From: Candidatus Enterococcus ferrettii
Lineage (GTDB): Bacteria; Bacillota; Bacilli; Lactobacillales; Enterococcaceae
DNA length: 64,000 nt
Direction of reading: 5' to 3'
NCBI RefSeq assembly: GCF_017377655.1
Contig: NZ_JAFREL010000008.1
Coordinates: forward strand, 19,944-83,943
Part shown: positions 1-64,000 of the stretch, piece by piece
Layout: every line of letters begins with the position of its first letter
How positions within the stretch are numbered: the first letter of the stretch is position 1
Notes under the pieces: generated by a model
Seen by the model: the letters and a program-made list of their open reading frames with translations, nothing else
Told to the model about the DNA's origin: nothing
Database searches by the model: none
Made by a program: the position numbers and the translations under genes

Positions 1-1122
1 GATGATCAGGTCAAAAAGAGCGACTAATCCAGTAATTCCCACAGTTGTAACTGAACTAGATACATGCATTAAAGGTTGAGTTAGTGTATATACGATAGAA
101 TCAATAATATTACCATCCACCAATATAATAGATAAGGTTCTACCTAAACCAATAACAAACGCTACAAATGTCATTCCAGAAACGCCTTTGGCAAATTCAG
201 CACCAATTTTGTCAGGGGAAAATCCAGCGATAAAACCAACGACCAGAGTGACTACGAAGCTAACTGCTAAAATGAGTGAATAAGTACCTATATCACCTTT
301 GTAAATTAAGGGGAAAATAACAATAACCAGAAATTGAGCCAAGTAGATCAGCATGATCACAATTGATTTTTTCGATAAGTTAACTTCTTTCAGCAATGAA
401 TCTTCTGTATTATCAGTTTTCATCTTGTCAGGATGCCAACCTTCAGATGCCATCAGTGATTTAGAAGGATCTTTCCGGATTTTTTTAACATAGGATAGAA
501 GCATAATTAATCCGATGATCATGAAAAAGTTCATAGAGATAAACATCGTAACAAATGCCCCATAAACACGAACCCCCATTAACATTTGGGTGGAGTAGAA
601 ATTAACAGGTCCTAAACCAAAACCAATCAATGTTCCAAAAGTAGTTACTCCAACAGCAAAGATCGGATCTAATTTCAATTTTTTAGCAAAAAGTACCCCG
701 ATAGGTACGACGGCTATTAAGGCATCGGTGCCTCCGAAGCCGCCCAAATAGACCATTAATACAAACATGCAGCTGATCAGGATGCTTTCATTTTTATCCT
801 TTAGTTTATAAATCGTCCAGTTCATGATTTCATCGATCGCACCTGTCCCGAGAATCATCGCTATCATGGCTCCGGATACTAGCACCACCCAAACAATGCT
901 TCCTGCTTGAACCAATCCATCCATAATCATTGTCAGCATTCTAAAAGGATTAATAGGAGTTTGAGCATCTAAATATGCGAAACTACCAGCGATAACTTGC
1001 CCAGCATCATCTCTTTGAAAACTGCCTGCGGGAACGATGTACGTTAGCAGACTTGCAAGTAAAAGAATTCCTAACATTATCCATAAAATATGCGGTACTG
1101 CAATCTTTTTAGCCTTCATCAT
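1..1122 (-). CDS. YfcC/DcuC-type membrane permease, partial
   Basis: The N-terminal 374 codons of a polytopic transporter are visible; the C-terminus lies beyond the window edge. The protein begins MMKAKKIAVPHILW and continues with alternating hydrophobic helices and a conserved-looking loop GGFGGTDALIAVVPIG. This pattern fits the YfcC / C4-dicarboxylate anaerobic carrier family (ion transporter superfamily), whose members move dicarboxylates, amino acids or peptides. The start lies 3 bases after the stop of the upstream C-S lyase gene, so it is the last visible gene of a ridA-lyase-permease operon. By context it may import the amino-acid substrate of the lyase; that is inference. Confidence 0.75.
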   Translation of the reverse strand, partial: MMKAKKIAVPHILWIMLGILLLASLLTYIVPAGSFQRDDAGQVIAGSFAYLDAQTPINPFRMLTMIMDGLVQAGSIVWVVLVSGAMIAMILGTGAIDEIMNWTIYKLKDKNESILISCMFVLMVYLGGFGGTDALIAVVPIGVLFAKKLKLDPIFAVGVTTFGTLIGFGLGPVNFYSTQMLMGVRVYGAFVTMFISMNFFMIIGLIMLLSYVKKIRKDPSKSLMASEGWHPDKMKTDNTEDSLLKEVNLSKKSIVIMLIYLAQFLVIVIFPLIYKGDIGTYSLILAVSFVVTLVVGFIAGFSPDKIGAEFAKGVSGMTFVAFVIGLGRTLSIILVDGNIIDSIVYTLTQPLMHVSSSVTTVGITGLVALFDLII

Positions 1123-1125
1123 TAT

Positions 1126-2319
1126 TTACCCCTTATTTAAATACTTTTGATAAGCCTCTTTTAATCTGGTCATCCCGCTTTCTAGAACATGTCTTGGACA
1201 AGCCAGATTAATTCTTTCAAACCCTTCTCCTTCATTACCGAAAATGTAGCCTTCATCAAGGAAGAGCATAGCTTCCTGTTGCATAAATGTTTCTAGTTCT
1301 TCTTTGCTCATTCCTAACTCACGACAATCCCACCACTGAAGATAGGTTCCCTCTAAGTTTAACACCTTAATCTCAGGAATATTTTCTTTCATAAAGGATT
1401 CAATGTATTCTTTGTTTTGATTCAATTGCTTTAGGAGTGCATCATACCAGTGTTCTGCCTTTGTATAAGCAAGTTCACAAGCTTGGATTCCTAAAATGTT
1501 CAATCCCATATGACCTTGAGAGAGTAATTTATTCTGGTATTTTTTTCGTAAATCTTGATTTTGAATAACGATGTTGCAAGTATGCATGCCTGCTAAATTG
1601 AATGTCTTGCTTGGAGCAGTGCAAACGATTGTATTCATAGCGATTTCTTCTGATAATGTATTTAAGACATGATGTTGATAGCCGGGCATGACTAAGTCAA
1701 AATGAATTTCATCAGAAACAATAATGACATTGTTATCAAGACAAATTCTTGCAACTTTTTCAAGTTCTTGTTTTTCCCAAACTCTGCCAACAGGGTTGTG
1801 AGGACTACATAAGATAAACAGTTTTGTACTTGGATCTTGGGCCTTTCTTTCGAAATCTTCAAAGTCAATTTCATAACGTGTCCCATTGTATGTTAGGGAG
1901 CTGGTAACAAGCTTGCGATTTGTTCTTTTGACGGCGTTGTAGAATGGGTAATAAACTGGAGTCATAATTAGTACGCTATCATCTGTGTTAGTATACGCAT
2001 GAACGGAAGTAAATAAGGCTGGAATAACTCCAGTTTCTGGTATGATCCATTCTTTATCGATCTCCCAGGCATGTTTTTCGCTCATCCACTTTGTTACAGC
2101 ACTATAATAGCTTGATGTTGGGATAGAATAACCTAATACAGGCAAGTCAGTTAAAGTCTCTTTTAATCCATCGATAATTTCTGGAGCGCACTTGAATTCC
2201 ATATCAGCAACGGATAAAGGCAGCACATCCTCAGGCAAATCTTTTACGATGTCATACATTCTTTCCCACTTCATGGAACCTTTTCCTTTTCTAGAAATAA
2301 AATGATCAAAATCGTACAT
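1126..2319 (-). CDS. MalY/PatB-family PLP-dependent C-S lyase (cystathionine beta-lyase-like)
   Basis: A 397-aa fold-type I PLP enzyme of the MalY/PatB branch, which cleaves the C-S bond of cystathionine or cysteine conjugates to thiol, pyruvate and ammonia. Visible signatures are SPHNPVGR (172-179), SDEIHFDL (202-209) with the pyridine-nitrogen Asp, and the Schiff-base lysine in APSKTFNLAG (Lys238). Length is normal for the family. It is encoded between a RidA deaminase (12 bp upstream) and a permease. RidA-type proteins hydrolyse the 2-aminoacrylate that such lyases release, so the pairing makes biochemical sense. MalY proteins can also moonlight as regulators; nothing here tests that. Confidence 0.88.
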   Translation of the reverse strand: MYDFDHFISRKGKGSMKWERMYDIVKDLPEDVLPLSVADMEFKCAPEIIDGLKETLTDLPVLGYSIPTSSYYSAVTKWMSEKHAWEIDKEWIIPETGVIPALFTSVHAYTNTDDSVLIMTPVYYPFYNAVKRTNRKLVTSSLTYNGTRYEIDFEDFERKAQDPSTKLFILCSPHNPVGRVWEKQELEKVARICLDNNVIIVSDEIHFDLVMPGYQHHVLNTLSEEIAMNTIVCTAPSKTFNLAGMHTCNIVIQNQDLRKKYQNKLLSQGHMGLNILGIQACELAYTKAEHWYDALLKQLNQNKEYIESFMKENIPEIKVLNLEGTYLQWWDCRELGMSKEELETFMQQEAMLFLDEGYIFGNEGEGFERINLACPRHVLESGMTRLKEAYQKYLNKG

Positions 2320-2331
2320 GTATAAAACCTC

Positions 2332-2679
2332 CTATTTTTTATCTAAATCAATAATGGCATCAATTTCTACGGTCACATTGCCAACTAGTGAAGCAACCTC
2401 AAAAGCACTGCGAGCTGGTTTTTGGTCATGGAAAAACGCATTAAATGCATCATTTACTTGATTCAGCTTTGATAAATCTGTGATGAACACATTTGTTTTT
2501 ATAAATTCATTTCTTCCAACGCTTAACTCTTTTGCAATGCTTTCTATTTGGTTTAGTTCGGTCATGACTTGTTCATAGACAGATAAAGTATTATCAATCT
2601 CTCCTTTGGAATTGATAGGTAACTGACCCGATACATGTGCAGCTTTATTTAAAATACGGTATGCAGAGAACGGTTTCAT
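2332..2679 (-). CDS. RidA family enamine/imine deaminase
   Basis: A 115-aa protein of the RidA (YjgF/YER057c/UK114) family, which hydrolyses reactive 2-aminoacrylate and similar enamines to keto acids. The conserved block PARSAFEVASL holds the Arg that binds the substrate carboxylate, and HVSGQLPIN matches the family core. The start is placed at the ATG preceded by GGAGGAAAACA; an upstream in-frame ATG would add 14 poorly conserved residues and has no ribosome site. The N-terminus is slightly shorter than in typical RidA (about 125 aa). It is the first gene of the minus-strand operon with the C-S lyase and permease and is divergent from a LysR gene. Confidence 0.88.
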   Translation of the reverse strand: MKPFSAYRILNKAAHVSGQLPINSKGEIDNTLSVYEQVMTELNQIESIAKELSVGRNEFIKTNVFITDLSKLNQVNDAFNAFFHDQKPARSAFEVASLVGNVTVEIDAIIDLDKK

Positions 2680-2721
2680 TGTTTTCCTCCTTAATTTTTT
2701 TAGTTTTCCCGAATAACGCAA

Positions 2722-2937
2722 TCAAATTGTTTTAGTTAAGTAATCATGCATACATTCCTTTCAGTAATTTTTTAGTATTTTTGTGAACCTTTTGATGAGA
2801 AGTAAGCGAATTCCCCTTGTCAAATACTATGATTGAAGTATAGTATATAAGTTAACATTCATAAAATTGCTTTTATTTCTATAAAATATTCCTTCCAGGA
2901 ATGTTTAAAAGTTATCAAAAAATAGGAGGCGACATTT
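2722..2937. promoter_or_regulatory. Divergent intergenic region, ridA operon / LysR gene
   Basis: About 216 A+T-rich bases separate the RidA gene (minus) from the LysR gene (plus). LysR regulators usually bind such divergent regions to control both sides. I see an AGGAGG ribosome site for the LysR gene at 2924-2929 but no single convincing T-N11-A operator, so the regulatory role is inferred from layout. Confidence 0.4.
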
Positions 2938-3849
2938 TTGGACAACACGCAGATAGAAGCTTTCTTGGCTATTGTAGCTAACGGGACAATTACAAAAGCT
3001 GCTGAAAAGCTTTATATTACACAACCAGCTTTAGGAAAAAGAATTTCTATGCTCGAAAAGGAATTAGGATTCGAACTTATTAAGAGGCAAAGAGGAGTAA
3101 GGTTTGTTGAATTAACTGATAAAGGGAGAGAATTTGTCTCTATTGCTAATCGGTACGAGAATATTTGGGCTGATACTGAACATTTGAGACACAAGATAAT
3201 AAAAAAGAGTCTGCGGATCTTAGCTTCTGACGGACCTCATTCTTTTACTTTGCATGAAATGTACAAAGGGTTTGCGCAAAAATTTGAGAATGTCTCCTTG
3301 AAAATAAATACAACAACCTATAGAGACTGCTATGTGAAAGTACAAGAAAAAAAGGCTGATATTGCCTTTCCGGGTACTAATCTTTACTTCAAGGATGTTT
3401 TAAGTGTCCCTCTGTATGATGAGAAAATGGTTTTTGTTTGTCGGAAAGATAGCGATTATCCGGTAGTTGTAGATCCAAGGGAATTGAATGTAGCTGATTG
3501 TATTTATACTCCTTATTCAACTGAATATACGACGTGGTTTAATTATTGGTTTCTTGATCATGAGCTGTCGTTTATTGAAACCCATTTCATTACCCAGGCA
3601 GAAGATTTCTTGTGTTCATTTAAGAAAAATATCTGGACTATTGCACCTGCATCAATCGTGTCAATCATCATTCAAAACCCATTATTAACTACTAAAGCAA
3701 TTGCGGATGAACCACCTCTGCGAACAATCTATTTTGTTAAACGGATTGATCATTCAACTAGTGAAATAAACGATTTTGTCGACTTTACAAGAAAGTATTT
3801 AGCGGAAAATAAGAATATTAAATTACGTCTGCAAGAAGACGTGAGATGA
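2938..3849 (+). CDS. LysR-family transcriptional regulator
   Basis: A 303-aa LysR-type regulator. The N-terminal winged helix-turn-helix (about residues 1-60) reads AAEKLYITQPALGKRISMLE, the classic LysR recognition helix and dimer linker; the rest is the periplasmic-binding-fold effector domain. The start is TTG at 2938, eight bases after AGGAGG. It is transcribed away from the ridA-lyase-permease operon, which is the likely target. It could instead act on the PTS locus that begins 160 bp downstream on the same strand, but that locus carries its own PRD regulator. The effector cannot be deduced. Confidence 0.9.
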   Translation: MDNTQIEAFLAIVANGTITKAAEKLYITQPALGKRISMLEKELGFELIKRQRGVRFVELTDKGREFVSIANRYENIWADTEHLRHKIIKKSLRILASDGPHSFTLHEMYKGFAQKFENVSLKINTTTYRDCYVKVQEKKADIAFPGTNLYFKDVLSVPLYDEKMVFVCRKDSDYPVVVDPRELNVADCIYTPYSTEYTTWFNYWFLDHELSFIETHFITQAEDFLCSFKKNIWTIAPASIVSIIIQNPLLTTKAIADEPPLRTIYFVKRIDHSTSEINDFVDFTRKYLAENKNIKLRLQEDVR

Positions 3850-4013
3850 TTTTTGCGGTTAGTTGTGTAAGCATGCAAAGAGTCAATCAATACCCAATGT
3901 TCTTTTAGCTTCGTATAGTATTTTGCCGTTGTATATAGGAATAAGTAAAGTTGAAGAATTGCAACCGCTAACATTAAAATAAGAGTATAAAAAGTTGGAT
4001 AGAGGTGCAAGTA

Positions 4014-4466
4014 ATGACATTATTTAGAAAAGACGGCGTATTTTTAATTGAAGACGATAAAGTAACGACTAGTAAGGAAGTATTCGAAATAGTAGGAATG
4101 AAATTGATCAATTTAGGAATTGTAGATACTCAATTTATTGAGGCTATTATGGAACGGGAGAGTAAATACCCAACAGGATTGGAGACGCAACCGTTTGCTA
4201 TAGCTATTCCCCATACAGAAGTAGATTGTGTAAATGAATCTTGCCTAATTTTTGTAAAAAGTAAAACACCGATCAAATTCTTTGAGATGGTGAATAATGA
4301 CAAGCTTTTAGAGGTCAATTATATGTTTTTTATCATCATTAAGGATCGTGAAAAACAAGTATCCGTCATTCAAGATATTCTTGAAATAGCAACCGATAAG
4401 TCAAAGATGGTTGCCATTAGTGAAGCAAAGGATGTGGAGCAGATTTACGAAATCATCAGTGGATAA
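4014..4466 (+). CDS. PTS system EIIA component, fructose/galactitol-type
   Basis: A 150-aa EIIA of the mannitol/fructose type (PTS_EIIA_2). The phosphorylated histidine is His67 in AIAIPHTEV, the hallmark of GatA-like proteins. It takes phosphate from HPr and passes it to the EIIB encoded at 7436. The start is placed at ATG 4014 after AGAGGTG (4001-4007) rather than the GTG at 4005, which overlaps that ribosome site. The gene is separated from its EIIB and EIIC by the regulator and an aldolase, but no other EIIA is present, so it most likely serves this PTS. Confidence 0.88.
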   Translation: MTLFRKDGVFLIEDDKVTTSKEVFEIVGMKLINLGIVDTQFIEAIMERESKYPTGLETQPFAIAIPHTEVDCVNESCLIFVKSKTPIKFFEMVNNDKLLEVNYMFFIIIKDREKQVSVIQDILEIATDKSKMVAISEAKDVEQIYEIISG

Positions 4467-4503
4467 ACATGATATCTATTGTTTCTGGATTGGGGGAGCG
4501 GAA

Positions 4504-6453
4504 ATGAAAATATCTAAAAACGAAAAGAAGCTGCTTAGCTATCTATTTATTCAAAACGACTGGGTGACTGGAGAGAGTATTGCCAGACATTTGGACGTTT
4601 CAGATAGAACCATTAGAAATTATGTAGCTAGTATGAATGACAGTTTATCAAAAGCAAACTGTAAGATATTGTCGGAAAGAGGCAAAGGATACCGGTTGAG
4701 ATTTATCGATTCAGAAAAGATTTTTGAACTGATTAATCATGAAAATGTTTTTAAGACTTCTGACTCAATTATGCGGAGTATTGCTGTAAAGTTGATTTTG
4801 TCGGAGGAATCGGTAAATCTAAACGATTTGGAAGATGAATTCTTCTTAAGTAGAACCAAAATCGATTTGGTGTTGAGAGAGATACGATTTTTTTCAGAGA
4901 AATTGGGTTATAAAGAAGCGTTCACTAGGAAGAATAATTGTGTCAGCTGCAGCTTGGATGAAAAGGATAAAAGACTTTTAGCGGCTGAATTTATTAACAA
5001 CAATACCTTTGATGTCGGTGAAATTGTTGATAACAGCTATGGTTATTTTTTAGAAGAAAATGTTCATTCGCTAATGGAAATTGTTCGGGAATTTATGGAC
5101 GAATTTTCAATCATAATCACAGACAGTGACATGTTCAAAATAATTATTATTATGCATATGCAAATTAATCGTATCAAAGATAACTACGAATTAGATTGCA
5201 GTATGGAGGATGTTGAAAGCTCTATTTTCCCGTATGTAAGTGAAGTTACTCACAATATTCTGGATTCTATTAGTAAAGAATTTGCGATTAATTTTAGTTA
5301 CGATGAGAAGCTTTTCTTCTCAAAGCAATTTTCGAATCTTAGATTTTTGACCTCAAATAATATCACTAAAAACGAAATTTTGAATGTAGTTGAAAGCAGG
5401 TATACAATTGTTGTTCAAAAACTTTTAGAGGATATAAAGGAAGAGTTTACTATTGATTTTACGGATGATGAAAAACTTTTTGTGGATCTAACCTTACACG
5501 TGAGATTCTCCTGCGGCTTGTCAGATGAAAGCAACGATATTAAGAATCCTGTATTAGATGAAATAAAGAATAAATTCCCCTTTGTCTTTGAATTATCTAC
5601 CTGCATTTTCAATCGCTTCGCTGAGTATTTTGATTTCGAAATTAATGAGAATCAGCTTTCCTATATAGCCGCACATTTGGGTGGTGCTTTGGAAAGGAAA
5701 AATAAACATATTGAAAAGAAACGTGAAAGTATTGCTGTTTGCAGCAGCTTAAATGTCAGTATAATCTGGCTGTTGATGTCTAAGCTTTCAACGGTCTATG
5801 GGAATTCCTTTGATATTGTGGGACCGTATCCTATTTATCAATTTAAGGATTTGCTACTGAATGAACCATCAATTATTGTGACGACTTCTGTCACACCGCA
5901 AGCTAATCACAATAGCATTCCTGTGGTTACAGTCTCGGCAAAGCTTGAGGAGGCAGATATCCAAGCCATTAATTCGGAAATAGATAAGCTTAAAAAGAAA
6001 GAATCAAAGAAAACGCTCCCAACAGGCTTAGACCAATTTTTCTCTAAGGAATTATTTTTCTGGGAGTATGATCTGCATTCTCAAACAGAAGTACTGCAGT
6101 TTTTGACACAAAGGATTATGGAACAAGGCTATGCAGAGGAAGGATTGCTTGAAAGTACTTTAGAACGAGAAAAGATGGCATCTACGGCTTTTCAAAATAA
6201 TGTAGCTATTCCGCATCCGGTCAAGCATTGCGCGAATCAAACGGTAATTGCTGTATTAAAACTAAAAAGACCAATTCCTTGGGGAACCAGCAGCTCTCAG
6301 CTGATATTGTATTTTGTGACCAATCAAAAAGAGAAACACTTTTTTCATGTTTTCTTTTCACTTTTTTCTGATGTAGTAACGGATAAGTTAAAAGTAGACA
6401 AGCTAATGAAGAAAAGTGATTACCAAGAATTTGTCAACGAACTGTTATCTTAA
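4504..6453 (+). CDS. PRD-containing PTS-regulated transcriptional activator (MtlR/LicR-type)
   Basis: A 649-aa multidomain regulator. In order: N-terminal helix-turn-helix (about 1-65, with VTGESIARHLDVSDRTIRNY), a second helical DNA-binding segment, PRD1 (about 185-285, His218), PRD2 (about 300-400, His332 and His391), an EIIB-like domain (about 408-490, Cys413) and an EIIA-like domain (about 510-649, His571 in NVAIPHPVKH). Regulators of this class sense PTS phosphorylation and activate their own PTS operon. The ATG at 4504 follows GGGGGAGCGGA; a longer in-frame reading from 4411 overlaps the EIIA gene and has no ribosome site. It lies just upstream of the PTS genes it presumably controls. 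Confidence 0.9.
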   Translation: MKISKNEKKLLSYLFIQNDWVTGESIARHLDVSDRTIRNYVASMNDSLSKANCKILSERGKGYRLRFIDSEKIFELINHENVFKTSDSIMRSIAVKLILSEESVNLNDLEDEFFLSRTKIDLVLREIRFFSEKLGYKEAFTRKNNCVSCSLDEKDKRLLAAEFINNNTFDVGEIVDNSYGYFLEENVHSLMEIVREFMDEFSIIITDSDMFKIIIIMHMQINRIKDNYELDCSMEDVESSIFPYVSEVTHNILDSISKEFAINFSYDEKLFFSKQFSNLRFLTSNNITKNEILNVVESRYTIVVQKLLEDIKEEFTIDFTDDEKLFVDLTLHVRFSCGLSDESNDIKNPVLDEIKNKFPFVFELSTCIFNRFAEYFDFEINENQLSYIAAHLGGALERKNKHIEKKRESIAVCSSLNVSIIWLLMSKLSTVYGNSFDIVGPYPIYQFKDLLLNEPSIIVTTSVTPQANHNSIPVVTVSAKLEEADIQAINSEIDKLKKKESKKTLPTGLDQFFSKELFFWEYDLHSQTEVLQFLTQRIMEQGYAEEGLLESTLEREKMASTAFQNNVAIPHPVKHCANQTVIAVLKLKRPIPWGTSSSQLILYFVTNQKEKHFFHVFFSLFSDVVTDKLKVDKLMKKSDYQEFVNELLS

Positions 6454-6478
6454 ATAATCATAGGAATAGACTTCAACG

Positions 6479-6522
6479 GATTCAAGATAGATACAAAATA
6501 GTTTGTTCATCTTGAATCTTTT
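6479..6522 (+). terminator. Stem-loop after the PRD regulator
   Basis: A perfect 10-bp inverted repeat, GATTCAAGAT (6479-6488) and ATCTTGAATC (6509-6518), with a 20-base loop and a short TTTT tail. It sits 26 bp after the regulator stop. It may end that transcript, or it may be an operator for the regulator; the large loop makes termination weak. Confidence 0.45.
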
Positions 6523-6610
6523 GCTTTATCCTCGATTGGTATAGTTGGACGAATTCGATTGGGATATTATAAGGTTATTCTTTTTCCTTTGCCATACGGA
6601 ATAAGTGAGT

Positions 6611-6639
6611 TTTTATGATTCGACTACTCTTGTTATACT
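6611..6639 (+). promoter_or_regulatory. Candidate activator-dependent promoter of the PTS/aldolase operon
   Basis: A good -10 element TATACT (6634-6639) lies 22 bases before the aldolase start, with only a poor -35 (TTTTAT) 17 bases upstream. A weak -35 is what an activator-dependent PTS operon would show. A second candidate is TTGGAC (6545-6550), 17 bases, TATAAG (6568-6573). Neither has been tested. Confidence 0.35.
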
Positions 6640-6661
6640 ATGAGCAAAGGGGGAGTAAGAT

Positions 6662-7303
6662 ATGAATTATATCAACGAAAGAAAACGAGTATTAGCAGTT
6701 GCAGTAAAGTCTCTAGAGAAAGGGTTGATTCACGGAACTTCAGGGAATGTATCCATGCGTATCGAAGGAGAAGAGAAGGTAATTATTACACCTAGCGGAT
6801 TACCTTACGATACCTTAACACCTGATCAGCTTCCGATTGTTGATCTGTATGGAAATGTGGTTGAGGGTGATCTGAAGCCGTCATCAGAAACGCCGCTGCA
6901 TACTGCAGTATACCGTGCCCGAAAGAATGTCAATGGAATCGTCCACACACACTCAATGTATGCAACTATCTTTTCCATCTTAGGAGAGGATATTCCAGTA
7001 ATGATGCCGCCTGCTTCTCCTTACGCTCCAGTTCCAGTAGCTAAATTTGAGCTTCCAGGTTCTGAAGAATTAGGACAATCGGTTGTGGATGCTTTGGGAG
7101 TAGATCATTTGGTTGTAACGATGGAGAATCATGGATTGATATCATGTTGCCCAACCATTGAACGGGCTTTATCAGGGGCTGAGTATGTTGAAGAGACAGC
7201 TCAGGTTGCATACTTGGCGAAGCTTATCAATTGCATGAATCCCTTACCGAAGGAAGCTTCGGATGCTTTAAGAGAGCGAGCGTTAAAAGGGTTGGCGCTG
7301 TAA
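6662..7303 (+). CDS. Class II aldolase/adducin family protein (FucA/AraD-like)
   Basis: A 213-aa zinc aldolase or epimerase of the L-fuculose-1-phosphate aldolase / L-ribulose-5-phosphate 4-epimerase family. Visible features are the phosphate loop GTSGNVSMR (25-33), the catalytic acid Glu76 in SSETPLH, and zinc ligands His95, His97 (HTHSMYAT) and His157 (ENHGLI). Such enzymes cleave ketose 1-phosphates to dihydroxyacetone phosphate and an aldehyde. It is the first gene after the candidate operon promoter and is followed by PTS EIIB. Together with the second aldolase at 9050 it implies two retro-aldol steps or two substrates. The exact substrate is unknown. Confidence 0.85.
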   Translation: MNYINERKRVLAVAVKSLEKGLIHGTSGNVSMRIEGEEKVIITPSGLPYDTLTPDQLPIVDLYGNVVEGDLKPSSETPLHTAVYRARKNVNGIVHTHSMYATIFSILGEDIPVMMPPASPYAPVPVAKFELPGSEELGQSVVDALGVDHLVVTMENHGLISCCPTIERALSGAEYVEETAQVAYLAKLINCMNPLPKEASDALRERALKGLAL

Positions 7304-7435
7304 GAGGTCGATTGGGTCACGAGAGTGTAGCGGTTTTTAAAGTAGCTAAGTTACTTCTATGCTCTCTCTTTAAAAATGTTATTTATATGTTGGTTTTCAT
7401 GGGGCTGAACAAAAGAGAAAGGAATGAAATGAAAA

Positions 7436-7744
7436 ATGAAAGAGTATAAAGTGTTAGCAATTTGCGGAGCTGGTCTAGCTACGTCGACTCACGTAGCAAA
7501 AATACTACAGGATGGTTTGAAAAAGCGTAATTTGACTGCTTCAATTAGAACCTGTAGCGTAGGTGAAGCAGATGGAGTTATTTTAAATTTAGTGCCAGAT
7601 GTCATTATTGCCACTGTTTCAGTAGATTCTGTAAAAAAACCTGAAAATACTAGGGTATTCTCAGGAATTCCTTTGCTGACTGGGATGGGCTTAGATAGTA
7701 TTTTCGATGAAATTTCTGAGTATTTATTGACTGAGAAGGGGTGA
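7436..7744 (+). CDS. PTS system EIIB component, galactitol-type
   Basis: A 102-aa EIIB whose phosphorylated Cys10 lies in VLAICGAGLATSTHVAKIL, typical of the GatB/SgcB family. It relays phosphate from EIIA to the sugar bound by EIIC. The start is ATG 7436; two nearby upstream ATGs run into stops. The 130 bp between the aldolase and this gene hold no further gene. EIIC follows 6 bp after the stop, so they are cotranscribed. Confidence 0.9.
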   Translation: MKEYKVLAICGAGLATSTHVAKILQDGLKKRNLTASIRTCSVGEADGVILNLVPDVIIATVSVDSVKKPENTRVFSGIPLLTGMGLDSIFDEISEYLLTEKG

Positions 7745-7750
7745 AGTTAA

Positions 7751-9010
7751 ATGGTCATTCTTGAAAAGGTAATTGGGTTAGGGGCATTTGTGATGATGCC
7801 AATCGTGATCTTTTTGATGGGGGTAATTTTTAGAGTAAAACCTAAAGATGCGCTTCGGGCAGGGATTACTGTGGGTGTTGGTTTTAAAGGGATTTCGTTG
7901 GCTTCCAGTTTGATAACTACAACTATGACACCGCTGGTTACCAAGCTGCAGGAACTATGGGGATTAGGCTTAGATGCTGTAGATTTGGGTGTTCCAGTAG
8001 TATCTTCAATGGCCTTCAGTGATGGTAAATTTGTTTTGATGATGTTTGGTAGCGTTTTATTTATGAATGCACTAATGCTGGTGTTAAAAATCACTAAAAC
8101 ATTGAATGTAGATATTTGGAATTTTTGGCACTACCTATTTATCGGCACGCTTGGAACCATTGTATCGGGGAATATGTTTGTTGGATTAGCGATCGGTGTT
8201 CTGTATTCAGTGATTAACTTGATTCTAGCTGACCGTAATCAAGAAATTATCTGTGAAGTAAGTGGTGAACAGTACCGCGGACTATCCTTTTGTACTATGG
8301 CTTTCCCGTTTCTCGTACCTTTTAATCAATTAATCGACCGTTTGATTGATGCCATTCCGGGGGTTAAGAAGATTAATTTTAACTTGAAGAAAATTCCTGA
8401 GAAGTATGCATTCTTCACAGAACCAATCATGATCGGTTTAATTTGCGGAATCGGATTGGGTTTACTTGCTCAATATTCTTGGGACCAATGTTTAGAAGTG
8501 GGAATGACGATGGCAGCCGCAATGTTTCTTTTGCCTAGAATGATTTCCATATTAATGGAAGGGCTTTCTCCAATTGCTTCAGGGACTCGGGACTTCATGG
8601 CTGAACGTTTTAAAGGTAGAGAATTCCGAATCGGAATGGATTTCGCGTTGTTGGTAGGGGATGCTGATATGATCACGTTAGGAATGGTCTTCGTTCCTCT
8701 GTCATTACTTTTAGCGGTTATTATTCCAGGAAATAGAGTGTTGCCCCTAATCGGGTTAACAAATCTTTCTTATATGATGATGGCACCAGTGATTGCTTCG
8801 CGAAGAAATATGTTTAGAGCACTTATTATCGGAGCAATCAATATTACGATCGTATTTTTCATTGCTACCAGCTTAACACCGCTAATTACCGAAATGTCCA
8901 TCCAAAAAGGAGTGGCTGAGCCAGGTGGTTATTATTCAATCTTCAATACAGGGGAGCATGTAGGATTTGTTTTACTAAAATTAGTCGAATTTCTGCAAGG
9001 GTTGTTTTAA
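7751..9010 (+). CDS. PTS system EIIC component, galactitol-type permease
   Basis: A 419-aa multi-spanning membrane protein of the galactitol-family EIIC (GatC/SgcC/SgaT superfamily). Recognisable stretches include RAGITVGVGFKGI near the N-terminus and GDADMITLGMVFVPLS around residue 300. It forms the transport channel and binds the substrate, which is phosphorylated on entry. The neighbouring genes lack the tagatose-6-phosphate kinase and polyol dehydrogenase of known galactitol operons, so the substrate is probably not galactitol. Confidence 0.88.
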   Translation: MVILEKVIGLGAFVMMPIVIFLMGVIFRVKPKDALRAGITVGVGFKGISLASSLITTTMTPLVTKLQELWGLGLDAVDLGVPVVSSMAFSDGKFVLMMFGSVLFMNALMLVLKITKTLNVDIWNFWHYLFIGTLGTIVSGNMFVGLAIGVLYSVINLILADRNQEIICEVSGEQYRGLSFCTMAFPFLVPFNQLIDRLIDAIPGVKKINFNLKKIPEKYAFFTEPIMIGLICGIGLGLLAQYSWDQCLEVGMTMAAAMFLLPRMISILMEGLSPIASGTRDFMAERFKGREFRIGMDFALLVGDADMITLGMVFVPLSLLLAVIIPGNRVLPLIGLTNLSYMMMAPVIASRRNMFRALIIGAINITIVFFIATSLTPLITEMSIQKGVAEPGGYYSIFNTGEHVGFVLLKLVEFLQGLF

Positions 9011-9049
9011 TTTCAATCTAATGAAAATTATACAAGTGAGGGTGAGTTA

Positions 9050-9922
9050 ATGATTATCAATCGAGATACGATTATTAAAGCCTATGAAGAGTCTGAAATA
9101 GGCGAGTATGCCATTCCACATTTTAATCATTCTGATTTTTGGGATATGTCTTTTATTGTGGAAGCTGCTAATGAAAAAGATGCACCGGTTATTGTAGCTT
9201 GTCTGCCTAGAGTAGCTGAAAGGTACGGACTAGATAAGCTGACATTAATGATGAACTTCTATTCGAAGCATAGCGAGGTTCCTATTATCTATCATTTGGA
9301 TCATTGTCACGATGTTGACTTTTGCAAAAGGGCCATTGATGCAGGCTTTCATTCAGTGATGATCGATGCTGCGAGCTTGAGCTTAGAAGAAAACATCAAA
9401 ACTGTGAAGGAAGTGGTTGACTATGCCAGACCCAGAGGAGTATTTGTAGAATCTGAAATTGGACAAATTAAAAGTGCTGGAGAAGAGGGCTATACCCCCG
9501 TTAGTTTCAAGGCAACCGTGGACGAAGCAATGAAATTAGTTGAGGAATCTGATGTAGACTCTTTAGCTGTTTCGATTGGCAGTGAGCATGGCTTTTACGC
9601 ACATGCTCCTGAACTGGATTTTGAACTGTTGAAGAGGATCAAAGAAAAAATTCCTGTTCCTTTGGTTTTACATGGTGGTTCAGGCATTCCAGCCAAGGAT
9701 GTAAAGACAGCAATCAAACATGGCATTAGAAAAGTAAATGTCGGTACTGAAATTCGACATACCTATATTACCAGTTTAAATGCCTCCATCAGTGAGAATG
9801 GAGCCGGTGTCCATACCATTGATTTATTCGAAGAAGCTAGAATTGCAACGAAGGCAGTTCTGGGAAGCTGGATTGAAATTGACGGCGCTGCAGGTAAAGG
9901 AAGAAAAACTTATGAAAAATAA
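9050..9922 (+). CDS. Class II fructose/tagatose-bisphosphate aldolase family protein (GatY/FbaA-like)
   Basis: A 290-aa zinc-dependent aldolase. The motif YHLDHCHD carries the catalytic Asp84 and zinc ligand His85; His180 (GSEHGF) and His208 (LVLHGGSGIP) are the other ligands, and the tail VNVGTEIR binds phosphate. The family splits ketose bisphosphates, or related phosphates, to dihydroxyacetone phosphate plus an aldehyde. No PfkB-type kinase is encoded nearby to make a bisphosphate, so the true substrate may be a monophosphate. The gene overlaps the start of the next one by 11 bp, indicating translational coupling. Confidence 0.88.
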   Translation: MIINRDTIIKAYEESEIGEYAIPHFNHSDFWDMSFIVEAANEKDAPVIVACLPRVAERYGLDKLTLMMNFYSKHSEVPIIYHLDHCHDVDFCKRAIDAGFHSVMIDAASLSLEENIKTVKEVVDYARPRGVFVESEIGQIKSAGEEGYTPVSFKATVDEAMKLVEESDVDSLAVSIGSEHGFYAHAPELDFELLKRIKEKIPVPLVLHGGSGIPAKDVKTAIKHGIRKVNVGTEIRHTYITSLNASISENGAGVHTIDLFEEARIATKAVLGSWIEIDGAAGKGRKTYEK

Positions 9923-10874
9923 TGAATATACAGCAGTAGAAATTTTGTTAACTACCTGCTCGGATTGCAAAAAAGAGGAAAACATTTTGATTGTTTCTGA
10001 TCCAACAAGTTATCCTGTGGCTGAAAAAATGTGGGCAGGTATGGAAAGATTCCCTAATAAATCAATTGTTTTAATGGATGAGCGGACGATGCATGGCCAA
10101 CAGCCTAATGAGATGGTTGCCAGTGCAATGCTTGAAGCAGATGTCATCTTCGGTTGTACTAAATTTTCTCTTTTTCATACACAAGCTCGTAGAGAAGCGG
10201 TGGCTAAAGGTGCACGTTTTGTTAATATGGCTGACTACGATGTGAGCATGCTTAAAGCAGGTGGATTATTCTGTGATTTTGTTGAGGTTGGAAAGAAATG
10301 CAGTCGGATGGCTGAACTGTTGGAAAATAAATCGAATTGTGAAGTTGTGGCCGATAATGGTACCCGATTCACTTGCTCAATCAAGGGTAGAAAGCCTGTT
10401 CCTCAATATGCAAGAAGCCTAAAACCTGGGGACTCAACATCACCACCAGACATTGAGTGTGCTACTTGTGCTGTAGAAGGAAGTGCACAAGGTGTAATTT
10501 ACATCGATGGAAGTATTCCTCATCCAAGATTGGGGTTAATTCACGATGAAATACGTTTAGACATCCGAGATGGGTTTATTGTGAAGATTACTGGTGGGAA
10601 ACAAGCACAAATTTTACAAGAGGTTATGGAAGGATTTAATGATCCAAACGTATTTAATGTAGGTGAAATAGGCTTTGGTTTGAATGATCAATGCAGCTTG
10701 AATGGCCGAATGCTTGAAGATGAAGGGTGCGGTGGGACCGTTCACATCGGTTGTGGAGATAATCGAGGCTTTGGTGGAGTCGTAGCCTCCGATTACCATT
10801 TAGATTTGGTTTTTAAAATGCCAACTGTCTATATTGATGGTGAAAAAATATACAACAAAGGGGAGGTTTGCTAA
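9912..10874 (+). CDS. M29 aminopeptidase / NicX-like metalloprotein
   Basis: A 320-aa protein resembling the M29 aminopeptidase (AmpS/PepS) and NicX (2,5-dihydroxypyridine dioxygenase) superfamily, COG2309-like. Likely metal-site residues are glutamates in CAVEGSA and VGEIGFGLN, the His in HIGCGDNRGFGG, and His-x-Asp in DYHLDLVF. It is shorter than true M29 peptidases (about 400 aa), closer to NicX size. The start is ATG 9912, inside the end of the aldolase gene; an earlier in-frame ATG at 9780 lies deep inside that gene. Its place in a PTS operon is unusual. It may hydrolyse an amide or peptide-like bond in the substrate; this is inference. Confidence 0.65.
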   Translation: MKNNEYTAVEILLTTCSDCKKEENILIVSDPTSYPVAEKMWAGMERFPNKSIVLMDERTMHGQQPNEMVASAMLEADVIFGCTKFSLFHTQARREAVAKGARFVNMADYDVSMLKAGGLFCDFVEVGKKCSRMAELLENKSNCEVVADNGTRFTCSIKGRKPVPQYARSLKPGDSTSPPDIECATCAVEGSAQGVIYIDGSIPHPRLGLIHDEIRLDIRDGFIVKITGGKQAQILQEVMEGFNDPNVFNVGEIGFGLNDQCSLNGRMLEDEGCGGTVHIGCGDNRGFGGVVASDYHLDLVFKMPTVYIDGEKIYNKGEVC

Positions 10875-10876
10875 AT

Positions 10877-12172
10877 ATGGCGGATTTGAACATGCAAGAA
10901 GGTCAACTATTTAGTGACAAATTATTGAAAGAAGTTAACGATAAATTCTATTATGTAAACCAAGATCCAATTACAAAAAAGAAACGTGTTTTTTTTGATA
11001 ATGCTGGCGGAGCATTTCGATTGAAATCCGTTCTAGAATCCTATCAAAAAGTAGATGCTATTCCCGATTGTCCAGAGCGAAAGCATGAAGTTGCCTTGCA
11101 TCTACAAGAGATTATCGCAGAGGGTGAAAGAGACTCTCGAATTATCTTCAACGCACAAGATGGAAAAATCCTAACAATGTTGACAGCTTCAAGGGCGATT
11201 TTTGAATTAGTCGGAGCAGTCGCTGAGACCATTGAAGGAACAAATGTTGTCACTACTGATTTAGAACACCCTTCTTCTTACGATGCGGTAGCCTATTATG
11301 CGCAAAAAACAGGGAAAGAATTACGTGTTGCCAAGACAAATCCGGTGACTGGCGGGGTAGATGCGGATGAAATTGCTTCATTGATTGATGAAAATACATG
11401 CTTATTGAATTTTATTTACGCCTCCAATATCTCTGGCGCCATCCTAGATGTGGAAGAAATTGTCAAAGCTGCCAGAAAGAAAAAAACAGACTTGTATATT
11501 ACCGTTGATGCTGTTCAACATATTCCTCACGGCCACGTGGATGTTAGTAAGTTAGAAGTTGATGGCATGAATTTTGCCCCTTATAAGTTTTTCGGAAATC
11601 GGGGATCGGGCATTGCCTACGTTTCTGAGCGGCTGTCAAAATTACCACACCCTGAACTATTAGCGAAAGAGCCTACCTGGCAATTAGGATCTCCTGCCCC
11701 TTCACAATTTGCGGCAATCACTGAGATCGTTGATTACGTCTGTTGGTTAGGCAGCAACTTTATCATTACCGATGATCGACGTGAACTATTTGTAGAAGGA
11801 ATGGATCGCATCAAACTCCAAGAAAGAGCTTTAATGAACTATATGCTAAAGGGTGAGTCTGAGGTACCAGGTTTAAGGAACATACGAGGGGTGAATGTTT
11901 ATCTCGATCATCCAGATTTTACTAAACGAGATTTTATTGTTGCGATGTCCTTTGACAATTTAGCTTGTGAAGATGCAGTAAAGGAATATGCCAAACGAGA
12001 TATCATCGTCTACGAACGTTTAAATTCAAGTATTTACTCAAAAAGAATGCTGGACTCGTTCGGAATTGAAGGATGTATTCGAGTATCTCCTTTGCACTGC
12101 CAAAGCATTGAGGATATGCAAGTATTTTTGAAGGCCACTCTCGAAATTGCCGAGAGTATTAAGGAGCGGTAA
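10877..12172 (+). CDS. Class V aminotransferase-fold PLP enzyme
   Basis: A 431-aa fold-type I, class V PLP enzyme related to SufS/CsdA and isopenicillin-epimerase-like proteins. His131 (DLEHPSS) stacks on the cofactor, Asp211 and Gln214 (DAVQHIPH) contact it, and Lys237 (APYKFFGNRG) forms the Schiff base. The loop where desulfurases carry their catalytic Cys reads NSSIYSKRML, with no cysteine, so cysteine desulfuration is unlikely. The next gene is alanine dehydrogenase, which fits a transaminase using pyruvate as acceptor. ATG 10877 follows GGGAGG at a good distance; a TTG at 10868 is too close to it. Confidence 0.8.
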   Translation: MADLNMQEGQLFSDKLLKEVNDKFYYVNQDPITKKKRVFFDNAGGAFRLKSVLESYQKVDAIPDCPERKHEVALHLQEIIAEGERDSRIIFNAQDGKILTMLTASRAIFELVGAVAETIEGTNVVTTDLEHPSSYDAVAYYAQKTGKELRVAKTNPVTGGVDADEIASLIDENTCLLNFIYASNISGAILDVEEIVKAARKKKTDLYITVDAVQHIPHGHVDVSKLEVDGMNFAPYKFFGNRGSGIAYVSERLSKLPHPELLAKEPTWQLGSPAPSQFAAITEIVDYVCWLGSNFIITDDRRELFVEGMDRIKLQERALMNYMLKGESEVPGLRNIRGVNVYLDHPDFTKRDFIVAMSFDNLACEDAVKEYAKRDIIVYERLNSSIYSKRMLDSFGIEGCIRVSPLHCQSIEDMQVFLKATLEIAESIKER

Positions 12173-12177
12173 AAGGT

Positions 12178-13293
12178 ATGATTATCGGTGTTCCAAAAGA
12201 AATTAAGAACAATGAAAATCGCGTTTCTGTAACCCCAGAAGGCGTACTCGCGCTGATAAAAAACAATCACGAGGTCATTGTGCAAGAAAATGCTGGGGTA
12301 GGCTGCGGTCTATCGAATGAAGCCTACAGCAAAGCAGGCGCAGTAATTGAAAAAAGTGTCGAGAATCTTTTTGACAAGGCTGAGGTAATTGTAAAGGTGA
12401 AGGAGCCAATTGAACAAGAGTATTCATTGTTTAAAAAGGGACAAATCTTGTTCACCTATTTACATTTGGCTGCTGATAAGTCATTGACAGAAATGTTGAT
12501 TGAAAAAGAAATTACCGCAATTGCCTATGAAACGATTACTGATCCAAGCGGAAAGCTTCCTTTATTAACACCGATGAGTGATATAGCCGGTCGTCTTTCT
12601 GTGATTGCCGCAGCAAATTGTTTGCAAACAGCTGTTGGTGGATCTGGAACGTTGATTAGCGGTGTAGTCGGTGTTGAAGCTGCCAATGTAGTCATCATTG
12701 GCGGTGGTACAGTGGGGACTAATGCAGCAAAAATGGCTCTTGGACTTCAAGCAAAAGTAACGATTATCGATATTAATCGTAATCGATTGGAGTATTTAGA
12801 CGATATATTTGATGGTCGATGCACCACTTTGCTGACAAGTGAATATAATTTGTATCAGGCTTTGAAAACGGCAGATGTAGTAATTAGTAGTGTGCTAATT
12901 CCAGGGAAGCGGGCACCTAAAGTTGTAACTGAAGAGATGGTAAAAGCGATGCCTTCAGGTTCAGTGATTGTGGATGTTGCAATTGATCAAGGGGGCAGTG
13001 TCGAAACAGTTACTCATGCTACAACACACGATCAACCAACTTATCTAAAACATGGAGTTGTACACTATTCGGTTACCAATATGCCAGGAACAGTGGCTAA
13101 AACAGCGACGCTAGCTTTAACTTCGGTTACTTTATCTTATTTAGAAAAATTGGTGAGCGGTCAGACCAATTCTGTTTTAAAAGACGATGAGGCTTTACGT
13201 AGTGGCTTGAATTGCTACAAGGGAAAAGTAACCAACGAAAATGTTGCTAAGAGTCTTGAAATACCTTATGTTTCAAGTTTGGATTTACTTTAG
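12178..13293 (+). CDS. ald: Alanine dehydrogenase
   Basis: A 371-aa NAD-dependent alanine dehydrogenase, interconverting L-alanine with pyruvate and ammonia. Arg15, Lys75 (VKVKEPI) and His96 (FTYLHLA) match the known substrate-binding and catalytic positions, and IIGGGTVGTNAAKMA is the NAD-binding Rossmann turn. Full length. It lies 5 bp after the aminotransferase-fold gene. A likely job is to regenerate pyruvate from alanine formed by that enzyme, releasing ammonia and NADH. Regulated with the PTS operon by position. Confidence 0.93.
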   Translation: MIIGVPKEIKNNENRVSVTPEGVLALIKNNHEVIVQENAGVGCGLSNEAYSKAGAVIEKSVENLFDKAEVIVKVKEPIEQEYSLFKKGQILFTYLHLAADKSLTEMLIEKEITAIAYETITDPSGKLPLLTPMSDIAGRLSVIAAANCLQTAVGGSGTLISGVVGVEAANVVIIGGGTVGTNAAKMALGLQAKVTIIDINRNRLEYLDDIFDGRCTTLLTSEYNLYQALKTADVVISSVLIPGKRAPKVVTEEMVKAMPSGSVIVDVAIDQGGSVETVTHATTHDQPTYLKHGVVHYSVTNMPGTVAKTATLALTSVTLSYLEKLVSGQTNSVLKDDEALRSGLNCYKGKVTNENVAKSLEIPYVSSLDLL

Positions 13294-13315
13294 AAAGGGG
13301 GATTTAATCACAATT

Positions 13316-14326
13316 ATGAAATTAATGAAGCTTGGAAGTACGAAGGTGGATATTTCGCGAATTGGACTTGGAACGTGGGCAATTGGTGGTGGTCCAGCCT
13401 GGGGGAGAGATAACGATGAACGAGATAGCATCAACACCATTAAAGAATGTCCAGATCTTGGCGTGAACTTAATTGATACGGCTCCCGGATACAATTTTGG
13501 AAATAGTGAATCAGTCATTGGAAAAGCTTTAGCTGAAGTGGATCGAGAAAAATTCATTATTATTACGAAATGTGGGATTGTCTGGAAACGGAAGGGCAGC
13601 TTATTTAATAAAGTAGGGGACCGCCAGCTTTACAAAAATCTTTCCCGAGAATCCATTATGGAAGAAGTAGAAGAGAGTTTGGAAAGACTGCAAACGGATT
13701 ATATTGATGTGTATATGACTCACTGGCAAGCCGTTGAACCTTACTATACACCTATTAGTGAGGTGATGAGTACACTGACTGAATTGAAGCAGCAAGGGAA
13801 GATTAGAGCGATTGGTGTGGCAAACGCCTCGGTTGATCAGGTAAAAGAGTACCTTAAGCATGGAAAAATTGAAATTGTCCAAGCCAAATATAGTATTTTA
13901 GATCGTGAAGTAGAAAATGAACTTTTGCACGTTTGCCGAGAAAACAACGTTACCCTTCAAGCCTATTCACCACTAGAACAGGGGTTGCTTACTGGCTGTT
14001 TAGATAAATCTTATCAACCAGTAGGAGCACAAGTGAATAAAAAGTGGTTCCAAAAAGCATATATGAGCAGTGCAATTGATATGATGGCATCATGGAAAAA
14101 ACTTGAAGAAAAATATGACTGTACGACTGCAAATCTTGCATTAGCTTGGGTCTTGGCTCAGAGTCCGGAGATCAATCTTTTAAGCGGAGCAACCACGACG
14201 GATCAGATTCAGGAAAATGTCCGTGCCTGCACAATCGAACTAGCCGATGAAGATATCGCATTTATGCGAAAGAGTGCAGAAGAAGCTGAAGTAAAAGCAG
14301 TGACACTCCAGCAGAGCGAGGGTTAG
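13316..14326 (+). CDS. Aldo/keto reductase
   Basis: A 336-aa NAD(P)H-dependent aldo/keto reductase. The catalytic tetrad is visible as Asp54 and Tyr59 (LIDTAPGYNFG), Lys85 (IITKCG) and His136 (THWQ); the C-terminal cofactor-binding part carries LSGATTTDQIQEN. It may reduce or oxidise the aldehyde released by one of the aldolases. ATG 13316 is 13 bases after AAAGGGGG, a rather long spacing; ATG 13325 is an alternative that would make the protein 3 residues shorter. A longer reading from 13241 overlaps ald and is rejected. Confidence 0.88.
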   Translation: MKLMKLGSTKVDISRIGLGTWAIGGGPAWGRDNDERDSINTIKECPDLGVNLIDTAPGYNFGNSESVIGKALAEVDREKFIIITKCGIVWKRKGSLFNKVGDRQLYKNLSRESIMEEVEESLERLQTDYIDVYMTHWQAVEPYYTPISEVMSTLTELKQQGKIRAIGVANASVDQVKEYLKHGKIEIVQAKYSILDREVENELLHVCRENNVTLQAYSPLEQGLLTGCLDKSYQPVGAQVNKKWFQKAYMSSAIDMMASWKKLEEKYDCTTANLALAWVLAQSPEINLLSGATTTDQIQENVRACTIELADEDIAFMRKSAEEAEVKAVTLQQSEG

Positions 14327-14328
14327 CT

Positions 14329-15291
14329 ATGAATAAAACAATTGTTGTCTTAGATGGCTATACACTAAATCCAGGTGATTTATCTTGGGGCGAACTGGAA
14401 AGATTTGGAGAAGTTATCCTTTATGATCGAACAGAAAAAGCTGATGTAGCAAAGCGAATAGAGAATGCTGAAATCGTACTGACTAATAAAACCATTATTG
14501 ATGGGGAAGCAATGAGAAAGTGTGAAAAACTCTCTTATATTGGTGTATTAGCTACAGGTTATGATGTTGTAGATGTAAAGGCAGCAAAGGATTTAGGGAT
14601 AACTGTTAGCAATGTGCCGCAATATGGAACAGAATCAGTCTCTCAATTTGCAATTGCCTTACTGTTGGAAATTTGTAATCGAGTGGGACAACATAGTGAT
14701 GCAACCAAGCAGGGTAAGTGGAGTCAGAATCAAGATTGGTGCTTTTGGGATTACCCTATTATTGGGTTAAACAATAAAGTAATGGGTGTTATCGGGTTCG
14801 GCAGAATAGGTCAGCAAACTGGAAAGATCGCCAGAGCATTGGGTATGCAAGTATTGTATTATGACAACTATACAGAAGTAGAAGGAACGGTTGAAGTAAG
14901 AAAAGTTGATCAGCTGGATGATCTTTTATCATTATCCGATGTAGTTGTTCTTCATTGCCCTTTAACTGAAGAAACCCAAGAAATAATCAATAAGAACACC
15001 TTGAAACGGATGAAGGCAACTGCTATTTTGATCAATAATTCTAGAGGACCTTTAATAAATGATGTTGATCTGGCAGAGGCACTTAGCGAACAGCAGATTT
15101 ATGCTGCTGGAATTGATGTAGTCTCAGTAGAACCTATTTCAGAAGAGAATCCCTTACTAAATTGTACCAATTGTTTTATCACCCCGCATATTTCATGGGC
15201 ATCCAAAGCAGCGAGAGAAAGAATTATGAAATGTACAGGTGAAAATATCGCGGCATATTTAAGCGGAGATCCGATGAATGTTGTCTCCTAA
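14329..15291 (+). CDS. D-2-hydroxyacid dehydrogenase (glycerate/hydroxypyruvate reductase-like)
   Basis: A 320-aa NAD-dependent D-isomer 2-hydroxyacid dehydrogenase. Visible are the Rossmann motif GVIGFGRIGQQTG, the substrate Arg in NNSRGPLIN and the catalytic His in ITPHISWAS. Closest in style to glycerate dehydrogenases (HprA), which reduce hydroxypyruvate to D-glycerate. The glycerate kinase encoded immediately downstream supports glycerate as product. It starts 2 bp after the aldo/keto reductase stop. Confidence 0.88.
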   Translation: MNKTIVVLDGYTLNPGDLSWGELERFGEVILYDRTEKADVAKRIENAEIVLTNKTIIDGEAMRKCEKLSYIGVLATGYDVVDVKAAKDLGITVSNVPQYGTESVSQFAIALLLEICNRVGQHSDATKQGKWSQNQDWCFWDYPIIGLNNKVMGVIGFGRIGQQTGKIARALGMQVLYYDNYTEVEGTVEVRKVDQLDDLLSLSDVVVLHCPLTEETQEIINKNTLKRMKATAILINNSRGPLINDVDLAEALSEQQIYAAGIDVVSVEPISEENPLLNCTNCFITPHISWASKAARERIMKCTGENIAAYLSGDPMNVVS

Positions 15292-15316
15292 CAAAATTTT
15301 TCCAAAGAGGTTTAGA

Positions 15317-16456
15317 ATGAAGAGAAAAATCGTAATAGCAATGGATTCTTTCAAGGGGAGTGCTAAAAGTAAAGAACTGGGCGATTGGGTTAAGGAAGGA
15401 ATCAGTCGAGTTGTTTCTAGTGAGCAAGTTTCTGTATATCCGATCGCCGATGGTGGTGAGGGGACTCTGGATGCAATAATTGCTGGATGTGGTGGAACGA
15501 TTTTTACTAAGGAAGTCGCTGGTCCTTTAGATGAAATTGTAGCTGCAAGATATGGCATGATAGATGATCAAACTGCTGTCATCGAAGTTGCAGAAGCTTG
15601 CGGACTTCATTTAACTGAACAAACAGAAGAAGATGTCTTATCAGCAACATCATTCGGAGTTGGAGAGTTGATTTTAGCTGCAATCGAAAAAGGAGCGAAA
15701 ACCATCTATTTAGGCTTAGGTGGTAGCGGTACAAATGATGGCGGAGCGGGTCTGTTGCAAGCGTTAGGTGTTCAATTGCTAAACAAGGAAAAGGAAAGCA
15801 TTCAAAGCGGAGCGATTGGGCTAAAAGATGTAACACACATTTCAGTTGACACTATTCATCCTAGTTTACAGGGAGTTAAACTAATCGCTTTATCAGATGT
15901 TGAGAGCCCCCTTATCGGTCAAAAAGGGGCTACCGCTGTCTTTGGACCACAAAAAGGAGCTCGTTCAGAAATAGCTGGACAGATTGATCAATGGATGGAT
16001 AATTATAGCCAATTAGTTGAAAAAAATCTTTCATTGAATACAAGGAATGTTCCTGGTGCAGGGGCAGCAGGTGAGATTGGTTTTGCCTTATTGAGTTTTC
16101 TCGATACTAAGATTGTTTCTGGAATCACTGAAATTTTAAAACTGATTGATTTTGAAAAAGAAGTGCACTCCGCCTCACTAGTAATTACTGGTGAAGGACG
16201 GCTGGATGAACAAACCTTAAATGGCAAGGCGCCTACGGGAATTATTAAACTAGCGAAAAAGTACGATATTCCAGTAATAGCACTCGTAGGAGCACGACCT
16301 GTTGACTTATCTGATTTTTACATTAGAGGAATCGATGCGGTATTTTCCATCGTATCTGGACCAGTAAGCTTGGAGGAATCGATCAGACAGGTTAAACAAA
16401 ATACTGTGACCGCCAGTGAAAGCATGATGCGGGCTGTAATGTTGGCTATCGAATAG
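15317..16456 (+). CDS. Glycerate kinase (type I, GlxK/GarK family)
   Basis: A 379-aa glycerate kinase of the GarK/GlxK family, phosphorylating D-glycerate, usually to 2-phosphoglycerate, which enters lower glycolysis. Family blocks are VIAMDSFKGSAKSKE at the N-terminus, the ADGGEGTLDAI segment and the LGLGGSGTNDGGAG loop, with TGEGRLDEQTLNGKAP near the C-terminus. ATG 15317 follows AAAGAGG. It is the last gene of the catabolic operon and is followed by a strong terminator, so the operon probably ends at glycerate phosphorylation. Confidence 0.92.
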   Translation: MKRKIVIAMDSFKGSAKSKELGDWVKEGISRVVSSEQVSVYPIADGGEGTLDAIIAGCGGTIFTKEVAGPLDEIVAARYGMIDDQTAVIEVAEACGLHLTEQTEEDVLSATSFGVGELILAAIEKGAKTIYLGLGGSGTNDGGAGLLQALGVQLLNKEKESIQSGAIGLKDVTHISVDTIHPSLQGVKLIALSDVESPLIGQKGATAVFGPQKGARSEIAGQIDQWMDNYSQLVEKNLSLNTRNVPGAGAAGEIGFALLSFLDTKIVSGITEILKLIDFEKEVHSASLVITGEGRLDEQTLNGKAPTGIIKLAKKYDIPVIALVGARPVDLSDFYIRGIDAVFSIVSGPVSLEESIRQVKQNTVTASESMMRAVMLAIE

Positions 16457-16469
16457 AAAGAAATAAAAA

Positions 16470-16508
16470 AAGCAGGTCATTGACTTTTTTGAAGTTGATG
16501 ACCTGCTT
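16470..16508 (+). terminator. Terminator of the PTS catabolic operon
   Basis: A perfect 11-bp stem, AAGCAGGTCAT (16470-16480) with ATGACCTGCTT (16498-16508), just after glycerate kinase. An A-run precedes it and a short T-run follows, so it could also work on the other strand. The next 190 bases to 16701 hold no gene that I can support. Confidence 0.8.
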
Positions 16509-16701
16509 TGACCATTACAGAAGTTTAATGATAGTTGACAGGCTGCATGTTCTATTCTCTTGAAATCTTCCGATACTATTGTAAATCATTCAAAACCCAT
16601 CTATTTGTAAAAGTAATAAAATGATTCTTGGGAGTGAGTGCAGGATCAGTCATAATGAGATATTCATAGAAACAAAAGACCACTAGAAGAGGAATATAGC
16701 G

Positions 16702-16956
16702 TTATAGGAAAGTGAAGTAAATAATAATAAACGGCAGAGAGAAAACGATGAGTTGCACAAATAAATTTTTCGGCAAGCCTGATTTGTATTGGGCATTCGC
16801 TCGCATACGATCACCAGATGCCAATGTTCCAGATAGGACTATCCCAAAAAGTAATGTGCCAAATCCTATATACGTCAGTGCTGTAAGAAAGTTAAAAAGA
16901 CATAGCAGAAATGCCAAAACTGTACCTGCAACAAAAACTAGTCCATACTTTTTCAT
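16702..16956 (-). CDS. Small two-helix membrane protein of unknown function
   Basis: An 84-aa protein with two strongly hydrophobic segments near the N-terminus (about residues 5-45), a short polar stretch with GDRMRANAQYKSGLPKN, and a final hydrophobic helix ending IIIYFTFL. The layout resembles small Firmicute membrane proteins of DUF3899/DUF5316 type, but I do not recognise the family with certainty. ATG 16956 has AGGAG nine bases upstream; a TTG three codons earlier abuts that site and is less likely. It stands alone between two convergent or unrelated units. Confidence 0.6.
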   Translation of the reverse strand: MKKYGLVFVAGTVLAFLLCLFNFLTALTYIGFGTLLFGIVLSGTLASGDRMRANAQYKSGLPKNLFVQLIVFSLPFIIIYFTFL

Positions 16957-17059
16957 TGCCTCCAACTCCTTAAATTATCTTCCCATCTTAATTATATCAT
17001 GGGTTAAACCATGATTAAAATGTGTTCGCTAGTTATTTGAAGTCATAATTAATAGAAAA

Positions 17060-17104
17060 AAAGCATCTATCATTAAGCAGAAAGTCGCTTTTGATAGATG
17101 CTTT
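17060..17104 (-). terminator. Terminator downstream of the second LysR gene
   Basis: A perfect 13-bp stem, AAAGCATCTATCA (17060-17072) with TGATAGATGCTTT (17092-17104). On the minus strand it follows the LysR stop by 7 bases and is followed by a U-run (TTTTTTCTATT). A T-run also follows on the plus strand, so it may be bidirectional. Confidence 0.8.
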
Positions 17105-17110
17105 CATTTT

Positions 17111-18001
17111 TTATGGCAGCTCCAAAGAAAGCTGAAATTCTTTTTCCTTCAAGAAGGTTTCAAAGGCTTTGGCCCCAGCTGGTAATTGGATATCCTTCCT
17201 TTTAGCTAAATATACCGGACGATAAACTGGAGTCTCTAAAGGCAGGACCACAATATCATGAAATTTCATTAAATTGTTGTAAGGCAATATAGCAGCTCCT
17301 AAATTAATCGAAACCAATCCAGCTAATGCTTGATCTTCCTCAACTCGACAAGCAATGTTTAGAGGAAGTTTTTCTTTACGAAACAAATTATCAATGAAGT
17401 AGGTCTTATCCAAACAGAGAATCATCGGTATTTCGGATAATTCTGCAATGGAAACTTTTTTCTTCATTGCGTACGGATGAGACTTTGCGACAATAGCTAC
17501 CAAGGGTTGATCCAATAAATGAAAGAATTCGATTTCTGGTTCATTCTTTAAGTAGGAACAAATGGAAAAGTCACAAATTTCTTTTTTTGCGTTGTCAATC
17601 AAACGTGGGGTATTGCCCTGCCAAAATTTGAATTTATATTTGGCACGTTCGGGATCACTGCGGAATTGTTTCAGCAGCTCAGGTATAATCTCAGGTCCTA
17701 AGGTAAAAATGAACCCTAAATCAATACTACCGAAATATGGGTCAACAATATCCTGAATCGTGTCAGCTCCCAGCTTGATTTCCTCCAAGCCTTTTTTGAC
17801 CTTTTCGTAATAGATCTTGCCCATCTTGGTTAAGCGAATATTTCGACCCACAGGTTTGAATAGGGCCACACCCAAGTCATCTTCCATCCGGTGAATCATT
17901 CGGCTGAGGGAAGGCTGGGCTATACCTAGTTCGTCGGCGGCCTTTCCATAATGCTCCACCTCGGCCAAACGACAGAAGGCTTCTAAATTATGTAAGTTCA
18001 T
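17111..18001 (-). CDS. LysR-family transcriptional regulator
   Basis: A 296-aa LysR-type regulator with the N-terminal helix-turn-helix AADELGIAQPSLSRMIHRME (about residues 20-40) and a C-terminal effector-binding domain. It is divergent from the Gfo/Idh/MocA and aroD genes, and the shared 270-bp region contains an inverted-repeat LysR-box candidate just upstream of their promoter. It is therefore the probable regulator of those two genes. The effector is unknown; a shikimate-pathway or cyclitol-type compound would fit the neighbours. Confidence 0.9.
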   Translation of the reverse strand: MNLHNLEAFCRLAEVEHYGKAADELGIAQPSLSRMIHRMEDDLGVALFKPVGRNIRLTKMGKIYYEKVKKGLEEIKLGADTIQDIVDPYFGSIDLGFIFTLGPEIIPELLKQFRSDPERAKYKFKFWQGNTPRLIDNAKKEICDFSICSYLKNEPEIEFFHLLDQPLVAIVAKSHPYAMKKKVSIAELSEIPMILCLDKTYFIDNLFRKEKLPLNIACRVEEDQALAGLVSINLGAAILPYNNLMKFHDIVVLPLETPVYRPVYLAKRKDIQLPAGAKAFETFLKEKEFQLSLELP

Positions 18002-18158
18002 GGTTAGCTCCCTTTTTCTATTAAAGTGAAGGAATTGATTTTTTTAAAATTGAGCATTATCACAAAAATGTTATCAGTGTTTGAATTAGATACATATTTT
18101 TCTATCTGAATTTTGAATATGAAAAACCAACATAAAGCCTTCCTAGTAAAATTATAAC

Positions 18159-18219
18159 ATGATTGTTATGAATATCAATCATGATTGGAATTGTTTTCGC
18201 CATCAAAAATTCATATAGT
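18159..18219 (+). promoter_or_regulatory. LysR-box candidate and promoter for the Gfo/Idh-aroD operon
   Basis: ATGATTG (18159-18165) and CAATCAT (18176-18182) form an inverted repeat with a 10-base spacer, the spacing and symmetry expected of a LysR recognition site; a third half-site ATGATTG begins at 18181. Directly downstream is the promoter TTGTTT (18191-18196), 17 bases, TATAGT (18214-18219). An activator bound at the repeat would contact polymerase at -35. Unverified, but position, symmetry and promoter spacing agree. Confidence 0.6.
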
Positions 18220-18271
18220 ATTTAATAGAAAGAAAACGTTTTAGAAAAAGAAAAAATGGAGGAATCAATAG

Positions 18272-19447
18272 ATGGAAAAAGTGATAATTGCTTTAATTGG
18301 TGCCGGATTTGCGGGGAATTTTCATACTAATTCCTACAATAAGGTCAACGGTGTGAATTTACGAATCAAATATGTTTATGACAATGATAAACAGCGTGCA
18401 CAACAACTATGCGACAAATGGGACATCATTGAAGAAGTAGCCACCAGCTATCAGCAGGTTCTGGAAGATCCTGAAGTGGATGTCGTTGATATCATTACAC
18501 CACCTGTAACTCACTTGAGTCTAGCTTATGAAGCGTTGGATGCCAACAAACATGTTATCTGTGAAAAACCGTTAACAGGTTACTTTGGTGAAGAAGGCGA
18601 TGAAGAGCCCATTGGTCTGAAAGTTCCTAAAATAAAAATGTACGAAAGCTTGCTTAAAAATATTGATGAGTGTCGTAAGAAATTTGAAGCTTCAGATCGA
18701 CTGTTCATGTATGCCGAAAACTATGTATATTCACCAAATATCTTACGTTCAGCTGAAATCATTGAAGCAAAAAGAAGCAAGATCATGTACATGAAGGGGG
18801 AGGAAAGTATCCGTTCCTCCACTTCTCCAGCTTCTGCTTATTGGTCATTAGCTGGCGGCGGTTCATTAATCCGTCTGGGCAGCCATCCAATTGGCGGCAT
18901 GCTGTTCTTGAAACAAGTTGAAGCAAAAGCTCGTGGTGAAGAAATCAGCGTACAAAGTGTGGTAGCAGAAACAGGACGACTAGCTCCAAGCTTGAACCAG
19001 CATGACAAACGCTATTTTCCAGCAAAATCAATTGATACGGAAGACTTTGCGACAGTAATTATTACCTTTAGTGATGGTACCAAAGCTATTTCGATTTCTA
19101 ATGACAATACATTAGGTGGTGTGAAAAACTATGTGGAAGTTTATACCAATGACAGTGTTTTGGTAAACAATATTACACCAGCAGATAACCTGTCAACTTA
19201 CTTCTTGGATCAAGACAATTTGGATGATGTGTACATTTCGGAACAGCTGCAGGATAAAATTGGCTGGAATAAAGTGTTTGTGGCTGAAGAAACTTTGCGA
19301 GGATACTTGGCGCAATTCCAAGATTTCGCAGAATGTGCAGCAGAAAATCGTCAACCACTATCCGGTTTGGACCTCGCTTATGATACAATAAAAATTATCT
19401 ATGCGGCTTATCTGTCAGCTGAAGAAGGGCGCAGAGTAGATTTTTAA
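18272..19447 (+). CDS. Gfo/Idh/MocA family oxidoreductase
   Basis: A 391-aa NAD(P)-dependent oxidoreductase of the glucose-fructose oxidoreductase / inositol dehydrogenase family. The N-terminal Rossmann motif is ALIGAGFAGNFHT (7-19), and the catalytic lysine lies in CEKPLTG (97-103). Family members oxidise sugars, inositols and related cyclic polyols. It is followed 20 bp later by 3-dehydroquinate dehydratase, which suggests a ring-polyol acid such as a quinate- or shikimate-like compound as substrate; that is inference. It carries a clear ribosome site (GGAGG) and is divergent from the LysR gene. Confidence 0.85.
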   Translation: MEKVIIALIGAGFAGNFHTNSYNKVNGVNLRIKYVYDNDKQRAQQLCDKWDIIEEVATSYQQVLEDPEVDVVDIITPPVTHLSLAYEALDANKHVICEKPLTGYFGEEGDEEPIGLKVPKIKMYESLLKNIDECRKKFEASDRLFMYAENYVYSPNILRSAEIIEAKRSKIMYMKGEESIRSSTSPASAYWSLAGGGSLIRLGSHPIGGMLFLKQVEAKARGEEISVQSVVAETGRLAPSLNQHDKRYFPAKSIDTEDFATVIITFSDGTKAISISNDNTLGGVKNYVEVYTNDSVLVNNITPADNLSTYFLDQDNLDDVYISEQLQDKIGWNKVFVAEETLRGYLAQFQDFAECAAENRQPLSGLDLAYDTIKIIYAAYLSAEEGRRVDF

Positions 19448-19467
19448 GAAAGAAGTGATAACTTAAG

Positions 19468-20214
19468 ATGGAAACTGTAACTGTTGAAAATGTAACATTG
19501 GGTGAAGGTCTGCCAAAAGTGATTGTTCCTTTAGTGGGAAAGACTCGCGAGGAAATTCTACAAGAGGCCGAAATCGCTGTAGCCAGCAATTGTGATATTA
19601 TTGAATGGCGTATTGATCATTTTGCCGAAATTACTGATTTTGCTAAAGCGGCTGAGTTTGTTAAAGAAGTGAAAGCTGCTGTGAAGATGCCTTTGTTGGT
19701 TACCTTCCGTACAGCGAAAGAAGGTGGCGTTTGTCCGATGGATGATGTGCAATACTTCGAAATGTATAATGCGTTCTTGGAACAAGGAAACTTTGATTTG
19801 TTGGACGTTGAATTGTTTATGCCAGAAGCTGAGGTTGCAGAGTTAGTGAAAGCAGCTCATGACAAAGACGTGAAGATTGTAATGTGTAACCACGACTTCG
19901 ACAAAACACCACCAAAAGAAGAAATCATCACTCGTCTACGGACTATGCAAGATAAAGGTGCAGATATCTGCAAGATTGCGGTAATGCCGCAAACCACTCA
20001 TGATGTGATTGTTCTATTGGATGCTACGCAAGAAATGTATAATAATTATGCAAAACAACCGCTAATCACAATGTCTATGGGCAAACTAGGTGTTGTCAGC
20101 CGAGTTTCCGGCGCAACATTCGGTTCTGCCGCAACATTTGGCGCAGCGAAGAAAGCTTCAGCACCAGGACAAGTTTCAGTTGGCGAACTACGCACGATTT
20201 TAGAAACTTTATAG
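19468..20214 (+). CDS. aroD: Type I 3-dehydroquinate dehydratase
   Basis: A 248-aa class I 3-dehydroquinase, which forms a Schiff base with 3-dehydroquinate and eliminates water to give 3-dehydroshikimate. Visible residues are Glu46 and Arg48 (IIEWRIDHF), His142 (CNHDF) and the Schiff-base Lys169 (ICKIAVMPQ). Full length. The aroC-tyrA-aroA-aroK-pheA operon at 52.8 kb has no aroD, so this copy may serve biosynthesis. Its pairing with an oxidoreductase and a LysR regulator leaves a catabolic role open. Confidence 0.93.
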   Translation: METVTVENVTLGEGLPKVIVPLVGKTREEILQEAEIAVASNCDIIEWRIDHFAEITDFAKAAEFVKEVKAAVKMPLLVTFRTAKEGGVCPMDDVQYFEMYNAFLEQGNFDLLDVELFMPEAEVAELVKAAHDKDVKIVMCNHDFDKTPPKEEIITRLRTMQDKGADICKIAVMPQTTHDVIVLLDATQEMYNNYAKQPLITMSMGKLGVVSRVSGATFGSAATFGAAKKASAPGQVSVGELRTILETL

Positions 20215-20222
20215 GAAGTATT

Positions 20223-20255
20223 AAGATCAGGTGAGGGATTACCTGGTCTTTTTTT
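20223..20255 (+). terminator. Terminator of the aroD operon
   Basis: AAGATCAGGT (20223-20232) pairs with ACCTGGTCTT (20241-20250) including one wobble, with an 8-base loop and a run of T (20249-20255). A textbook intrinsic terminator 9 bases after the aroD stop. Confidence 0.88.
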
Positions 20256-20316
20256 CTAGATTGTCTTTTCAAATTCGCTTATTATTTCAGAGATGAATGA
20301 GTTTGAGAAGGCTTTT

Positions 20317-20480
20317 TTGTGTATAAATGCATAAAATTCTGTATATGGATGGCATGCGAGCAAATTAATGAATAAATTTGCGGTATTTGGTGAAAAAACT
20401 TATAAAAAAGCATTGACTTATTCAGATTAGAATTCTATAATCATAAACTATACAACAACTAATTGTATTTTTATGCAATT
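20317..20480 (+). promoter_or_regulatory. argC promoter with ArgR-box-like operators
   Basis: The promoter is TTGACT (20413-20418), 17 bases, TATAAT (20436-20441). Three A/T-rich partial palindromes resemble ArgR/AhrC operator half-sites: TGTATAAATGCATA (within 20317-20334), AATGAATAAATTTGCGG (20367-20383) and AATTGTATTTTTATGCAATT (20461-20480). The last is nearly symmetrical and lies between the -10 and the ribosome site. Arginine-dependent repression is expected from the family; the boxes are judged by eye. Confidence 0.65.
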
Positions 20481-20497
20481 TGATCGGAGGGTTTTGA

Positions 20498-21529
20498 GTG
20501 AAAGTATCAATTATCGGTGTGACTGGCTACAGCGGACTGGAATTACTACGTTTATTAAGTAACCATCCAGCTGTAGAGATCGTTTCAATCCACAGTCATT
20601 CACAAAATGGGGAAGCGATCGATCGACGATTCCCACATTTGAAACAGCTGATCGAATTGCCTTTAGAAGAAGTCGATCCTGAGAAAATTATGGCCCAGGC
20701 AGATTTAGTATTTTTCGCGGCTCCATCTGGGGTAGCTAAAGATCAAGCACTACCTTTTATAGAAAAACAGTTTCCAGTGATTGATTTATCTGGCGACTAT
20801 CGTTTGAAAAATCCAGCTCAGTATGAAAAATGGTATGGTAAGACTAGTGCTCCGATTTCAGCTTTAGAGCAGGCAACTTACGGTTTGGCGGATTTCGGAC
20901 TGCCGAAGAATTTAAAGTTGGTTGCGAATCCTGGCTGTTACGCCACAGCAGCAATTTTATCAGTTGCTCCATTAGTGAAGCAACAGTTAATTGAAAAGAA
21001 CTCCATCATTTTTGATGGCAAGTCTGGTTTATCAGGCGCTGGCAAGAAGCTTTCTGAAGCGGCTCATTATACTGAAGCGAACGACAACATGTCAGTGTAC
21101 AAATTGAATCAGCACCAGCATATTCCAGAAATTGTTCAGCAGCTGCAGCATTGGGATTCGGAGATTCCAGCGATTCAATTTTCGACAGCTTTAATTCCAG
21201 TGACTCGTGGAATTTTGATGACAACCTATTGTAAAGCTAAAGCAGGTATTACTGGCAGTGAAATTCGCGAAGCCTTTGAAGCAGAGTATGGAAACAAACC
21301 ATTCATTCGCTTGCAGGAGGATCAAAACTTCCCATGCATCAAACAAGTGGTGGGATCCAACTACTGCGACATCGGAACTGCCTATAATGAAGCAACTCAG
21401 ACAATAACGGTGGTCAGCGTAATTGACAACTTGGTCAAAGGCGCATCCGGCCAAGCTATTCAAAACTTAAACCTACTAATGAATCTACCGGAAACAACTG
21501 GCTTAGAGCTGATACCTGTTTATCCGTAA
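20498..21529 (+). CDS. argC: N-acetyl-gamma-glutamyl-phosphate reductase
   Basis: A 343-aa ArgC, the NADPH-dependent third step of ornithine/arginine synthesis, turning N-acetylglutamyl phosphate into the semialdehyde. The N-terminal nucleotide motif is GVTGYSGLELLRLL and the catalytic Cys147 is in NPGCYAT. The start is GTG 20498, six bases after CGGAGGG. First gene of argCJBD; argJ follows 18 bp later. Confidence 0.96.
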   Translation: MKVSIIGVTGYSGLELLRLLSNHPAVEIVSIHSHSQNGEAIDRRFPHLKQLIELPLEEVDPEKIMAQADLVFFAAPSGVAKDQALPFIEKQFPVIDLSGDYRLKNPAQYEKWYGKTSAPISALEQATYGLADFGLPKNLKLVANPGCYATAAILSVAPLVKQQLIEKNSIIFDGKSGLSGAGKKLSEAAHYTEANDNMSVYKLNQHQHIPEIVQQLQHWDSEIPAIQFSTALIPVTRGILMTTYCKAKAGITGSEIREAFEAEYGNKPFIRLQEDQNFPCIKQVVGSNYCDIGTAYNEATQTITVVSVIDNLVKGASGQAIQNLNLLMNLPETTGLELIPVYP

Positions 21530-21547
21530 CGACAAAGGAGACGACTT

Positions 21548-22741
21548 ATGAATATTATTGATGGAACAATCGCCAGTCCTAAAGGCTTTCAAGCTACTGG
21601 CTTACACTCAGGATTAAAGAAAAACAAATTGGACCTAGGAGTCATTTACTCAGAAAAGGCAGCGAAGGCCGCTGCTGTTTACACGACTAACCAAGTAAAG
21701 GCCGCTCCGATTTATGTAACAAAGGAAACGATGCAAGAACCAAGCATCCAGGCAGTCGTAGTTAACTCAGGGTACGCTAATGCCTGTACGGGAGAAATCG
21801 GCTTGGTCCACGCAAAACAAATGCAGCAGGCTACAGCAGATCACTTAGGAGTTACAGCTGATAAAGTAGCCGTTGCCTCTACTGGAGTTATCGGCAAAAT
21901 TATGCCAATTGAACTAGTCGAACAAGGAATTCAAAAGGTTGATATGGATGATTGCGAACCTTACCACTTCCACGAAGCCATCATGACAACTGATACGACA
22001 ACTAAAGAAATCGTCGTGCAAGACACAATCAATGGCGAGACGGTAACGATTGCCGGAACAGCTAAAGGTTCTGGGATGATTCATCCTAATATGGCAACAA
22101 TGCTAGCATTTATTACAACTGATGCAGAAATCTCACAAGAGCTGCTGCAGGAGTTGTTAAGTGAAAAGACGGAAACGACATTTAACCAAATTACAGTCGA
22201 TGGAGATACTTCAACTAACGATATGGTGTTAGTTATGGCTAACGGGCTTGCGGGTAATGCTGAAATTAAAAAAGGCACAGAAGGCTATGACAAGTTTGTA
22301 GCAATGTTCCAGCTAGTAAGTGAAACATTGGCTCAAATGATTGCCAAAGACGGCGAGGGAGCCACTAAGCTGATTGAAGTACAAGTAGAAGGCGCAACTG
22401 ACGAGTTGGCTGCCCGAATGATCGCTAAAAAGATTGTTGGCTCAATGTTAGTAAAAACCGCGATGTTTGGAGAAGATCCCAACTGGGGCAGAATCATCTG
22501 CGCTATCGGTTATTCAGAAACAAAGATCGATCCTGAGAAGGTAGATATGTGGATCGGCAGTGTGCAGGTACTGAAAAACAGCCAACCGCAAACCTTTGAC
22601 GAAGCTGCGATTAAACAAATTTTGGAACAAGACAAGATTGTTATTGCTGTTGATATGAATTTAGGAAACACAAAAGGTGCCGCTTGGGGCTGTGACTTAA
22701 CCTACAAGTATGTTGAAGTCAATGCGTTATACCATACGTAA
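21548..22741 (+). CDS. argJ: Bifunctional glutamate N-acetyltransferase / ornithine acetyltransferase
   Basis: A 397-aa ArgJ, which recycles the acetyl group from N-acetylornithine to glutamate and may also use acetyl-CoA. The self-cleavage site that yields alpha and beta chains is before Thr184 in HPNMATML; KGSGMIHPN and the oxyanion-hole threonines (ASTGVIG) are present. Its presence makes the pathway cyclic, consistent with no argE in the cluster. Confidence 0.96.
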   Translation: MNIIDGTIASPKGFQATGLHSGLKKNKLDLGVIYSEKAAKAAAVYTTNQVKAAPIYVTKETMQEPSIQAVVVNSGYANACTGEIGLVHAKQMQQATADHLGVTADKVAVASTGVIGKIMPIELVEQGIQKVDMDDCEPYHFHEAIMTTDTTTKEIVVQDTINGETVTIAGTAKGSGMIHPNMATMLAFITTDAEISQELLQELLSEKTETTFNQITVDGDTSTNDMVLVMANGLAGNAEIKKGTEGYDKFVAMFQLVSETLAQMIAKDGEGATKLIEVQVEGATDELAARMIAKKIVGSMLVKTAMFGEDPNWGRIICAIGYSETKIDPEKVDMWIGSVQVLKNSQPQTFDEAAIKQILEQDKIVIAVDMNLGNTKGAAWGCDLTYKYVEVNALYHT

Positions 22742-22754
22742 GGGGAGTAAAGAC

Positions 22755-23504
22755 ATGGGAAAAATCGTAGTGAAAATTGGCGGCGTCGCCAGTGATAATT
22801 TAACCGAAGAATTTTTTGATACATTAGCAGATTGGCAAGCAGCCGGTAAAGAAATCGTGATCGTTCACGGTGGCGGTTATTACATCACCGAAATGATGGA
22901 AAAACTAAATGTTCCAGTAACGATTGCCAACGGTCTGCGTGTGACCTCTGCTCAAGCATTAAAAATCACACAAATGGTGTTGATCGGACAAGTTCAGCCA
23001 GCCATCACCACGGTTTTTCAACAAAACGGTTTCTCAGCTGTTGGTCTACATGCATCTTGCGGCCAATTAATTCAAGGGACTTTTATCGACAAAGACAACT
23101 TAGGCTATGTTGGTACCATTACCAATATCGGTACCGGCATGATTAACGACGTATTAGCGAAAAATCATGTGCCAATCATCGCTCCTCTTGGTTTAACTGA
23201 AGAAGGCGAATGGTTAAATATTAATGCCGACACAGCTGCCTGCAAAATCGCGGAAGCATTAGATGCAGAAGCTTTATACTTAATCACTGACGTACCTGGC
23301 GTAAAATGCGAAGGCGAATGGTTGGAACATTTAACGACTGACGACGTTGAACAATTAAAAGATCAAGAAGTTATTACAGGCGGCATGATTCCTAAGCTAG
23401 ACAGTGCTACATCCGCATTGACCAAAGGCGTAAAGGAAGTCTTCATTACTAACAGTATCGCAAAATGCGGCACAAAGATCACGAAAGCGAAGGTGTTTGC
23501 ATGA
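22755..23504 (+). CDS. argB: Acetylglutamate kinase
   Basis: A 249-aa amino-acid kinase phosphorylating N-acetylglutamate. It opens with VVKIGGVASDN and has the substrate loop VIVHGGGYYI and the nucleotide-binding stretch NINADTAACKIAEAL. ATG 22755 follows AGGGGAG; an in-frame ATG at 22710 lies inside argJ. It overlaps argD by the sequence ATGA, indicating translational coupling. The short N-terminus suggests the arginine-insensitive hexamer-lacking form; that is inference. Confidence 0.95.
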   Translation: MGKIVVKIGGVASDNLTEEFFDTLADWQAAGKEIVIVHGGGYYITEMMEKLNVPVTIANGLRVTSAQALKITQMVLIGQVQPAITTVFQQNGFSAVGLHASCGQLIQGTFIDKDNLGYVGTITNIGTGMINDVLAKNHVPIIAPLGLTEEGEWLNINADTAACKIAEALDAEALYLITDVPGVKCEGEWLEHLTTDDVEQLKDQEVITGGMIPKLDSATSALTKGVKEVFITNSIAKCGTKITKAKVFA

Positions 23505-24649
23505 CTCATCTATTTCCTAATTACAAAAGAGAATCCATTGATCTAGTCAGAGGCTTCGGCAATTACGTCGAAGACCAAACGGGTAAAGAATATTTAGATT
23601 TCACCAGTGGAATTGGGGTAAACAGCCTAGGCCATCAACACCCTAAGCTAATCCAAGCCCTAGAAAAACAAATGCACCTAATCTGGCATACCTCAAACCT
23701 GTATTCCAGCAAGCTGCAGGAAGACGTAGCCAAGAAATTAGCCAACAACAAAAATTACTTAGCCTTCTTCTGCAACAGCGGAACCGAAGCCAACGAAGCA
23801 GCTATCAAGTTAGCACGTAAAGCCACCGGACGTTCAAAAATTATCAGCTTCCAGCAATCATTCCACGGACGTACCTATGGCGCATTAAGCGCCACCGGCC
23901 AAGAAGCACTGCACGAAGGCTTTGCTCCAATTTTACCCGATTTCCAATACGTACCTTTTAACGAAATCGAACCATTGAAGGAACTTGTCAATCAAGATAC
24001 CGCAGCAGTCATGATCGAACTAATTCAAGGCGAAGGCGGCGTACTACCAGCCGAGATCTCATTCGTTCAACAAGTCGCAGAGCTTTGTAAAGAACAAGGC
24101 GCCCTGTTAATCGTTGATGAGATTCAAACAGGAATCGGCCGAACAGGGAATCTCTACGCCTACGAAGGCTACGGTATCGAGCCAGACATCTTCACATTAG
24201 CAAAAGCACTAGGCAACGGTATTCCAGTTGGTGCTATGCTCGGCAAAAAAGAACTAAAGGATGCTTTCGGACCAGGTTCTCACGGCACAACCTTCGGCGG
24301 AAACAAATTAGCTTTACGAGTTGCAGTAGCAGTATTGGATATTATTAACGATCCAAACTTCCTAGATAAAGTGAAACAAAAAGGCGATTACGCCTTGAAA
24401 TCCTTAGGCAGCTTGAAAGACTCAAGCGATAAAGTACTAGATGTCCGCGGCCAAGGTTTGATGATCGGCGTTCAGCTGAAGGATCAAGATACCTTGAATG
24501 CAACTGTAGCCAATCTACAGAAAAAAGGCCTACTAGTCTTAAAGGCCGGCAACAATACGCTGCGCCTATTGCCTCCTCTAACGATTGAACAGGATGAGTT
24601 AGAGAAAGGGATTGGGATGATTAAGGTGGAGTTGTTGGATAATAAGTAA
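23501..24649 (+). CDS. argD: Acetylornithine aminotransferase
   Basis: A 382-aa class III PLP aminotransferase producing N-acetylornithine. Key features are NSGTEANEAAIKLAR (92-106), VDEIQTGIGRTG (205-216) and the Schiff-base Lys235 in TLAKALGNG. The start overlaps the argB stop. Last gene of the operon; no argF or argG is found in the window, so citrulline/arginine steps must be encoded elsewhere or be absent. Confidence 0.95.
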   Translation: MTHLFPNYKRESIDLVRGFGNYVEDQTGKEYLDFTSGIGVNSLGHQHPKLIQALEKQMHLIWHTSNLYSSKLQEDVAKKLANNKNYLAFFCNSGTEANEAAIKLARKATGRSKIISFQQSFHGRTYGALSATGQEALHEGFAPILPDFQYVPFNEIEPLKELVNQDTAAVMIELIQGEGGVLPAEISFVQQVAELCKEQGALLIVDEIQTGIGRTGNLYAYEGYGIEPDIFTLAKALGNGIPVGAMLGKKELKDAFGPGSHGTTFGGNKLALRVAVAVLDIINDPNFLDKVKQKGDYALKSLGSLKDSSDKVLDVRGQGLMIGVQLKDQDTLNATVANLQKKGLLVLKAGNNTLRLLPPLTIEQDELEKGIGMIKVELLDNK

Positions 24650-24656
24650 GTATGAG

Positions 24657-24689
24657 AACTCGGAATGCCATGAGGTGTTTCGGGTTTTT
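24657..24689 (+). terminator. Terminator of argCJBD
   Basis: AACTCGGAA (24657-24665) pairs with TTTCGGGTT (24678-24686) using two G-U pairs, followed by a T-run. It lies 8 bases after argD. The remaining 150 bases to the Fic gene contain A/T-rich possible promoter elements (TTGACA at 24809-24814) but no gene. Confidence 0.65.
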
Positions 24690-24840
24690 TGATGATCGGA
24701 AAGAACTTTTAAAGAATTGCTTCTTAGCGAATCATTTGACCTATTATAGTTTTTACACAGTATGTTTAAAATGGTAACATTAGGTATATAAGGTATATAT
24801 CCAAACTCTTGACACCTTTTATGATGAAGGAGAACTATTG

Positions 24841-25443
24841 ATGTTAGAAAACAAAGTAAGTATTACAGATCAAATTGAACTGGCTAAGGCTGAAGAAAAG
24901 ATAAGTAAACAAAAAGCTAAGCAGCTATTTGAATCTGGAAAAATTGATGAGATAGAAGTTGGAACCTTTCAAGGATTGGCAGAAATTCATAAGTATCTTT
25001 TTGACGACATTTACTATTTTGCTGGAAAAATTAGAGATGTTAATATAGCAAAAGGAAATTTTCGATTTGCTCCTGTAATGTATCTAAAAACAGCCTTAGG
25101 ACATATTGATAAAATGCCTCAGAATAATTATAAAGAAATCATTGCTAAATATGTAGAGATGAATGTTGCTCATCCTTTTCGCGAAGGAAACGGTAGAAGC
25201 ATGAGAATCTGGCTAGATTTAATCTTGAAGAAGGAACTTGGAAAAGTTGTGGACTGGAGTCAAGTCGACAAAGAAGCATATCTTTCTGCCATGGAACGTA
25301 GTCCTATAAATGATTTGGAGATCAGATTTTTATTGAAGGATGCGCTGACGGATAAAGTTGATGATCGTGATGTGTTTATGAAGGGGATAGATACTAGTTA
25401 TTTCTATGAAGGGTACATGGAGTATAGGATTGAAGATTTGTAG
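24841..25443 (+). CDS. Fic family AMP-transferase, class III (EfFic-like)
   Basis: A 200-aa stand-alone Fic protein, which moves AMP from ATP onto target-protein hydroxyls. The active-site motif [10 protein letters not shown] (111-120) is intact with catalytic His111, and the substrate flap [11 protein letters not shown] is at 68-78. The C-terminal helix contains SYFYEG (186-191), matching the (S/T)xxxE(G/N) inhibitory motif with Glu190. From memory, E. faecalis EfFic has His111 and Glu190 at the same numbers and switches between AMPylation and deAMPylation with bound metal. ATG 24841 follows AAGGAG; a TTG one codon earlier is possible. No antitoxin partner gene is present, as expected for class III. 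Confidence 0.9.
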
Positions 25444-25541
25444 GCTATATTGTGGTCAGCTTAGAAATACAAAACTTTCGTCAAATTGGGAGATCGAGAT
25501 AAGTAGAAGCAAATACACTCCAATTCAAGCAATTATTTTAT

Positions 25542-25583
25542 AAATCGCTGCTTATTTTTATAATAGGCAACGATTTATTTTTG
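25542..25583 (+). terminator. Terminator after the Fic gene
   Basis: AAATCG...CTGCTTATT (25542-25556) pairs imperfectly with AATAGGCAACGATTT (25562-25576), followed by ATTTTTG. It lies about 100 bp after the Fic stop; nothing else is seen between 25444 and the next gene. Confidence 0.5.
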
Positions 25584-25628
25584 TTTACTGTTATAATTAA
25601 ACGTAAAGAATTTAGTGGAGGAAATCTC

Positions 25629-26435
25629 ATGAACTCTAAAAATATATACGATAGCAACAGATCAGCTTGGAACGAAGCGTTAAATTATCATCAAAAAGCT
25701 AGAAGTAATTCTTTGCAAAAAGGATTCCAAGATTTAAATTTTACGACTTTCGATAGAGATTGCGATGTTGTGCTGTTAGAAAAATTAGATAAAATTGATT
25801 TTACCGATAAAGTGATCGGTCAACTGCCTTGTAACAACGGAAGAGAGTTATTATCTCTAATGAAGCTCGGAGCCAAAAAAGCGGTCGGTTTTGACATCTC
25901 AGATAATGCAATTCAAGAAGCAAAACAACTAGCAGAAATAGCCAAAATAGACGCTACATTCGAACGAACTAATATTTTAGATATAAATGATTCATACAAC
26001 AATTACTTCGATTTCATTTATATATCAGAAGGCTCACTTCAATGGTTTCCAGATTTGAATGAGTATTTTGCAGTTGTTAGCCGCTTATTGAAAAAGGGTG
26101 GGCAACTACTAATTTTTGAAATGCATCCAATTGCTTATCTATTTGAGGTCGATTTTGATGCAAAAAGCCCCGATTTTGATTTATTAGTCCCATACTTCAA
26201 AAAAGGACCTTATCATTATAAGGACGGTCTAGATTATGTCGGTGGTGTTGAGTACGAATCTAAGGAAGGATACTGGTTCATGCATAAGTTGTCGGATATT
26301 TTGAAAGCCCTTATAACGAATGGACTGACTTTAGAATATATTGAGGAGTACAATTTGGAGATGGCTAATAATGAGTCAACAAAAGTTTTGGATAAATTTC
26401 CGTTGAGTTATATGGTTGCGGGGATGAAAGCATAG
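25629..26435 (+). CDS. SAM-dependent class I methyltransferase
   Basis: A 268-aa methyltransferase. The SAM-binding motif I region reads GQLPCNNGRELLSLMKLGA, followed by VGFDISDNAIQEAKQLAE (motif II acidic Asp) and a DFIYISEGSLQWFPDL segment typical of Methyltransf_11/25 proteins. ATG 25629 follows GTGGAGG; an earlier in-frame ATG has no ribosome site. The substrate is unknown. It sits alone in the accessory segment between the Fic gene and the three-component operon; a defence role is possible but not shown. Confidence 0.8.
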   Translation: MNSKNIYDSNRSAWNEALNYHQKARSNSLQKGFQDLNFTTFDRDCDVVLLEKLDKIDFTDKVIGQLPCNNGRELLSLMKLGAKKAVGFDISDNAIQEAKQLAEIAKIDATFERTNILDINDSYNNYFDFIYISEGSLQWFPDLNEYFAVVSRLLKKGGQLLIFEMHPIAYLFEVDFDAKSPDFDLLVPYFKKGPYHYKDGLDYVGGVEYESKEGYWFMHKLSDILKALITNGLTLEYIEEYNLEMANNESTKVLDKFPLSYMVAGMKA

Positions 26436-26552
26436 ACTTTAGAATATTTTTTTAGTCTTCTTTTTATACAATGATCAATTTTTAGTTTTGGATGAAAATT
26501 ATGCATAAGGAAACGTTTAACGTTTTTTCTTTTGTGATGAAAGGAATATAAA

Positions 26553-27521
26553 ATGATTTTAGATGCTTTAAATTATGAAATTGATGGAAATAAATGGGAA
26601 GAGCTTTGTATTAAGGGTTTTAGATTGAGGTATAGTGCAGAGCATTTTACTGATGTACCCGCTAGACATCAGGGAGATAGTGGTTTAGACGGATTTACAA
26701 AAAATGGGATAGTTTTTCAGTGCTATTGTCCTGAAGGAAAGTATGATGATGATAGTCTGTACGAACATTTAAGAACAAAGCTATCTAAAGATATACAAAA
26801 ACTACTTCTTCCTAAAAATATAAAGTCGTATTCAAAGATGGGAATTGAAAAAATTAAGGAATGGCATTACGTAATTCCTCTATATAAAGATGACCGTATC
26901 CTTAAGCACGCTAAAACTAAACAGAAGGAAATTCGAGATTTTGCTAAGAAAAATTCTCCTTGTCATATTGATGAAAATTTCGAGGTTTGGGTAAAAATAG
27001 CAGATGATTTTGCTGAAGAGTTCACTAGATTAATAAGACAAGATATTGTTAGTAACAAATTCAGAGTGGATTTGACAGATATCGAGATAAACTTATCTGA
27101 ACTTGAAAATGACAAAGTCAATAATATAGACAGAAAAGTGAGAGCAATTATAAATTCTGACAACGAAAATGCTAAAGCGGACAATTCTCATATAGAGCAA
27201 ATGGTCAATCACTTCATAGACTATTACGTTAAAGGTGTTTCTATGTTCGAAAAATTTCGTTTGGATGCGCCTGAAATATACGAAGAATTATTTTTGTATA
27301 GCAAGGCTTTAAAGAAGGACGTAGCAATTAAAACAGGAATGCTATCGGATTCTAAAAAGAATTCTGAAATTTTTTTGAATTTATGTGATGAATTTGAAAA
27401 AAGACTATTAGATAAATTTACTTATGTAGAAGAAGGTACAATAAGTGATTTGCGATATGGACTGGTATCAGAGTGGCTAGCAGATTGTTCTATGGAGTTT
27501 AGAGGAGGAGATTCAAATTAA
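26553..27521 (+). CDS. Nuclease-like protein, first gene of an ABC-3C-like operon
   Basis: A 322-aa protein without a confident family name. The first 120 residues look like a restriction-endonuclease-type fold: WEEL (15-18), GDSGLDGF (41-48) and VFQCYCPEG (54-62), an arrangement like the E, D and Q-x-K positions of Mrr-like nucleases, but with Tyr58 where a Lys is expected. The middle is helical and charged; the last 130 residues form another helical domain that could be the C-terminal domain shared by ABC-3C effectors. It overlaps the start of the next gene. Given its neighbours, a phage-defence effector is the best guess. Confidence 0.6.
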   Translation: MILDALNYEIDGNKWEELCIKGFRLRYSAEHFTDVPARHQGDSGLDGFTKNGIVFQCYCPEGKYDDDSLYEHLRTKLSKDIQKLLLPKNIKSYSKMGIEKIKEWHYVIPLYKDDRILKHAKTKQKEIRDFAKKNSPCHIDENFEVWVKIADDFAEEFTRLIRQDIVSNKFRVDLTDIEINLSELENDKVNNIDRKVRAIINSDNENAKADNSHIEQMVNHFIDYYVKGVSMFEKFRLDAPEIYEELFLYSKALKKDVAIKTGMLSDSKKNSEIFLNLCDEFEKRLLDKFTYVEEGTISDLRYGLVSEWLADCSMEFRGGDSN

Positions 27522-27993
27522 TCCTGAGTTAAAAGAGCTTTTTGAAAAAGGAATTAATTTTGACTATAAACCTAATGCAGTACCATATAACTATAGAATT
27601 AGTTATAAAATTTCTCAAATTATTTTAATTGTTATGCTAAGTAAGGCACCAAGGCAAAGAGGATGTTCACTAATGAAAATTCACATATTATCATTAGCAA
27701 CGGCTTCTGCTAAAAATATGCTCGCACTAGAGAACTATATCAAGGGTAGAAACCAAGTAGAAATAATAAATAGGTTTGATCCATCAGTAAATAGAGCTCT
27801 AGATTTTATGTTTGTGGAACAAATAGTTAAAAGACAAAGTAGTAATAACTATATTACTTTACTACCTAAAGGTAAAAAACTATTCGAAAAAATTATGAAG
27901 GATCAAGAACTAATGATGTTAGAAAAAAATTTTTTTAATACATTTGGGCAGCAATTAACTGAGGAGATTGTTTCTAGACCTACATTATTTTAG
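27517..27993 (+). CDS. Small middle component of the ABC-3C-like operon, probable ATT start
   Basis: A 158-aa helical, probably winged-helix protein resembling ABC-3C middle components. Protein-like sequence in this frame (for example PYNYRISYKISQIIL) runs well upstream of the first ATG at 27634, yet no ATG, GTG or TTG lies between 27511 and 27634. An AGGAGG (27503-27508) sits 8 bases before ATT 27517, as for the ATT start of infC. That start overlaps the preceding stop. If ATT is not used, the product is the 119-aa protein from 27634, which lacks this N-terminal region and any ribosome site. The next gene follows 8 bp later. Confidence 0.6.
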   Translation: MNPELKELFEKGINFDYKPNAVPYNYRISYKISQIILIVMLSKAPRQRGCSLMKIHILSLATASAKNMLALENYIKGRNQVEIINRFDPSVNRALDFMFVEQIVKRQSSNNYITLLPKGKKLFEKIMKDQELMMLEKNFFNTFGQQLTEEIVSRPTLF

Positions 27994-28001
27994 GAGGAAA
28001 A

Positions 28002-28631
28002 ATGAGAATTCAAAGACTTAAAGTTGAGATAGTAACCCTAAAAAAAAGTTTCGTTTTTGACGAAAATTTTTATCCGGGTACAAATTTTGTTGAAAGCTCT
28101 ACTAATACAAAGGGGAAAAGCTCTGCAATAGCAGGCATATACTACGCTCTAGGATTTGAACAAATTATAGGTGAAAAAAAAGGAGTTCAGGTATTGAGTT
28201 CAGCCTATAAGAATATAATTAAGGATGAGGATGATAATAATTTAAATGTTTTGGAATCGAAAGTTTTTTTAGAATTAGAAAAAGATAGTGATATTATAAC
28301 GATATTAAGAACAGGAAAATCACTATCCAGAAAAGAAAGTCTTGTTTCAGTATACTTTAGTAGTCTTGAAAATATTTATAAAGAAGATACGAAAAGAGAG
28401 GATTTTTTTGTTCATTTACCTAATTCGGCTAAGAATCAGAAAGGATTTCACAGATTTTTAGAAAAGTTTTGTGGATTAAATCTTCCAGAAGTACCTACTT
28501 CTGATGATTCAGAAAGAAAATTATATTTACAAATTCTTTTTTCATCCATGTTTATAGAGCAAAAACGAGGTTGGTCAGACATATTCTCAAGTATGCCGTA
28601 TCTTGGTATTCGAGATTCAAAAAAAGAGTAG
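28002..28631 (+). CDS. Rad50/SMC-like ABC ATPase, N-terminal part, ended by a frameshift
   Basis: The first 209 residues of an SMC-type ATPase. The Walker A region is TNTKGKSSAIAGIYYALG (GKSS at 38-41). The frame stops at TAG 28629 immediately after seven A residues, while the rest of the protein continues in the -1 frame (28619 to 30091). Joined, the sequence reads GIRDSKKRVVEFLL without interruption, and the whole would be about 695 aa, a normal size for this ATPase class. This part alone has Walker A but no Walker B. A true frameshift mutation, a sequencing error in the A-run and programmed -1 frameshifting are all possible. Confidence 0.7.
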   Translation: MRIQRLKVEIVTLKKSFVFDENFYPGTNFVESSTNTKGKSSAIAGIYYALGFEQIIGEKKGVQVLSSAYKNIIKDEDDNNLNVLESKVFLELEKDSDIITILRTGKSLSRKESLVSVYFSSLENIYKEDTKREDFFVHLPNSAKNQKGFHRFLEKFCGLNLPEVPTSDDSERKLYLQILFSSMFIEQKRGWSDIFSSMPYLGIRDSKKE

Positions 28632-30091
28632 TAGAGTTTCTCCTAAACTTAGATTCTCTTAAACACGAAAAAGAAAAAATTAAACTTAACGACAATTTAA
28701 AAAATATAGAGTTCCAATGGAGAGCAATGATTCAATTGTTGAAAAATCAATTTATTGATGGAAAACTTTATATAGAAAATTTGCCAGTTACACCAATAGT
28801 TCTTGACGAACAAAATTTGAATGAAATTAGGCTGATGGTTCAGGACCAAGAACACAATATTACGCTTGAAAAACATATCAATAACTTGGAAGAACGACTA
28901 AACATTTTAGAAGATCAAATAAAAAAAAGAGTGCAGATGAACTCAGACAAAAAGTTTGAGTCTTTGAGTGTTGAGATAGAATTAACTCAAAAAGAGATTA
29001 ATAGAATCACAATGCAAAGTAGGGAAGCAAACACTCAATTAGAGCTAGAAAAGCAAGTGAATAAAAAATTAAGCGATAGTTTGGATATCTTGAAGAGAGA
29101 TATCCAAAATAATAAGGATGCAAAAAAATTGATTGATTTAGGATCTAATGAAGACATATCAGTTTACCAGAAGGTTTGTCCAACATGCCATCAACAAATT
29201 GAGGACTCTCTTATTGAAATTGATAGTCATAATAGTTTTATGTCTATTGAAGAAAACATAGCGCATCTCATCTCTCAAAAAGAACTTTTTGAATATAATA
29301 TAAATTTGAATAGCAAAAAAATTAATATATTGGAAAGAGAAATAAGCTTTAATAATGAGAAGTTGTATAAACTAAACAAATTGTTACGTGTTCTTAAGAG
29401 AAGTATAAATGATTATTCAAAAGTAACTGAATCAGATGTATACAAAAAAATTCAACTTGATTCTGAGATTGAACGACTTGAAGTATTGCTTAAAAATTTT
29501 TTTGAGCAGAGAAAAAAATTATTGAAAATATCAACATCTTGGAAAGAATATCTTGAGGCTAAAAATAACTTGCCTGTCAACAAATACTCAGAGAGTGATT
29601 TGGGAAAAATTCATTATTTCGAGTCAGTTTTTATTAATAAATTGAATTTGTATGGATATACTAGCGTAAATAAAGCGGACATTGGAAATATTAAAATATC
29701 ACGAGAAAATTTCATGCCTATAACCGAAAACTTTGATATGAAATTTGATTCATCAGCAAGTGATAATATTCGAGCAATATGGGCATATACGATGTCTTTA
29801 TTTATAGCTTCAAGAAAATTTGGAAATAACCATCCAGGTATAATAATCTTCGACGAACCTGATCAACAAAGTATCATACCTAAAGATATGTTAGCTCTTC
29901 TAAAAGATATAACTAAGTTAGGTGATAAAATCCAAGTTATTATTGGGATTACTGTGAAAGATACTGAGACTATTGAAATTATAGAATCACTTTCAGTTGA
30001 TCTATATGATAGAACGAATCCATTAGTGAATAGAATTACTTTGTTAGAAAATTATGCTTTTAGAAGTGAAGAGGAACCTGATACAATTTAA
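28571..30091 (+). CDS. Rad50/SMC-like ABC ATPase, C-terminal part (-1 frame)
   Basis: The continuation of the ATPase at 28002; genuine sequence probably begins near 28619, and the ATG at 28571 overlaps the first part in another frame. It contains long coiled coils flanking a Rad50-style zinc-hook motif CPTC (29177-29188), then the signature-like DSSASDNIRAIWAYTMSL and the Walker B/D-loop GIIIFDEPDQQSI. Hence both halves of one head domain plus the coiled-coil arm are preserved with no other disruption, which argues for recent or regulated frameshifting rather than old decay. The operon ends at a strong terminator at 30175. Confidence 0.7.
   Translation: MVRHILKYAVSWYSRFKKRVVEFLLNLDSLKHEKEKIKLNDNLKNIEFQWRAMIQLLKNQFIDGKLYIENLPVTPIVLDEQNLNEIRLMVQDQEHNITLEKHINNLEERLNILEDQIKKRVQMNSDKKFESLSVEIELTQKEINRITMQSREANTQLELEKQVNKKLSDSLDILKRDIQNNKDAKKLIDLGSNEDISVYQKVCPTCHQQIEDSLIEIDSHNSFMSIEENIAHLISQKELFEYNINLNSKKINILEREISFNNEKLYKLNKLLRVLKRSINDYSKVTESDVYKKIQLDSEIERLEVLLKNFFEQRKKLLKISTSWKEYLEAKNNLPVNKYSESDLGKIHYFESVFINKLNLYGYTSVNKADIGNIKISRENFMPITENFDMKFDSSASDNIRAIWAYTMSLFIASRKFGNNHPGIIIFDEPDQQSIIPKDMLALLKDITKLGDKIQVIIGITVKDTETIEIIESLSVDLYDRTNPLVNRITLLENYAFRSEEEPDTI
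28617..28631 (+). other. Slippery A7 tract with immediate stop codons
   Basis: In the zero frame the sequence is TCA AAA AAA GAG TAG TAG. The A AAA AAA heptamer (28619-28625) is a standard -1 ribosomal slippery site and also prone to polymerase slippage. Two stop codons follow at once. Slipping back one base continues in the frame of the ATPase C-terminal part. A weak AGTTT/AAACT hairpin lies just downstream; no internal Shine-Dalgarno stimulator is obvious. Confidence 0.55.
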
Positions 30092-30174
30092 TGATGGGAA
30101 TAAATTGTTTTTAACAACCAACTAAAATAAGATGTTTAGAAACATAGACTAATAATTTAGCTTTAAAATTCTTT

Positions 30175-30198
30175 AACTCGGCCCCGCCGAGTTTTTCG
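30175..30198 (+). terminator. Terminator of the ABC-3C-like operon
   Basis: AACTCGGC (30175-30182), loop CCC, GCCGAGTT (30186-30193), then TTT. A compact, G+C-rich perfect stem 84 bases after the ATPase stop. Confidence 0.85.
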
Positions 30199-30227
30199 TC
30201 GTTCCTGCTTTCTTTATCCCTTCTTTT

Positions 30228-30249
30228 TTACTATACTGTGATATAGTAA
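30228..30249 (+). promoter_or_regulatory. Perfect inverted repeat over the promoter of the HEPN/CBS gene
   Basis: TTACTATA (30228-30235) and TATAGTAA (30242-30249) are perfectly complementary across a 6-base spacer and contain possible -10 elements (TATACT, TATAGT). The repeat ends 18 bases before the start codon and could be an operator for a dimeric repressor. Regulator unknown. Confidence 0.5.
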
Positions 30250-30267
30250 CGAAAAAGGAGCACATGC

Positions 30268-30966
30268 ATGGGCGAGAGAGCTGAGATTTTTCTTAGTACA
30301 TTTAATCGTATTGAAAAAGAATTGAAGAACCAATTAAATAATCCTGCCAATATGGGCTTTAGTGAGATGGTTCGACGATTGTCGAAACGTAAAGGAACCT
30401 TGGTTGGGAATAATGAGAATGATTTGCTGCAGCTTGCACAGCTGCGTAATGCGATTGTACATGATCAGATTGCAGATGATTTTGTGATTGCAGAGCCAAA
30501 TGATTGGGCGGTTCAGCGGATAGCGGAGATTGAAGAGGCTCTGGTTCGGCCGGAAAAGGTTTTGCCGCGGTTTGGCAAGAAGGTTACGGGCTTTGAACAG
30601 GATTTTCCGTTGCGAAGAATTATGGAGATTGTGGCTGAGAAGCGCTTTTCCCAGTTTCCGGTTTATCATCGTGGTCAGTTTAAGGGCTTAGTGACTTTGC
30701 GGACGATTGGTTTGTTCTTTGCTCAAGCTAGCTTAGCGGGGCCAGTGAATCTGGAAGGAAAAAAGGCAGAGGATTTGCTGCAGACAAATGGGAAGAGTAC
30801 GAATTTTCATTTTGTTTCTGCTGATACTAAGGTTGCAGAGGTTGAGGAAATGTTCCGCAGCCAAACGACTTTGGAGGCAGTTTTGATTACTAAAGACGGC
30901 GATCCGAATGGAAACTTGATGGGGATTGTTCGACCAAGGGATATTTATGCGCAGAAAGAGGAGTAG
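30268..30966 (+). CDS. HEPN-like domain plus paired CBS domains
   Basis: A 232-aa protein. Residues 1-90 are helical and include LRNAIVHD, an R-N-x3-H arrangement like the catalytic motif of HEPN ribonucleases. Residues about 100-232 form two CBS repeats (LRRIMEIVAEKRFSQFPVY... and VSADTKVAEVEEMF...GIVRPRDIY), which usually bind adenine nucleotides such as AMP, ATP or c-di-AMP. CBS proteins of this length occur near lspA in related bacteria. A nucleotide-sensing RNase is possible but unproven; many HEPN domains are inactive. The end overlaps lspA by 20 bases. Confidence 0.75.
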   Translation: MGERAEIFLSTFNRIEKELKNQLNNPANMGFSEMVRRLSKRKGTLVGNNENDLLQLAQLRNAIVHDQIADDFVIAEPNDWAVQRIAEIEEALVRPEKVLPRFGKKVTGFEQDFPLRRIMEIVAEKRFSQFPVYHRGQFKGLVTLRTIGLFFAQASLAGPVNLEGKKAEDLLQTNGKSTNFHFVSADTKVAEVEEMFRSQTTLEAVLITKDGDPNGNLMGIVRPRDIYAQKEE

Positions 30967-31435
30967 TCTATTGTTAGCTGTATATTTATTGTTGAGTGCT
31001 GTGATTATTGGCCTCGATCAATGGTTTAAGTTTTGGATTGTTGGCAATTTTAATTTGGGTGATGCGCAGCAGGTCATTCCGAATGTTTTATCGTTAACCT
31101 ATATTCATAATACTGGAGGAGCCTTTAGTTTGTTAGAAGGGCAACGAGTTTTCTTCATTATTATTACAGTGGCAGCTGTGGCTGCTGGGATTTATTATTT
31201 AGCCAAGCATTTGCATGAAAGCAAATGGCTGACGATTGGTATCAGCTTATTCTTGGCTGGAGCAGTGGGGAACTTTATTGATCGCCTGCGCTTAGGCTAT
31301 GTAGTGGACATGTTTCAACTGGATTTCATCAACTTTCCGATCTTCAATATTGCGGATATGGCATTGGTGATTGGTGTCGCGATGATATTTATTTACATTT
31401 TATTAGATGAGAGAGAAAAAAAGCATGGAAAATGA
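30947..31435 (+). CDS. lspA: Lipoprotein signal peptidase (signal peptidase II)
   Basis: A 162-aa membrane aspartyl protease that removes the signal peptide from prolipoproteins. Four transmembrane helices are evident. The catalytic Asp pair lies in GYVVDMF (Asp121) and FNIADMAL (Asp137), and HNTGGAFS and GNFIDRL are the other family blocks. ATG 30947 follows AAGGGAT inside the end of the CBS gene; an ATG 7 codons earlier has no ribosome site. It overlaps the pseudouridine synthase gene, forming the common lspA-rlu pair. Confidence 0.95.
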   Translation: MRRKRSSLLLAVYLLLSAVIIGLDQWFKFWIVGNFNLGDAQQVIPNVLSLTYIHNTGGAFSLLEGQRVFFIIITVAAVAAGIYYLAKHLHESKWLTIGISLFLAGAVGNFIDRLRLGYVVDMFQLDFINFPIFNIADMALVIGVAMIFIYILLDEREKKHGK

Positions 31436-32333
31436 AATTGAAGTAATTATACATGAAGAGAGTGGCCGGATTGACAAGGTGCTCAATGAACGGTTGAAAG
31501 ATTATTCTCGTTCTCAGATTCAGCAATGGATCAAGGATGGACAGGTTTCGGTAGCTGAGCAACCGATTAAGGCCAATTACAAGGTGAGTAAGGGGGATCA
31601 CATTTTGATTCGTATTCCGGAGCCTGAAGAATTGGCGCTTTTGCCGGAGGATTTGCAGCTGGATATTGTTTATGAGGATGAGGATGTAGTGGTGGTAAAT
31701 AAGCCTCAGGGTATGGTGGTTCATCCATCAGCTGGGCATTCCCATGGAACGTTAGTTAACGGTCTGTTACACCAAATTAAAAATTTATCTACTATTAATG
31801 ATGTGGTTCGTCCTGGGATTGTTCATCGGATTGACAAGGACACCTCTGGCTTGTTAATGGTAGCGAAAAATGACCAAGCTCATGAAGCTTTGGCAAAACA
31901 GCTGAAGGACAAAACGTCGTTAAGAAAATACGTGGCCTTGATTCATGGAGAAATTCCTCATGAAAAAGGTCGGATTGAAGCACCAATCGGGCGTTCAAAG
32001 GTAGATCGGAAAATGCAGGCGGTGATCGAAGGCGGCAAGGAAGCCGTTACACATTTCGAAGTGCTGGAACGCTTTACAGACTTTACTTTGATCGAGTTGC
32101 AATTGGAAACGGGACGAACGCACCAAATCCGGGTGCACATGCAATACATTGGTTATCCAGTAGCTGGTGATCCGTTATACGGACCGAAGAAAACGTTAAA
32201 GGGCAATGGACAGTTTTTACATGCGAAGCTATTAGGCTTTACTCATCCGAAAACGGGAGAGAACTTAGTCTTCGAAGCACCGCTGCCGGAAATTTTTCAA
32301 AAAACTTTGAAGCAACTGCGAGAAAATGATTGA
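31425..32333 (+). CDS. RluD-family RNA pseudouridine synthase
   Basis: A 302-aa RluA/RluD-type pseudouridine synthase. An N-terminal S4 RNA-binding domain (RIDKVLNERLKDYSRSQIQQ) precedes the catalytic domain, whose nucleophile Asp137 is in GIVHRIDKDTSGLL. It modifies uridines of 23S rRNA, probably near helix 69. The start at 31425 overlaps the end of lspA. The downstream pyr promoter overlaps its last codons. Confidence 0.93.
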   Translation: MENEIEVIIHEESGRIDKVLNERLKDYSRSQIQQWIKDGQVSVAEQPIKANYKVSKGDHILIRIPEPEELALLPEDLQLDIVYEDEDVVVVNKPQGMVVHPSAGHSHGTLVNGLLHQIKNLSTINDVVRPGIVHRIDKDTSGLLMVAKNDQAHEALAKQLKDKTSLRKYVALIHGEIPHEKGRIEAPIGRSKVDRKMQAVIEGGKEAVTHFEVLERFTDFTLIELQLETGRTHQIRVHMQYIGYPVAGDPLYGPKKTLKGNGQFLHAKLLGFTHPKTGENLVFEAPLPEIFQKTLKQLREND

Positions 32334-32358
32334 TTTCTCAGAGAAAGAACGGTATAGT
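32330..32358 (+). promoter_or_regulatory. pyr operon promoter
   Basis: TTGATT (32330-32335), 17 bases, TATAGT (32353-32358), starting at the stop codon of the pseudouridine synthase gene. Transcription would begin near 32365, leaving a leader of about 180 nucleotides before pyrR. Confidence 0.75.
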
Positions 32359-32387
32359 ATTCTCAGTGAAAAAAACTGAATAGCGAG

Positions 32388-33090
<703 letters not shown>

Positions 33091-33096
33091 AGACAA

Positions 33097-34368
33097 ATGC
33101 AAGAGTTTCACAACGACGATGTGGTATTAGACATCAAGGATCGTCCTAGTGCAGGACATTGGGTAGGGTTAAGTATTCAACATCTGTTTACGATGTTTGG
33201 CGCAACGGTACTGGTTCCGATTATGGTGGGGATCAATCCAAGTATTGCGCTGGTCAGTTCCGGACTGGGGACGTTGGTATATCTGACAGTCACAAAAGGA
33301 AAAATCCCAGCCTATCTAGGCAGCAGCTTTGCCTTTATTGCAGCAATGCAACTACTGATGAAATCTGATGGATATCCAGCAGTTGCACAGGGAGCGATGA
33401 CCTGCGGCTTAGTTTATCTGATTGTATCATTCCTTATTCGAAAAATCGGATCTGCCTGGCTGGATAAAATTTTACCGCCAATTGTTGTGGGACCAGTTGT
33501 TATGGTTATCGGTTTGGGTCTAGCTGGTAACGCGGCCACTAATGCGATGTACAATAACGATGTTTACGATTTTAAATACGTACTAGTTGCTTTAATTACT
33601 TTGGGATTAACGATTTTTTTCAACATGTTTCTCTCAGGTTTTATCGGATTACTTCCGATTCTGCTAGGAATTGTCTGCGGCTATATCACCGCGATGTTGT
33701 TTGGCATTATCGACTATCAACCGATTATCGACGCACACTGGTTCGCGCTTCCAGCATTCGATGTACCTTTTGCCACCTATCAGCCGAAGCTTTATCTAAA
33801 TGCTATTACTACGATGGCACCAATCGCTTTCGTCACGATGACAGAACATATCGGTCATTTAATGGTATTGAATAAATTAACTAAGCGGAATTTCTTTGAA
33901 GATCCTGGATTGGATCGTACCTTGATGGGGGATGGCTTCGCCCAAATCGTAGCGGGACTTGTCGGTGGACCGCCAGTAACTAGTTACGGTGAGAATATCG
34001 GAGTGCTAGCAATCACGCGAGTTCACAGTGTTTTCGTAATCGGTGGTGCAGCAGTGTTCGCCATCGCTTTAGGATTTGTTGGAAAATTAAGTGCATTAAT
34101 CTTGAGTATCCCTGGACCAGTTATTTCTGGAATCAGCTTCGTGCTCTTCGGAGTAATTGCAGCTAGCGGATTGAAAATTTTAATTGAAAACCAAATCAAC
34201 TTTGACCGAAAAAAGAACCTGTTGATCGCTTCAACGATCTTAGTTATCGGCATCGGCGGGCTAGTGTTCCAAGCTGGCACCTTTACATTATCTTCAATGG
34301 CTCTAGCAACTGTGCTAGGCATTATACTGAATTTGATTTTACCTGAGAAAGCACGCAGCGAAAAATAA
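33097..34368 (+). CDS. pyrP: Uracil permease
   Basis: A 423-aa nucleobase:cation symporter-2 family membrane protein, importing uracil with protons. Family features include the multi-helix layout and the GFAQIVAGLVGGPPVTSYGEN stretch near residue 295. It lies between pyrR and pyrB, the usual place, and is under the same attenuator. Confidence 0.93.
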   Translation: MQEFHNDDVVLDIKDRPSAGHWVGLSIQHLFTMFGATVLVPIMVGINPSIALVSSGLGTLVYLTVTKGKIPAYLGSSFAFIAAMQLLMKSDGYPAVAQGAMTCGLVYLIVSFLIRKIGSAWLDKILPPIVVGPVVMVIGLGLAGNAATNAMYNNDVYDFKYVLVALITLGLTIFFNMFLSGFIGLLPILLGIVCGYITAMLFGIIDYQPIIDAHWFALPAFDVPFATYQPKLYLNAITTMAPIAFVTMTEHIGHLMVLNKLTKRNFFEDPGLDRTLMGDGFAQIVAGLVGGPPVTSYGENIGVLAITRVHSVFVIGGAAVFAIALGFVGKLSALILSIPGPVISGISFVLFGVIAASGLKILIENQINFDRKKNLLIASTILVIGIGGLVFQAGTFTLSSMALATVLGIILNLILPEKARSEK

Positions 34369-34380
34369 GGAGGAAGAATC

Positions 34381-35307
34381 ATGATCATCCAATCTGAAAA
34401 AATTAGTTTGAAGCATTTGTTGACAATCGAAGCTTTATCCGATCAGGAAGTTATGGGACTAATTAAACGAGGGCAACAGTTCAAAAACGGTGCACAGTGG
34501 TCACCTGAGAAATCACAGTATTTTGCGGCCAACCTGTTTTTTGAGAACAGCACTCGGACCCATAAGAGTTTTGAAGTTGCTGAGAAGAAAATGGGCTTGG
34601 ATGTCATTGATTTTGACTCACGAACCAGCTCTGTGCAAAAAGGAGAAACCTTATATGATACCGTGTTGACTATGTCAGCGATCGGTGTAGATGTGTGTGT
34701 CATTCGACATGGTGATGAAAATTATTATGACGAGTTGATCCAAAGCCGAACGGTTCACTGTTCAATCATTAATGGTGGGGACGGCAGCGGCCAGCACCCA
34801 ACGCAATGTTTACTGGACTTGATGACAATCTATGAAGAATTTGGGCATTTTGAAGGGTTGAAGGTAGCGATTGTAGGCGACATCACTCACTCGAGGGTAG
34901 CTAAGTCCAACATGCAAATGCTGAATCGATTGAGAGCGGAGGTTTATTTCTCAGGACCAGAGCAATGGTACGATTCTAGCTATGATGTGTATGGAGAATA
35001 CCGACCACTGGACGAGTTAGTGGAAGTGGTAGACGTAGTTATGCTTTTACGGGTGCAACACGAACGCCATGATGGCAACGAAAGCTTCTCCAAAGAAGGC
35101 TACCATCAAGACTACGGTTTGACGATTGAAAGAGCAAAACGTATGAAGGATAAAGCAATCATCATGCATCCGGCTCCAGTTAATCGTGATGTAGAAATCG
35201 CTGATTCATTGGTTGAAAGTTATCAATCACGGATTGTTGAACAAATGAGCAATGGTGTATTTGTTCGCATGGCGATCTTAGAAGCAATATTGAATGGTGT
35301 GTCTTAA
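34381..35307 (+). CDS. pyrB: Aspartate carbamoyltransferase catalytic subunit
   Basis: A 308-aa ATCase that condenses carbamoyl phosphate with aspartate. The carbamoyl-phosphate loop [13 protein letters not shown] and the HPTQCLLDL motif are clear. No regulatory subunit gene (pyrI) is present, as is normal for this group. The ribosome site AAGGAGGAA precedes ATG 34381. Confidence 0.96.
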
Positions 35308-35415
35308 TCAGTTTGAAGAATATGCTTATATTATATTGAATCCAAGTTGGATGCAGAGCAACTTTTCCTAGTGTTATACGAACAGTGTAACTGGATGGTG
35401 TATGGCGTAAAAATC

Positions 35416-35444
35416 GAATTAATTTTTCGATGAAAAGTTAATTC
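35416..35444 (+). other. Hairpin between pyrB and pyrC
   Basis: GAATTAATTTT (35416-35426) and AAAAGTTAATTC (35433-35444) form a stem with one bulge, without a T-run, ending 13 bases before the pyrC ribosome site. In the same 160-bp gap GTTATAC/GTGTAAC also forms a small hairpin. These may be mRNA processing or stability elements; no second PyrR site is seen. Confidence 0.4.
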
Positions 35445-35471
35445 ATTAAAATGAACAAGGAGAGATGGATT

Positions 35472-36752
35472 ATGAAGGTACTAATTAAAAACGGTAAAAT
35501 TGCTGGAAAAGGCAATCAATTAATAGATGCAGATGTTTGGTTAGAAGACGGAATTATCGCGGGAATCGGCAAATCTTTTGCTGATTTGGACTTTGATGAA
35601 GTTTACGATGCAAAGGGGCAATTAGTAACGCCTGGTTTAGTGGATGTCCATGTGCATTTAAGAGAGCCTGGTTTTACTTATAAAGAAACCATCAAAACAG
35701 GAAGTCAAGCAGCAGCCCGTGGTGGATTTACAACCGTTTGTGCAATGCCTAACCTTGATCCTACTCCTGATACAGTTGAGAAATTTGAGCAAGTCCTTGA
35801 TATCATTGAACGTGATGCAGTAGTCAAAGTATTGCAGTATGCACCGATCACAGAAGAGCTGCGCAGTGAAGTATTAACTGACCAAGCAGGACTGAAAGCA
35901 GCTGGCGCATTTGCCTTTACTAACGATGGAGTGGGCGTGCAAACAGCCGGAACTATGTATTTAGCAATGCAAGAGGCTGCGAAGCAAGGGATGGCTTTAG
36001 TTGCTCATACAGAAGATGATTCATTACTATTCGGCGGTGTTATGCACAAAGGCGAGATCAGTGAAAAGCTTGATCTGCCAGGAATCATGAGTGCGACTGA
36101 ATCTTCTCAAATCGCTCGCGACGTAATTCTAGCCGAAGAAACTGGTGCACACTATCATGTCTGCCACGTATCAACAAAAGAAAGTGTAAGAATAATCCGT
36201 GATGCAAAGAGAGCAGGCGTTCATGTAACCGCAGAGGTATCACCTCATCACTTGATCTTGATGGATGAAGATATTCCAGAAGATAACGGTTTTTGGAAAA
36301 TGAACCCGCCTTTACGAGGTAAAGAAGATCGTGATGCACTAATCGAAGGATTAATGGATGGAACTATTGATTGTATCGCTACCGACCATGCCCCTCATGG
36401 GTTAGAAGAAAAAAATCAAACGTTCTTAAAATCGCCATTTGGTATTGTTGGCAGCGAAACAGCTTTCCAATTGATCTATACACACTTTGTAGAAACGGGC
36501 CGCTTTACTTTAGAACAAGTGATTGACTGGATGGCAGTGAAGCCTGCAGCAATTTTTGGCTTAAACGCTGGCACACTGAATATCGGCGCACCTGCCGATG
36601 TGGCGGTATTTGATCTATACACAGAAGAAAAAATTGATGATCAGCAATTTGCTTCAATGGGGGTAAATACACCATTCGTAGGCTGGCCTGTTAAAGGCAA
36701 CACGATGTTCACCTTTGTGGATGGTAAACTGGTGTATAACAAGGAGGACTAA
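35472..36752 (+). CDS. pyrC: Dihydroorotase
   Basis: A 426-aa amidohydrolase of the class I dihydroorotase type. Metal-binding His60 and His62 are in [10 protein letters not shown], with further ligands in [10 protein letters not shown] and the late TDHAPHG motif. It closes carbamoyl aspartate to dihydroorotate. ATG 35472 follows AAGGAGAG; the ATG at 35451 lies upstream of that site. Confidence 0.95.
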
Positions 36753-36756
36753 TAAG

Positions 36757-37836
36757 TTGAAGAGACTGCTAATTTTAGAAGATGGTACGGTATTTGAAGG
36801 AGAAGCTTTCGGTGCTGAAGCCAACGTGTTTGGCGAGATTGTGTTTACAACCAGTATGACTGGTTATCAAGAAACCATTACAGACCAAAGTTTTAACGGA
36901 CAAATCATTACCTTTACTTATCCAATGGTTGGGAATTACGGGATTAACCGTGATGACTATGAATCAATTGCTCCAACTTGTAAAGGGGTTGTTGTTAAGG
37001 AACATGCGCGTCGTGCAAGCAACTGGCGCAACCAAATGACCTTAGATGAATTTTTAAAGCGCAAGGGAATTCCTGGGATCGCAGGAATTGATACTCGTGC
37101 ATTAACGAAAAAATTACGCAATCACGGGACTATGAAAGCCAGCATTGTTGATTCTGGAGATCAATTCCATCATGCCTTTGATCAATTGAAAGCAACTGTT
37201 TTACCAACCAATCAAGTCCATCAGGTTTCAACTGTTACTCCTTATCCAAGCCCTGGCGTTGGCCGTAATGTTGTCGTCATCGATTTTGGTTTAAAGCATA
37301 GCATTTTGAGAGAATTATCTCGTCGGGAATGTAATTTGACGGTTATGCCTTACAATACCGATGCAAAAACGATTTTGGATTTGGCTCCTGACGGTGTGAT
37401 GTTGACGAACGGACCAGGAGATCCTAAAGATGTGCCAGAAGCGATTGAAATGATTCAAAAAATTCAAGGAAAAGTGCCGATTTTTGGAATTTGCTTGGGT
37501 CATCAATTATTCTCACTGGCAAATGATGCTGACACGTATAAAATGAAATTTGGCCACCGGGGATTAAATCATCCGGTACGAGAAATCGCAACCGGACGGA
37601 TTGATTTTACTTCACAAAATCACGGTTTTGCGGTGGATGAAGCAACAATTGACTCTACAAAATTAATGGTAACGCATGTGGAAGTAAATGACGGAACGAT
37701 TGAAGGGGTAAGACATCGTCACTACCCAGCCTTCAGTGTGCAATTTCATCCAGATGCTGCGCCAGGACCACATGATGCACTACATTTATTCGATGAATTT
37801 ATGGAAATGATGGACGCATGGAAGGAGCAAGCATAA
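36757..37836 (+). CDS. carA: Carbamoyl phosphate synthase small (glutaminase) subunit
   Basis: A 359-aa CarA that supplies ammonia from glutamine. The C-terminal class I amidotransferase domain carries the nucleophile in GICLGHQLF and the catalytic His in [13 protein letters not shown]. The start is TTG 36757, ten bases after AAGGAGG, 4 bp beyond the pyrC stop; no ATG is available in a sensible place. carB follows directly. Confidence 0.95.
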
Positions 37837-40800
37837 ATGCCAAAACGCACAGATATTAAAAAAATCATGGTCATCGGTTCTGGACCGATTGTCATTGGAC
37901 AAGCAGCCGAATTTGACTATGCTGGTACGCAAGCTTGCTTAGCTTTAAAAGAAGAAGGTTATGAAGTTGTTTTAGTGAATTCTAATCCGGCAACTATCAT
38001 GACTGATAAGGAAGTTGCAGATTCAGTTTATATTGAACCAATTACGTTAGAATTCGTTTCCCGCATCCTGCGTAAGGAGTTACCAGATGCAATCCTGCCA
38101 ACTCTCGGTGGGCAAACGGGATTAAATATGGCAATGGAACTGGCTGCTTCTGGCATCCTAGATGAATTAAACATCGAATTGTTAGGTACGAAACTTTCGG
38201 CGATCGATCAAGCGGAAGACCGTGACTTATTTAAACAGTTGATGGAGGAATTATCCCAGCCAATTCCTGAATCGGAAATTGTAAATACGGTTGAAGGAGC
38301 AGTTGCTTTTGCTAATACAATCGGTTATCCAATTATCGTACGTCCAGCTTTCACACTAGGTGGAACCGGTGGGGGTATGTGTGACAACGAAGAAGAATTG
38401 CGAGTGATTGCTGAAAATGGCTTGAAGCTGTCACCAGCTACTCAATGTTTGATTGAAAAATCAATCGCTGGCTACAAAGAGATTGAGTATGAAGTAATGC
38501 GTGACTCAGCTGACAATGCGATTGTAGTATGTAATATGGAAAACTTTGACCCAGTAGGCGTTCATACTGGTGATTCAATTGTTTTTGCCCCGAGTCAAAC
38601 CATGTCTGATTATGAATATCAAATGCTGCGGGATGCCTCCTTATCAATCATCCGCGCCTTGAAAATAGAAGGCGGTTGTAACGTTCAGCTGGCATTAGAC
38701 CCTCACAGCTTTAATTATTATGTAATCGAAGTGAATCCGCGAGTGTCTCGTTCATCTGCCTTAGCAAGTAAAGCAACTGGTTATCCGATTGCTAAACTCG
38801 CAGCAAAAATCGCGGTTGGCTTAACCTTGGATGAAATGAAGAATCCAGTAACTGGAACAACCTACGCTGAATTTGAACCAGCCCTAGATTACGTGGTTGC
38901 GAAAATTCCCCGCTGGCCTTTTGATAAATTTGAATCTGGTGAAAGAGTACTAGGAACGCAAATGAAGGCAACTGGTGAAGTTATGGCAATCGGCCGTAAC
39001 ATCGAGGAATCCCTACTGAAGGCTGTTCGTTCGTTGGAAATTGGTACTTATCATGTAGAAATCGATGAATTTAGTGAAGCAACTGATGAGCTTTTAACTG
39101 AAAAAATAGTCAAAGCTCAAGATGATCGCTTATTCTATTTAGCCGAGGCACTGCGTCGGGGATACACTATTGAAGAGCTCAGTGAACTGACTAAAATTGA
39201 TTTATTCTTCCTAGATAAATTATTACACATCGTTGAGTTAGAAAATGAACTGGCTCAGCATGTAAATGATGCTGATGTATTGAAAAAAGCCAAGCAAAAT
39301 GGTTTTGCTGACAAGAAAATTGCTAGCTTGTGGTCAATGACTGAAAAAGAAATCAGCGACTTTAGACATGAAGCGAAAATTTTACCTGTTTACAAAATGG
39401 TAGATACTTGTGCAGCTGAGTTTGAGTCACAAACGCCATATTTCTACAGCACCTATGAATTTGAAAATGAAAGCATTCGTTCAGATAAAGAATCAGTGTT
39501 GGTATTAGGTTCTGGTCCAATCCGAATCGGTCAAGGGGTTGAATTCGATTACGCAACTGTTCATTCAGTAAAAGCGATCCAATCAGCTGGCTATGAAGCA
39601 ATTATTATGAATAGTAATCCTGAAACGGTATCGACAGACTTCTCAGTCTCTGATAAGCTTTACTTTGAACCTTTAACCTTAGAGGATGTTATGAACGTAA
39701 TTGAACTAGAGCAGCCAATTGGTGTTATTGTGCAATTTGGTGGTCAAACTGCAATTAACTTGGCAGAACCTTTAGTGAAAAACGGTGTCAAAATTCTAGG
39801 AACTAGTATTGAGGATTTGGACCGGGCGGAAGATCGTGACCAATTTGAACAGGTTCTTAAGAAACTAGGTATTCCTCAGCCGGTAGGTGATACAGCTACC
39901 AGCAGTGAAGAAGCCGTGGTTATTGCTGATCGAATTGGTTATCCAGTATTGGTACGTCCAAGTTATGTACTTGGTGGACGGGCAATGGAAATCGTCGAAA
40001 ACCAGGCGGACTTGGAAGACTACATGGCAAATGCGGTAAAAGCCTCTCCAGAACATCCAGTGCTAGTCGATCGTTACATGGTGGGTAAAGAGTGTGAAGT
40101 AGATGCCATTTGTGACGGTAAAATAGTTCTGATTCCAGGAATTATGGAGCATATCGAGCGAGCTGGAGTTCATTCGGGTGACTCAATGGCAGTTTATCCG
40201 CCGCAAACCTTCTCACCTGAGATCATTGCAACGATTGAAGACTACACGCGCAAACTAGCTTTAGGTATGAATTGCATCGGCATGATGAACATTCAGTTCG
40301 TTATTCATGAGGAACAGGTTTATGTAATTGAAGTGAATCCGCGGGCTAGCCGGACGGTACCGTTCCTAAGTAAGATTACTAATATTCCAATGGCGCAAAT
40401 TGCTACTAAAGCAATTTTAGGAAACAGCTTGGAAGAATTAGGCTACAAAGATGGGTTGTATCCTGAAAGCAAACTGGTTCACGTAAAGGCTCCAGTCTTC
40501 AGCTTTACTAAACTGCAGAAGGTTGATACCTACTTAGGGCCTGAAATGAAATCAACCGGTGAAGTTATGGGTTCAGACCGCAGTCTGGAAAAGGCTTTGT
40601 ACAAAGCCTTTGAAGCAGCGGGATTGCATCTACCAGATTATGGTGCTGTCCTATTCACTGTTGCGGATGAAAATAAAGAAGAATCTCTAGACTTGGCGAA
40701 ACGCTTTACTGATGTGGGCTATAGTTTGATTGCTACTGCGGGCACTGCCAATTATTTTGAAGAAAATGGTTTAACTGCTAAAACAATTGCCAAGATTTCT

Positions 40801-41019
40801 GAGTCATCAGAAGACAACGTAGTGGAAATGATCCGCCGCGGCGAAGCCCAGGTAGTTATTAACACCATGGATAAAAATCGCCAGAATTCTTCGGAGGACG
40901 GCTTCATTATCCGTCGCGAGGCAGTTGAACACGGAGTGCCATTATTCACTTCGCTAGATACGGCAAATGCTATCTTGCGGGTAATGGAATCTCGAGCATT
41001 CTCCATTCACGAAATTTAA
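37837..41019 (+). CDS. carB: Carbamoyl phosphate synthase large subunit
   Basis: A 1060-aa CarB with two tandem ATP-grasp halves ([19 protein letters not shown] near the N-terminus and [19 protein letters not shown] near residue 555) and a C-terminal allosteric MGS-like domain. It makes carbamoyl phosphate from bicarbonate, ATP and CarA-derived ammonia. The start codon follows the carA stop with no gap. Shared with arginine synthesis unless a second copy exists elsewhere. Confidence 0.97.
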
Positions 41020-41063
41020 GACAGACGCTTTTGTCTGCTAGTAAAAAATCTATACTCGATTTC

Positions 41064-41096
41064 AGGCTTCGCAAGCTGAGTGTGTTTGCGAAGCCT
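41064..41096 (+). terminator. Stem-loop between carB and pyrK
   Basis: AGGCTTCGCAA (41064-41074) and TTGCGAAGCCT (41086-41096) form a perfect 11-bp stem followed by a short TTCTT. A smaller CAGAC/GTCTG hairpin precedes it. With a weak U-tract it is probably a partial terminator or processing site that lowers expression of pyrK-D-F-E relative to the upstream genes. Confidence 0.5.
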
Positions 41097-41115
41097 TTCT
41101 TAAAGGGAGGCCATT

Positions 41116-42808
<1,693 letters not shown>

Positions 42809-42809
<1 letters not shown>

Positions 42810-43525
42810 TGGAAAAACGACCAATTATTGCACTTGATTTCTCTTCAAAAGAAGCAATCAAGACATTTTTAACGCAGTTTCCTGCGGAAAAAAAATTATT
42901 TGTCAAAATCGGCATGGAGCTTTTTTACCAAGAAGGACCTAGTATTGTTCGTGAGCTGACGACTGACGGGCATGACGTTTTCCTTGACCTGAAGCTGCAC
43001 GATATTCCAAATACAGTCAAAAAAGCGATGAAAGGCTTAGCAAAACTTGGTATTCATATGACCAACGTTCATGCTGCTGGTGGAATAGAAATGATGAAGG
43101 CTGCTAAAGAAGGTTTAACTGAAGGTACAGCTCCTGGAAATGCAGTTCCAGATCTAATTGCGGTGACCCAGTTAACCTCGACCAGCGAAGAGCAAATGCA
43201 CCGAGATCAATTGATTCAAGTACCGTTAAACGAAAGTGTTGTGCACTATGCTAAGTGTGCCAAAGAAGCCGGCTTAGACGGTGTGGTATGCTCCGCTTTG
43301 GAGGTAGAAATGATCCACGCTGCGACCAGCGATGATTTTATTTGTTTAACACCGGGGATTCGCCCTAAAGGTGCTAGGATTGGTGACCAAAAACGGGTAA
43401 TGGATCCGCAGCAAGCACGGGAAATTGGGTCAAATTATATTGTAGTGGGACGCCCGATAACTCAATCAGAAACACCCTATCAAAGCTATCTTCAAATCAA
43501 AAAAGAATGGAACGGTGAAGAATGA
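42809..43525 (+). CDS. pyrF: Orotidine 5'-phosphate decarboxylase
   Basis: A 238-aa OMP decarboxylase. The catalytic Asp-Lys-x-x-Asp array is in [11 protein letters not shown] and the phosphate loop in VVGRPITQS. It starts at GTG 42809 overlapping pyrD and overlaps pyrE by 4 bases at its end. Confidence 0.96.
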
Positions 43526-44154
43526 GAACAGTTGCAGAAAACATCGCTAAAGATCTATTGAAAATTGAAGCAGTCTTTTTAAGTCCAGATGAGCCTTTTA
43601 CTTGGGCTAGCGGAATCAAATCACCTATCTACTGTGATAATCGCATCACCATGAGTTACCCTGAGGTTCGTCGGGAAATTGCTAAAGGATTGGCTGAAGA
43701 AATCAAGGCCAGCTATCCAGATGTAGAAGTAATTGCAGGGACAGCTACTGCTGGTATTCCTCATGCTGCTTGGGTAGCTGAATTATTAGACCTGCCAATG
43801 GTTTATATTCGCAGCAAAGCTAAAGATCATGGCAAAGGCAACCAAATCGAAGGTCGTATTACTGAAGGTCAAAAGATGGTAGTTATTGAAGATCTAATTT
43901 CAACTGGGGGCAGTGTGCTGGAAGCAGCTGAAGCAGCTAAACGAGAAGGTGCTGATGTTTTGGGTGTTGCAGCTATCTTTACCTACGAATTAGACAAAGG
44001 TGTTGAAAAATTCAAGGCCGCAGAAATGCCATTACTGACTTTGACTAACTATTCAACTTTGATTGAAATTGCTTTAGAAGAAAACTACATTAATGAACAA
44101 CAACTAACTCTCCTAAAAGAATGGCGTCAAGATCCAGAAAATTGGTTGAAATAA
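43522..44154 (+). CDS. pyrE: Orotate phosphoribosyltransferase
   Basis: A 210-aa PRTase joining orotate and PRPP to OMP. The PRPP motif is [17 protein letters not shown], and the loop with [13 protein letters not shown] matches the flexible catalytic loop. Last gene of the pyr operon, followed by a strong terminator. Confidence 0.96.
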
Positions 44155-44164
44155 GTAATGACTG

Positions 44165-44191
44165 CTCCTCACTAGATTGTGAGGAGTTTTT
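44165..44191 (+). terminator. Terminator of the pyr operon
   Basis: CTCCTCAC (44165-44172) and GTGAGGAG (44179-44186) with a 6-base loop and five T. Ten bases after the pyrE stop. Confidence 0.9.
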
Positions 44192-44264
44192 ATCTGTTTT
44201 TAATGCTTACATCAAGCCTAAAAAAGGTTTTAATGGTATATTTAAGAGCAGTGGAGGGATGAAC

Positions 44265-45281
44265 ATGTACCAAAATTTCATTGAAAATATTCGGCTGCGG
44301 CGCTTTGTAGTATTAGCCGTTCTTATTCTAGTGATTTACCTTTCTCGATCGTTTATTACGATTGCTTTATTAACCTTTATATTTACCTATTTGTCATCAA
44401 AAATTGTGAAATTGTTGCATCGCTATCTGAAGCTGCCTAACGCTGCCGCGACGATAGGACTTTACTTAATAGCTGTTTTTTTGCTCTATCTTTTGTTCGC
44501 TAAGTATGCGACGATCTTGGCTCAACAGGCGATTCAAACCTATAATTCCTTGCTGCGTTTTTACCAGCATACAGAATTTGATTCAACAGGAGTTACCAAC
44601 TATTTATCCAAGTATTTTGAAACCCATAACTGGCAAGATAAATTAGAAAGTGGTGCAGGAATTATTTTCCAGCAATTGCAAAATGTTGGTCGGGTTGCCG
44701 TGTCGTTTTTCTTATCCTTTTTACTAAGTTTCTTCTTCATGATTGAAAAGGAACGAACTTTTCAGTTTTCACGACATTTTTTGAATAGTGACTATGACTG
44801 GTTTTTCCAGGATGTTCATTATTTTGCCAAAATTTTCACTGAGACCTTTGGAGTCGTGTTGGAAGTTCAACTGATTATTGCATTAGTTAACACAGGGATC
44901 ACTACTGCAGGCTTAGCCTTAATTGGATTTAATCAGCTGCCGTCTTTAGCGATTATGATTTTCTTTTTAAGTTTGGTTCCAGTTGCTGGTGTAATTATTT
45001 CTTTTATTCCGCTTACGTTGATTGCCTACTCAATCAATGGATTGCAGACAGTAGTCTACGTTTTGCTGTTGGTTATGGCTGTTCATGTTGTGGAGTCATA
45101 CATTTTAAATCCCAAGCTGATGTCCAGTCGAACGAAGCTGCCAATTTTCTATACGTTCGTTATTTTACTGTTAAGCGAACGCTTCTTAGGGGTTTGGGGA
45201 TTGATTGTAGGAATTCCGATTTTCACCTTCTTTTTAGAAGTTATCCATGTCCAAATAAAAAGAGAGCCTAGGGAAAATTAA
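44265..45281 (+). CDS. AI-2E family membrane transporter
   Basis: A 338-aa polytopic protein of the AI-2E (TqsA/PerM) family: paired N-terminal helices, a central soluble part, then four or more C-terminal helices with SLVPVAGVIISFIPL and the near-terminal GIPIFTFFLEV. Family roles range from autoinducer or ion export to Na+/H+ antiport, so the substrate is not assignable. ATG 44265 lies 6 bases after GGAGGG; the ATG at 44259 touches that site. It converges on rqcH with a 4-bp overlap of coding ends. Confidence 0.88.
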   Translation: MYQNFIENIRLRRFVVLAVLILVIYLSRSFITIALLTFIFTYLSSKIVKLLHRYLKLPNAAATIGLYLIAVFLLYLLFAKYATILAQQAIQTYNSLLRFYQHTEFDSTGVTNYLSKYFETHNWQDKLESGAGIIFQQLQNVGRVAVSFFLSFLLSFFFMIEKERTFQFSRHFLNSDYDWFFQDVHYFAKIFTETFGVVLEVQLIIALVNTGITTAGLALIGFNQLPSLAIMIFFLSLVPVAGVIISFIPLTLIAYSINGLQTVVYVLLLVMAVHVVESYILNPKLMSSRTKLPIFYTFVILLLSERFLGVWGLIVGIPIFTFFLEVIHVQIKREPREN

Positions 45282-45297
45282 TTTCCTGAGCTCTTCT
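45259..45297. terminator. Imperfect bidirectional terminator in the convergent gene ends
   Basis: The overlapping ends of the AI-2E gene and rqcH contain AAGAGAGCCTAGGGAAA and TTTCCTGAGCTCTT, which pair imperfectly around an AATTAA loop, flanked by A-rich and T-rich sequence on both sides. It is the only candidate terminator for either gene here. Confidence 0.45.
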
Positions 45298-46981
45298 TTA
45301 ACGTTTCGATGGTTTGTTCTTCAGGTGTTACATACAGCGTTTTTTGATTTTCATAAATCACAAAGCCTGGTTTCGCACCGTTTGGCTTATGAACATGTTT
45401 TACAGCCACATAATCAACTGGAACCTGAGCAGAATGTCGGAACTTGGAGAAGTACGCTGCTAATTCAGCCGCCTCCAGCAAGGTTTCATCGCTAGGAGTC
45501 TCATCCTTTATGATGACATGTGAACCAGGTATATTTTTAGCATGTAGCCAAATATCTGTTTTACGCGCTTTTCTCAAGGTCAATTGGTCGTTCTGCAGGT
45601 TATTTTTACCCACTAAAATTTGAGTGCCGTCACTGGCGTAAAAAGTCTCTGGTTGAGAAGGGGCCTGTTTGCGATTTTTTTTCGTTTTTTTCTTTTTCAA
45701 ATAACCACTGGCGACTAATTCTTCTTTAATCACTTCGATATCCATTGGACCAGCAATTTCTAATTGCGCTAAAATTGATTCTAAGTAAGCTAATTCTTCT
45801 TTAGCTTCATCGATCTGCTTGTAAATTAACTTTACCGCATTTTTTAGTTTTTGATAACGTTGAAAATATTTTTGCGCATTTTGATTAGGAGTCAGAGCTG
45901 GATTCAAACGAATCTTAATCAACTTGTCTTCTTCGTAATAATTTGGCAGTTCAACTTCTTCGGCACCCCTAGGCACTCGAGTCATGAACGTAGTTAAGAG
46001 TTCTCCATCGCGACGAAACTCTTCAGCGTTTTCTGAATCTTTTAGCGTCTTTTGTCGTTTTTCCAGTTTGGTTTGATTGCGTTTGATTTCGTTTTCGACT
46101 CGCTTGATTAGTTCGTTGCCCAGCTGCTTTACGCGATCTTTTTCGGCTTTTTCACCATAGTAAGCGTCCAGCAATAAGCTGAGAGATGGATAACTTACTG
46201 GTTCGGAAAAGGTTTTGAACAGTAACGGTGCAAAAAACTCTTTATTATTCTTTATACCTAAAGTTGGCTGAATCTGGTCTGTTAAGTCTTGCCAAAAGCT
46301 CTGCCAGACATCCATTTTACGATTGGGCTGCTTGTTTAGGCGATAGGCCAACTCATCAGCAGTATCCCGACCTAGGCCTTGAAATCGCTGCTGCAGATAG
46401 TTACCAGTCATCTCTTCGGCGGTAGAAAGTACGTGAAAGACATTTTCTTTAGTAACGTTAAAAGGATTTTTTTGGTCCTGCTTTGGCGGAGTAACATATT
46501 CACTGCCAGGTAAAATAGAACGATAAGTATTTTGTGAATGACCAACATGCTTAATCGCATCCAAAATTTTCCCTGTTTGACTGTTTAGCAAAACAATCGT
46601 TGAGTGGCGTCCCATCAATTCCACAATTAACTCAATATCCTGCAAATCGCCTAATTCATTCCGTTTGGTAAAGGTAAAATGGACCACTCGGTCGTTTTCA
46701 ATTTGCAAGATATCTTCTAAAATCGCCCCTTCTAAATGTTTTCTAAGCATCATGACAAAATTAGGCGGGGTATCTGGGTTTTGATAGGCAATTTCTGTTA
46801 GCTGAATCCGAGCATAGCTAGGGTGAGCCGAAAGTAGTAGTCGATGGATTTTGCCTTGTGAGCGAATCACTAAGACTACTTCGTTTTCATAAGGTTGGTG
46901 AATTTTAGAAATACGACCACTTAATAAAGAGGCCCGCAATTCATTCACCATTGCATGGGTAAAAACTCCGTCGAATGACAT
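45278..46981 (-). CDS. rqcH: Rqc2 homologue RqcH / fibronectin-binding-like NFACT protein
   Basis: A 567-aa NFACT protein. Order: NFACT-N (1 to about 190, with Asp97-Arg98 in ENDRVVHF, the pair I recall as essential for tRNA recruitment in Bacillus RqcH), helix-hairpin-helix segment, long charged coiled coil (about 290-420), and the C-terminal NFACT-R domain with DIWLHAKNIPGSHVIIK. It adds C-terminal alanine tails to stalled nascent chains on 50S subunits. Orthologues have also been described as surface fibronectin-binding proteins, though no signal peptide is visible. Confidence 0.92.
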   Translation of the reverse strand: MSFDGVFTHAMVNELRASLLSGRISKIHQPYENEVVLVIRSQGKIHRLLLSAHPSYARIQLTEIAYQNPDTPPNFVMMLRKHLEGAILEDILQIENDRVVHFTFTKRNELGDLQDIELIVELMGRHSTIVLLNSQTGKILDAIKHVGHSQNTYRSILPGSEYVTPPKQDQKNPFNVTKENVFHVLSTAEEMTGNYLQQRFQGLGRDTADELAYRLNKQPNRKMDVWQSFWQDLTDQIQPTLGIKNNKEFFAPLLFKTFSEPVSYPSLSLLLDAYYGEKAEKDRVKQLGNELIKRVENEIKRNQTKLEKRQKTLKDSENAEEFRRDGELLTTFMTRVPRGAEEVELPNYYEEDKLIKIRLNPALTPNQNAQKYFQRYQKLKNAVKLIYKQIDEAKEELAYLESILAQLEIAGPMDIEVIKEELVASGYLKKKKTKKNRKQAPSQPETFYASDGTQILVGKNNLQNDQLTLRKARKTDIWLHAKNIPGSHVIIKDETPSDETLLEAAELAAYFSKFRHSAQVPVDYVAVKHVHKPNGAKPGFVIYENQKTLYVTPEEQTIETLKKSSGN

Positions 46982-47024
46982 CTTTTTCCCTCGTTTCTTT
47001 TCATAGTGTCTCTATTATAACGAA

Positions 47025-47062
47025 AAATTTGTCAGTGACCAACAAAGGTCACTGACAAATTT
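47025..47062 (-). terminator. Terminator of pckA
   Basis: AAATTTGTCAGTGACC (47025-47040) and GGTCACTGACAAATTT (47047-47062) form a perfect 16-bp stem with a 6-base loop; on the minus strand it starts at the pckA stop and is followed by TTTTTCG. The rqcH promoter (TATAAT on the minus strand near 47015) must lie within or just after it. Confidence 0.88.
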
Positions 47063-48729
47063 TAGTTGCTAAGTGTTTCTTTATAAGCTGCCAGTTCTTC
47101 CAGCAGTATAATTAGCTGCTTTTCAGTTTCATTTGGCAAACGATCATAGCCATCATTAATTGTCTTTCTTCGTTGAATAAAAGATAAACGTGTTTCAAAT
47201 CGCTCGATTAATTTTTGGATATAATTGGCATCTTCAAAAGGTGGAACATGTCCATCAATAGGTAGATAAGATAATGCTTTTAAAGGGCCAAAGGTTTTGA
47301 ATTCTGCCGTATTTTCAACAATTTTTTCTATGGAAGAAAGGGTATGTTGTGGTGTTACATCGTTTCCTTCAAAAATACCTGTATTCAACATGTAACAATC
47401 AGTCTGCTTCTTTTGGAATAATTCCAAGAAATCTTGGTAATCTTCAGCCAACGGAAAGCTTCGAAACGGATTGGCAAAAGGTTCTATAACTAATTGATCC
47501 GCTTTGGCATTGACGATATTTTCAGCAGTGGAACGTTTAGTGGCTAAAGTAACACCAAAAACGGCCGCTAGACAAGGATCATTTACCTTCATAACTGGAG
47601 GCAAACTGTCATCCTTCATAATCCAAAAGATGCCGTCAATCTTCTCATCAAGATGATCTACTCGATTCTCAGTAGCAAATCGACTCTTAATGCTGCGCCC
47701 GTTACCATTACGAATATCTTCCGTCACTAATACTTTATTGCCATTTTCATTTAAAGTAATCCCAACGTTTTGAGCAGTAACTACATAGCTTAGCTCTTCA
47801 CTGCTACTGGTATAATCCTGCGTTTTATCAAAATAAGAGGGCTCGAGAGCAGTGGTTGATCCTTTTGCTTTGGAGATAACAAAAGCATCGTCATGTAATA
47901 CTTTTATATCATATTTATTTTGATGCTTAGCCAAGGTAATGGTTGATTTACCTGAGCCAGATAAACCAAAAGCTGCCATTGTGTAATTGCGATTAGCAGT
48001 ACAGTATTGTTTCATTCCCCCATGACAGGCAATAAAACCGTTGCGGTGAGCTGTTGCCCATGCTAAAGTCAAGCTGGCTTTCTTAAGTTCGCCAAAATAG
48101 CGTAAACCAAGGACTGCTGTACAATTATGACGTGAATCAACTACAACCAATCCGTTAGGAAAATCAGGATGCTTCCAGTCTGGATCAGCTAGTAAGTAGA
48201 TATCGCCTTCAGGGATTGCTTCTGAGTTAGTATAGAAACTCACTGATTCCTGCGCCATTTGGAAATTTAATAAATAAGTGTACAAATTAGCGGCGTATTT
48301 CTTTGGCAGCATCAAGTGGGACTGCATGGAGAATTCCTGATCTAAGCCAACAAAGACGCTTCCTTTGAAACACTCTTTAGCGCCAATTTGAAAGACAGCT
48401 TCACGCAAAATCTTATCATAATAAGCTTGATCGATATCGGAATGTCCAATAATTCGTCGGGCAGCTGCTGTTCGACCGACAATTTCACCGTCATTGGAAA
48501 CCAGAACTTTCGTGTCGGTGGGTAATCCCAATTCCTCCGCGTGTCTAACAGGTAAATCTGTAACGACAACATCTTGAGAATTTTGCGCTAACTGATAGGC
48601 TTCGGACAGGGAACTAACGGTAGTGACATTATTTCCATAAAAAGCGGTTTCAATAATCGTTCGAGTGCTGGAAAAGATAGGATTTGCGATTGTAATATCG
48701 GTTTGCTTAAAATGCTGAATGCTACTCAT
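47062..48729 (-). CDS. pckA: Phosphoenolpyruvate carboxykinase (ATP)
   Basis: A 555-aa ATP-type PEP carboxykinase, interconverting oxaloacetate with phosphoenolpyruvate. The kinase-1a P-loop is FGLSGSGKSTITL, followed by VLHDDAF (kinase-2 metal site); GLRYFGELKK holds the conserved oxaloacetate-binding and metal Lys region. It has its own promoter and terminator, and no gluconeogenic neighbours are seen. In fermenting lactobacilli-type organisms it may run anaplerotically or in a malate/citrate route; that is inference. Confidence 0.9.
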   Translation of the reverse strand: MSSIQHFKQTDITIANPIFSSTRTIIETAFYGNNVTTVSSLSEAYQLAQNSQDVVVTDLPVRHAEELGLPTDTKVLVSNDGEIVGRTAAARRIIGHSDIDQAYYDKILREAVFQIGAKECFKGSVFVGLDQEFSMQSHLMLPKKYAANLYTYLLNFQMAQESVSFYTNSEAIPEGDIYLLADPDWKHPDFPNGLVVVDSRHNCTAVLGLRYFGELKKASLTLAWATAHRNGFIACHGGMKQYCTANRNYTMAAFGLSGSGKSTITLAKHQNKYDIKVLHDDAFVISKAKGSTTALEPSYFDKTQDYTSSSEELSYVVTAQNVGITLNENGNKVLVTEDIRNGNGRSIKSRFATENRVDHLDEKIDGIFWIMKDDSLPPVMKVNDPCLAAVFGVTLATKRSTAENIVNAKADQLVIEPFANPFRSFPLAEDYQDFLELFQKKQTDCYMLNTGIFEGNDVTPQHTLSSIEKIVENTAEFKTFGPLKALSYLPIDGHVPPFEDANYIQKLIERFETRLSFIQRRKTINDGYDRLPNETEKQLIILLEELAAYKETLSN

Positions 48730-48761
48730 GTGGCGTCCTCCTCTGCGAAATATATATTATT

Positions 48762-48790
48762 ATAATAGCATTAAAAACTAAGGTGTACAA
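48762..48790 (-). promoter_or_regulatory. pckA promoter candidate
   Basis: On the minus strand TTGTAC (48785-48790), 17 bases, TATTAT (48762-48767), with A/T-rich flanks and AGAGGAGGA ahead of the pckA start. No clear catabolite-response element was found beside it. Confidence 0.5.
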
Positions 48791-48888
48791 ACGATAAAAA
48801 AACATAATAAGATGAGAATATTTCAACAGATAGATTAAACTAGTCAAGAGACAGAGGAACGATTATACTATTTAAAGGAGGGAAGGCA

Positions 48889-49464
48889 ATGAAGAATTTT
48901 TTGGTGACAGTAAAAAATAGATTGGGAGCAGGGTGGCAGCTGTTTATTCAGGCTGTGTCTGAAAATGAGAGGAAATCGTTGACAATTGCAGTAAGCTTGG
49001 TCATTTTCTCGATTATCTTTTCGGTAAGCGTGGGTTATGCACAAAAAAGTGTACGTAAGGACGAGTTGAATACCTTGGTTAACCAACAGATGCAATCAGA
49101 CTACATTACCCCCTTTGCTTATGAAGAAGGTGATGCAGCTATTGAGAGCAGCCCAGCAATTTCTGTTATGTTTGCTCAACCTCATGGAGATTCTTTAGAG
49201 AATATTTTAACTATTCTAGATACTCCGAAACAAAAAGAAGAGCTTAATCGTACATTTTACTATTATCCGTTGGTTTACAATAGCAGTAAAATCGCAGAAA
49301 ACTATAACCTGGATCCAACCAAAATCACTTTCATTTTCTTCCAAAAAGGTCAGGAAAAAAATCGCTTTGTGGTTGAGGACCTGAATGATCTAAATAAAGA
49401 ATTCGTTCCCGAGTTGAACCGATTACCAATGTGGCGCTTGAAGGATCAAAATGAGAATAACTAA
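48889..49464 (+). CDS. Membrane-anchored protein of unknown function
   Basis: A 191-aa protein that I do not recognise. A cytoplasmic N-terminus of about 30 residues is followed by one transmembrane helix (about 30-52, SLTIAVSLVIFSIIFSVSVG) and an extracellular acidic domain of about 140 residues with no Cys. It starts after AAAGGAGGGAAGGCA, with a candidate promoter TAGTCA (48841-48846), 17 bases, TATACT (48864-48869). It is divergent from pckA and precedes the trp leader. The single-anchor plan suggests an envelope role. Confidence 0.75.
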   Translation: MKNFLVTVKNRLGAGWQLFIQAVSENERKSLTIAVSLVIFSIIFSVSVGYAQKSVRKDELNTLVNQQMQSDYITPFAYEEGDAAIESSPAISVMFAQPHGDSLENILTILDTPKQKEELNRTFYYYPLVYNSSKIAENYNLDPTKITFIFFQKGQEKNRFVVEDLNDLNKEFVPELNRLPMWRLKDQNENN

Positions 49465-49494
49465 AATAATTTCATTTTTTTTTAATAAATAGCA

Positions 49495-49523
49495 TTGACA
49501 GCTATCTGATTTTTCGATAGACT
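49495..49523 (+). promoter_or_regulatory. trpXYZ promoter
   Basis: TTGACA (49495-49500), 17 bases, TAGACT (49518-49523). It lies just upstream of the Trp leader peptide; the leader mRNA is about 295 nucleotides. Confidence 0.7.
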
Positions 49524-49553
49524 AATGTCAATATCAAAGAAGGAGTGACATTC

Positions 49554-49610
49554 ATGTTTAGAACAAACTTATCTGTTCAATTAAATAGCTGGCAAAACTG
49601 GCGTAGATAA
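49554..49610 (+). CDS. trp leader peptide (MFRTNLSVQLNSWQNWRR)
   Basis: An 18-codon ORF preceded by AAGGAG (49540-49545) at good spacing. It has two Trp codons (49590-49592, 49599-49601) close to its end, a strong excess for such a short peptide. The stop codon abuts the first RNA segment of an attenuator, and the next genes encode a tryptophan-type ABC transporter. It is therefore a sensor of charged tRNA-Trp. Ribosome stalling at these codons should permit read-through. Confidence 0.85.
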   Translation: MFRTNLSVQLNSWQNWRR

Positions 49611-49773
49611 GTTGTGTTTATGAATTCACTTCATAGATACAACGTTTAGACTATCTCTAAATTGTGTATCTATGCGCTGGTACTATTTGTGTCGTTTCCC
49701 GCATAGAGCAGATCTATGCGGTTTTTGTCTTTATTAGGCAGCTACCGTCATTCGTGGGGGTAGTTGCCTTTTT
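49611..49773 (+). promoter_or_regulatory. Trp-responsive attenuator with tandem terminators
   Basis: Segments: A 49611-49624 pairs with B 49630-49643 (14 bp, two wobbles); B (CATAGATAC, 49632-49640) can instead pair with C (GTATCTATG, 49666-49674); C (CTATGCG, 49670-49676) with D (CGCATAG, 49700-49706); D (CCGCATAGA, 49699-49707) with E (TCTATGCGG, 49713-49721) plus TTTTT as terminator 1. Terminator 2 is GGCAGCTACC (49737-49746) / GGTAGTTGCC (49759-49768) plus T5. A ribosome at the leader stop would cover A and favour B:C and D:E (termination); stalling at Trp leaves A:B and C:D (read-through). The rest of the 360-bp gap, up to the trpX ribosome site, holds nothing else. Confidence 0.8.
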
Positions 49774-49825
49774 CGCATTTATTTTAAAATTAAACAACTA
49801 CAATTAGAATTTGGGGGACTTATTT

Positions 49826-50839
49826 ATGAAAAACAAGGGGATTATCGGATCAATTATTGCATTAGCCGTGATATTAATTGGAGTATTTGCTTATCAAATG
49901 GGCTCAAGACAAAACAACACTCAAACAGATCAAAAAGAAGAAATGAAAACTGTTGGAATTCTGCAGTTCATCAGTCACCCTTCACTAGATCAAATTTCTG
50001 ATGGGGTAATTGAAGGCCTAAAGCAGGAAGGATTTGAAGATGGTAAAAATATCAATATTGAGTTTTTAAATGGTCAAGGGGACCAAAGCAAACTAAACAC
50101 TATGACTCAGCAACTATTAAACAAAAAGTCAGATGTATTAGTTGGTGTTGCAACACCAGCAGCCAAAGCATTAGCCAATGGAACTTCTGATATTCCTGTA
50201 ATCATGGGGGCAGTAAGCGATCCAGTGGGTTCGGGCTTAGTGGATACTTTAGAAAAGCCTGGTGGTAACGTAACTGGGGTGAATAATTTAGCACCTGTGG
50301 GTCAACAATTTGAATTAATCAGAGCGTTGTTCCCGGAAGCGAAGAAAATAGCTTTGCTCTATTCTTCTTCTGAAGAAAACTCACAAGCGCAAATTGATAA
50401 GGCAGAAGAAATGGCGAAAAAAGAAGGGTACGAAGCAACTCGGTACGCTGTATCCTCAAGTAATGAAATTGCGCAGTTAGCGCAATCAGCAGCAGCGGAA
50501 AATGATTTTATCTATGTACCTCAGGATAATATTATCGCAAGTGCATTCCAAACAGTTATTAATGAATCTGACAAAACGAAAACGCCAGTCTTTGTTTCAG
50601 TGGACAATATGGTAGATGAAGGCGGAATCGCTACGATCGGACAAAATCAATTTGATCTAGGTGTTGAAACTGGTAAAATGGCTGCCGATGTTTTAAATGG
50701 TAATACCGATGCAGGTAATACACCAGTTAATGTGATTGACTATGGTGAAATGATTATCAATGAAAAGAAAGCAGCGGAATTAGGTATTACTATTCCAGAA
50801 AATATTAAAAAAGAAGCGAAATTGGTTGAAGGAGAATAG
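49826..50839 (+). CDS. trpX: Tryptophan ABC transporter substrate-binding protein
   Basis: A 337-aa binding protein of the COG2984 family. An uncleaved N-terminal anchor helix (about 5-26) is followed by the two-lobed domain, for example TVGILQFISHPSLDQISDG and PVIMGAVSDPVGSGLV. No lipobox Cys is visible. In streptococci and enterococci this family with its permease and ATPase forms TrpXYZ; the Trp-coded leader peptide just upstream supports tryptophan as substrate. ATG 49826 follows GGGGGA. Confidence 0.88.
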   Translation: MKNKGIIGSIIALAVILIGVFAYQMGSRQNNTQTDQKEEMKTVGILQFISHPSLDQISDGVIEGLKQEGFEDGKNINIEFLNGQGDQSKLNTMTQQLLNKKSDVLVGVATPAAKALANGTSDIPVIMGAVSDPVGSGLVDTLEKPGGNVTGVNNLAPVGQQFELIRALFPEAKKIALLYSSSEENSQAQIDKAEEMAKKEGYEATRYAVSSSNEIAQLAQSAAAENDFIYVPQDNIIASAFQTVINESDKTKTPVFVSVDNMVDEGGIATIGQNQFDLGVETGKMAADVLNGNTDAGNTPVNVIDYGEMIINEKKAAELGITIPENIKKEAKLVEGE

Positions 50840-50842
50840 AAA

Positions 50843-51721
50843 ATGGTCATTTCAGCAATTGGACAAGGATTTTTATGGGGAATTTTAGGCTTAGGAATTT
50901 TCATGACCTATCGTATTCTAAACTTTCCTGATATGACAACTGAAGGATCTTTCCCCTTGGGAGGAGCGGTCTGTGTAACAGCAATTACACAAGGAATTCA
51001 CCCTATACTAGCAACACTATTAGGTATTCTGGCAGGTATGTGTGCAGGATTTGTTACCGGTATGCTTTATACGAAAGGAAAAATCCCGGTCATTTTGGCA
51101 GGAATTCTAGTAATGTCTGGTTTAAACTCAGTGATGCTGTTTATTATGCAGACACCGAACTTGTCATTGCTGAATAAACCAAAAATTCAAGATTTTTTCA
51201 CTGGATTAAACTTACCTAACCATTATGATATTGTCATTTTAGGTTTGATTGCAGTTAGCCTGATTATTGCTTTGCTGCTATTCTTCTTTTTCACCGATTT
51301 TGGTCAAGCGTACATCGCTACAGGTGATAATGAAAATATGGCGCGCTCAATTGGGATCAATACCGATCGCATGAAGGTAATTGGTTTGACTTTGTCAAAT
51401 GGAGTAATTGCATTATCAGGAGCGTTAATTGCTCAAAATGATGGCTATGCCGATATTGGTAAAGGAATTGGCGTAATCGTGATTGGTTTAGCGTCCATTA
51501 TAATTGGGGAAGTACTGTATGGCGAGCTATCCTTTGGTGAACGGCTGATTGCTGTTGTTTTAGGCAGTGTTATCTATCAATTATTGATCTTACTAATTAT
51601 CAAACTAGGTTTGGATACAACCTATTTAAAGATCTTCTCATCAATCATTTTGGCAATCTGTCTAATGATTCCACGCTTAAAGGAAGCACTGAATTTAAAA
51701 ACTGGATTAGAAAAGGAGTAA
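50843..51721 (+). CDS. trpY: Tryptophan ABC transporter permease
   Basis: A 292-aa integral membrane protein of the branched-chain-type ABC permease family (COG4120) with about nine hydrophobic helices. The segment ATGDNENMARSIGINTDRMKV is the cytoplasmic coupling region. It starts 3 bp after trpX and is followed 4 bp later by the ATPase gene. Confidence 0.88.
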   Translation: MVISAIGQGFLWGILGLGIFMTYRILNFPDMTTEGSFPLGGAVCVTAITQGIHPILATLLGILAGMCAGFVTGMLYTKGKIPVILAGILVMSGLNSVMLFIMQTPNLSLLNKPKIQDFFTGLNLPNHYDIVILGLIAVSLIIALLLFFFFTDFGQAYIATGDNENMARSIGINTDRMKVIGLTLSNGVIALSGALIAQNDGYADIGKGIGVIVIGLASIIIGEVLYGELSFGERLIAVVLGSVIYQLLILLIIKLGLDTTYLKIFSSIILAICLMIPRLKEALNLKTGLEKE

Positions 51722-51725
51722 GCAG

Positions 51726-52508
51726 ATGGAGGCATTACAAATCAAGCAAGCAACTAAAACCATTCGCAATGGGATCAACGATAAACGCCAAATTCTGCGC
51801 TCTGTTGATTTAACCATTCAACCAGGCGAATTCGTTACCGTCTTAGGCGGGAATGGAGCAGGAAAAAGTACCTTGTTTAATAGTATTTCGGGAACAATGA
51901 TGTTGGATAGTGGTACAGTTTCGGTGATGGGCAACGATCTAACTAAGCTTTCTGAAGAAAAACGAGCGAATTACATTTCTCGAGTTTTCCAAGACCCTAA
52001 GATGGGAACCGCACCACGACTGACTGTCGCAGAAAATTTGGGTTTAGCTGAAAAACGAGGACAAAAGCGAGCATTGCGGCCACGCAATTTGTCACAAAAA
52101 CGAGATTCTTATCATCAGCTATGCAGCCAAGTTGGTAACGGGCTGGAAAATCACTTGGATACACCAACCGGCTTTTTATCTGGTGGTCAACGTCAGGCGT
52201 TAAGTTTGCTGATGGCAACCTTAACCAAACCAGATTTGCTATTATTAGATGAGCATACTGCAGCACTCGATCCTAAAACCGCGAAACAATTGATGCAGGT
52301 AACGGATCAAAAAATTAAAGAGGAACAACTGACCTGCCTAATGGTTACCCACAAAATGGAGGACGCCTTAAATTATGGGAATCGGGTAATCGTAATGCAA
52401 AAAGGTCAAATCGTTAAAGACCTAAAAGGTGAGGAAAAAGCTAAGCTTTCCCTAACCGATTTGTTCTTATTTTTTGAAGAAGAGGAAGCGGCAGAAGAAA
52501 ATAGCTAA
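51726..52508 (+). CDS. trpZ: Tryptophan ABC transporter ATP-binding protein
   Basis: A 260-aa ABC ATPase (COG1101). Walker A GGNGAGKST, signature LSGGQRQAL, Walker B DLLLLDEHTAALDP and the H-loop VTHKMED are all intact. It powers uptake through the TrpY permease. Last gene before the aro leader; no clear terminator separates it from the aro promoter. Confidence 0.9.
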   Translation: MEALQIKQATKTIRNGINDKRQILRSVDLTIQPGEFVTVLGGNGAGKSTLFNSISGTMMLDSGTVSVMGNDLTKLSEEKRANYISRVFQDPKMGTAPRLTVAENLGLAEKRGQKRALRPRNLSQKRDSYHQLCSQVGNGLENHLDTPTGFLSGGQRQALSLLMATLTKPDLLLLDEHTAALDPKTAKQLMQVTDQKIKEEQLTCLMVTHKMEDALNYGNRVIVMQKGQIVKDLKGEEKAKLSLTDLFLFFEEEEAAEENS

Positions 52509-52538
52509 GGTTTGATGAATTGAAAGTTCAAAAAAGCA

Positions 52539-52567
52539 TTGACAAGTAAATTAAAGAAATTTATACT
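52539..52567 (+). promoter_or_regulatory. aro operon promoter
   Basis: TTGACA (52539-52544), 17 bases, TATACT (52562-52567). A near-consensus promoter upstream of the aromatic leader peptide. Confidence 0.85.
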
Positions 52568-52602
52568 TAGTGCAAATCAGAAATCAGTTTGGAGCGATGA
52601 TC

Positions 52603-52659
52603 ATGCAAAATATTAGACATCCACAACTGAATAATTCTTACTTTAGCTATTTTAGATAG
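52603..52659 (+). CDS. Aromatic leader peptide (MQNIRHPQLNNSYFSYFR)
   Basis: An 18-codon ORF with GGAG (52591-52594) eight bases upstream. Codons 13-17 read Tyr-Phe-Ser-Tyr-Phe, directly before the stop, so translation will stall when charged tRNA-Tyr or tRNA-Phe is short. It has the same length as the trp leader peptide and shares the QLN triplet before the sensing codons. The downstream operon makes chorismate, tyrosine and phenylalanine precursors, matching the codons. Confidence 0.87.
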   Translation: MQNIRHPQLNNSYFSYFR

Positions 52660-52822
52660 GTTTGTATTCATGTGTTCATGGATGCAAACAATGCACGTTT
52701 GTATCTATGATGGCTGAAGAACTTTAAATTGACTTTAAAGCCATGTAGATGATTCATCTATAATGGCTTTTTTCGTTTATTGGACCCATTGTAGATGTAA
52801 CACCTACAAGCGGGTCTTTTTT
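52660..52822 (+). promoter_or_regulatory. Tyr/Phe-responsive chain attenuator with two terminators
   Basis: Successive segments can each pair with the one before or after. A 52660-52672 with B 52677-52689 (13 bp, two wobbles). B 52681-52689 with C 52697-52705 (9 bp). C 52703-52715 with D 52739-52750. D 52737-52751 with E 52755-52770 plus T-run, terminator 1. E CATCTATAATGG (52755-52766) with F CCATTGTAGATG (52786-52797; 12 bp, one wobble). F, within GACCC and TTGTAG (52783-52794), with CTACAA and GGGTC (52804-52816) plus T-run, terminator 2. Stalling on Tyr/Phe codons leaves A:B, C:D and E:F, so neither terminator forms; a ribosome at the stop covers A and favours B:C, D:E and terminator 2. 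The rest of the 350-bp gap holds only the promoter and leader ORF. Confidence 0.82.
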
Positions 52823-52859
52823 GTCGATTGAAATCCAGGTTTAGAAAGAGGAATGAAGG

Positions 52860-54026
52860 ATGCGTTATTTAACAGCAGGAGAGTCACACGGACCACAATT
52901 AACAGCAATTATTGAAGGAGTACCAGCAGGAATAGCGGTATCTTTAGATGAAATTAATCAAGAGTTGGCTAGACGTCAAGGTGGGTATGGACGTGGCGGA
53001 AGAATGAAAATTGAAAAGGATCAGGTTCAAATCACCTCAGGCATTCGTCATGGGAAAACATTGGGAGCACCAATTACCATGGTCGTGGAAAACCGTGATT
53101 GGAAAAACTGGCAAACCGTCATGTCTGTAGAAGAAGTCGCTGAAAAAGATGCGCAATTACGCAAAGTGACCAAACCACGCCCGGGTCACGCAGATTTAGT
53201 TGGTGGCATGAAGTATCAACATCGAGACTTGCGTAATATTTTGGAACGTTCATCGGCACGGGAAACAACTATGCGCGTTGCAGTTGGTGGATTAGCTAAG
53301 CAAATTTTAAAAGCTTTAGATATTGAGATTGCCAGTCATGTGGTGAATCTAGGTGGAATTGAAGCTAAAATTCCTGAAGTAATCAGCGTCAAGGAAATCC
53401 AACAGGCTGCAGCAGCCTCAGAGGTAAACATGGTCGATCCTTCTATTGAGGAAGCGGTAAAGGCTAAAATTGATGAAACGAAAAAAGCTGGCAATACAAT
53501 TGGCGGTGTAGTAGAAGTGCGTTTAGAGAATGTTCCAGCTGGTTTAGGTAGTTACGTTCAATGGGACCGCAAATTGGACGGTAAAATTGCTCAGTCGATT
53601 GTCAGCATCAATGCTTTCAAGGGCGTTGAATTTGGTGTTGGTTTCCAGGCTGCAAACTTACCAGGTTCAGAAGTCATGGATGAAATTACTTGGAAAGAAG
53701 CAGAGGGATACCGCCGCAAAACCAATCATTTAGGTGGTTTTGAAGGAGGCATGACCAACGGTGAGCAGATTGTCGTACGGGGAGTGATGAAGCCTATTCC
53801 TACTTTGTACAAGCCCTTAATGAGTGTTGATATAGATACTAAGGAACCTTATAAAGCGAGTGTTGAACGTTCGGATAGTACAGCAGTACCTGCAGCAGCT
53901 ATTGTAGCTGAGAATGTAGTAGCTACAGTTATCGCTACTGAAATCCTAGAGCAGTTTCATTCTGATAATATCGCGGATCTAATTAATAATGTAGAAGAGA
54001 TGCGTAAACAGCATTTGATGTTTTAG
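52860..54026 (+). CDS. aroC: Chorismate synthase
   Basis: A 388-aa FMN-dependent enzyme that converts EPSP to chorismate. Signatures: [18 protein letters not shown] at the N-terminus, [23 protein letters not shown] and the C-terminal [11 protein letters not shown]. First structural gene after the aromatic attenuator; AGAGGAATGAAGG is the ribosome site. Confidence 0.96.
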
Positions 54027-54040
54027 GAAGGTTGTCGCAG

Positions 54041-55123
54041 ATGGAAAAGAAAATTTTTGTGGTGGGTTTAGGTCTGATTGGTGCTTCCTTGTGTCGAGCA
54101 ATCAAACGTCCAGACATCAAACTGTATGGCTGGGATTTCCAAGCAGAAAGTTGCCAGATTGCACAAGAGACTGGAATTGTTGATGAAATCGCTGAGGGTT
54201 TAGAGTCAGCAGTAGAGATGGATGTTATTATTTTAGCGGTACCAGTTAGTGTTTCAATAGAATATCTGCAAAAATTAGCTCAATTACCCTTAAAAAAAGA
54301 CGCCATTGTCACCGATGTTGGTAGTACCAAATCGGCAATTGTTAAATTGGCCAAAACTTTACCCTTGACCTTTGTAGGCGGACATCCCATGTCAGGCTCA
54401 CATAAATCCGGAGTAAAAGCAGCAAATCCCAATTTATTTGAGGAAGCCTACTATATTTTAACACCGGTTAAGGATCAACAACCAATAGTAGATCAGCTAA
54501 TCGAACTTTTAGCACCGACCAGAGCTAAGTTTGTTGTTCTTGACCCAGAGAGTCATGATGAAATGGTGGGAGTATTGAGCCATCTTCCTCATATCGTAGC
54601 TTCAGGGCTGATGCAAATGAGCGATCAATTGGCAGGAACTTATCCTAGAGCAAATCAGCTGGCAGCAGGTGGCTTTCGTGATATCACTAGAATCGCTTCT
54701 TCTGATCCCAAAATGTGGACTGATATTTTGCTGACCAACCGAAAAATTTTATTAAAGCTGATGGATGACTGGCAGCAGGAAATGAATGAAATTAAGCAGC
54801 AGCTAAAAAGTAATGATCAGGAAGCTATTTATCAGTTCTTTGCTCAAGCCAAGAATACACGAGATCATTTACCGCAAAAGGATCAAGGCGCTATTCCTGC
54901 CTTTTATGATTTGTTGGTAGATATTCCTGATATTGCTGGAGCAGTCGCTCAAGTAACAACGGTATTAAGTCAGCATAAAATTTCAATTATCAACTTGAAA
55001 ATTCAGGAAACTCGTGAGGATATTTTCGGTGTTTTAGAATTGTCATTTAAAAGTAAAACAGATCTACTGGCAGGCAAAGCACTTGTTGAAGCAGAAAAAT
55101 TTAATTGTCGGATAAGGAGTTAA
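54041..55123 (+). CDS. tyrA: Prephenate dehydrogenase with ACT domain
   Basis: A 360-aa NAD-dependent enzyme giving 4-hydroxyphenylpyruvate, the tyrosine precursor. The N-terminal Rossmann motif is [14 protein letters not shown], the catalytic region has [10 protein letters not shown] and LSHLPHIVA, and the last 75 residues look like an ACT regulatory domain ([20 protein letters not shown]). ATG 54041 lies 9 bases after AGGAAGG; a TTG at 54032 abuts that site. Confidence 0.93.
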
Positions 55124-55127
55124 TACC

Positions 55128-56411
55128 ATGCGTTTAATGTCAAAGTCAAAAGGTTTATTAGGTGAATTAGTAGTTCCAGCAGACAAGTCAATTTCTCACC
55201 GTAGTGTGATGTTTGGGGCAATCAGTCATGGCACCACCACTATCCACAACTTTCTAAAAGCTGAGGACTGCTTAAGTTCAGTTGCTGTTTTTAAAAAGTT
55301 GGGTGTTTCAATTGAAGAAAAAGATGAGGTACTAACGGTTCAAGGAAAAGGATTTGAAGGGTTGGAGCAACCTACTGAAATACTAGATGCCGGTAATTCA
55401 GGTACTACGATGCGTTTAGTAATGGGGATTTTGGCAGGGCGGCCTTTTTATTCAACTATTCAAGGCGATAGTTCTCTAAATAAACGTCCGATGGAACGGG
55501 TGATGGGACCGCTGCGTCAGATGGGAGCAGAACTTACTGGTAATCAAAAAACAGAATATCCACCAATTACAGTAAAAGGTGGAGCATTGAAAGCTATCCA
55601 ATACCAAATGCCAATCGCCAGTGCACAGGTCAAATCAGCGATTTTGTTTGCAGCTTTGCAGGCTAAGGGAGAAACTACAGTAATTGAACAAGCTTGTTCA
55701 CGCAATCATACGGAACAGATGATTCGTCAATTTGGCGGTGAAATTAAGGTTGAGGACAAGAAAATTCAACTTACTGGTAATCAAAAACTAACGGGTCAAG
55801 AGATTCATGTACCAGGAGATATTTCTTCAGCTGCCTTTTTCTTAGTTGCTGCACTATTAGTTCCAGAAAGTTCATTGTGTCTCAGAAAAGTCGGTGTAAA
55901 TCCTACTCGTACTGGTATTTTAGATGTTCTGAAAAAAATGGGTGCCAAGATTACTCAGACAAATGAAGACACACAAAATCAAGCGGCTGATTTGTTAGTA
56001 GAAAGCAGTACATTGAAAGCCTGCGAAATTGGCGGAGAAATTATTCCGCGTTTGATCGATGAATTACCAATACTGGCATTGGCTGCAACTCAAGCAGAAG
56101 GTACGACGATTATCAAGGATGCTCAGGAGTTAAAAGTCAAAGAAACCAATCGGATTGATGCGACTGCCGATGAACTAAATAAAATGGGTGCTAACATTGA
56201 AGCAACCGAGGATGGCATGATAATTCATGGTCCGACCCCTTTACATGGAGCAGCAGTTGACAGTCATGGCGACCATCGGATTGGGATGATGCTGCAAATC
56301 GCCGCATTGTTAACTAACGAGGCTGTCGAATTAACCAATCCAGAGGCAATTAATATTTCTTATCCAGATTTTTTCAAAGATTTAAATCAATTAATAAAGG
56401 GGCGGATATAG
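55128..56411 (+). CDS. aroA: 3-phosphoshikimate 1-carboxyvinyltransferase (EPSP synthase)
   Basis: A 427-aa EPSP synthase, joining shikimate 3-phosphate and PEP. Motifs: [11 protein letters not shown] (20-30), [12 protein letters not shown] around residue 88, and [13 protein letters not shown] late in the protein. The loop after the GNSGTT motif follows the class II style found in Gram-positives, to judge by eye. It starts 4 bp after tyrA. Confidence 0.95.
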
Positions 56412-56413
56412 TA

Positions 56414-56914
56414 ATGGAAGCAATTGTGTTGATTGGGTTTATGGGAGCAGGAAAAACAACAATAAGCAAAGAATTAGCTGAAACATTAAATTATCAACGA
56501 GTAGACATGGATGATGTCTTAGTTGATCGGATTGGTCCGATTAATGTTTACTTTGAAGAGCATGGGGAGCCTTCATTCCGTGAGCATGAAACAAATTTAT
56601 TGAAGGAAGCTGTTCAACAAGCTTCGGTAATTGCTACTGGCGGTGGTGTCATTTTACAAAAGGAAAATCAAAAAATCTTATCAGATAAAACGGTTGTTTA
56701 TTTGAAAACTGATCCGGATGTTTTGGTCGAACGTATTCGCAATGATCAAGAAAATATTCGTCCAAATGCTGCCAACAAAAATGATGGAGAAATTAAGCAT
56801 TTATTCTTTTCTAGGGAAAAGCTCTATGAAAAATTAGCAAAGGTGACGGTGGATACTTCTCGTCGTACACCCAAAGAAATTGTTGAAGAAATCATAGAAA
56901 AGGTTGGAGTATAA
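56414..56914 (+). CDS. aroK: Shikimate kinase
   Basis: A 166-aa P-loop kinase phosphorylating shikimate. Walker A GFMGAGKTT, the substrate-binding DMDD (QRVDMDDVLV), the EPSFREHE segment and ATGGGVILQ are all present. Its stop overlaps the pheA start by one base (TAATG). Confidence 0.94.
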   Translation: MEAIVLIGFMGAGKTTISKELAETLNYQRVDMDDVLVDRIGPINVYFEEHGEPSFREHETNLLKEAVQQASVIATGGGVILQKENQKILSDKTVVYLKTDPDVLVERIRNDQENIRPNAANKNDGEIKHLFFSREKLYEKLAKVTVDTSRRTPKEIVEEIIEKVGV

Positions 56915-57753
56915 TGGATATTGGCTATTTGGGTCCAAAAGGTTCGTTTACTCATTCTGCTGCCTGCAGCTATTTTTCTAATGGAAATTTTATTAGCTAC
57001 TCCTCCTTGGTACAATTAATTGATGCCCGGATGAACAAACAGATTGATTATGCCATGGTACCCGTAGAGAATACAATTGAAGGTTCGGTTTTGCCGACGA
57101 TTGACGGAGTTTATCAAACTTTGCCAACTATTCAGGGCGAGCTAGTGTTGCCGATTGCTCAGCAGTTGATGGTGCACAAGGATCATCAAAACCAGTGGCA
57201 GAATGCGACCTTGATTTGCAGCCATCCACAGGCACTAGCACAATCACAGGTATTTATTCGTGATCGTATCCCTAATGCAGAGATTGAACAAATGGCTTCA
57301 ACGACTTTAGGCGCTAAAAAGGTAGCTGACCATCCTAAAGAAATTTACGCGGCAATCGGTCCGAAAATGGCTGCTAAAGAATATGATTTGGTAATTGTAG
57401 AGGAAGATATTCAGTCAGTCGCTAATAATGAGACTCGTTTTTGGTTATTAGGAGACGAGCCAATTGATACGGAGCTACTCTTTGCGGAACAAAAAGCTAC
57501 TTTGATTGTTGATTTGCCGATGGACCGCCCCGGTGCTTTGTATCACTTGCTGGAAATATTTGCTAAAGCAAAAATCAACTTAACAAAGATCGAGTCGCGA
57601 CCGCAAAAAACTCGATTAGGAGATTATTTCTTCATCATTGATTTAGAGGTTCCAGAAAATTCGACTGTATTGGATAATGCATTAGCGCAATTGGATGGAC
57701 AAAACTTCCCTTTTAATCTAATAGGAAATTATCCTACTTACCGAAAACCTTAG
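56914..57753 (+). CDS. pheA: Prephenate dehydratase
   Basis: A 279-aa mono-functional prephenate dehydratase making phenylpyruvate. It opens with IGYLGPKGSFTHSAA, has PVENTIEGSV and the catalytic Thr-Arg-Phe in NETRFWLLG, then a C-terminal ACT domain with LTKIESRPQK, the phenylalanine-binding feedback site. Last gene of the aro operon. Confidence 0.95.
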   Translation: MDIGYLGPKGSFTHSAACSYFSNGNFISYSSLVQLIDARMNKQIDYAMVPVENTIEGSVLPTIDGVYQTLPTIQGELVLPIAQQLMVHKDHQNQWQNATLICSHPQALAQSQVFIRDRIPNAEIEQMASTTLGAKKVADHPKEIYAAIGPKMAAKEYDLVIVEEDIQSVANNETRFWLLGDEPIDTELLFAEQKATLIVDLPMDRPGALYHLLEIFAKAKINLTKIESRPQKTRLGDYFFIIDLEVPENSTVLDNALAQLDGQNFPFNLIGNYPTYRKP

Positions 57754-57780
57754 CACTACGTTAAGGTTTTCTTATTTTTT
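57744..57780 (+). terminator. Terminator of the aro operon
   Basis: AAAACCTTA (57744-57752, overlapping the pheA stop) pairs with TAAGGTTTT (57762-57770), followed by CTTATTTTTT. Confidence 0.8.
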
Positions 57781-57852
57781 GTGAGTATAATAGGACATGA
57801 AAGCATTCATTTGCTATTTTTGTACTATCATCATCGAAAAAGAGGTGGACCA

Positions 57853-59031
57853 ATGAGTCGAGTGGATCGTTACAAAAAAATCCATGAACAAAGTAAGAAA
57901 TCTGAACGTAAATCTTCACTGGTTCGTCGCGAGCGCAAGAAGACTGAACATGAACAAAATCAAACGCCACCGACAGAGCCGTTAGAAACACAACCTATAT
58001 ATGAACAAGCAAAAGAAACAAATTATTCTGAAGAAACAGCAAAACCAAAAAAAAATCGCAAGCTTCCAACGTTAAAATTACCCAGCTTTAAAAGAAAGTC
58101 AAAAAGGCCGGAGGTTTATCCGACTGGAAAAAAACCAAAGAAAAAGCGCAGTGTAAAACGAATTATACTTAGCATAATCGCTATACTATTGCTTTATTCA
58201 GTAGTTACCTTTGCAGTAGGAAATGTAATGGCACGTTTTGATTCTTCAATTCCTAAAGTGGAAACACAGGAGTTTAACGGCGTAGAATCAGCAGATGGAA
58301 CCAAGAATATCCTATTCCTTGGCAGCGACACACGAGATAACGAAACGGGCCGTGCAGATTCCATGATGATTTTGCAGGTAGACGGTAAGGGCAAAACCAA
58401 ACTCGTTTCATTCATGCGAGACATGTATGTAAATATTCCTGGGGTTGGCGAGAACAAGCTAAATGCTGCTTATGCCTACGGTGGTGCTGATTTGGTCCGA
58501 CAAACCTTAAAGGAGAATTTTGGTGTTGATTGTCGTTATTATGCAATGGTCGATTTTCAGTCCTTTGAAAAAGGGATTGACGCCATGTTCCCAAGGGGTG
58601 TTCCAATCGAAGCAGAAAAGGATATGAGTTCCTACATTGATGAGCCCATTTCTAAAGGGTTTCAGCGAATGAATGGCCATACATTATTGAATTATGCTCG
58701 CTTCCGAATGGATGAAGAAGGAGATTTCGGACGGGTACGAAGACAGCAACAGGTGATCCAAACGGTCTTTGGCCAATTGAAAAATCCTCTAGTCTTACTG
58801 CGTGGACCTTATGCGGCTGGAAAGATTTTCGGTTATCTATCTACGGATATGGGCAATGGATTTTTGTTAGCTAACTCTTTTAATTTTGCTAAAACAGCGG
58901 TTGGAATTGATCGGTTGACCTTACCAATTGATGGGTCTTGGTCTTATGGAGATACCTACAATGCTGGTAGTGTTTTATATGTTGACTTTGCTCAAAATGC
59001 TCAAGCTGTTCAATCATTTTTAGCAAAATAA
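57853..59031 (+). CDS. LytR-CpsA-Psr family cell-wall glycopolymer ligase
   Basis: A 392-aa LCP protein, expected to attach teichoic acid or polysaccharide to peptidoglycan. A long basic cytoplasmic tail (1 to about 97, rich in Lys/Arg) leads to one transmembrane helix (IILSIIAILLLYSVVTFAV) and the extracellular LCP domain. Conserved positions include the Asp/Arg in LGSDTRD, RADSMMI, SFMRDMYVNIP and YARFRMDEEGDFGRVRRQQQ. ATG 57853 follows AGAGGTGG; an earlier in-frame reading overlaps the terminator. Confidence 0.92.
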   Translation: MSRVDRYKKIHEQSKKSERKSSLVRRERKKTEHEQNQTPPTEPLETQPIYEQAKETNYSEETAKPKKNRKLPTLKLPSFKRKSKRPEVYPTGKKPKKKRSVKRIILSIIAILLLYSVVTFAVGNVMARFDSSIPKVETQEFNGVESADGTKNILFLGSDTRDNETGRADSMMILQVDGKGKTKLVSFMRDMYVNIPGVGENKLNAAYAYGGADLVRQTLKENFGVDCRYYAMVDFQSFEKGIDAMFPRGVPIEAEKDMSSYIDEPISKGFQRMNGHTLLNYARFRMDEEGDFGRVRRQQQVIQTVFGQLKNPLVLLRGPYAAGKIFGYLSTDMGNGFLLANSFNFAKTAVGIDRLTLPIDGSWSYGDTYNAGSVLYVDFAQNAQAVQSFLAK

Positions 59032-59111
59032 CAGATTTTAGATTCCATTGATCTCTAGAATATGCTATATTTTATTTATTGCAAATTTTTAAGCGAAACG
59101 AGGAAATCATC

Positions 59112-59960
59112 ATGAAATTAGCGATCGTGACAGATAGCTCAGCCTATCTCAATGAACGCATTAAAGACCATAAGGATTTGTTCATTATTCCGATTCCTGT
59201 TGTAATTGATGGCCAACCTTTTGAAGAAGGGGTAAACATTCATGAAGATGAATTTTATCGTTTATTAAATCAAAGCCAGGAATTCCCAACAACTTCTCAA
59301 CCCGTTTTAGGCGAGGTGATCTCTCTTTACCAAGATATTCAAGCAAAAGGCTACGACACGATTTTAAGTATTCATCTTTCAGAAGGTATTTCTGGATTTG
59401 TCCGAACTCTTCATACGATCAAAGATGAACTTGAAGGATTAACCATCGTTCCGTATGACTCTACGATTACTAGTGTTCCAATGGGCTACATGGTAGAAAA
59501 AGCTTTGGAACTAGCGGATCAAGGCAATGACCTAGAAGAAATTATTGCAGGAGTAGATCACATTAGAGATACTACCAATGCTTACATTATTGTTGATGAC
59601 TTAAACAACTTGGTCCGTGGTGGTCGCTTAACCAATGGTGCGGCTATCATAGGTGGGCTGTTAAAAATTAAACCCGTTCTAACTTTTACTGACGGAAAGA
59701 TCGTGTTATACGAAAAAATCCGTTCATTAAAAAAGGCGTTACAGAGGACAGAAGAAATTATTGGTCAGCATCGTCAAGACTCTTCTGCAGAATTGCGTTT
59801 GTATGTCATTCATGCTAATAACTTGGAATTGGCTCAGGTAGAGTTCAACAAATTGAAGCAGCAATATCCTGAAGCAATTATAGAAATCGGCAGCTTTGGC
59901 CCTGTGATTGGGACTCATTTAGGCGATAAAGCAATTGCTTTGGGTGTAGCAGCAGTTTAA
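59112..59960 (+). CDS. DegV family fatty-acid-binding protein
   Basis: A 282-aa DegV protein, similar to the FakB subunits that present a bound fatty acid to the kinase FakA. Visible are IVTDSSAYLN, TTSQPVLGE (59290 region), HLSEGISGFVRT and GPVIGTHLGDKA near the C-terminus. ATG 59112 follows GAGGAAATC. Single gene with its own terminator; no fakA nearby. Confidence 0.9.
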   Translation: MKLAIVTDSSAYLNERIKDHKDLFIIPIPVVIDGQPFEEGVNIHEDEFYRLLNQSQEFPTTSQPVLGEVISLYQDIQAKGYDTILSIHLSEGISGFVRTLHTIKDELEGLTIVPYDSTITSVPMGYMVEKALELADQGNDLEEIIAGVDHIRDTTNAYIIVDDLNNLVRGGRLTNGAAIIGGLLKIKPVLTFTDGKIVLYEKIRSLKKALQRTEEIIGQHRQDSSAELRLYVIHANNLELAQVEFNKLKQQYPEAIIEIGSFGPVIGTHLGDKAIALGVAAV

Positions 59961-59965
59961 AGTAC

Positions 59966-60002
59966 GACCGTTAAGAATTTATTGTTCTTGACGGTCTTTT
60001 TT
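59966..60002 (+). terminator. Terminator of the DegV gene
   Basis: GACCGTTAAGAA (59966-59977) pairs with TTCTTGACGGTC (59985-59996) with one T-G pair, then a T-run. Confidence 0.88.
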
Positions 60003-60041
60003 GTTTGTAAAATGCCAGCGATTTAGCTATGCTTTAGTTGT

Positions 60042-60056
60042 TTAGTAATTTACTAA
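60042..60056 (+). promoter_or_regulatory. Palindrome upstream of the DUF6530-like gene
   Basis: TTAGTAA (60042-60048), one base, TTACTAA (60050-60056): a perfect dyad 22 bases before the start of the next gene, resembling a repressor operator. No cognate regulator is adjacent. Confidence 0.4.
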
Positions 60057-60077
60057 TCTAGTAAAGGAGTAAAACAT

Positions 60078-60557
60078 ATGAAAATTCCAACAAACCTAAA
60101 ACATAAACCAGTCTTCTTAGTAGAGGACTATGATAAAATTGATGGCTATAATGCTTGGGAAAGTGATGCAAAGGGCTTAACGTTAGGCTTAGCTCAATGG
60201 AATGATCGAGGCAAGGTCGACATATCTGGGAAAGTGTGGCGACATACTGGTGAGAAATGGTCACGCCAATCAGAAGAATTGCCAATCACCCGGATTTTGG
60301 ATTTGGCGATACTAGTTGCTCAATCAAGTTTATACTTGCAGGATGCTTACCGATATGAAAAATTTTATGATCCAGAGAATCCAACAGTGGATATTATTGG
60401 GCTTCAGGGTGGACGAATGACCGTAGAGGTAGACACTGAAAATCCTAAAATTGATGAGGACATTATTCTCTTTAATGACACAATGAATAAGAATGGCGAA
60501 TTAATCGGAGAACGTTATCGAACCTTAAAACGTTTGTTAACTGATTTAGGCTATTAA
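60078..60557 (+). CDS. DUF6530-like conserved protein
   Basis: A 159-aa soluble protein with DAKGLTLGLAQWNDRGKVDIS and VWRHTGEKWSRQSEELP, which I associate with DUF6530 from memory. No known catalytic motif. It is followed 18 bp later by an AAA+/VWA protein, and the two are probably cotranscribed; a role as client or partner of that ATPase is a guess. Confidence 0.7.
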   Translation: MKIPTNLKHKPVFLVEDYDKIDGYNAWESDAKGLTLGLAQWNDRGKVDISGKVWRHTGEKWSRQSEELPITRILDLAILVAQSSLYLQDAYRYEKFYDPENPTVDIIGLQGGRMTVEVDTENPKIDEDIILFNDTMNKNGELIGERYRTLKRLLTDLGY

Positions 60558-60575
60558 AGAAAGGTGTGACTTTAC

Positions 60576-62819
60576 ATGACGGAAACGATGCCTTACTCAG
60601 TTACTGAAGGTCGTCATTTTTCTAAGGTGGAGCAGCAAATGATCTGGCGTAAGCCCTCTAGTCATCAAACCAGTCAGGAAGAACTGCGGATCGCTTCTGA
60701 GATTAAACTAAATTGGAAAGATCCAGAGATGAAAGTAATGAATGTTTTGTTAGAAGGGGATGCTGGTTCTGGAAAAACCCAGCTTGCTCGGGCGTTATCC
60801 GCTGATTTGCAGCTGCCGTATACAAAAGTAACCTGTTTTGCGGATATGGATAAAACAGATGTCTTTGGTGCCTTGCTGCCAGTCGTGACTGCTGACGATG
60901 AGGTGGATAATGAATTATTGGAAGCCGTTTATCAAGCAGATTGCTTAGAAGGAGTTTTAGAACTAATTGCTAGACATTACAGCATTAGTCAAGAAAAGGC
61001 TCGTGAGCGTTTCGCTGAATTGATTCAACGAGTTACCGATGAGGCGGATAATCGACCTATTCAGTACAAGTTTTATCCTTCTGAAATCGTAAGAGCAATT
61101 GAAAAAGGCTACTTGTTGGAAATTCAAGAGCCTACAGTTATCCGTGATGCTTCTGTTTTAGTGGCATTAAACTCAGCACTTGAAAACAATGGAATTTTGA
61201 ATATTCCCACTGGAATCATTCGACGACACCCAGACTGTGTAGTAGTGATTACAACAAATCGCAATTACCAGGGCAATCGACCTTTAAATGAATCTTTACG
61301 GGATCGAGTACAGCATGCTGAAAAAATGGATCTCCCTTCTATTGAAGTAATGATGGAACGTGCTCAGGCAAAAACAGATTTTAATGATACCCGTTATTTA
61401 GAAACCATGGCTAAAATTATTCGCCTATTAGATGAAACAGCGAAAGCCAATGCAATCAAGGGCGTTGCAGGCATGCGATCTTACTTTTTTTGGGTGAATA
61501 GTCTGAAACAAGGGCAAGATCCTTTGACTAGTATTTTCCCAAAAGTCCTATACAAGCTAACCACAGAGGAGAATGAGCTCTCAATTTTATCCAATGCTCT
61601 CGATGAAAGTGGTTTATTGGTAGAATTGCAGCAGATAGAAAGTAAAGAAATTATTCAACAAAATAAAGGTCGTGTGATTAGTGCTGAGGAAGCAGATAAA
61701 CGAAATATCACTCGAGAAGCGGAACAGGCTACCTTAACTGGAGAAGCTTTAGATGAGTCTAACTCTACAAATGAACCTGAACCAGAAGCAGATTCAATAG
61801 AAAAGGAATCAACAGTCGCTTCTTCTAAAGTAGAAGAAACTTCTGATATGAAACGAAATACCTCGGATGGAAAAAGTGAGAAAGCCGTCATGTCCGAGAA
61901 TGATAAGACTGGCTCAAATTTTTCATTAGATGAAATGGCAGAATGGGATAAGCAGCAGCGTAAGGAACTAAACCGGGAAACTCGGGCAGTACTCAAAGAC
62001 ACGGTTCATGCTCGAGAAGGCACAATTGTTCATCGTCCTAAAGTTACTGCTGAGGCTGTTGATAAAGGAAAAGAACTAACAAGGATTGTACTACCTGAGG
62101 TTGAAAGCTTGAGTCGTGTGATTAATGACCTGCTGGAGAAGGAAGAAAGTACGGACTATTCCAATGGTAAGTATTATGGCAGTCGCTTCAATCCATCACG
62201 GGTGGCTTATGGGGATCTTCGTAATTTTGATAAGAGAAACCCACCTAGCGAACAGCCTTCTCTGGCTTTAGCAGTACGTGTAGATGAATCAGGGTCAATG
62301 GTACGGGAGGAACGTATCGAGAAAGCCAAACAAGCTGCCTTGGCACTCGGTTTATTTGCTGAGAAAACGAATATTCCCTTTACTTTGTATGGCGATTCTG
62401 CGGACGTTAGCCAGCGGGAAAAGACCTCCTTATACTCTTATAAAGAATTTAACGATTCTTACGATTTTTTGGCTGCGAAAATCACCACTATGAAACCCCG
62501 CCAAAATAATCGTGACGGAGTTCCTTTGCGTATGTTAGCCGAAAAGTTAAGCAATGAAACAGCAGATACTAAAATCTTATTGAATATTAGTGATGGACAA
62601 CCAAAAGCTTTGCCCGATTACACCGCAAAGAAAGCAGAAGCAGATATTCAACAAGTATTGTCTGATTATGAAAGAAAAAGAATTATTTTTATCGCATGTG
62701 CAATTGGTGAGGATAAAGAAGCTATCAAGAATCTTTACGGTGAAGACCGTTTTGTCGACATTAGCGATTTAGCTACTATGCCACAACAACTCTTACAATT
62801 GATTGGTCGATTTATCTAA
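60576..62819 (+). CDS. MoxR-type AAA+ ATPase fused to a VWA domain
   Basis: A 747-aa fusion. Residues about 30-360 are a MoxR/CbbQ-like AAA+ module: Walker A GDAGSGKTQ (61-69), a long insert, and IIRRHPDCVVVITTNRNYQG for sensor 1. An acidic, Ser/Glu-rich linker (about 370-470) follows. The C-terminal von Willebrand A domain has the MIDAS motif RVDESGSMV (about 567) and a later LLNISDGQPKAL. MoxR and VWA partners are usually separate genes and act as chaperone pairs that insert metals or activate enzymes; here they are in one chain. Target unknown. Confidence 0.88.
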   Translation: MTETMPYSVTEGRHFSKVEQQMIWRKPSSHQTSQEELRIASEIKLNWKDPEMKVMNVLLEGDAGSGKTQLARALSADLQLPYTKVTCFADMDKTDVFGALLPVVTADDEVDNELLEAVYQADCLEGVLELIARHYSISQEKARERFAELIQRVTDEADNRPIQYKFYPSEIVRAIEKGYLLEIQEPTVIRDASVLVALNSALENNGILNIPTGIIRRHPDCVVVITTNRNYQGNRPLNESLRDRVQHAEKMDLPSIEVMMERAQAKTDFNDTRYLETMAKIIRLLDETAKANAIKGVAGMRSYFFWVNSLKQGQDPLTSIFPKVLYKLTTEENELSILSNALDESGLLVELQQIESKEIIQQNKGRVISAEEADKRNITREAEQATLTGEALDESNSTNEPEPEADSIEKESTVASSKVEETSDMKRNTSDGKSEKAVMSENDKTGSNFSLDEMAEWDKQQRKELNRETRAVLKDTVHAREGTIVHRPKVTAEAVDKGKELTRIVLPEVESLSRVINDLLEKEESTDYSNGKYYGSRFNPSRVAYGDLRNFDKRNPPSEQPSLALAVRVDESGSMVREERIEKAKQAALALGLFAEKTNIPFTLYGDSADVSQREKTSLYSYKEFNDSYDFLAAKITTMKPRQNNRDGVPLRMLAEKLSNETADTKILLNISDGQPKALPDYTAKKAEADIQQVLSDYERKRIIFIACAIGEDKEAIKNLYGEDRFVDISDLATMPQQLLQLIGRFI

Positions 62820-62902
62820 TAATTTTGATACAAACAGATTATTTGTAATCTTTTTCTTTCTTGGTTAGTCTGTAAGTAAGCTAAAAGAAAGGAAGATACC
62901 CT

Positions 62903-63415
62903 ATGACAAAAAAGATTGCAGTAATTGTTACTGACCTAGTGGAAGATGTCGAGTTAACTTCCCCGAAAGAAGCTTTAGAAAAAGATGGCAATGAAGTCGT
63001 ATTAATTGAAAAAGAAGCAGGCAAAGAAATCACAGGTAAACAAGGCAATACATTTATTATTGACACCAATATTGATGACGTTAATCCTGAAGACTTTGAT
63101 GCTTTGCTAATTCCTGGTGGTTTCTCGCCAGATCAATTGAGAGCAGATCAGCGTTTTGTTGATTTTGTGGCGTACTTTTTAGAGAATGATCGTCCATTGT
63201 TTGCGATATGTCACGCACCACAATTGTTTATTCAAACGGGTTTGACAAAAGGTCGTACCATGACAGCATACGATACGGTTCGTCCCGATCTTGCTTATGC
63301 AGGTGCCAATGTAAAAGACGAAGAAGTCGTAGTAGATAATATGCTGGTAACCAGTCGTAATCCAGATGATATTCCAGCATTTAACGAAAAGATTATTGAA
63401 ATTCTCCATGCTTAA
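62903..63415 (+). CDS. DJ-1/PfpI family protein
   Basis: A 170-aa class I glutamine-amidotransferase-like protein. The nucleophile is in FAICHAPQLF (Cys about 103), with the upstream LLIPGGFSPDQLR and the acidic residue in LVEDVELTSP. Members act as deglycases, chaperones or proteases; the exact role is unclear. AGAAAGGAAG precedes the start. It ends at a terminator. Confidence 0.9.
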   Translation: MTKKIAVIVTDLVEDVELTSPKEALEKDGNEVVLIEKEAGKEITGKQGNTFIIDTNIDDVNPEDFDALLIPGGFSPDQLRADQRFVDFVAYFLENDRPLFAICHAPQLFIQTGLTKGRTMTAYDTVRPDLAYAGANVKDEEVVVDNMLVTSRNPDDIPAFNEKIIEILHA

Positions 63416-63421
63416 TTAACT

Positions 63422-63451
63422 AGTCTAGCGAATTATTCGTTAGGCTTTTTT
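63422..63451 (+). terminator. Terminator of the PfpI-family gene
   Basis: AGTCTAGCGAA (63422-63432) pairs with TTCGTTAGGCT (63436-63446) including two wobbles, then TTTTT. Confidence 0.8.
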
Positions 63452-63479
63452 AATTAATGGGGGTGTAAGGAGAAAAACT

Positions 63480-63965
63480 ATGGAAAAACCAATTCATCTT
63501 CGTGTTTTTGAAGATCATGATCGAAAATTAATGGAGGACTGGTTATATCAAGACTATGTTCGGCAATGGTTGATCCATCCAGAAAATTGGTTAATGGAAG
63601 TTGATCAACGTCACGGTAAGTTTAATTGGATTCATCATTATATCGTCATGCTTGATGGTGATCCAATTGGATTTTGCCAATACTATGACTGTTTTCGAGC
63701 AAAAGAATTGAAAGAGTGGCTGGATGTAGAAGAATCAGGAAGGTTCTATAGTTTGGATTATTTGATAGGCAATCCAGCTTTTTTAGGTAAAGGTTATGGC
63801 AAGCAGATTATAAAACACCTAATAGGACAAATTCAGCAACAAGAAACAGGAGTACGAGAGGTTCTTGTGGAACCGGATCATGAAAATATTTCTTCAAATA
63901 AGGTTTTATTAGCCAATGACTTTATCTATGATAGCGAAAAGGGCTATTATCGAAAGGCATTATAA
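63480..63965 (+). CDS. GNAT-family N-acetyltransferase
   Basis: A 161-aa acetyltransferase of the RimJ/AAC(6')-like branch. The acetyl-CoA loop is LGKGYGKQIIKHL (motif A), preceded by the SLDYLIGNPAF strand and followed by VEPDHENISSNKVL. It resembles the fold of AAC(6') aminoglycoside acetyltransferases, but resistance cannot be claimed from this. AAGGAGAAAAACT precedes the ATG. The last 35 bases of the window are non-coding. Confidence 0.85.
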   Translation: MEKPIHLRVFEDHDRKLMEDWLYQDYVRQWLIHPENWLMEVDQRHGKFNWIHHYIVMLDGDPIGFCQYYDCFRAKELKEWLDVEESGRFYSLDYLIGNPAFLGKGYGKQIIKHLIGQIQQQETGVREVLVEPDHENISSNKVLLANDFIYDSEKGYYRKAL

Positions 63966-64000
63966 AGAAACGCCTCTCAAAAAATGGTGCGCACCCCGTC

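Follow-up and report, generated by a model that had tools for sequence, protein, structure and literature searches.

The aroC-tyrA-aroA-aroK-pheA operon of Candidatus Enterococcus ferrettii is very probably controlled by a ribosome-mediated transcription attenuator that works as a kinetic domino relay. Within the window (the whole stretch of 64,000 nucleotides that was analysed), the operon is headed by a promoter, the 18-codon leader MQNIRHPQLNNSYFSYFR, a chain of pairing segments A–G and two terminators, and re-reading and folding of the sequence located every element that an earlier note had placed at 52539..52859 (Table 1). We also consider it likely that a single signal of ribosome position travels from hairpin to hairpin over seven segments, that it switches both terminators before aro genes and in transporter copies skips a silent relay hairpin to reach a single distant terminator, that such domino attenuators make up a Tyr/Phe and Trp regulon across Lactobacillales, and that two orphan Rfam families are parts of them. 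The element described in the earlier note is real and conserved, and it has more support than was available to that note.

Table 1. Features of the Tyr/Phe attenuator and of the neighbouring Trp element, in window coordinates.
Feature	Position	Strand	Evidence or remark
Sister leader peptide MFRTNLSVQLNSWQNWRR with stop, two Trp codons	49554..49610	+	~3 kb upstream of the Tyr/Phe element
Sub-threshold trpB-motif match	49630..49733	+	49.9 bits, cut-off 59; B:C hairpin and D:E terminator of the putative Trp attenuator
TrpXYZ-like ABC transporter operon	49811..52508	+	PF04392, PF02653, PF00005; Gln in the binding protein at the Trp selector site
Sigma-70-type promoter, TTGACA-17-TATACT	52539..52567	+	11/12 consensus bases
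Shine-Dalgarno GGAG of the leader peptide	52591..52594	+	Sequence; comparable SD in relatives
Leader peptide ORF MQNIRHPQLNNSYFSYFR with stop	52603..52659	+	Tyr13, Phe14, Tyr16, Phe17
Segment L, within the Tyr/Phe codons	52641..52658	+	Pairs with C (52702–52719) around A:B; proposed default-off clamp
Rfam RF02863 sRNA_2410 match	52643..52784	+	72.5 bits, gathering cut-off 61
Segment A	52660..52672	+	A:B −16.5 kcal/mol
Segment B	52676..52689	+	Partner A or C
Segment C	52697..52719	+	Partner L, B or D
Segment D	52733..52751	+	Partner C or E
Terminator 1 (D:E hairpin and six T)	52740..52773	+	Terminator-like in segmentation
Segment E	52755..52770	+	Partner D or F
Segment F	52782..52797	+	Partner E or G
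Terminator 2 (F:G hairpin and six T)	52782..52822	+	F:G both-sided changes in 9/13 pairs
aroC, chorismate synthase, first gene of the operon	52860..54026	+	Pfam PF01264
tyrA, aroA, aroK, pheA	54032..57753	+	Pfam PF02153, PF00275, PF01202, PF00800

Read from its sequence, the element carries the marks of an attenuator: a predicted leader ORF with a Shine-Dalgarno (SD) sequence and matching Tyr and Phe codons, followed by mutually exclusive, neighbour-pairing segments (L and A–G) that end in a terminator. Folding bore out the proposed chain in which each segment can pair with either neighbour, with predicted energies for the remaining helices of −17.6 (B:C), −13.6 (C:D), −13.3 (D:E), −14.4 (E:F) and −15.1 kcal/mol (F:G), and the E:F helix has the 12 contiguous pairs claimed for it. 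The D:E and F:G hairpins, previously described as terminators with T-runs, were indeed both terminator-like, and six T lie 3′ of each (52768–52773 and 52817–52822, respectively); a simple terminator scan of the window listed neither because it accepts only unbroken stems with loops of 3–8. Absent from the earlier description was a 17-bp helix of L with C, which is included in the Rfam RF02863 consensus and whose cells were paired at 99.7% in 43 aro loci. The promoter call is weak on its own since the scan returned 12 promoter-like sites and shuffles 10.0 ± 3.2. At gathering, the whole window gave two Rfam matches, RF02863 and RF00515, the latter a PyrR binding site (56.7 bits, 32386–32524); with no T-box match found in the leader and no other cis element at gathering, such an element was rejected as the basis of the Tyr/Phe leader.

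In the proposed mechanism, with no ribosome on the leader, or with a ribosome held before the aromatic run, A:B and then L:C would form and lock C, D:E would pair, and transcription would stop at terminator 1, F:G being the second terminator. With the ribosome at the stop codon, L and A would be covered, B:C would form, and D:E and F:G would follow as before. A ribosome delayed within the Tyr/Phe codons because tRNA-Tyr or tRNA-Phe is uncharged would instead cover L and leave A free to form A:B, whereupon C would take D, E would take F, and both terminators would be pre-empted. The L:C clamp would therefore limit the ON state to a ribosome on the aromatic stretch, and a leader that is not translated should, on this model, be OFF through L:C. 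In the transporter copies, D:E would be only a relay to the single terminator F:G. The ON state would rest on the order of synthesis and on barriers between the helices.

Whether ribosome position selects the antiterminator, as the earlier note had it, was answered in part by a footprint scan, in which the ribosome was set codon by codon and the RNA folded to equilibrium at several lengths. With RNA to 52756 (D just out), an A-site at Ser12 to Phe17 gave C:D of 0.86–0.87 and A:B of 0.68–1.00, and a ribosome at Arg18 or the stop gave B:C of 0.95–0.96 with C:D at 0.26 and 0.45; with C just out, L:C stood at 0.92–0.93 for codons 1–9 or no ribosome. Folding at other lengths disagreed. RNA to 52722 (C just out) favoured B:C (0.72–1.00) and not A:B with the ribosome on codons 12–17, RNA to 52800 (F out) gave E:F of at most 0.03 at all ribosome positions except for 0.30 at the stop, and even at 52756 without a ribosome C:D (0.72) exceeded L:C (0.16), as it did at some early codons. 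At full length both terminators dominated at every ribosome position (D:E 0.95, F:G 0.91–0.93), so equilibrium folding fails there as proof of switching and read-through must be kinetic. Path barriers, which are heuristic estimates, were computed because of this failure, and several of them fit the claim. The barrier from L:C to C:D without a ribosome was 15.5 kcal/mol; with the ribosome on Tyr13, those from A:B to B:C and from E:F to F:G were 10.1 and 14.3 kcal/mol, and once D was out B:C passed to A:B plus C:D over 4.6 kcal/mol, with 16.8 kcal/mol for the reverse. The A:B to B:C barrier drops to 6.6 kcal/mol at Tyr16 and 4.0 kcal/mol at Phe17. From C:D to D:E it is just 8.7 kcal/mol, so terminator 1 may leak, and on the computed barriers terminator 2 would be blocked more firmly than terminator 1. 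Overall the barriers agree in part with a kinetic ON state. The Tyr/Phe leader attenuator of the earlier note stands as to leader and chain, but that description missed L:C, with the OFF states it would provide, and its ON state is not the equilibrium state of the full-length RNA.

RF02863 was present in 20/20 genomes of the genus, in 101 of the 105 genomes of the family, which named matches indicate to be Enterococcaceae (95 above the cut-off), and in 0/14 control genomes. Five copies lie in the window's genome, where aroC and aroE each have their own (L005 and L004). A scripted scan of 153 loci gave 154 Tyr/Phe leaders, of which 152 remained once two duplicates were dropped; the terminal Tyr-Phe-Ser-Tyr-Phe-Arg of the 18-codon leader, present as first described, recurs as a YFSYFR end in 135 of these 152, and other ends include FFFSFFR, RYYVSYY and similar. 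By a motif test, the genes next to the 152 leaders encode an ABC binding protein (77), aroE (50), an aroB-like (8) or DAHP-synthase-like (6) product, aroC (5) or something else (6), and for every kind tested Pfam confirmed the call in one or two cases. An aro or ABC-transporter gene (motif test) lies just 3′ of the element in 146/152 loci, and its mutually exclusive helices and terminators suit a cis switch; that the element is instead a trans-acting small RNA, as its Rfam type ("Gene; sRNA") has it and as the discrete short transcripts of E. faecium might suggest (accessible text of PMC5593968), is scarcely credible.

Among named Enterococcus aroC loci, 28/34 had a Tyr/Phe leader within up to 6 kb upstream and six had none in that range. 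No YFSYFR-type leader occurred in the four non-Enterococcus aroC loci scanned (of 46); one of the four, L267, had an ORF passing a crude aromatic filter. The nearest named relative is E. pallens (AroC 95% identity), in a comparison that may omit the window's own record. A single contig of one genome (L038) carries two Tyr/Phe attenuators ~2.7 kb apart, one with a DAHP-synthase-like gene downstream and the other with a shikimate kinase gene ~0.3 kb past it.

Of the 152 loci, 143 were segmented, and nine were lost to a failing C pattern, eight of them rows of the transporter alignment described below. The 143 comprise 62 two-terminator loci, 69 transporter loci, and 12 loci, aro or other, that lack a D:E T-run. 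A first script had split them into 88 one-terminator and 55 two-terminator loci (75 and 68 under a looser rule), the 88 being the 69 transporter loci, the 12 aro or other loci, and seven in which the T-run was seen by eye inside a longer hairpin. Leaders before shikimate-pathway genes mostly have two terminators; in 69/69 segmented transporter loci F:G is the single terminator, with no D:E terminator detected. We scored pairing in each locus against 60 single-base shuffles, with a threshold of z < −2, and give counts below in the order two-terminator, transporter, aro/other. Neighbouring segments outscored the shuffles in almost every locus: L:C passed in 62/62, 66/69 and 12/12 loci, C:D in 61/62, 59/69 and 7/12, and E:F in 61/62, 58/69 and 11/12; D:E and F:G scores are partly built in because both were selected as hairpins. 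The non-neighbour pairs L:D, A:D, D:F and C:E stayed close to zero, and B:D gave a weak signal (2/62, 7/69 and 1/12). C:F passed in 27/62, 2/69 and 0/12 although the two are not neighbours; C and E resemble one another.

Such C:F complementarity is what repeats would give, and it fits a scheme in which an old tandem duplication made E similar to C and F similar to D, E:F is a by-product, terminator 2 is an independent backup, and only terminator 1 is switched. We regard this as unlikely, in view of a swap test in which each helix partner was replaced by partners from other loci (2000 permutations per class). The own E:F partner beat the mean swapped partner in 37/62, 55/69 and 11/12 loci. In two-terminator loci the swap cost only 0.6 kcal/mol (−15.9 own, −15.3 swapped; 0/2000 permutations as good), as a backup would allow, but in transporter loci, which have no detected D:E terminator and nonetheless keep E:F, the own partner was 1.2 kcal/mol better (−13.2 vs. 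−12.0; 0/2000). In the 12 aro/other loci the values were −15.8 and −12.3 kcal/mol (1/2000); pooled, the own partner was better in 137/143, a figure inflated by the mixing of classes. Because E:F pairs and co-varies in transporter loci without a D:E terminator, the signal there would need a relay to F:G, which supports the earlier idea of one ribosome signal passing down the RNA.

Two hand-thinned alignments gave a similar picture, with co-variation statistics computed, as in the swap test, without control for relatedness. In A1 (43 aro loci), 93.5% of cells were paired for A:B, C:D and E:F and 95.5% for B:C, D:E and F:G; in A2 (52 transporter loci, several without a G arm), the two sets reached 87.4% and 86.9%. 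Sliding the partners lowered pairing to 31–49%. Cells with both-sided changes numbered 21 against 6.9 in shuffles and 92 against 25.8 in A1, and 78 against 46.9 and 101 against 49.9 in A2; pairs with a both-sided change in A1 (46/500) and further pair types in A2 (141/500 and 190/500) were not above shuffles. E:F cells were paired at 94.9% in A1, and in A2 the core helix was paired at 86.7% and its outer extension at only 47%. Both-sided changes occur in just 2/15 pairs of the A1 E:F helix, again as a backup terminator would have it, but one E/F column of A2 shows G-U 24, A-U 14 and G-C 14 times and is unpaired in 0/52 rows, which speaks against a mere backup. A sequence-only model of A1 served solely to re-find the window element. 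Conservation and co-variation of the segments, whose absence the earlier note would have held against the attenuator, were thus found in the family-wide occurrence, in the 152 leaders and in the E:F swaps. The co-variation holds for E:F in all three classes, but not for C:D (equalled by 1854, 1958 and 1949 of 2000 permutations, respectively), nor for A:B in the two-terminator class (1979/2000). Because C is nearly invariant, co-variation can say little about C:D and L:C.

The operon just upstream of the Tyr/Phe element, for a TrpXYZ-like transporter, has a sister leader with its Trp codons within QLNSWQNWRR. It overlaps no Rfam family at gathering: against the trpB motif (RF04312, cut-off 59), the Trp element scored 49.9 and the Tyr/Phe element 41.5. 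A T-rich second hairpin was seen by eye near 49735–49770, after the Trp element, with no obvious E:F partner; the lack of such a partner in the window's Trp attenuator is a further point for a backup terminator. In its accessible text, the trpB-motif paper presents the motif as a strong riboswitch candidate of Firmicutes and Fusobacteria, most often before an ABC transporter, and leaves a classic attenuator possible (PMC11109978). At E ≤ 0.001, RF04312 matched in 104/105 family genomes (42 above the cut-off, some of the weak matches being Tyr/Phe elements), in 137/246 genomes of the order (47 above), and in 5/398 across the phylum, of which one is the window's genome and another belongs to its order. 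The other three come from outside the order; two of them, L231 and L232, have no leader and look like chance matches, and a phylum-wide spread of the motif was rejected. The third, L230 (~1414–1620), in a distant genome of the phylum, has the Phe leader MNYINNFNLKIQIFFNNHFR with similar downstream repeats, a sodium:neurotransmitter-symporter gene (PF00209) downstream and a pan motif upstream. At L126 (1688–2004), group II intron domain matches lie directly 3′ of the trpB-motif element.

We took 74 trpB-motif loci, namely the top-ranked matches and 19 hand-chosen ones of lower rank, with many scores under the Rfam cut-off. The script found a leader ORF with an SD and at least one Trp codon in 71/74; 69 of these 71 passed a stricter filter, as did 67 of 14200 single-base shuffled regions. 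The three misses were L211 (region wrongly delimited), L221 (a Trp leader by eye, without an SD under the filter) and L227 (a Tyr/Phe leader). In the 70 segmented Trp loci, z < −2 was reached by L:C in 53, A:B in 60, C:D in 63, and B:C and D:E in 70 each, the last two having been selected as hairpins so that their scores are partly built in; among non-neighbours B:E reached it in 25/70 and L:B in 6/70. A trpB-like gene follows L131, L136 and L140 (Pfam PALP for L131 and L136). A riboswitch that binds a ligand, which is what the trpB motif was proposed to be, would account for the motif's two hairpins with covariation and its place among strong candidates (accessible text of PMC11109978), yet the prevalence of Trp-codon leaders far above shuffles and the way the leader codon class follows the type of downstream transporter make this reading highly improbable. 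The evidence suggests rather that sRNA_2410 and the trpB motif, two Rfam families catalogued without a function, are a leader-peptide switch.

That codon class was compared with the transporter binding proteins, 74 with Tyr/Phe and 58 with Trp leaders, which one branch of a quick tree divides. In crystal structures as given in the accessible text of PMC6816091, the marker residue is Gln in the Trp binder SP1069 (3LFT) but Tyr in both the Tyr binder CD0873 (6HNI) and the Phe binder VC_1101 (3LKV). By alignment the selector column holds Tyr in 74/74 Tyr/Phe-leader proteins and Gln in 58/58 Trp-leader proteins, so that the leader codons fit the published residue in 132/132 tree rows, a match of two clades and therefore close to one event. 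The rows came from a motif filter, and 13/71 Trp-leader loci lie outside the tree. Binding proteins outside it agree by eye: Tyr in L227 (another family, Tyr/Phe leader), Gln in L215 and L220 (Trp leaders).

The QLNN codons of the Tyr/Phe leader (window 52624–52635) are conserved at the nucleotide level, the first Asn codon being AAT in 152/152, and have no supported pairing partner; QLN recurs, with different codons, in many Trp leaders. SD sequestration by these codons was tried and rejected, since the pairing was weak: for classes A, T and W the median z was −1.57, −1.26 and 0.41. A 6-bp pairing with A was noticed by eye, with no co-variation seen by eye. TnaC and SpeFL are leader peptides that sense free ligands, and an arrest peptide here (QLNNxYFSYFR, QLNxWQNWRR) would act to opposite effect, with excess free aromatic amino acid holding the ribosome at the leader end, masking A and L and causing termination. 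The retained QLN, the invariant Asn codon with no supported partner, and the B:C formed by a ribosome held at the stop in the footprint scan would all fit. We nevertheless judge this quite improbable, as the N-terminal parts of the leaders vary, distant Trp leaders (MKKAKQFSWQL, MNNSKINELNIRWQSQY) lack the conserved tail, and arrest is not needed because L:C would already give an OFF state without stalling.

The preferred reading, attenuation by a leader peptide, is of a known kind. In the his, pheA and trp attenuators of Escherichia coli, the leader is rich in the regulated amino acid and the position of the ribosome picks between helices and a terminator; the his leader is also a row of alternating helices. 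The enterococcal element shares with these the leader peptide codons, the alternative helices and the terminator, but it differs in having two terminators on one chain and codons (L) that would clamp C in a default-off state, and its transporter copies differ in the proposed relay past a hairpin without a detected T-run. Within Firmicutes, His leader-peptide attenuators occur in Bacillus, Peptostreptococcaceae and Erysipelotrichales (accessible text of PMC2965389 and PMC9413887), so the mechanism, which the earlier note called uncommon there, is not unknown in the group. These resemble the enterococcal element as leader-peptide attenuation and differ in amino acid (histidine), genes and lineages, with no two-terminator chain described in the accessible text. 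Transcription of trpX in Streptococcus suis, for the same kind of transporter, is attenuated through a tryptophan T-box, a tRNA-binding element for which the accessible part of the source describes no leader peptide (PMC9382623).

The earlier note knew of no description of such a two-terminator chain. The sequence already bears a name, though one that does not carry this function: RF02863 sRNA_2410 (PMC5593968) is the same family, with a consensus that starts inside the leader codons, and, unlike in our reading, it is catalogued as an sRNA gene; "leader" and "attenuat" are absent from the main text of that paper. Northern blots validated sRNA_2410 in E. faecium, and it is among three sRNAs that gave two transcripts (accessible text of PMC5593968). 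The two could be short terminated leaders, a reading not given in that text. The two hairpins of the trpB motif, which precedes ABC transporters and trpB, correspond to B:C and D:E of the chain; the Tyr/Phe element differs in its extra segments F and G, and the motif is described as a riboswitch candidate (accessible text of PMC11109978). Among the titles and abstract openings returned by searches of open-access papers, none mentions an enterococcal Tyr/Phe or Trp leader attenuator or a two-terminator chain, and as far as these searches show the L:C clamp, the coupled second terminator and the relay hairpin are new.

If the proposed mechanism is true, sRNA_2410 and the trpB motif would both gain a function, and a proposed riboswitch would turn into translation-coupled sensing. 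Leader-peptide attenuation would then be a main means of controlling aromatic amino acids in a group for which T-boxes are the usual assumption, and the element would be a natural case of an RNA that hands a signal on through successive choices of strand. The leader codons would also predict the substrate of a clade of ABC transporters (Tyr/Phe).
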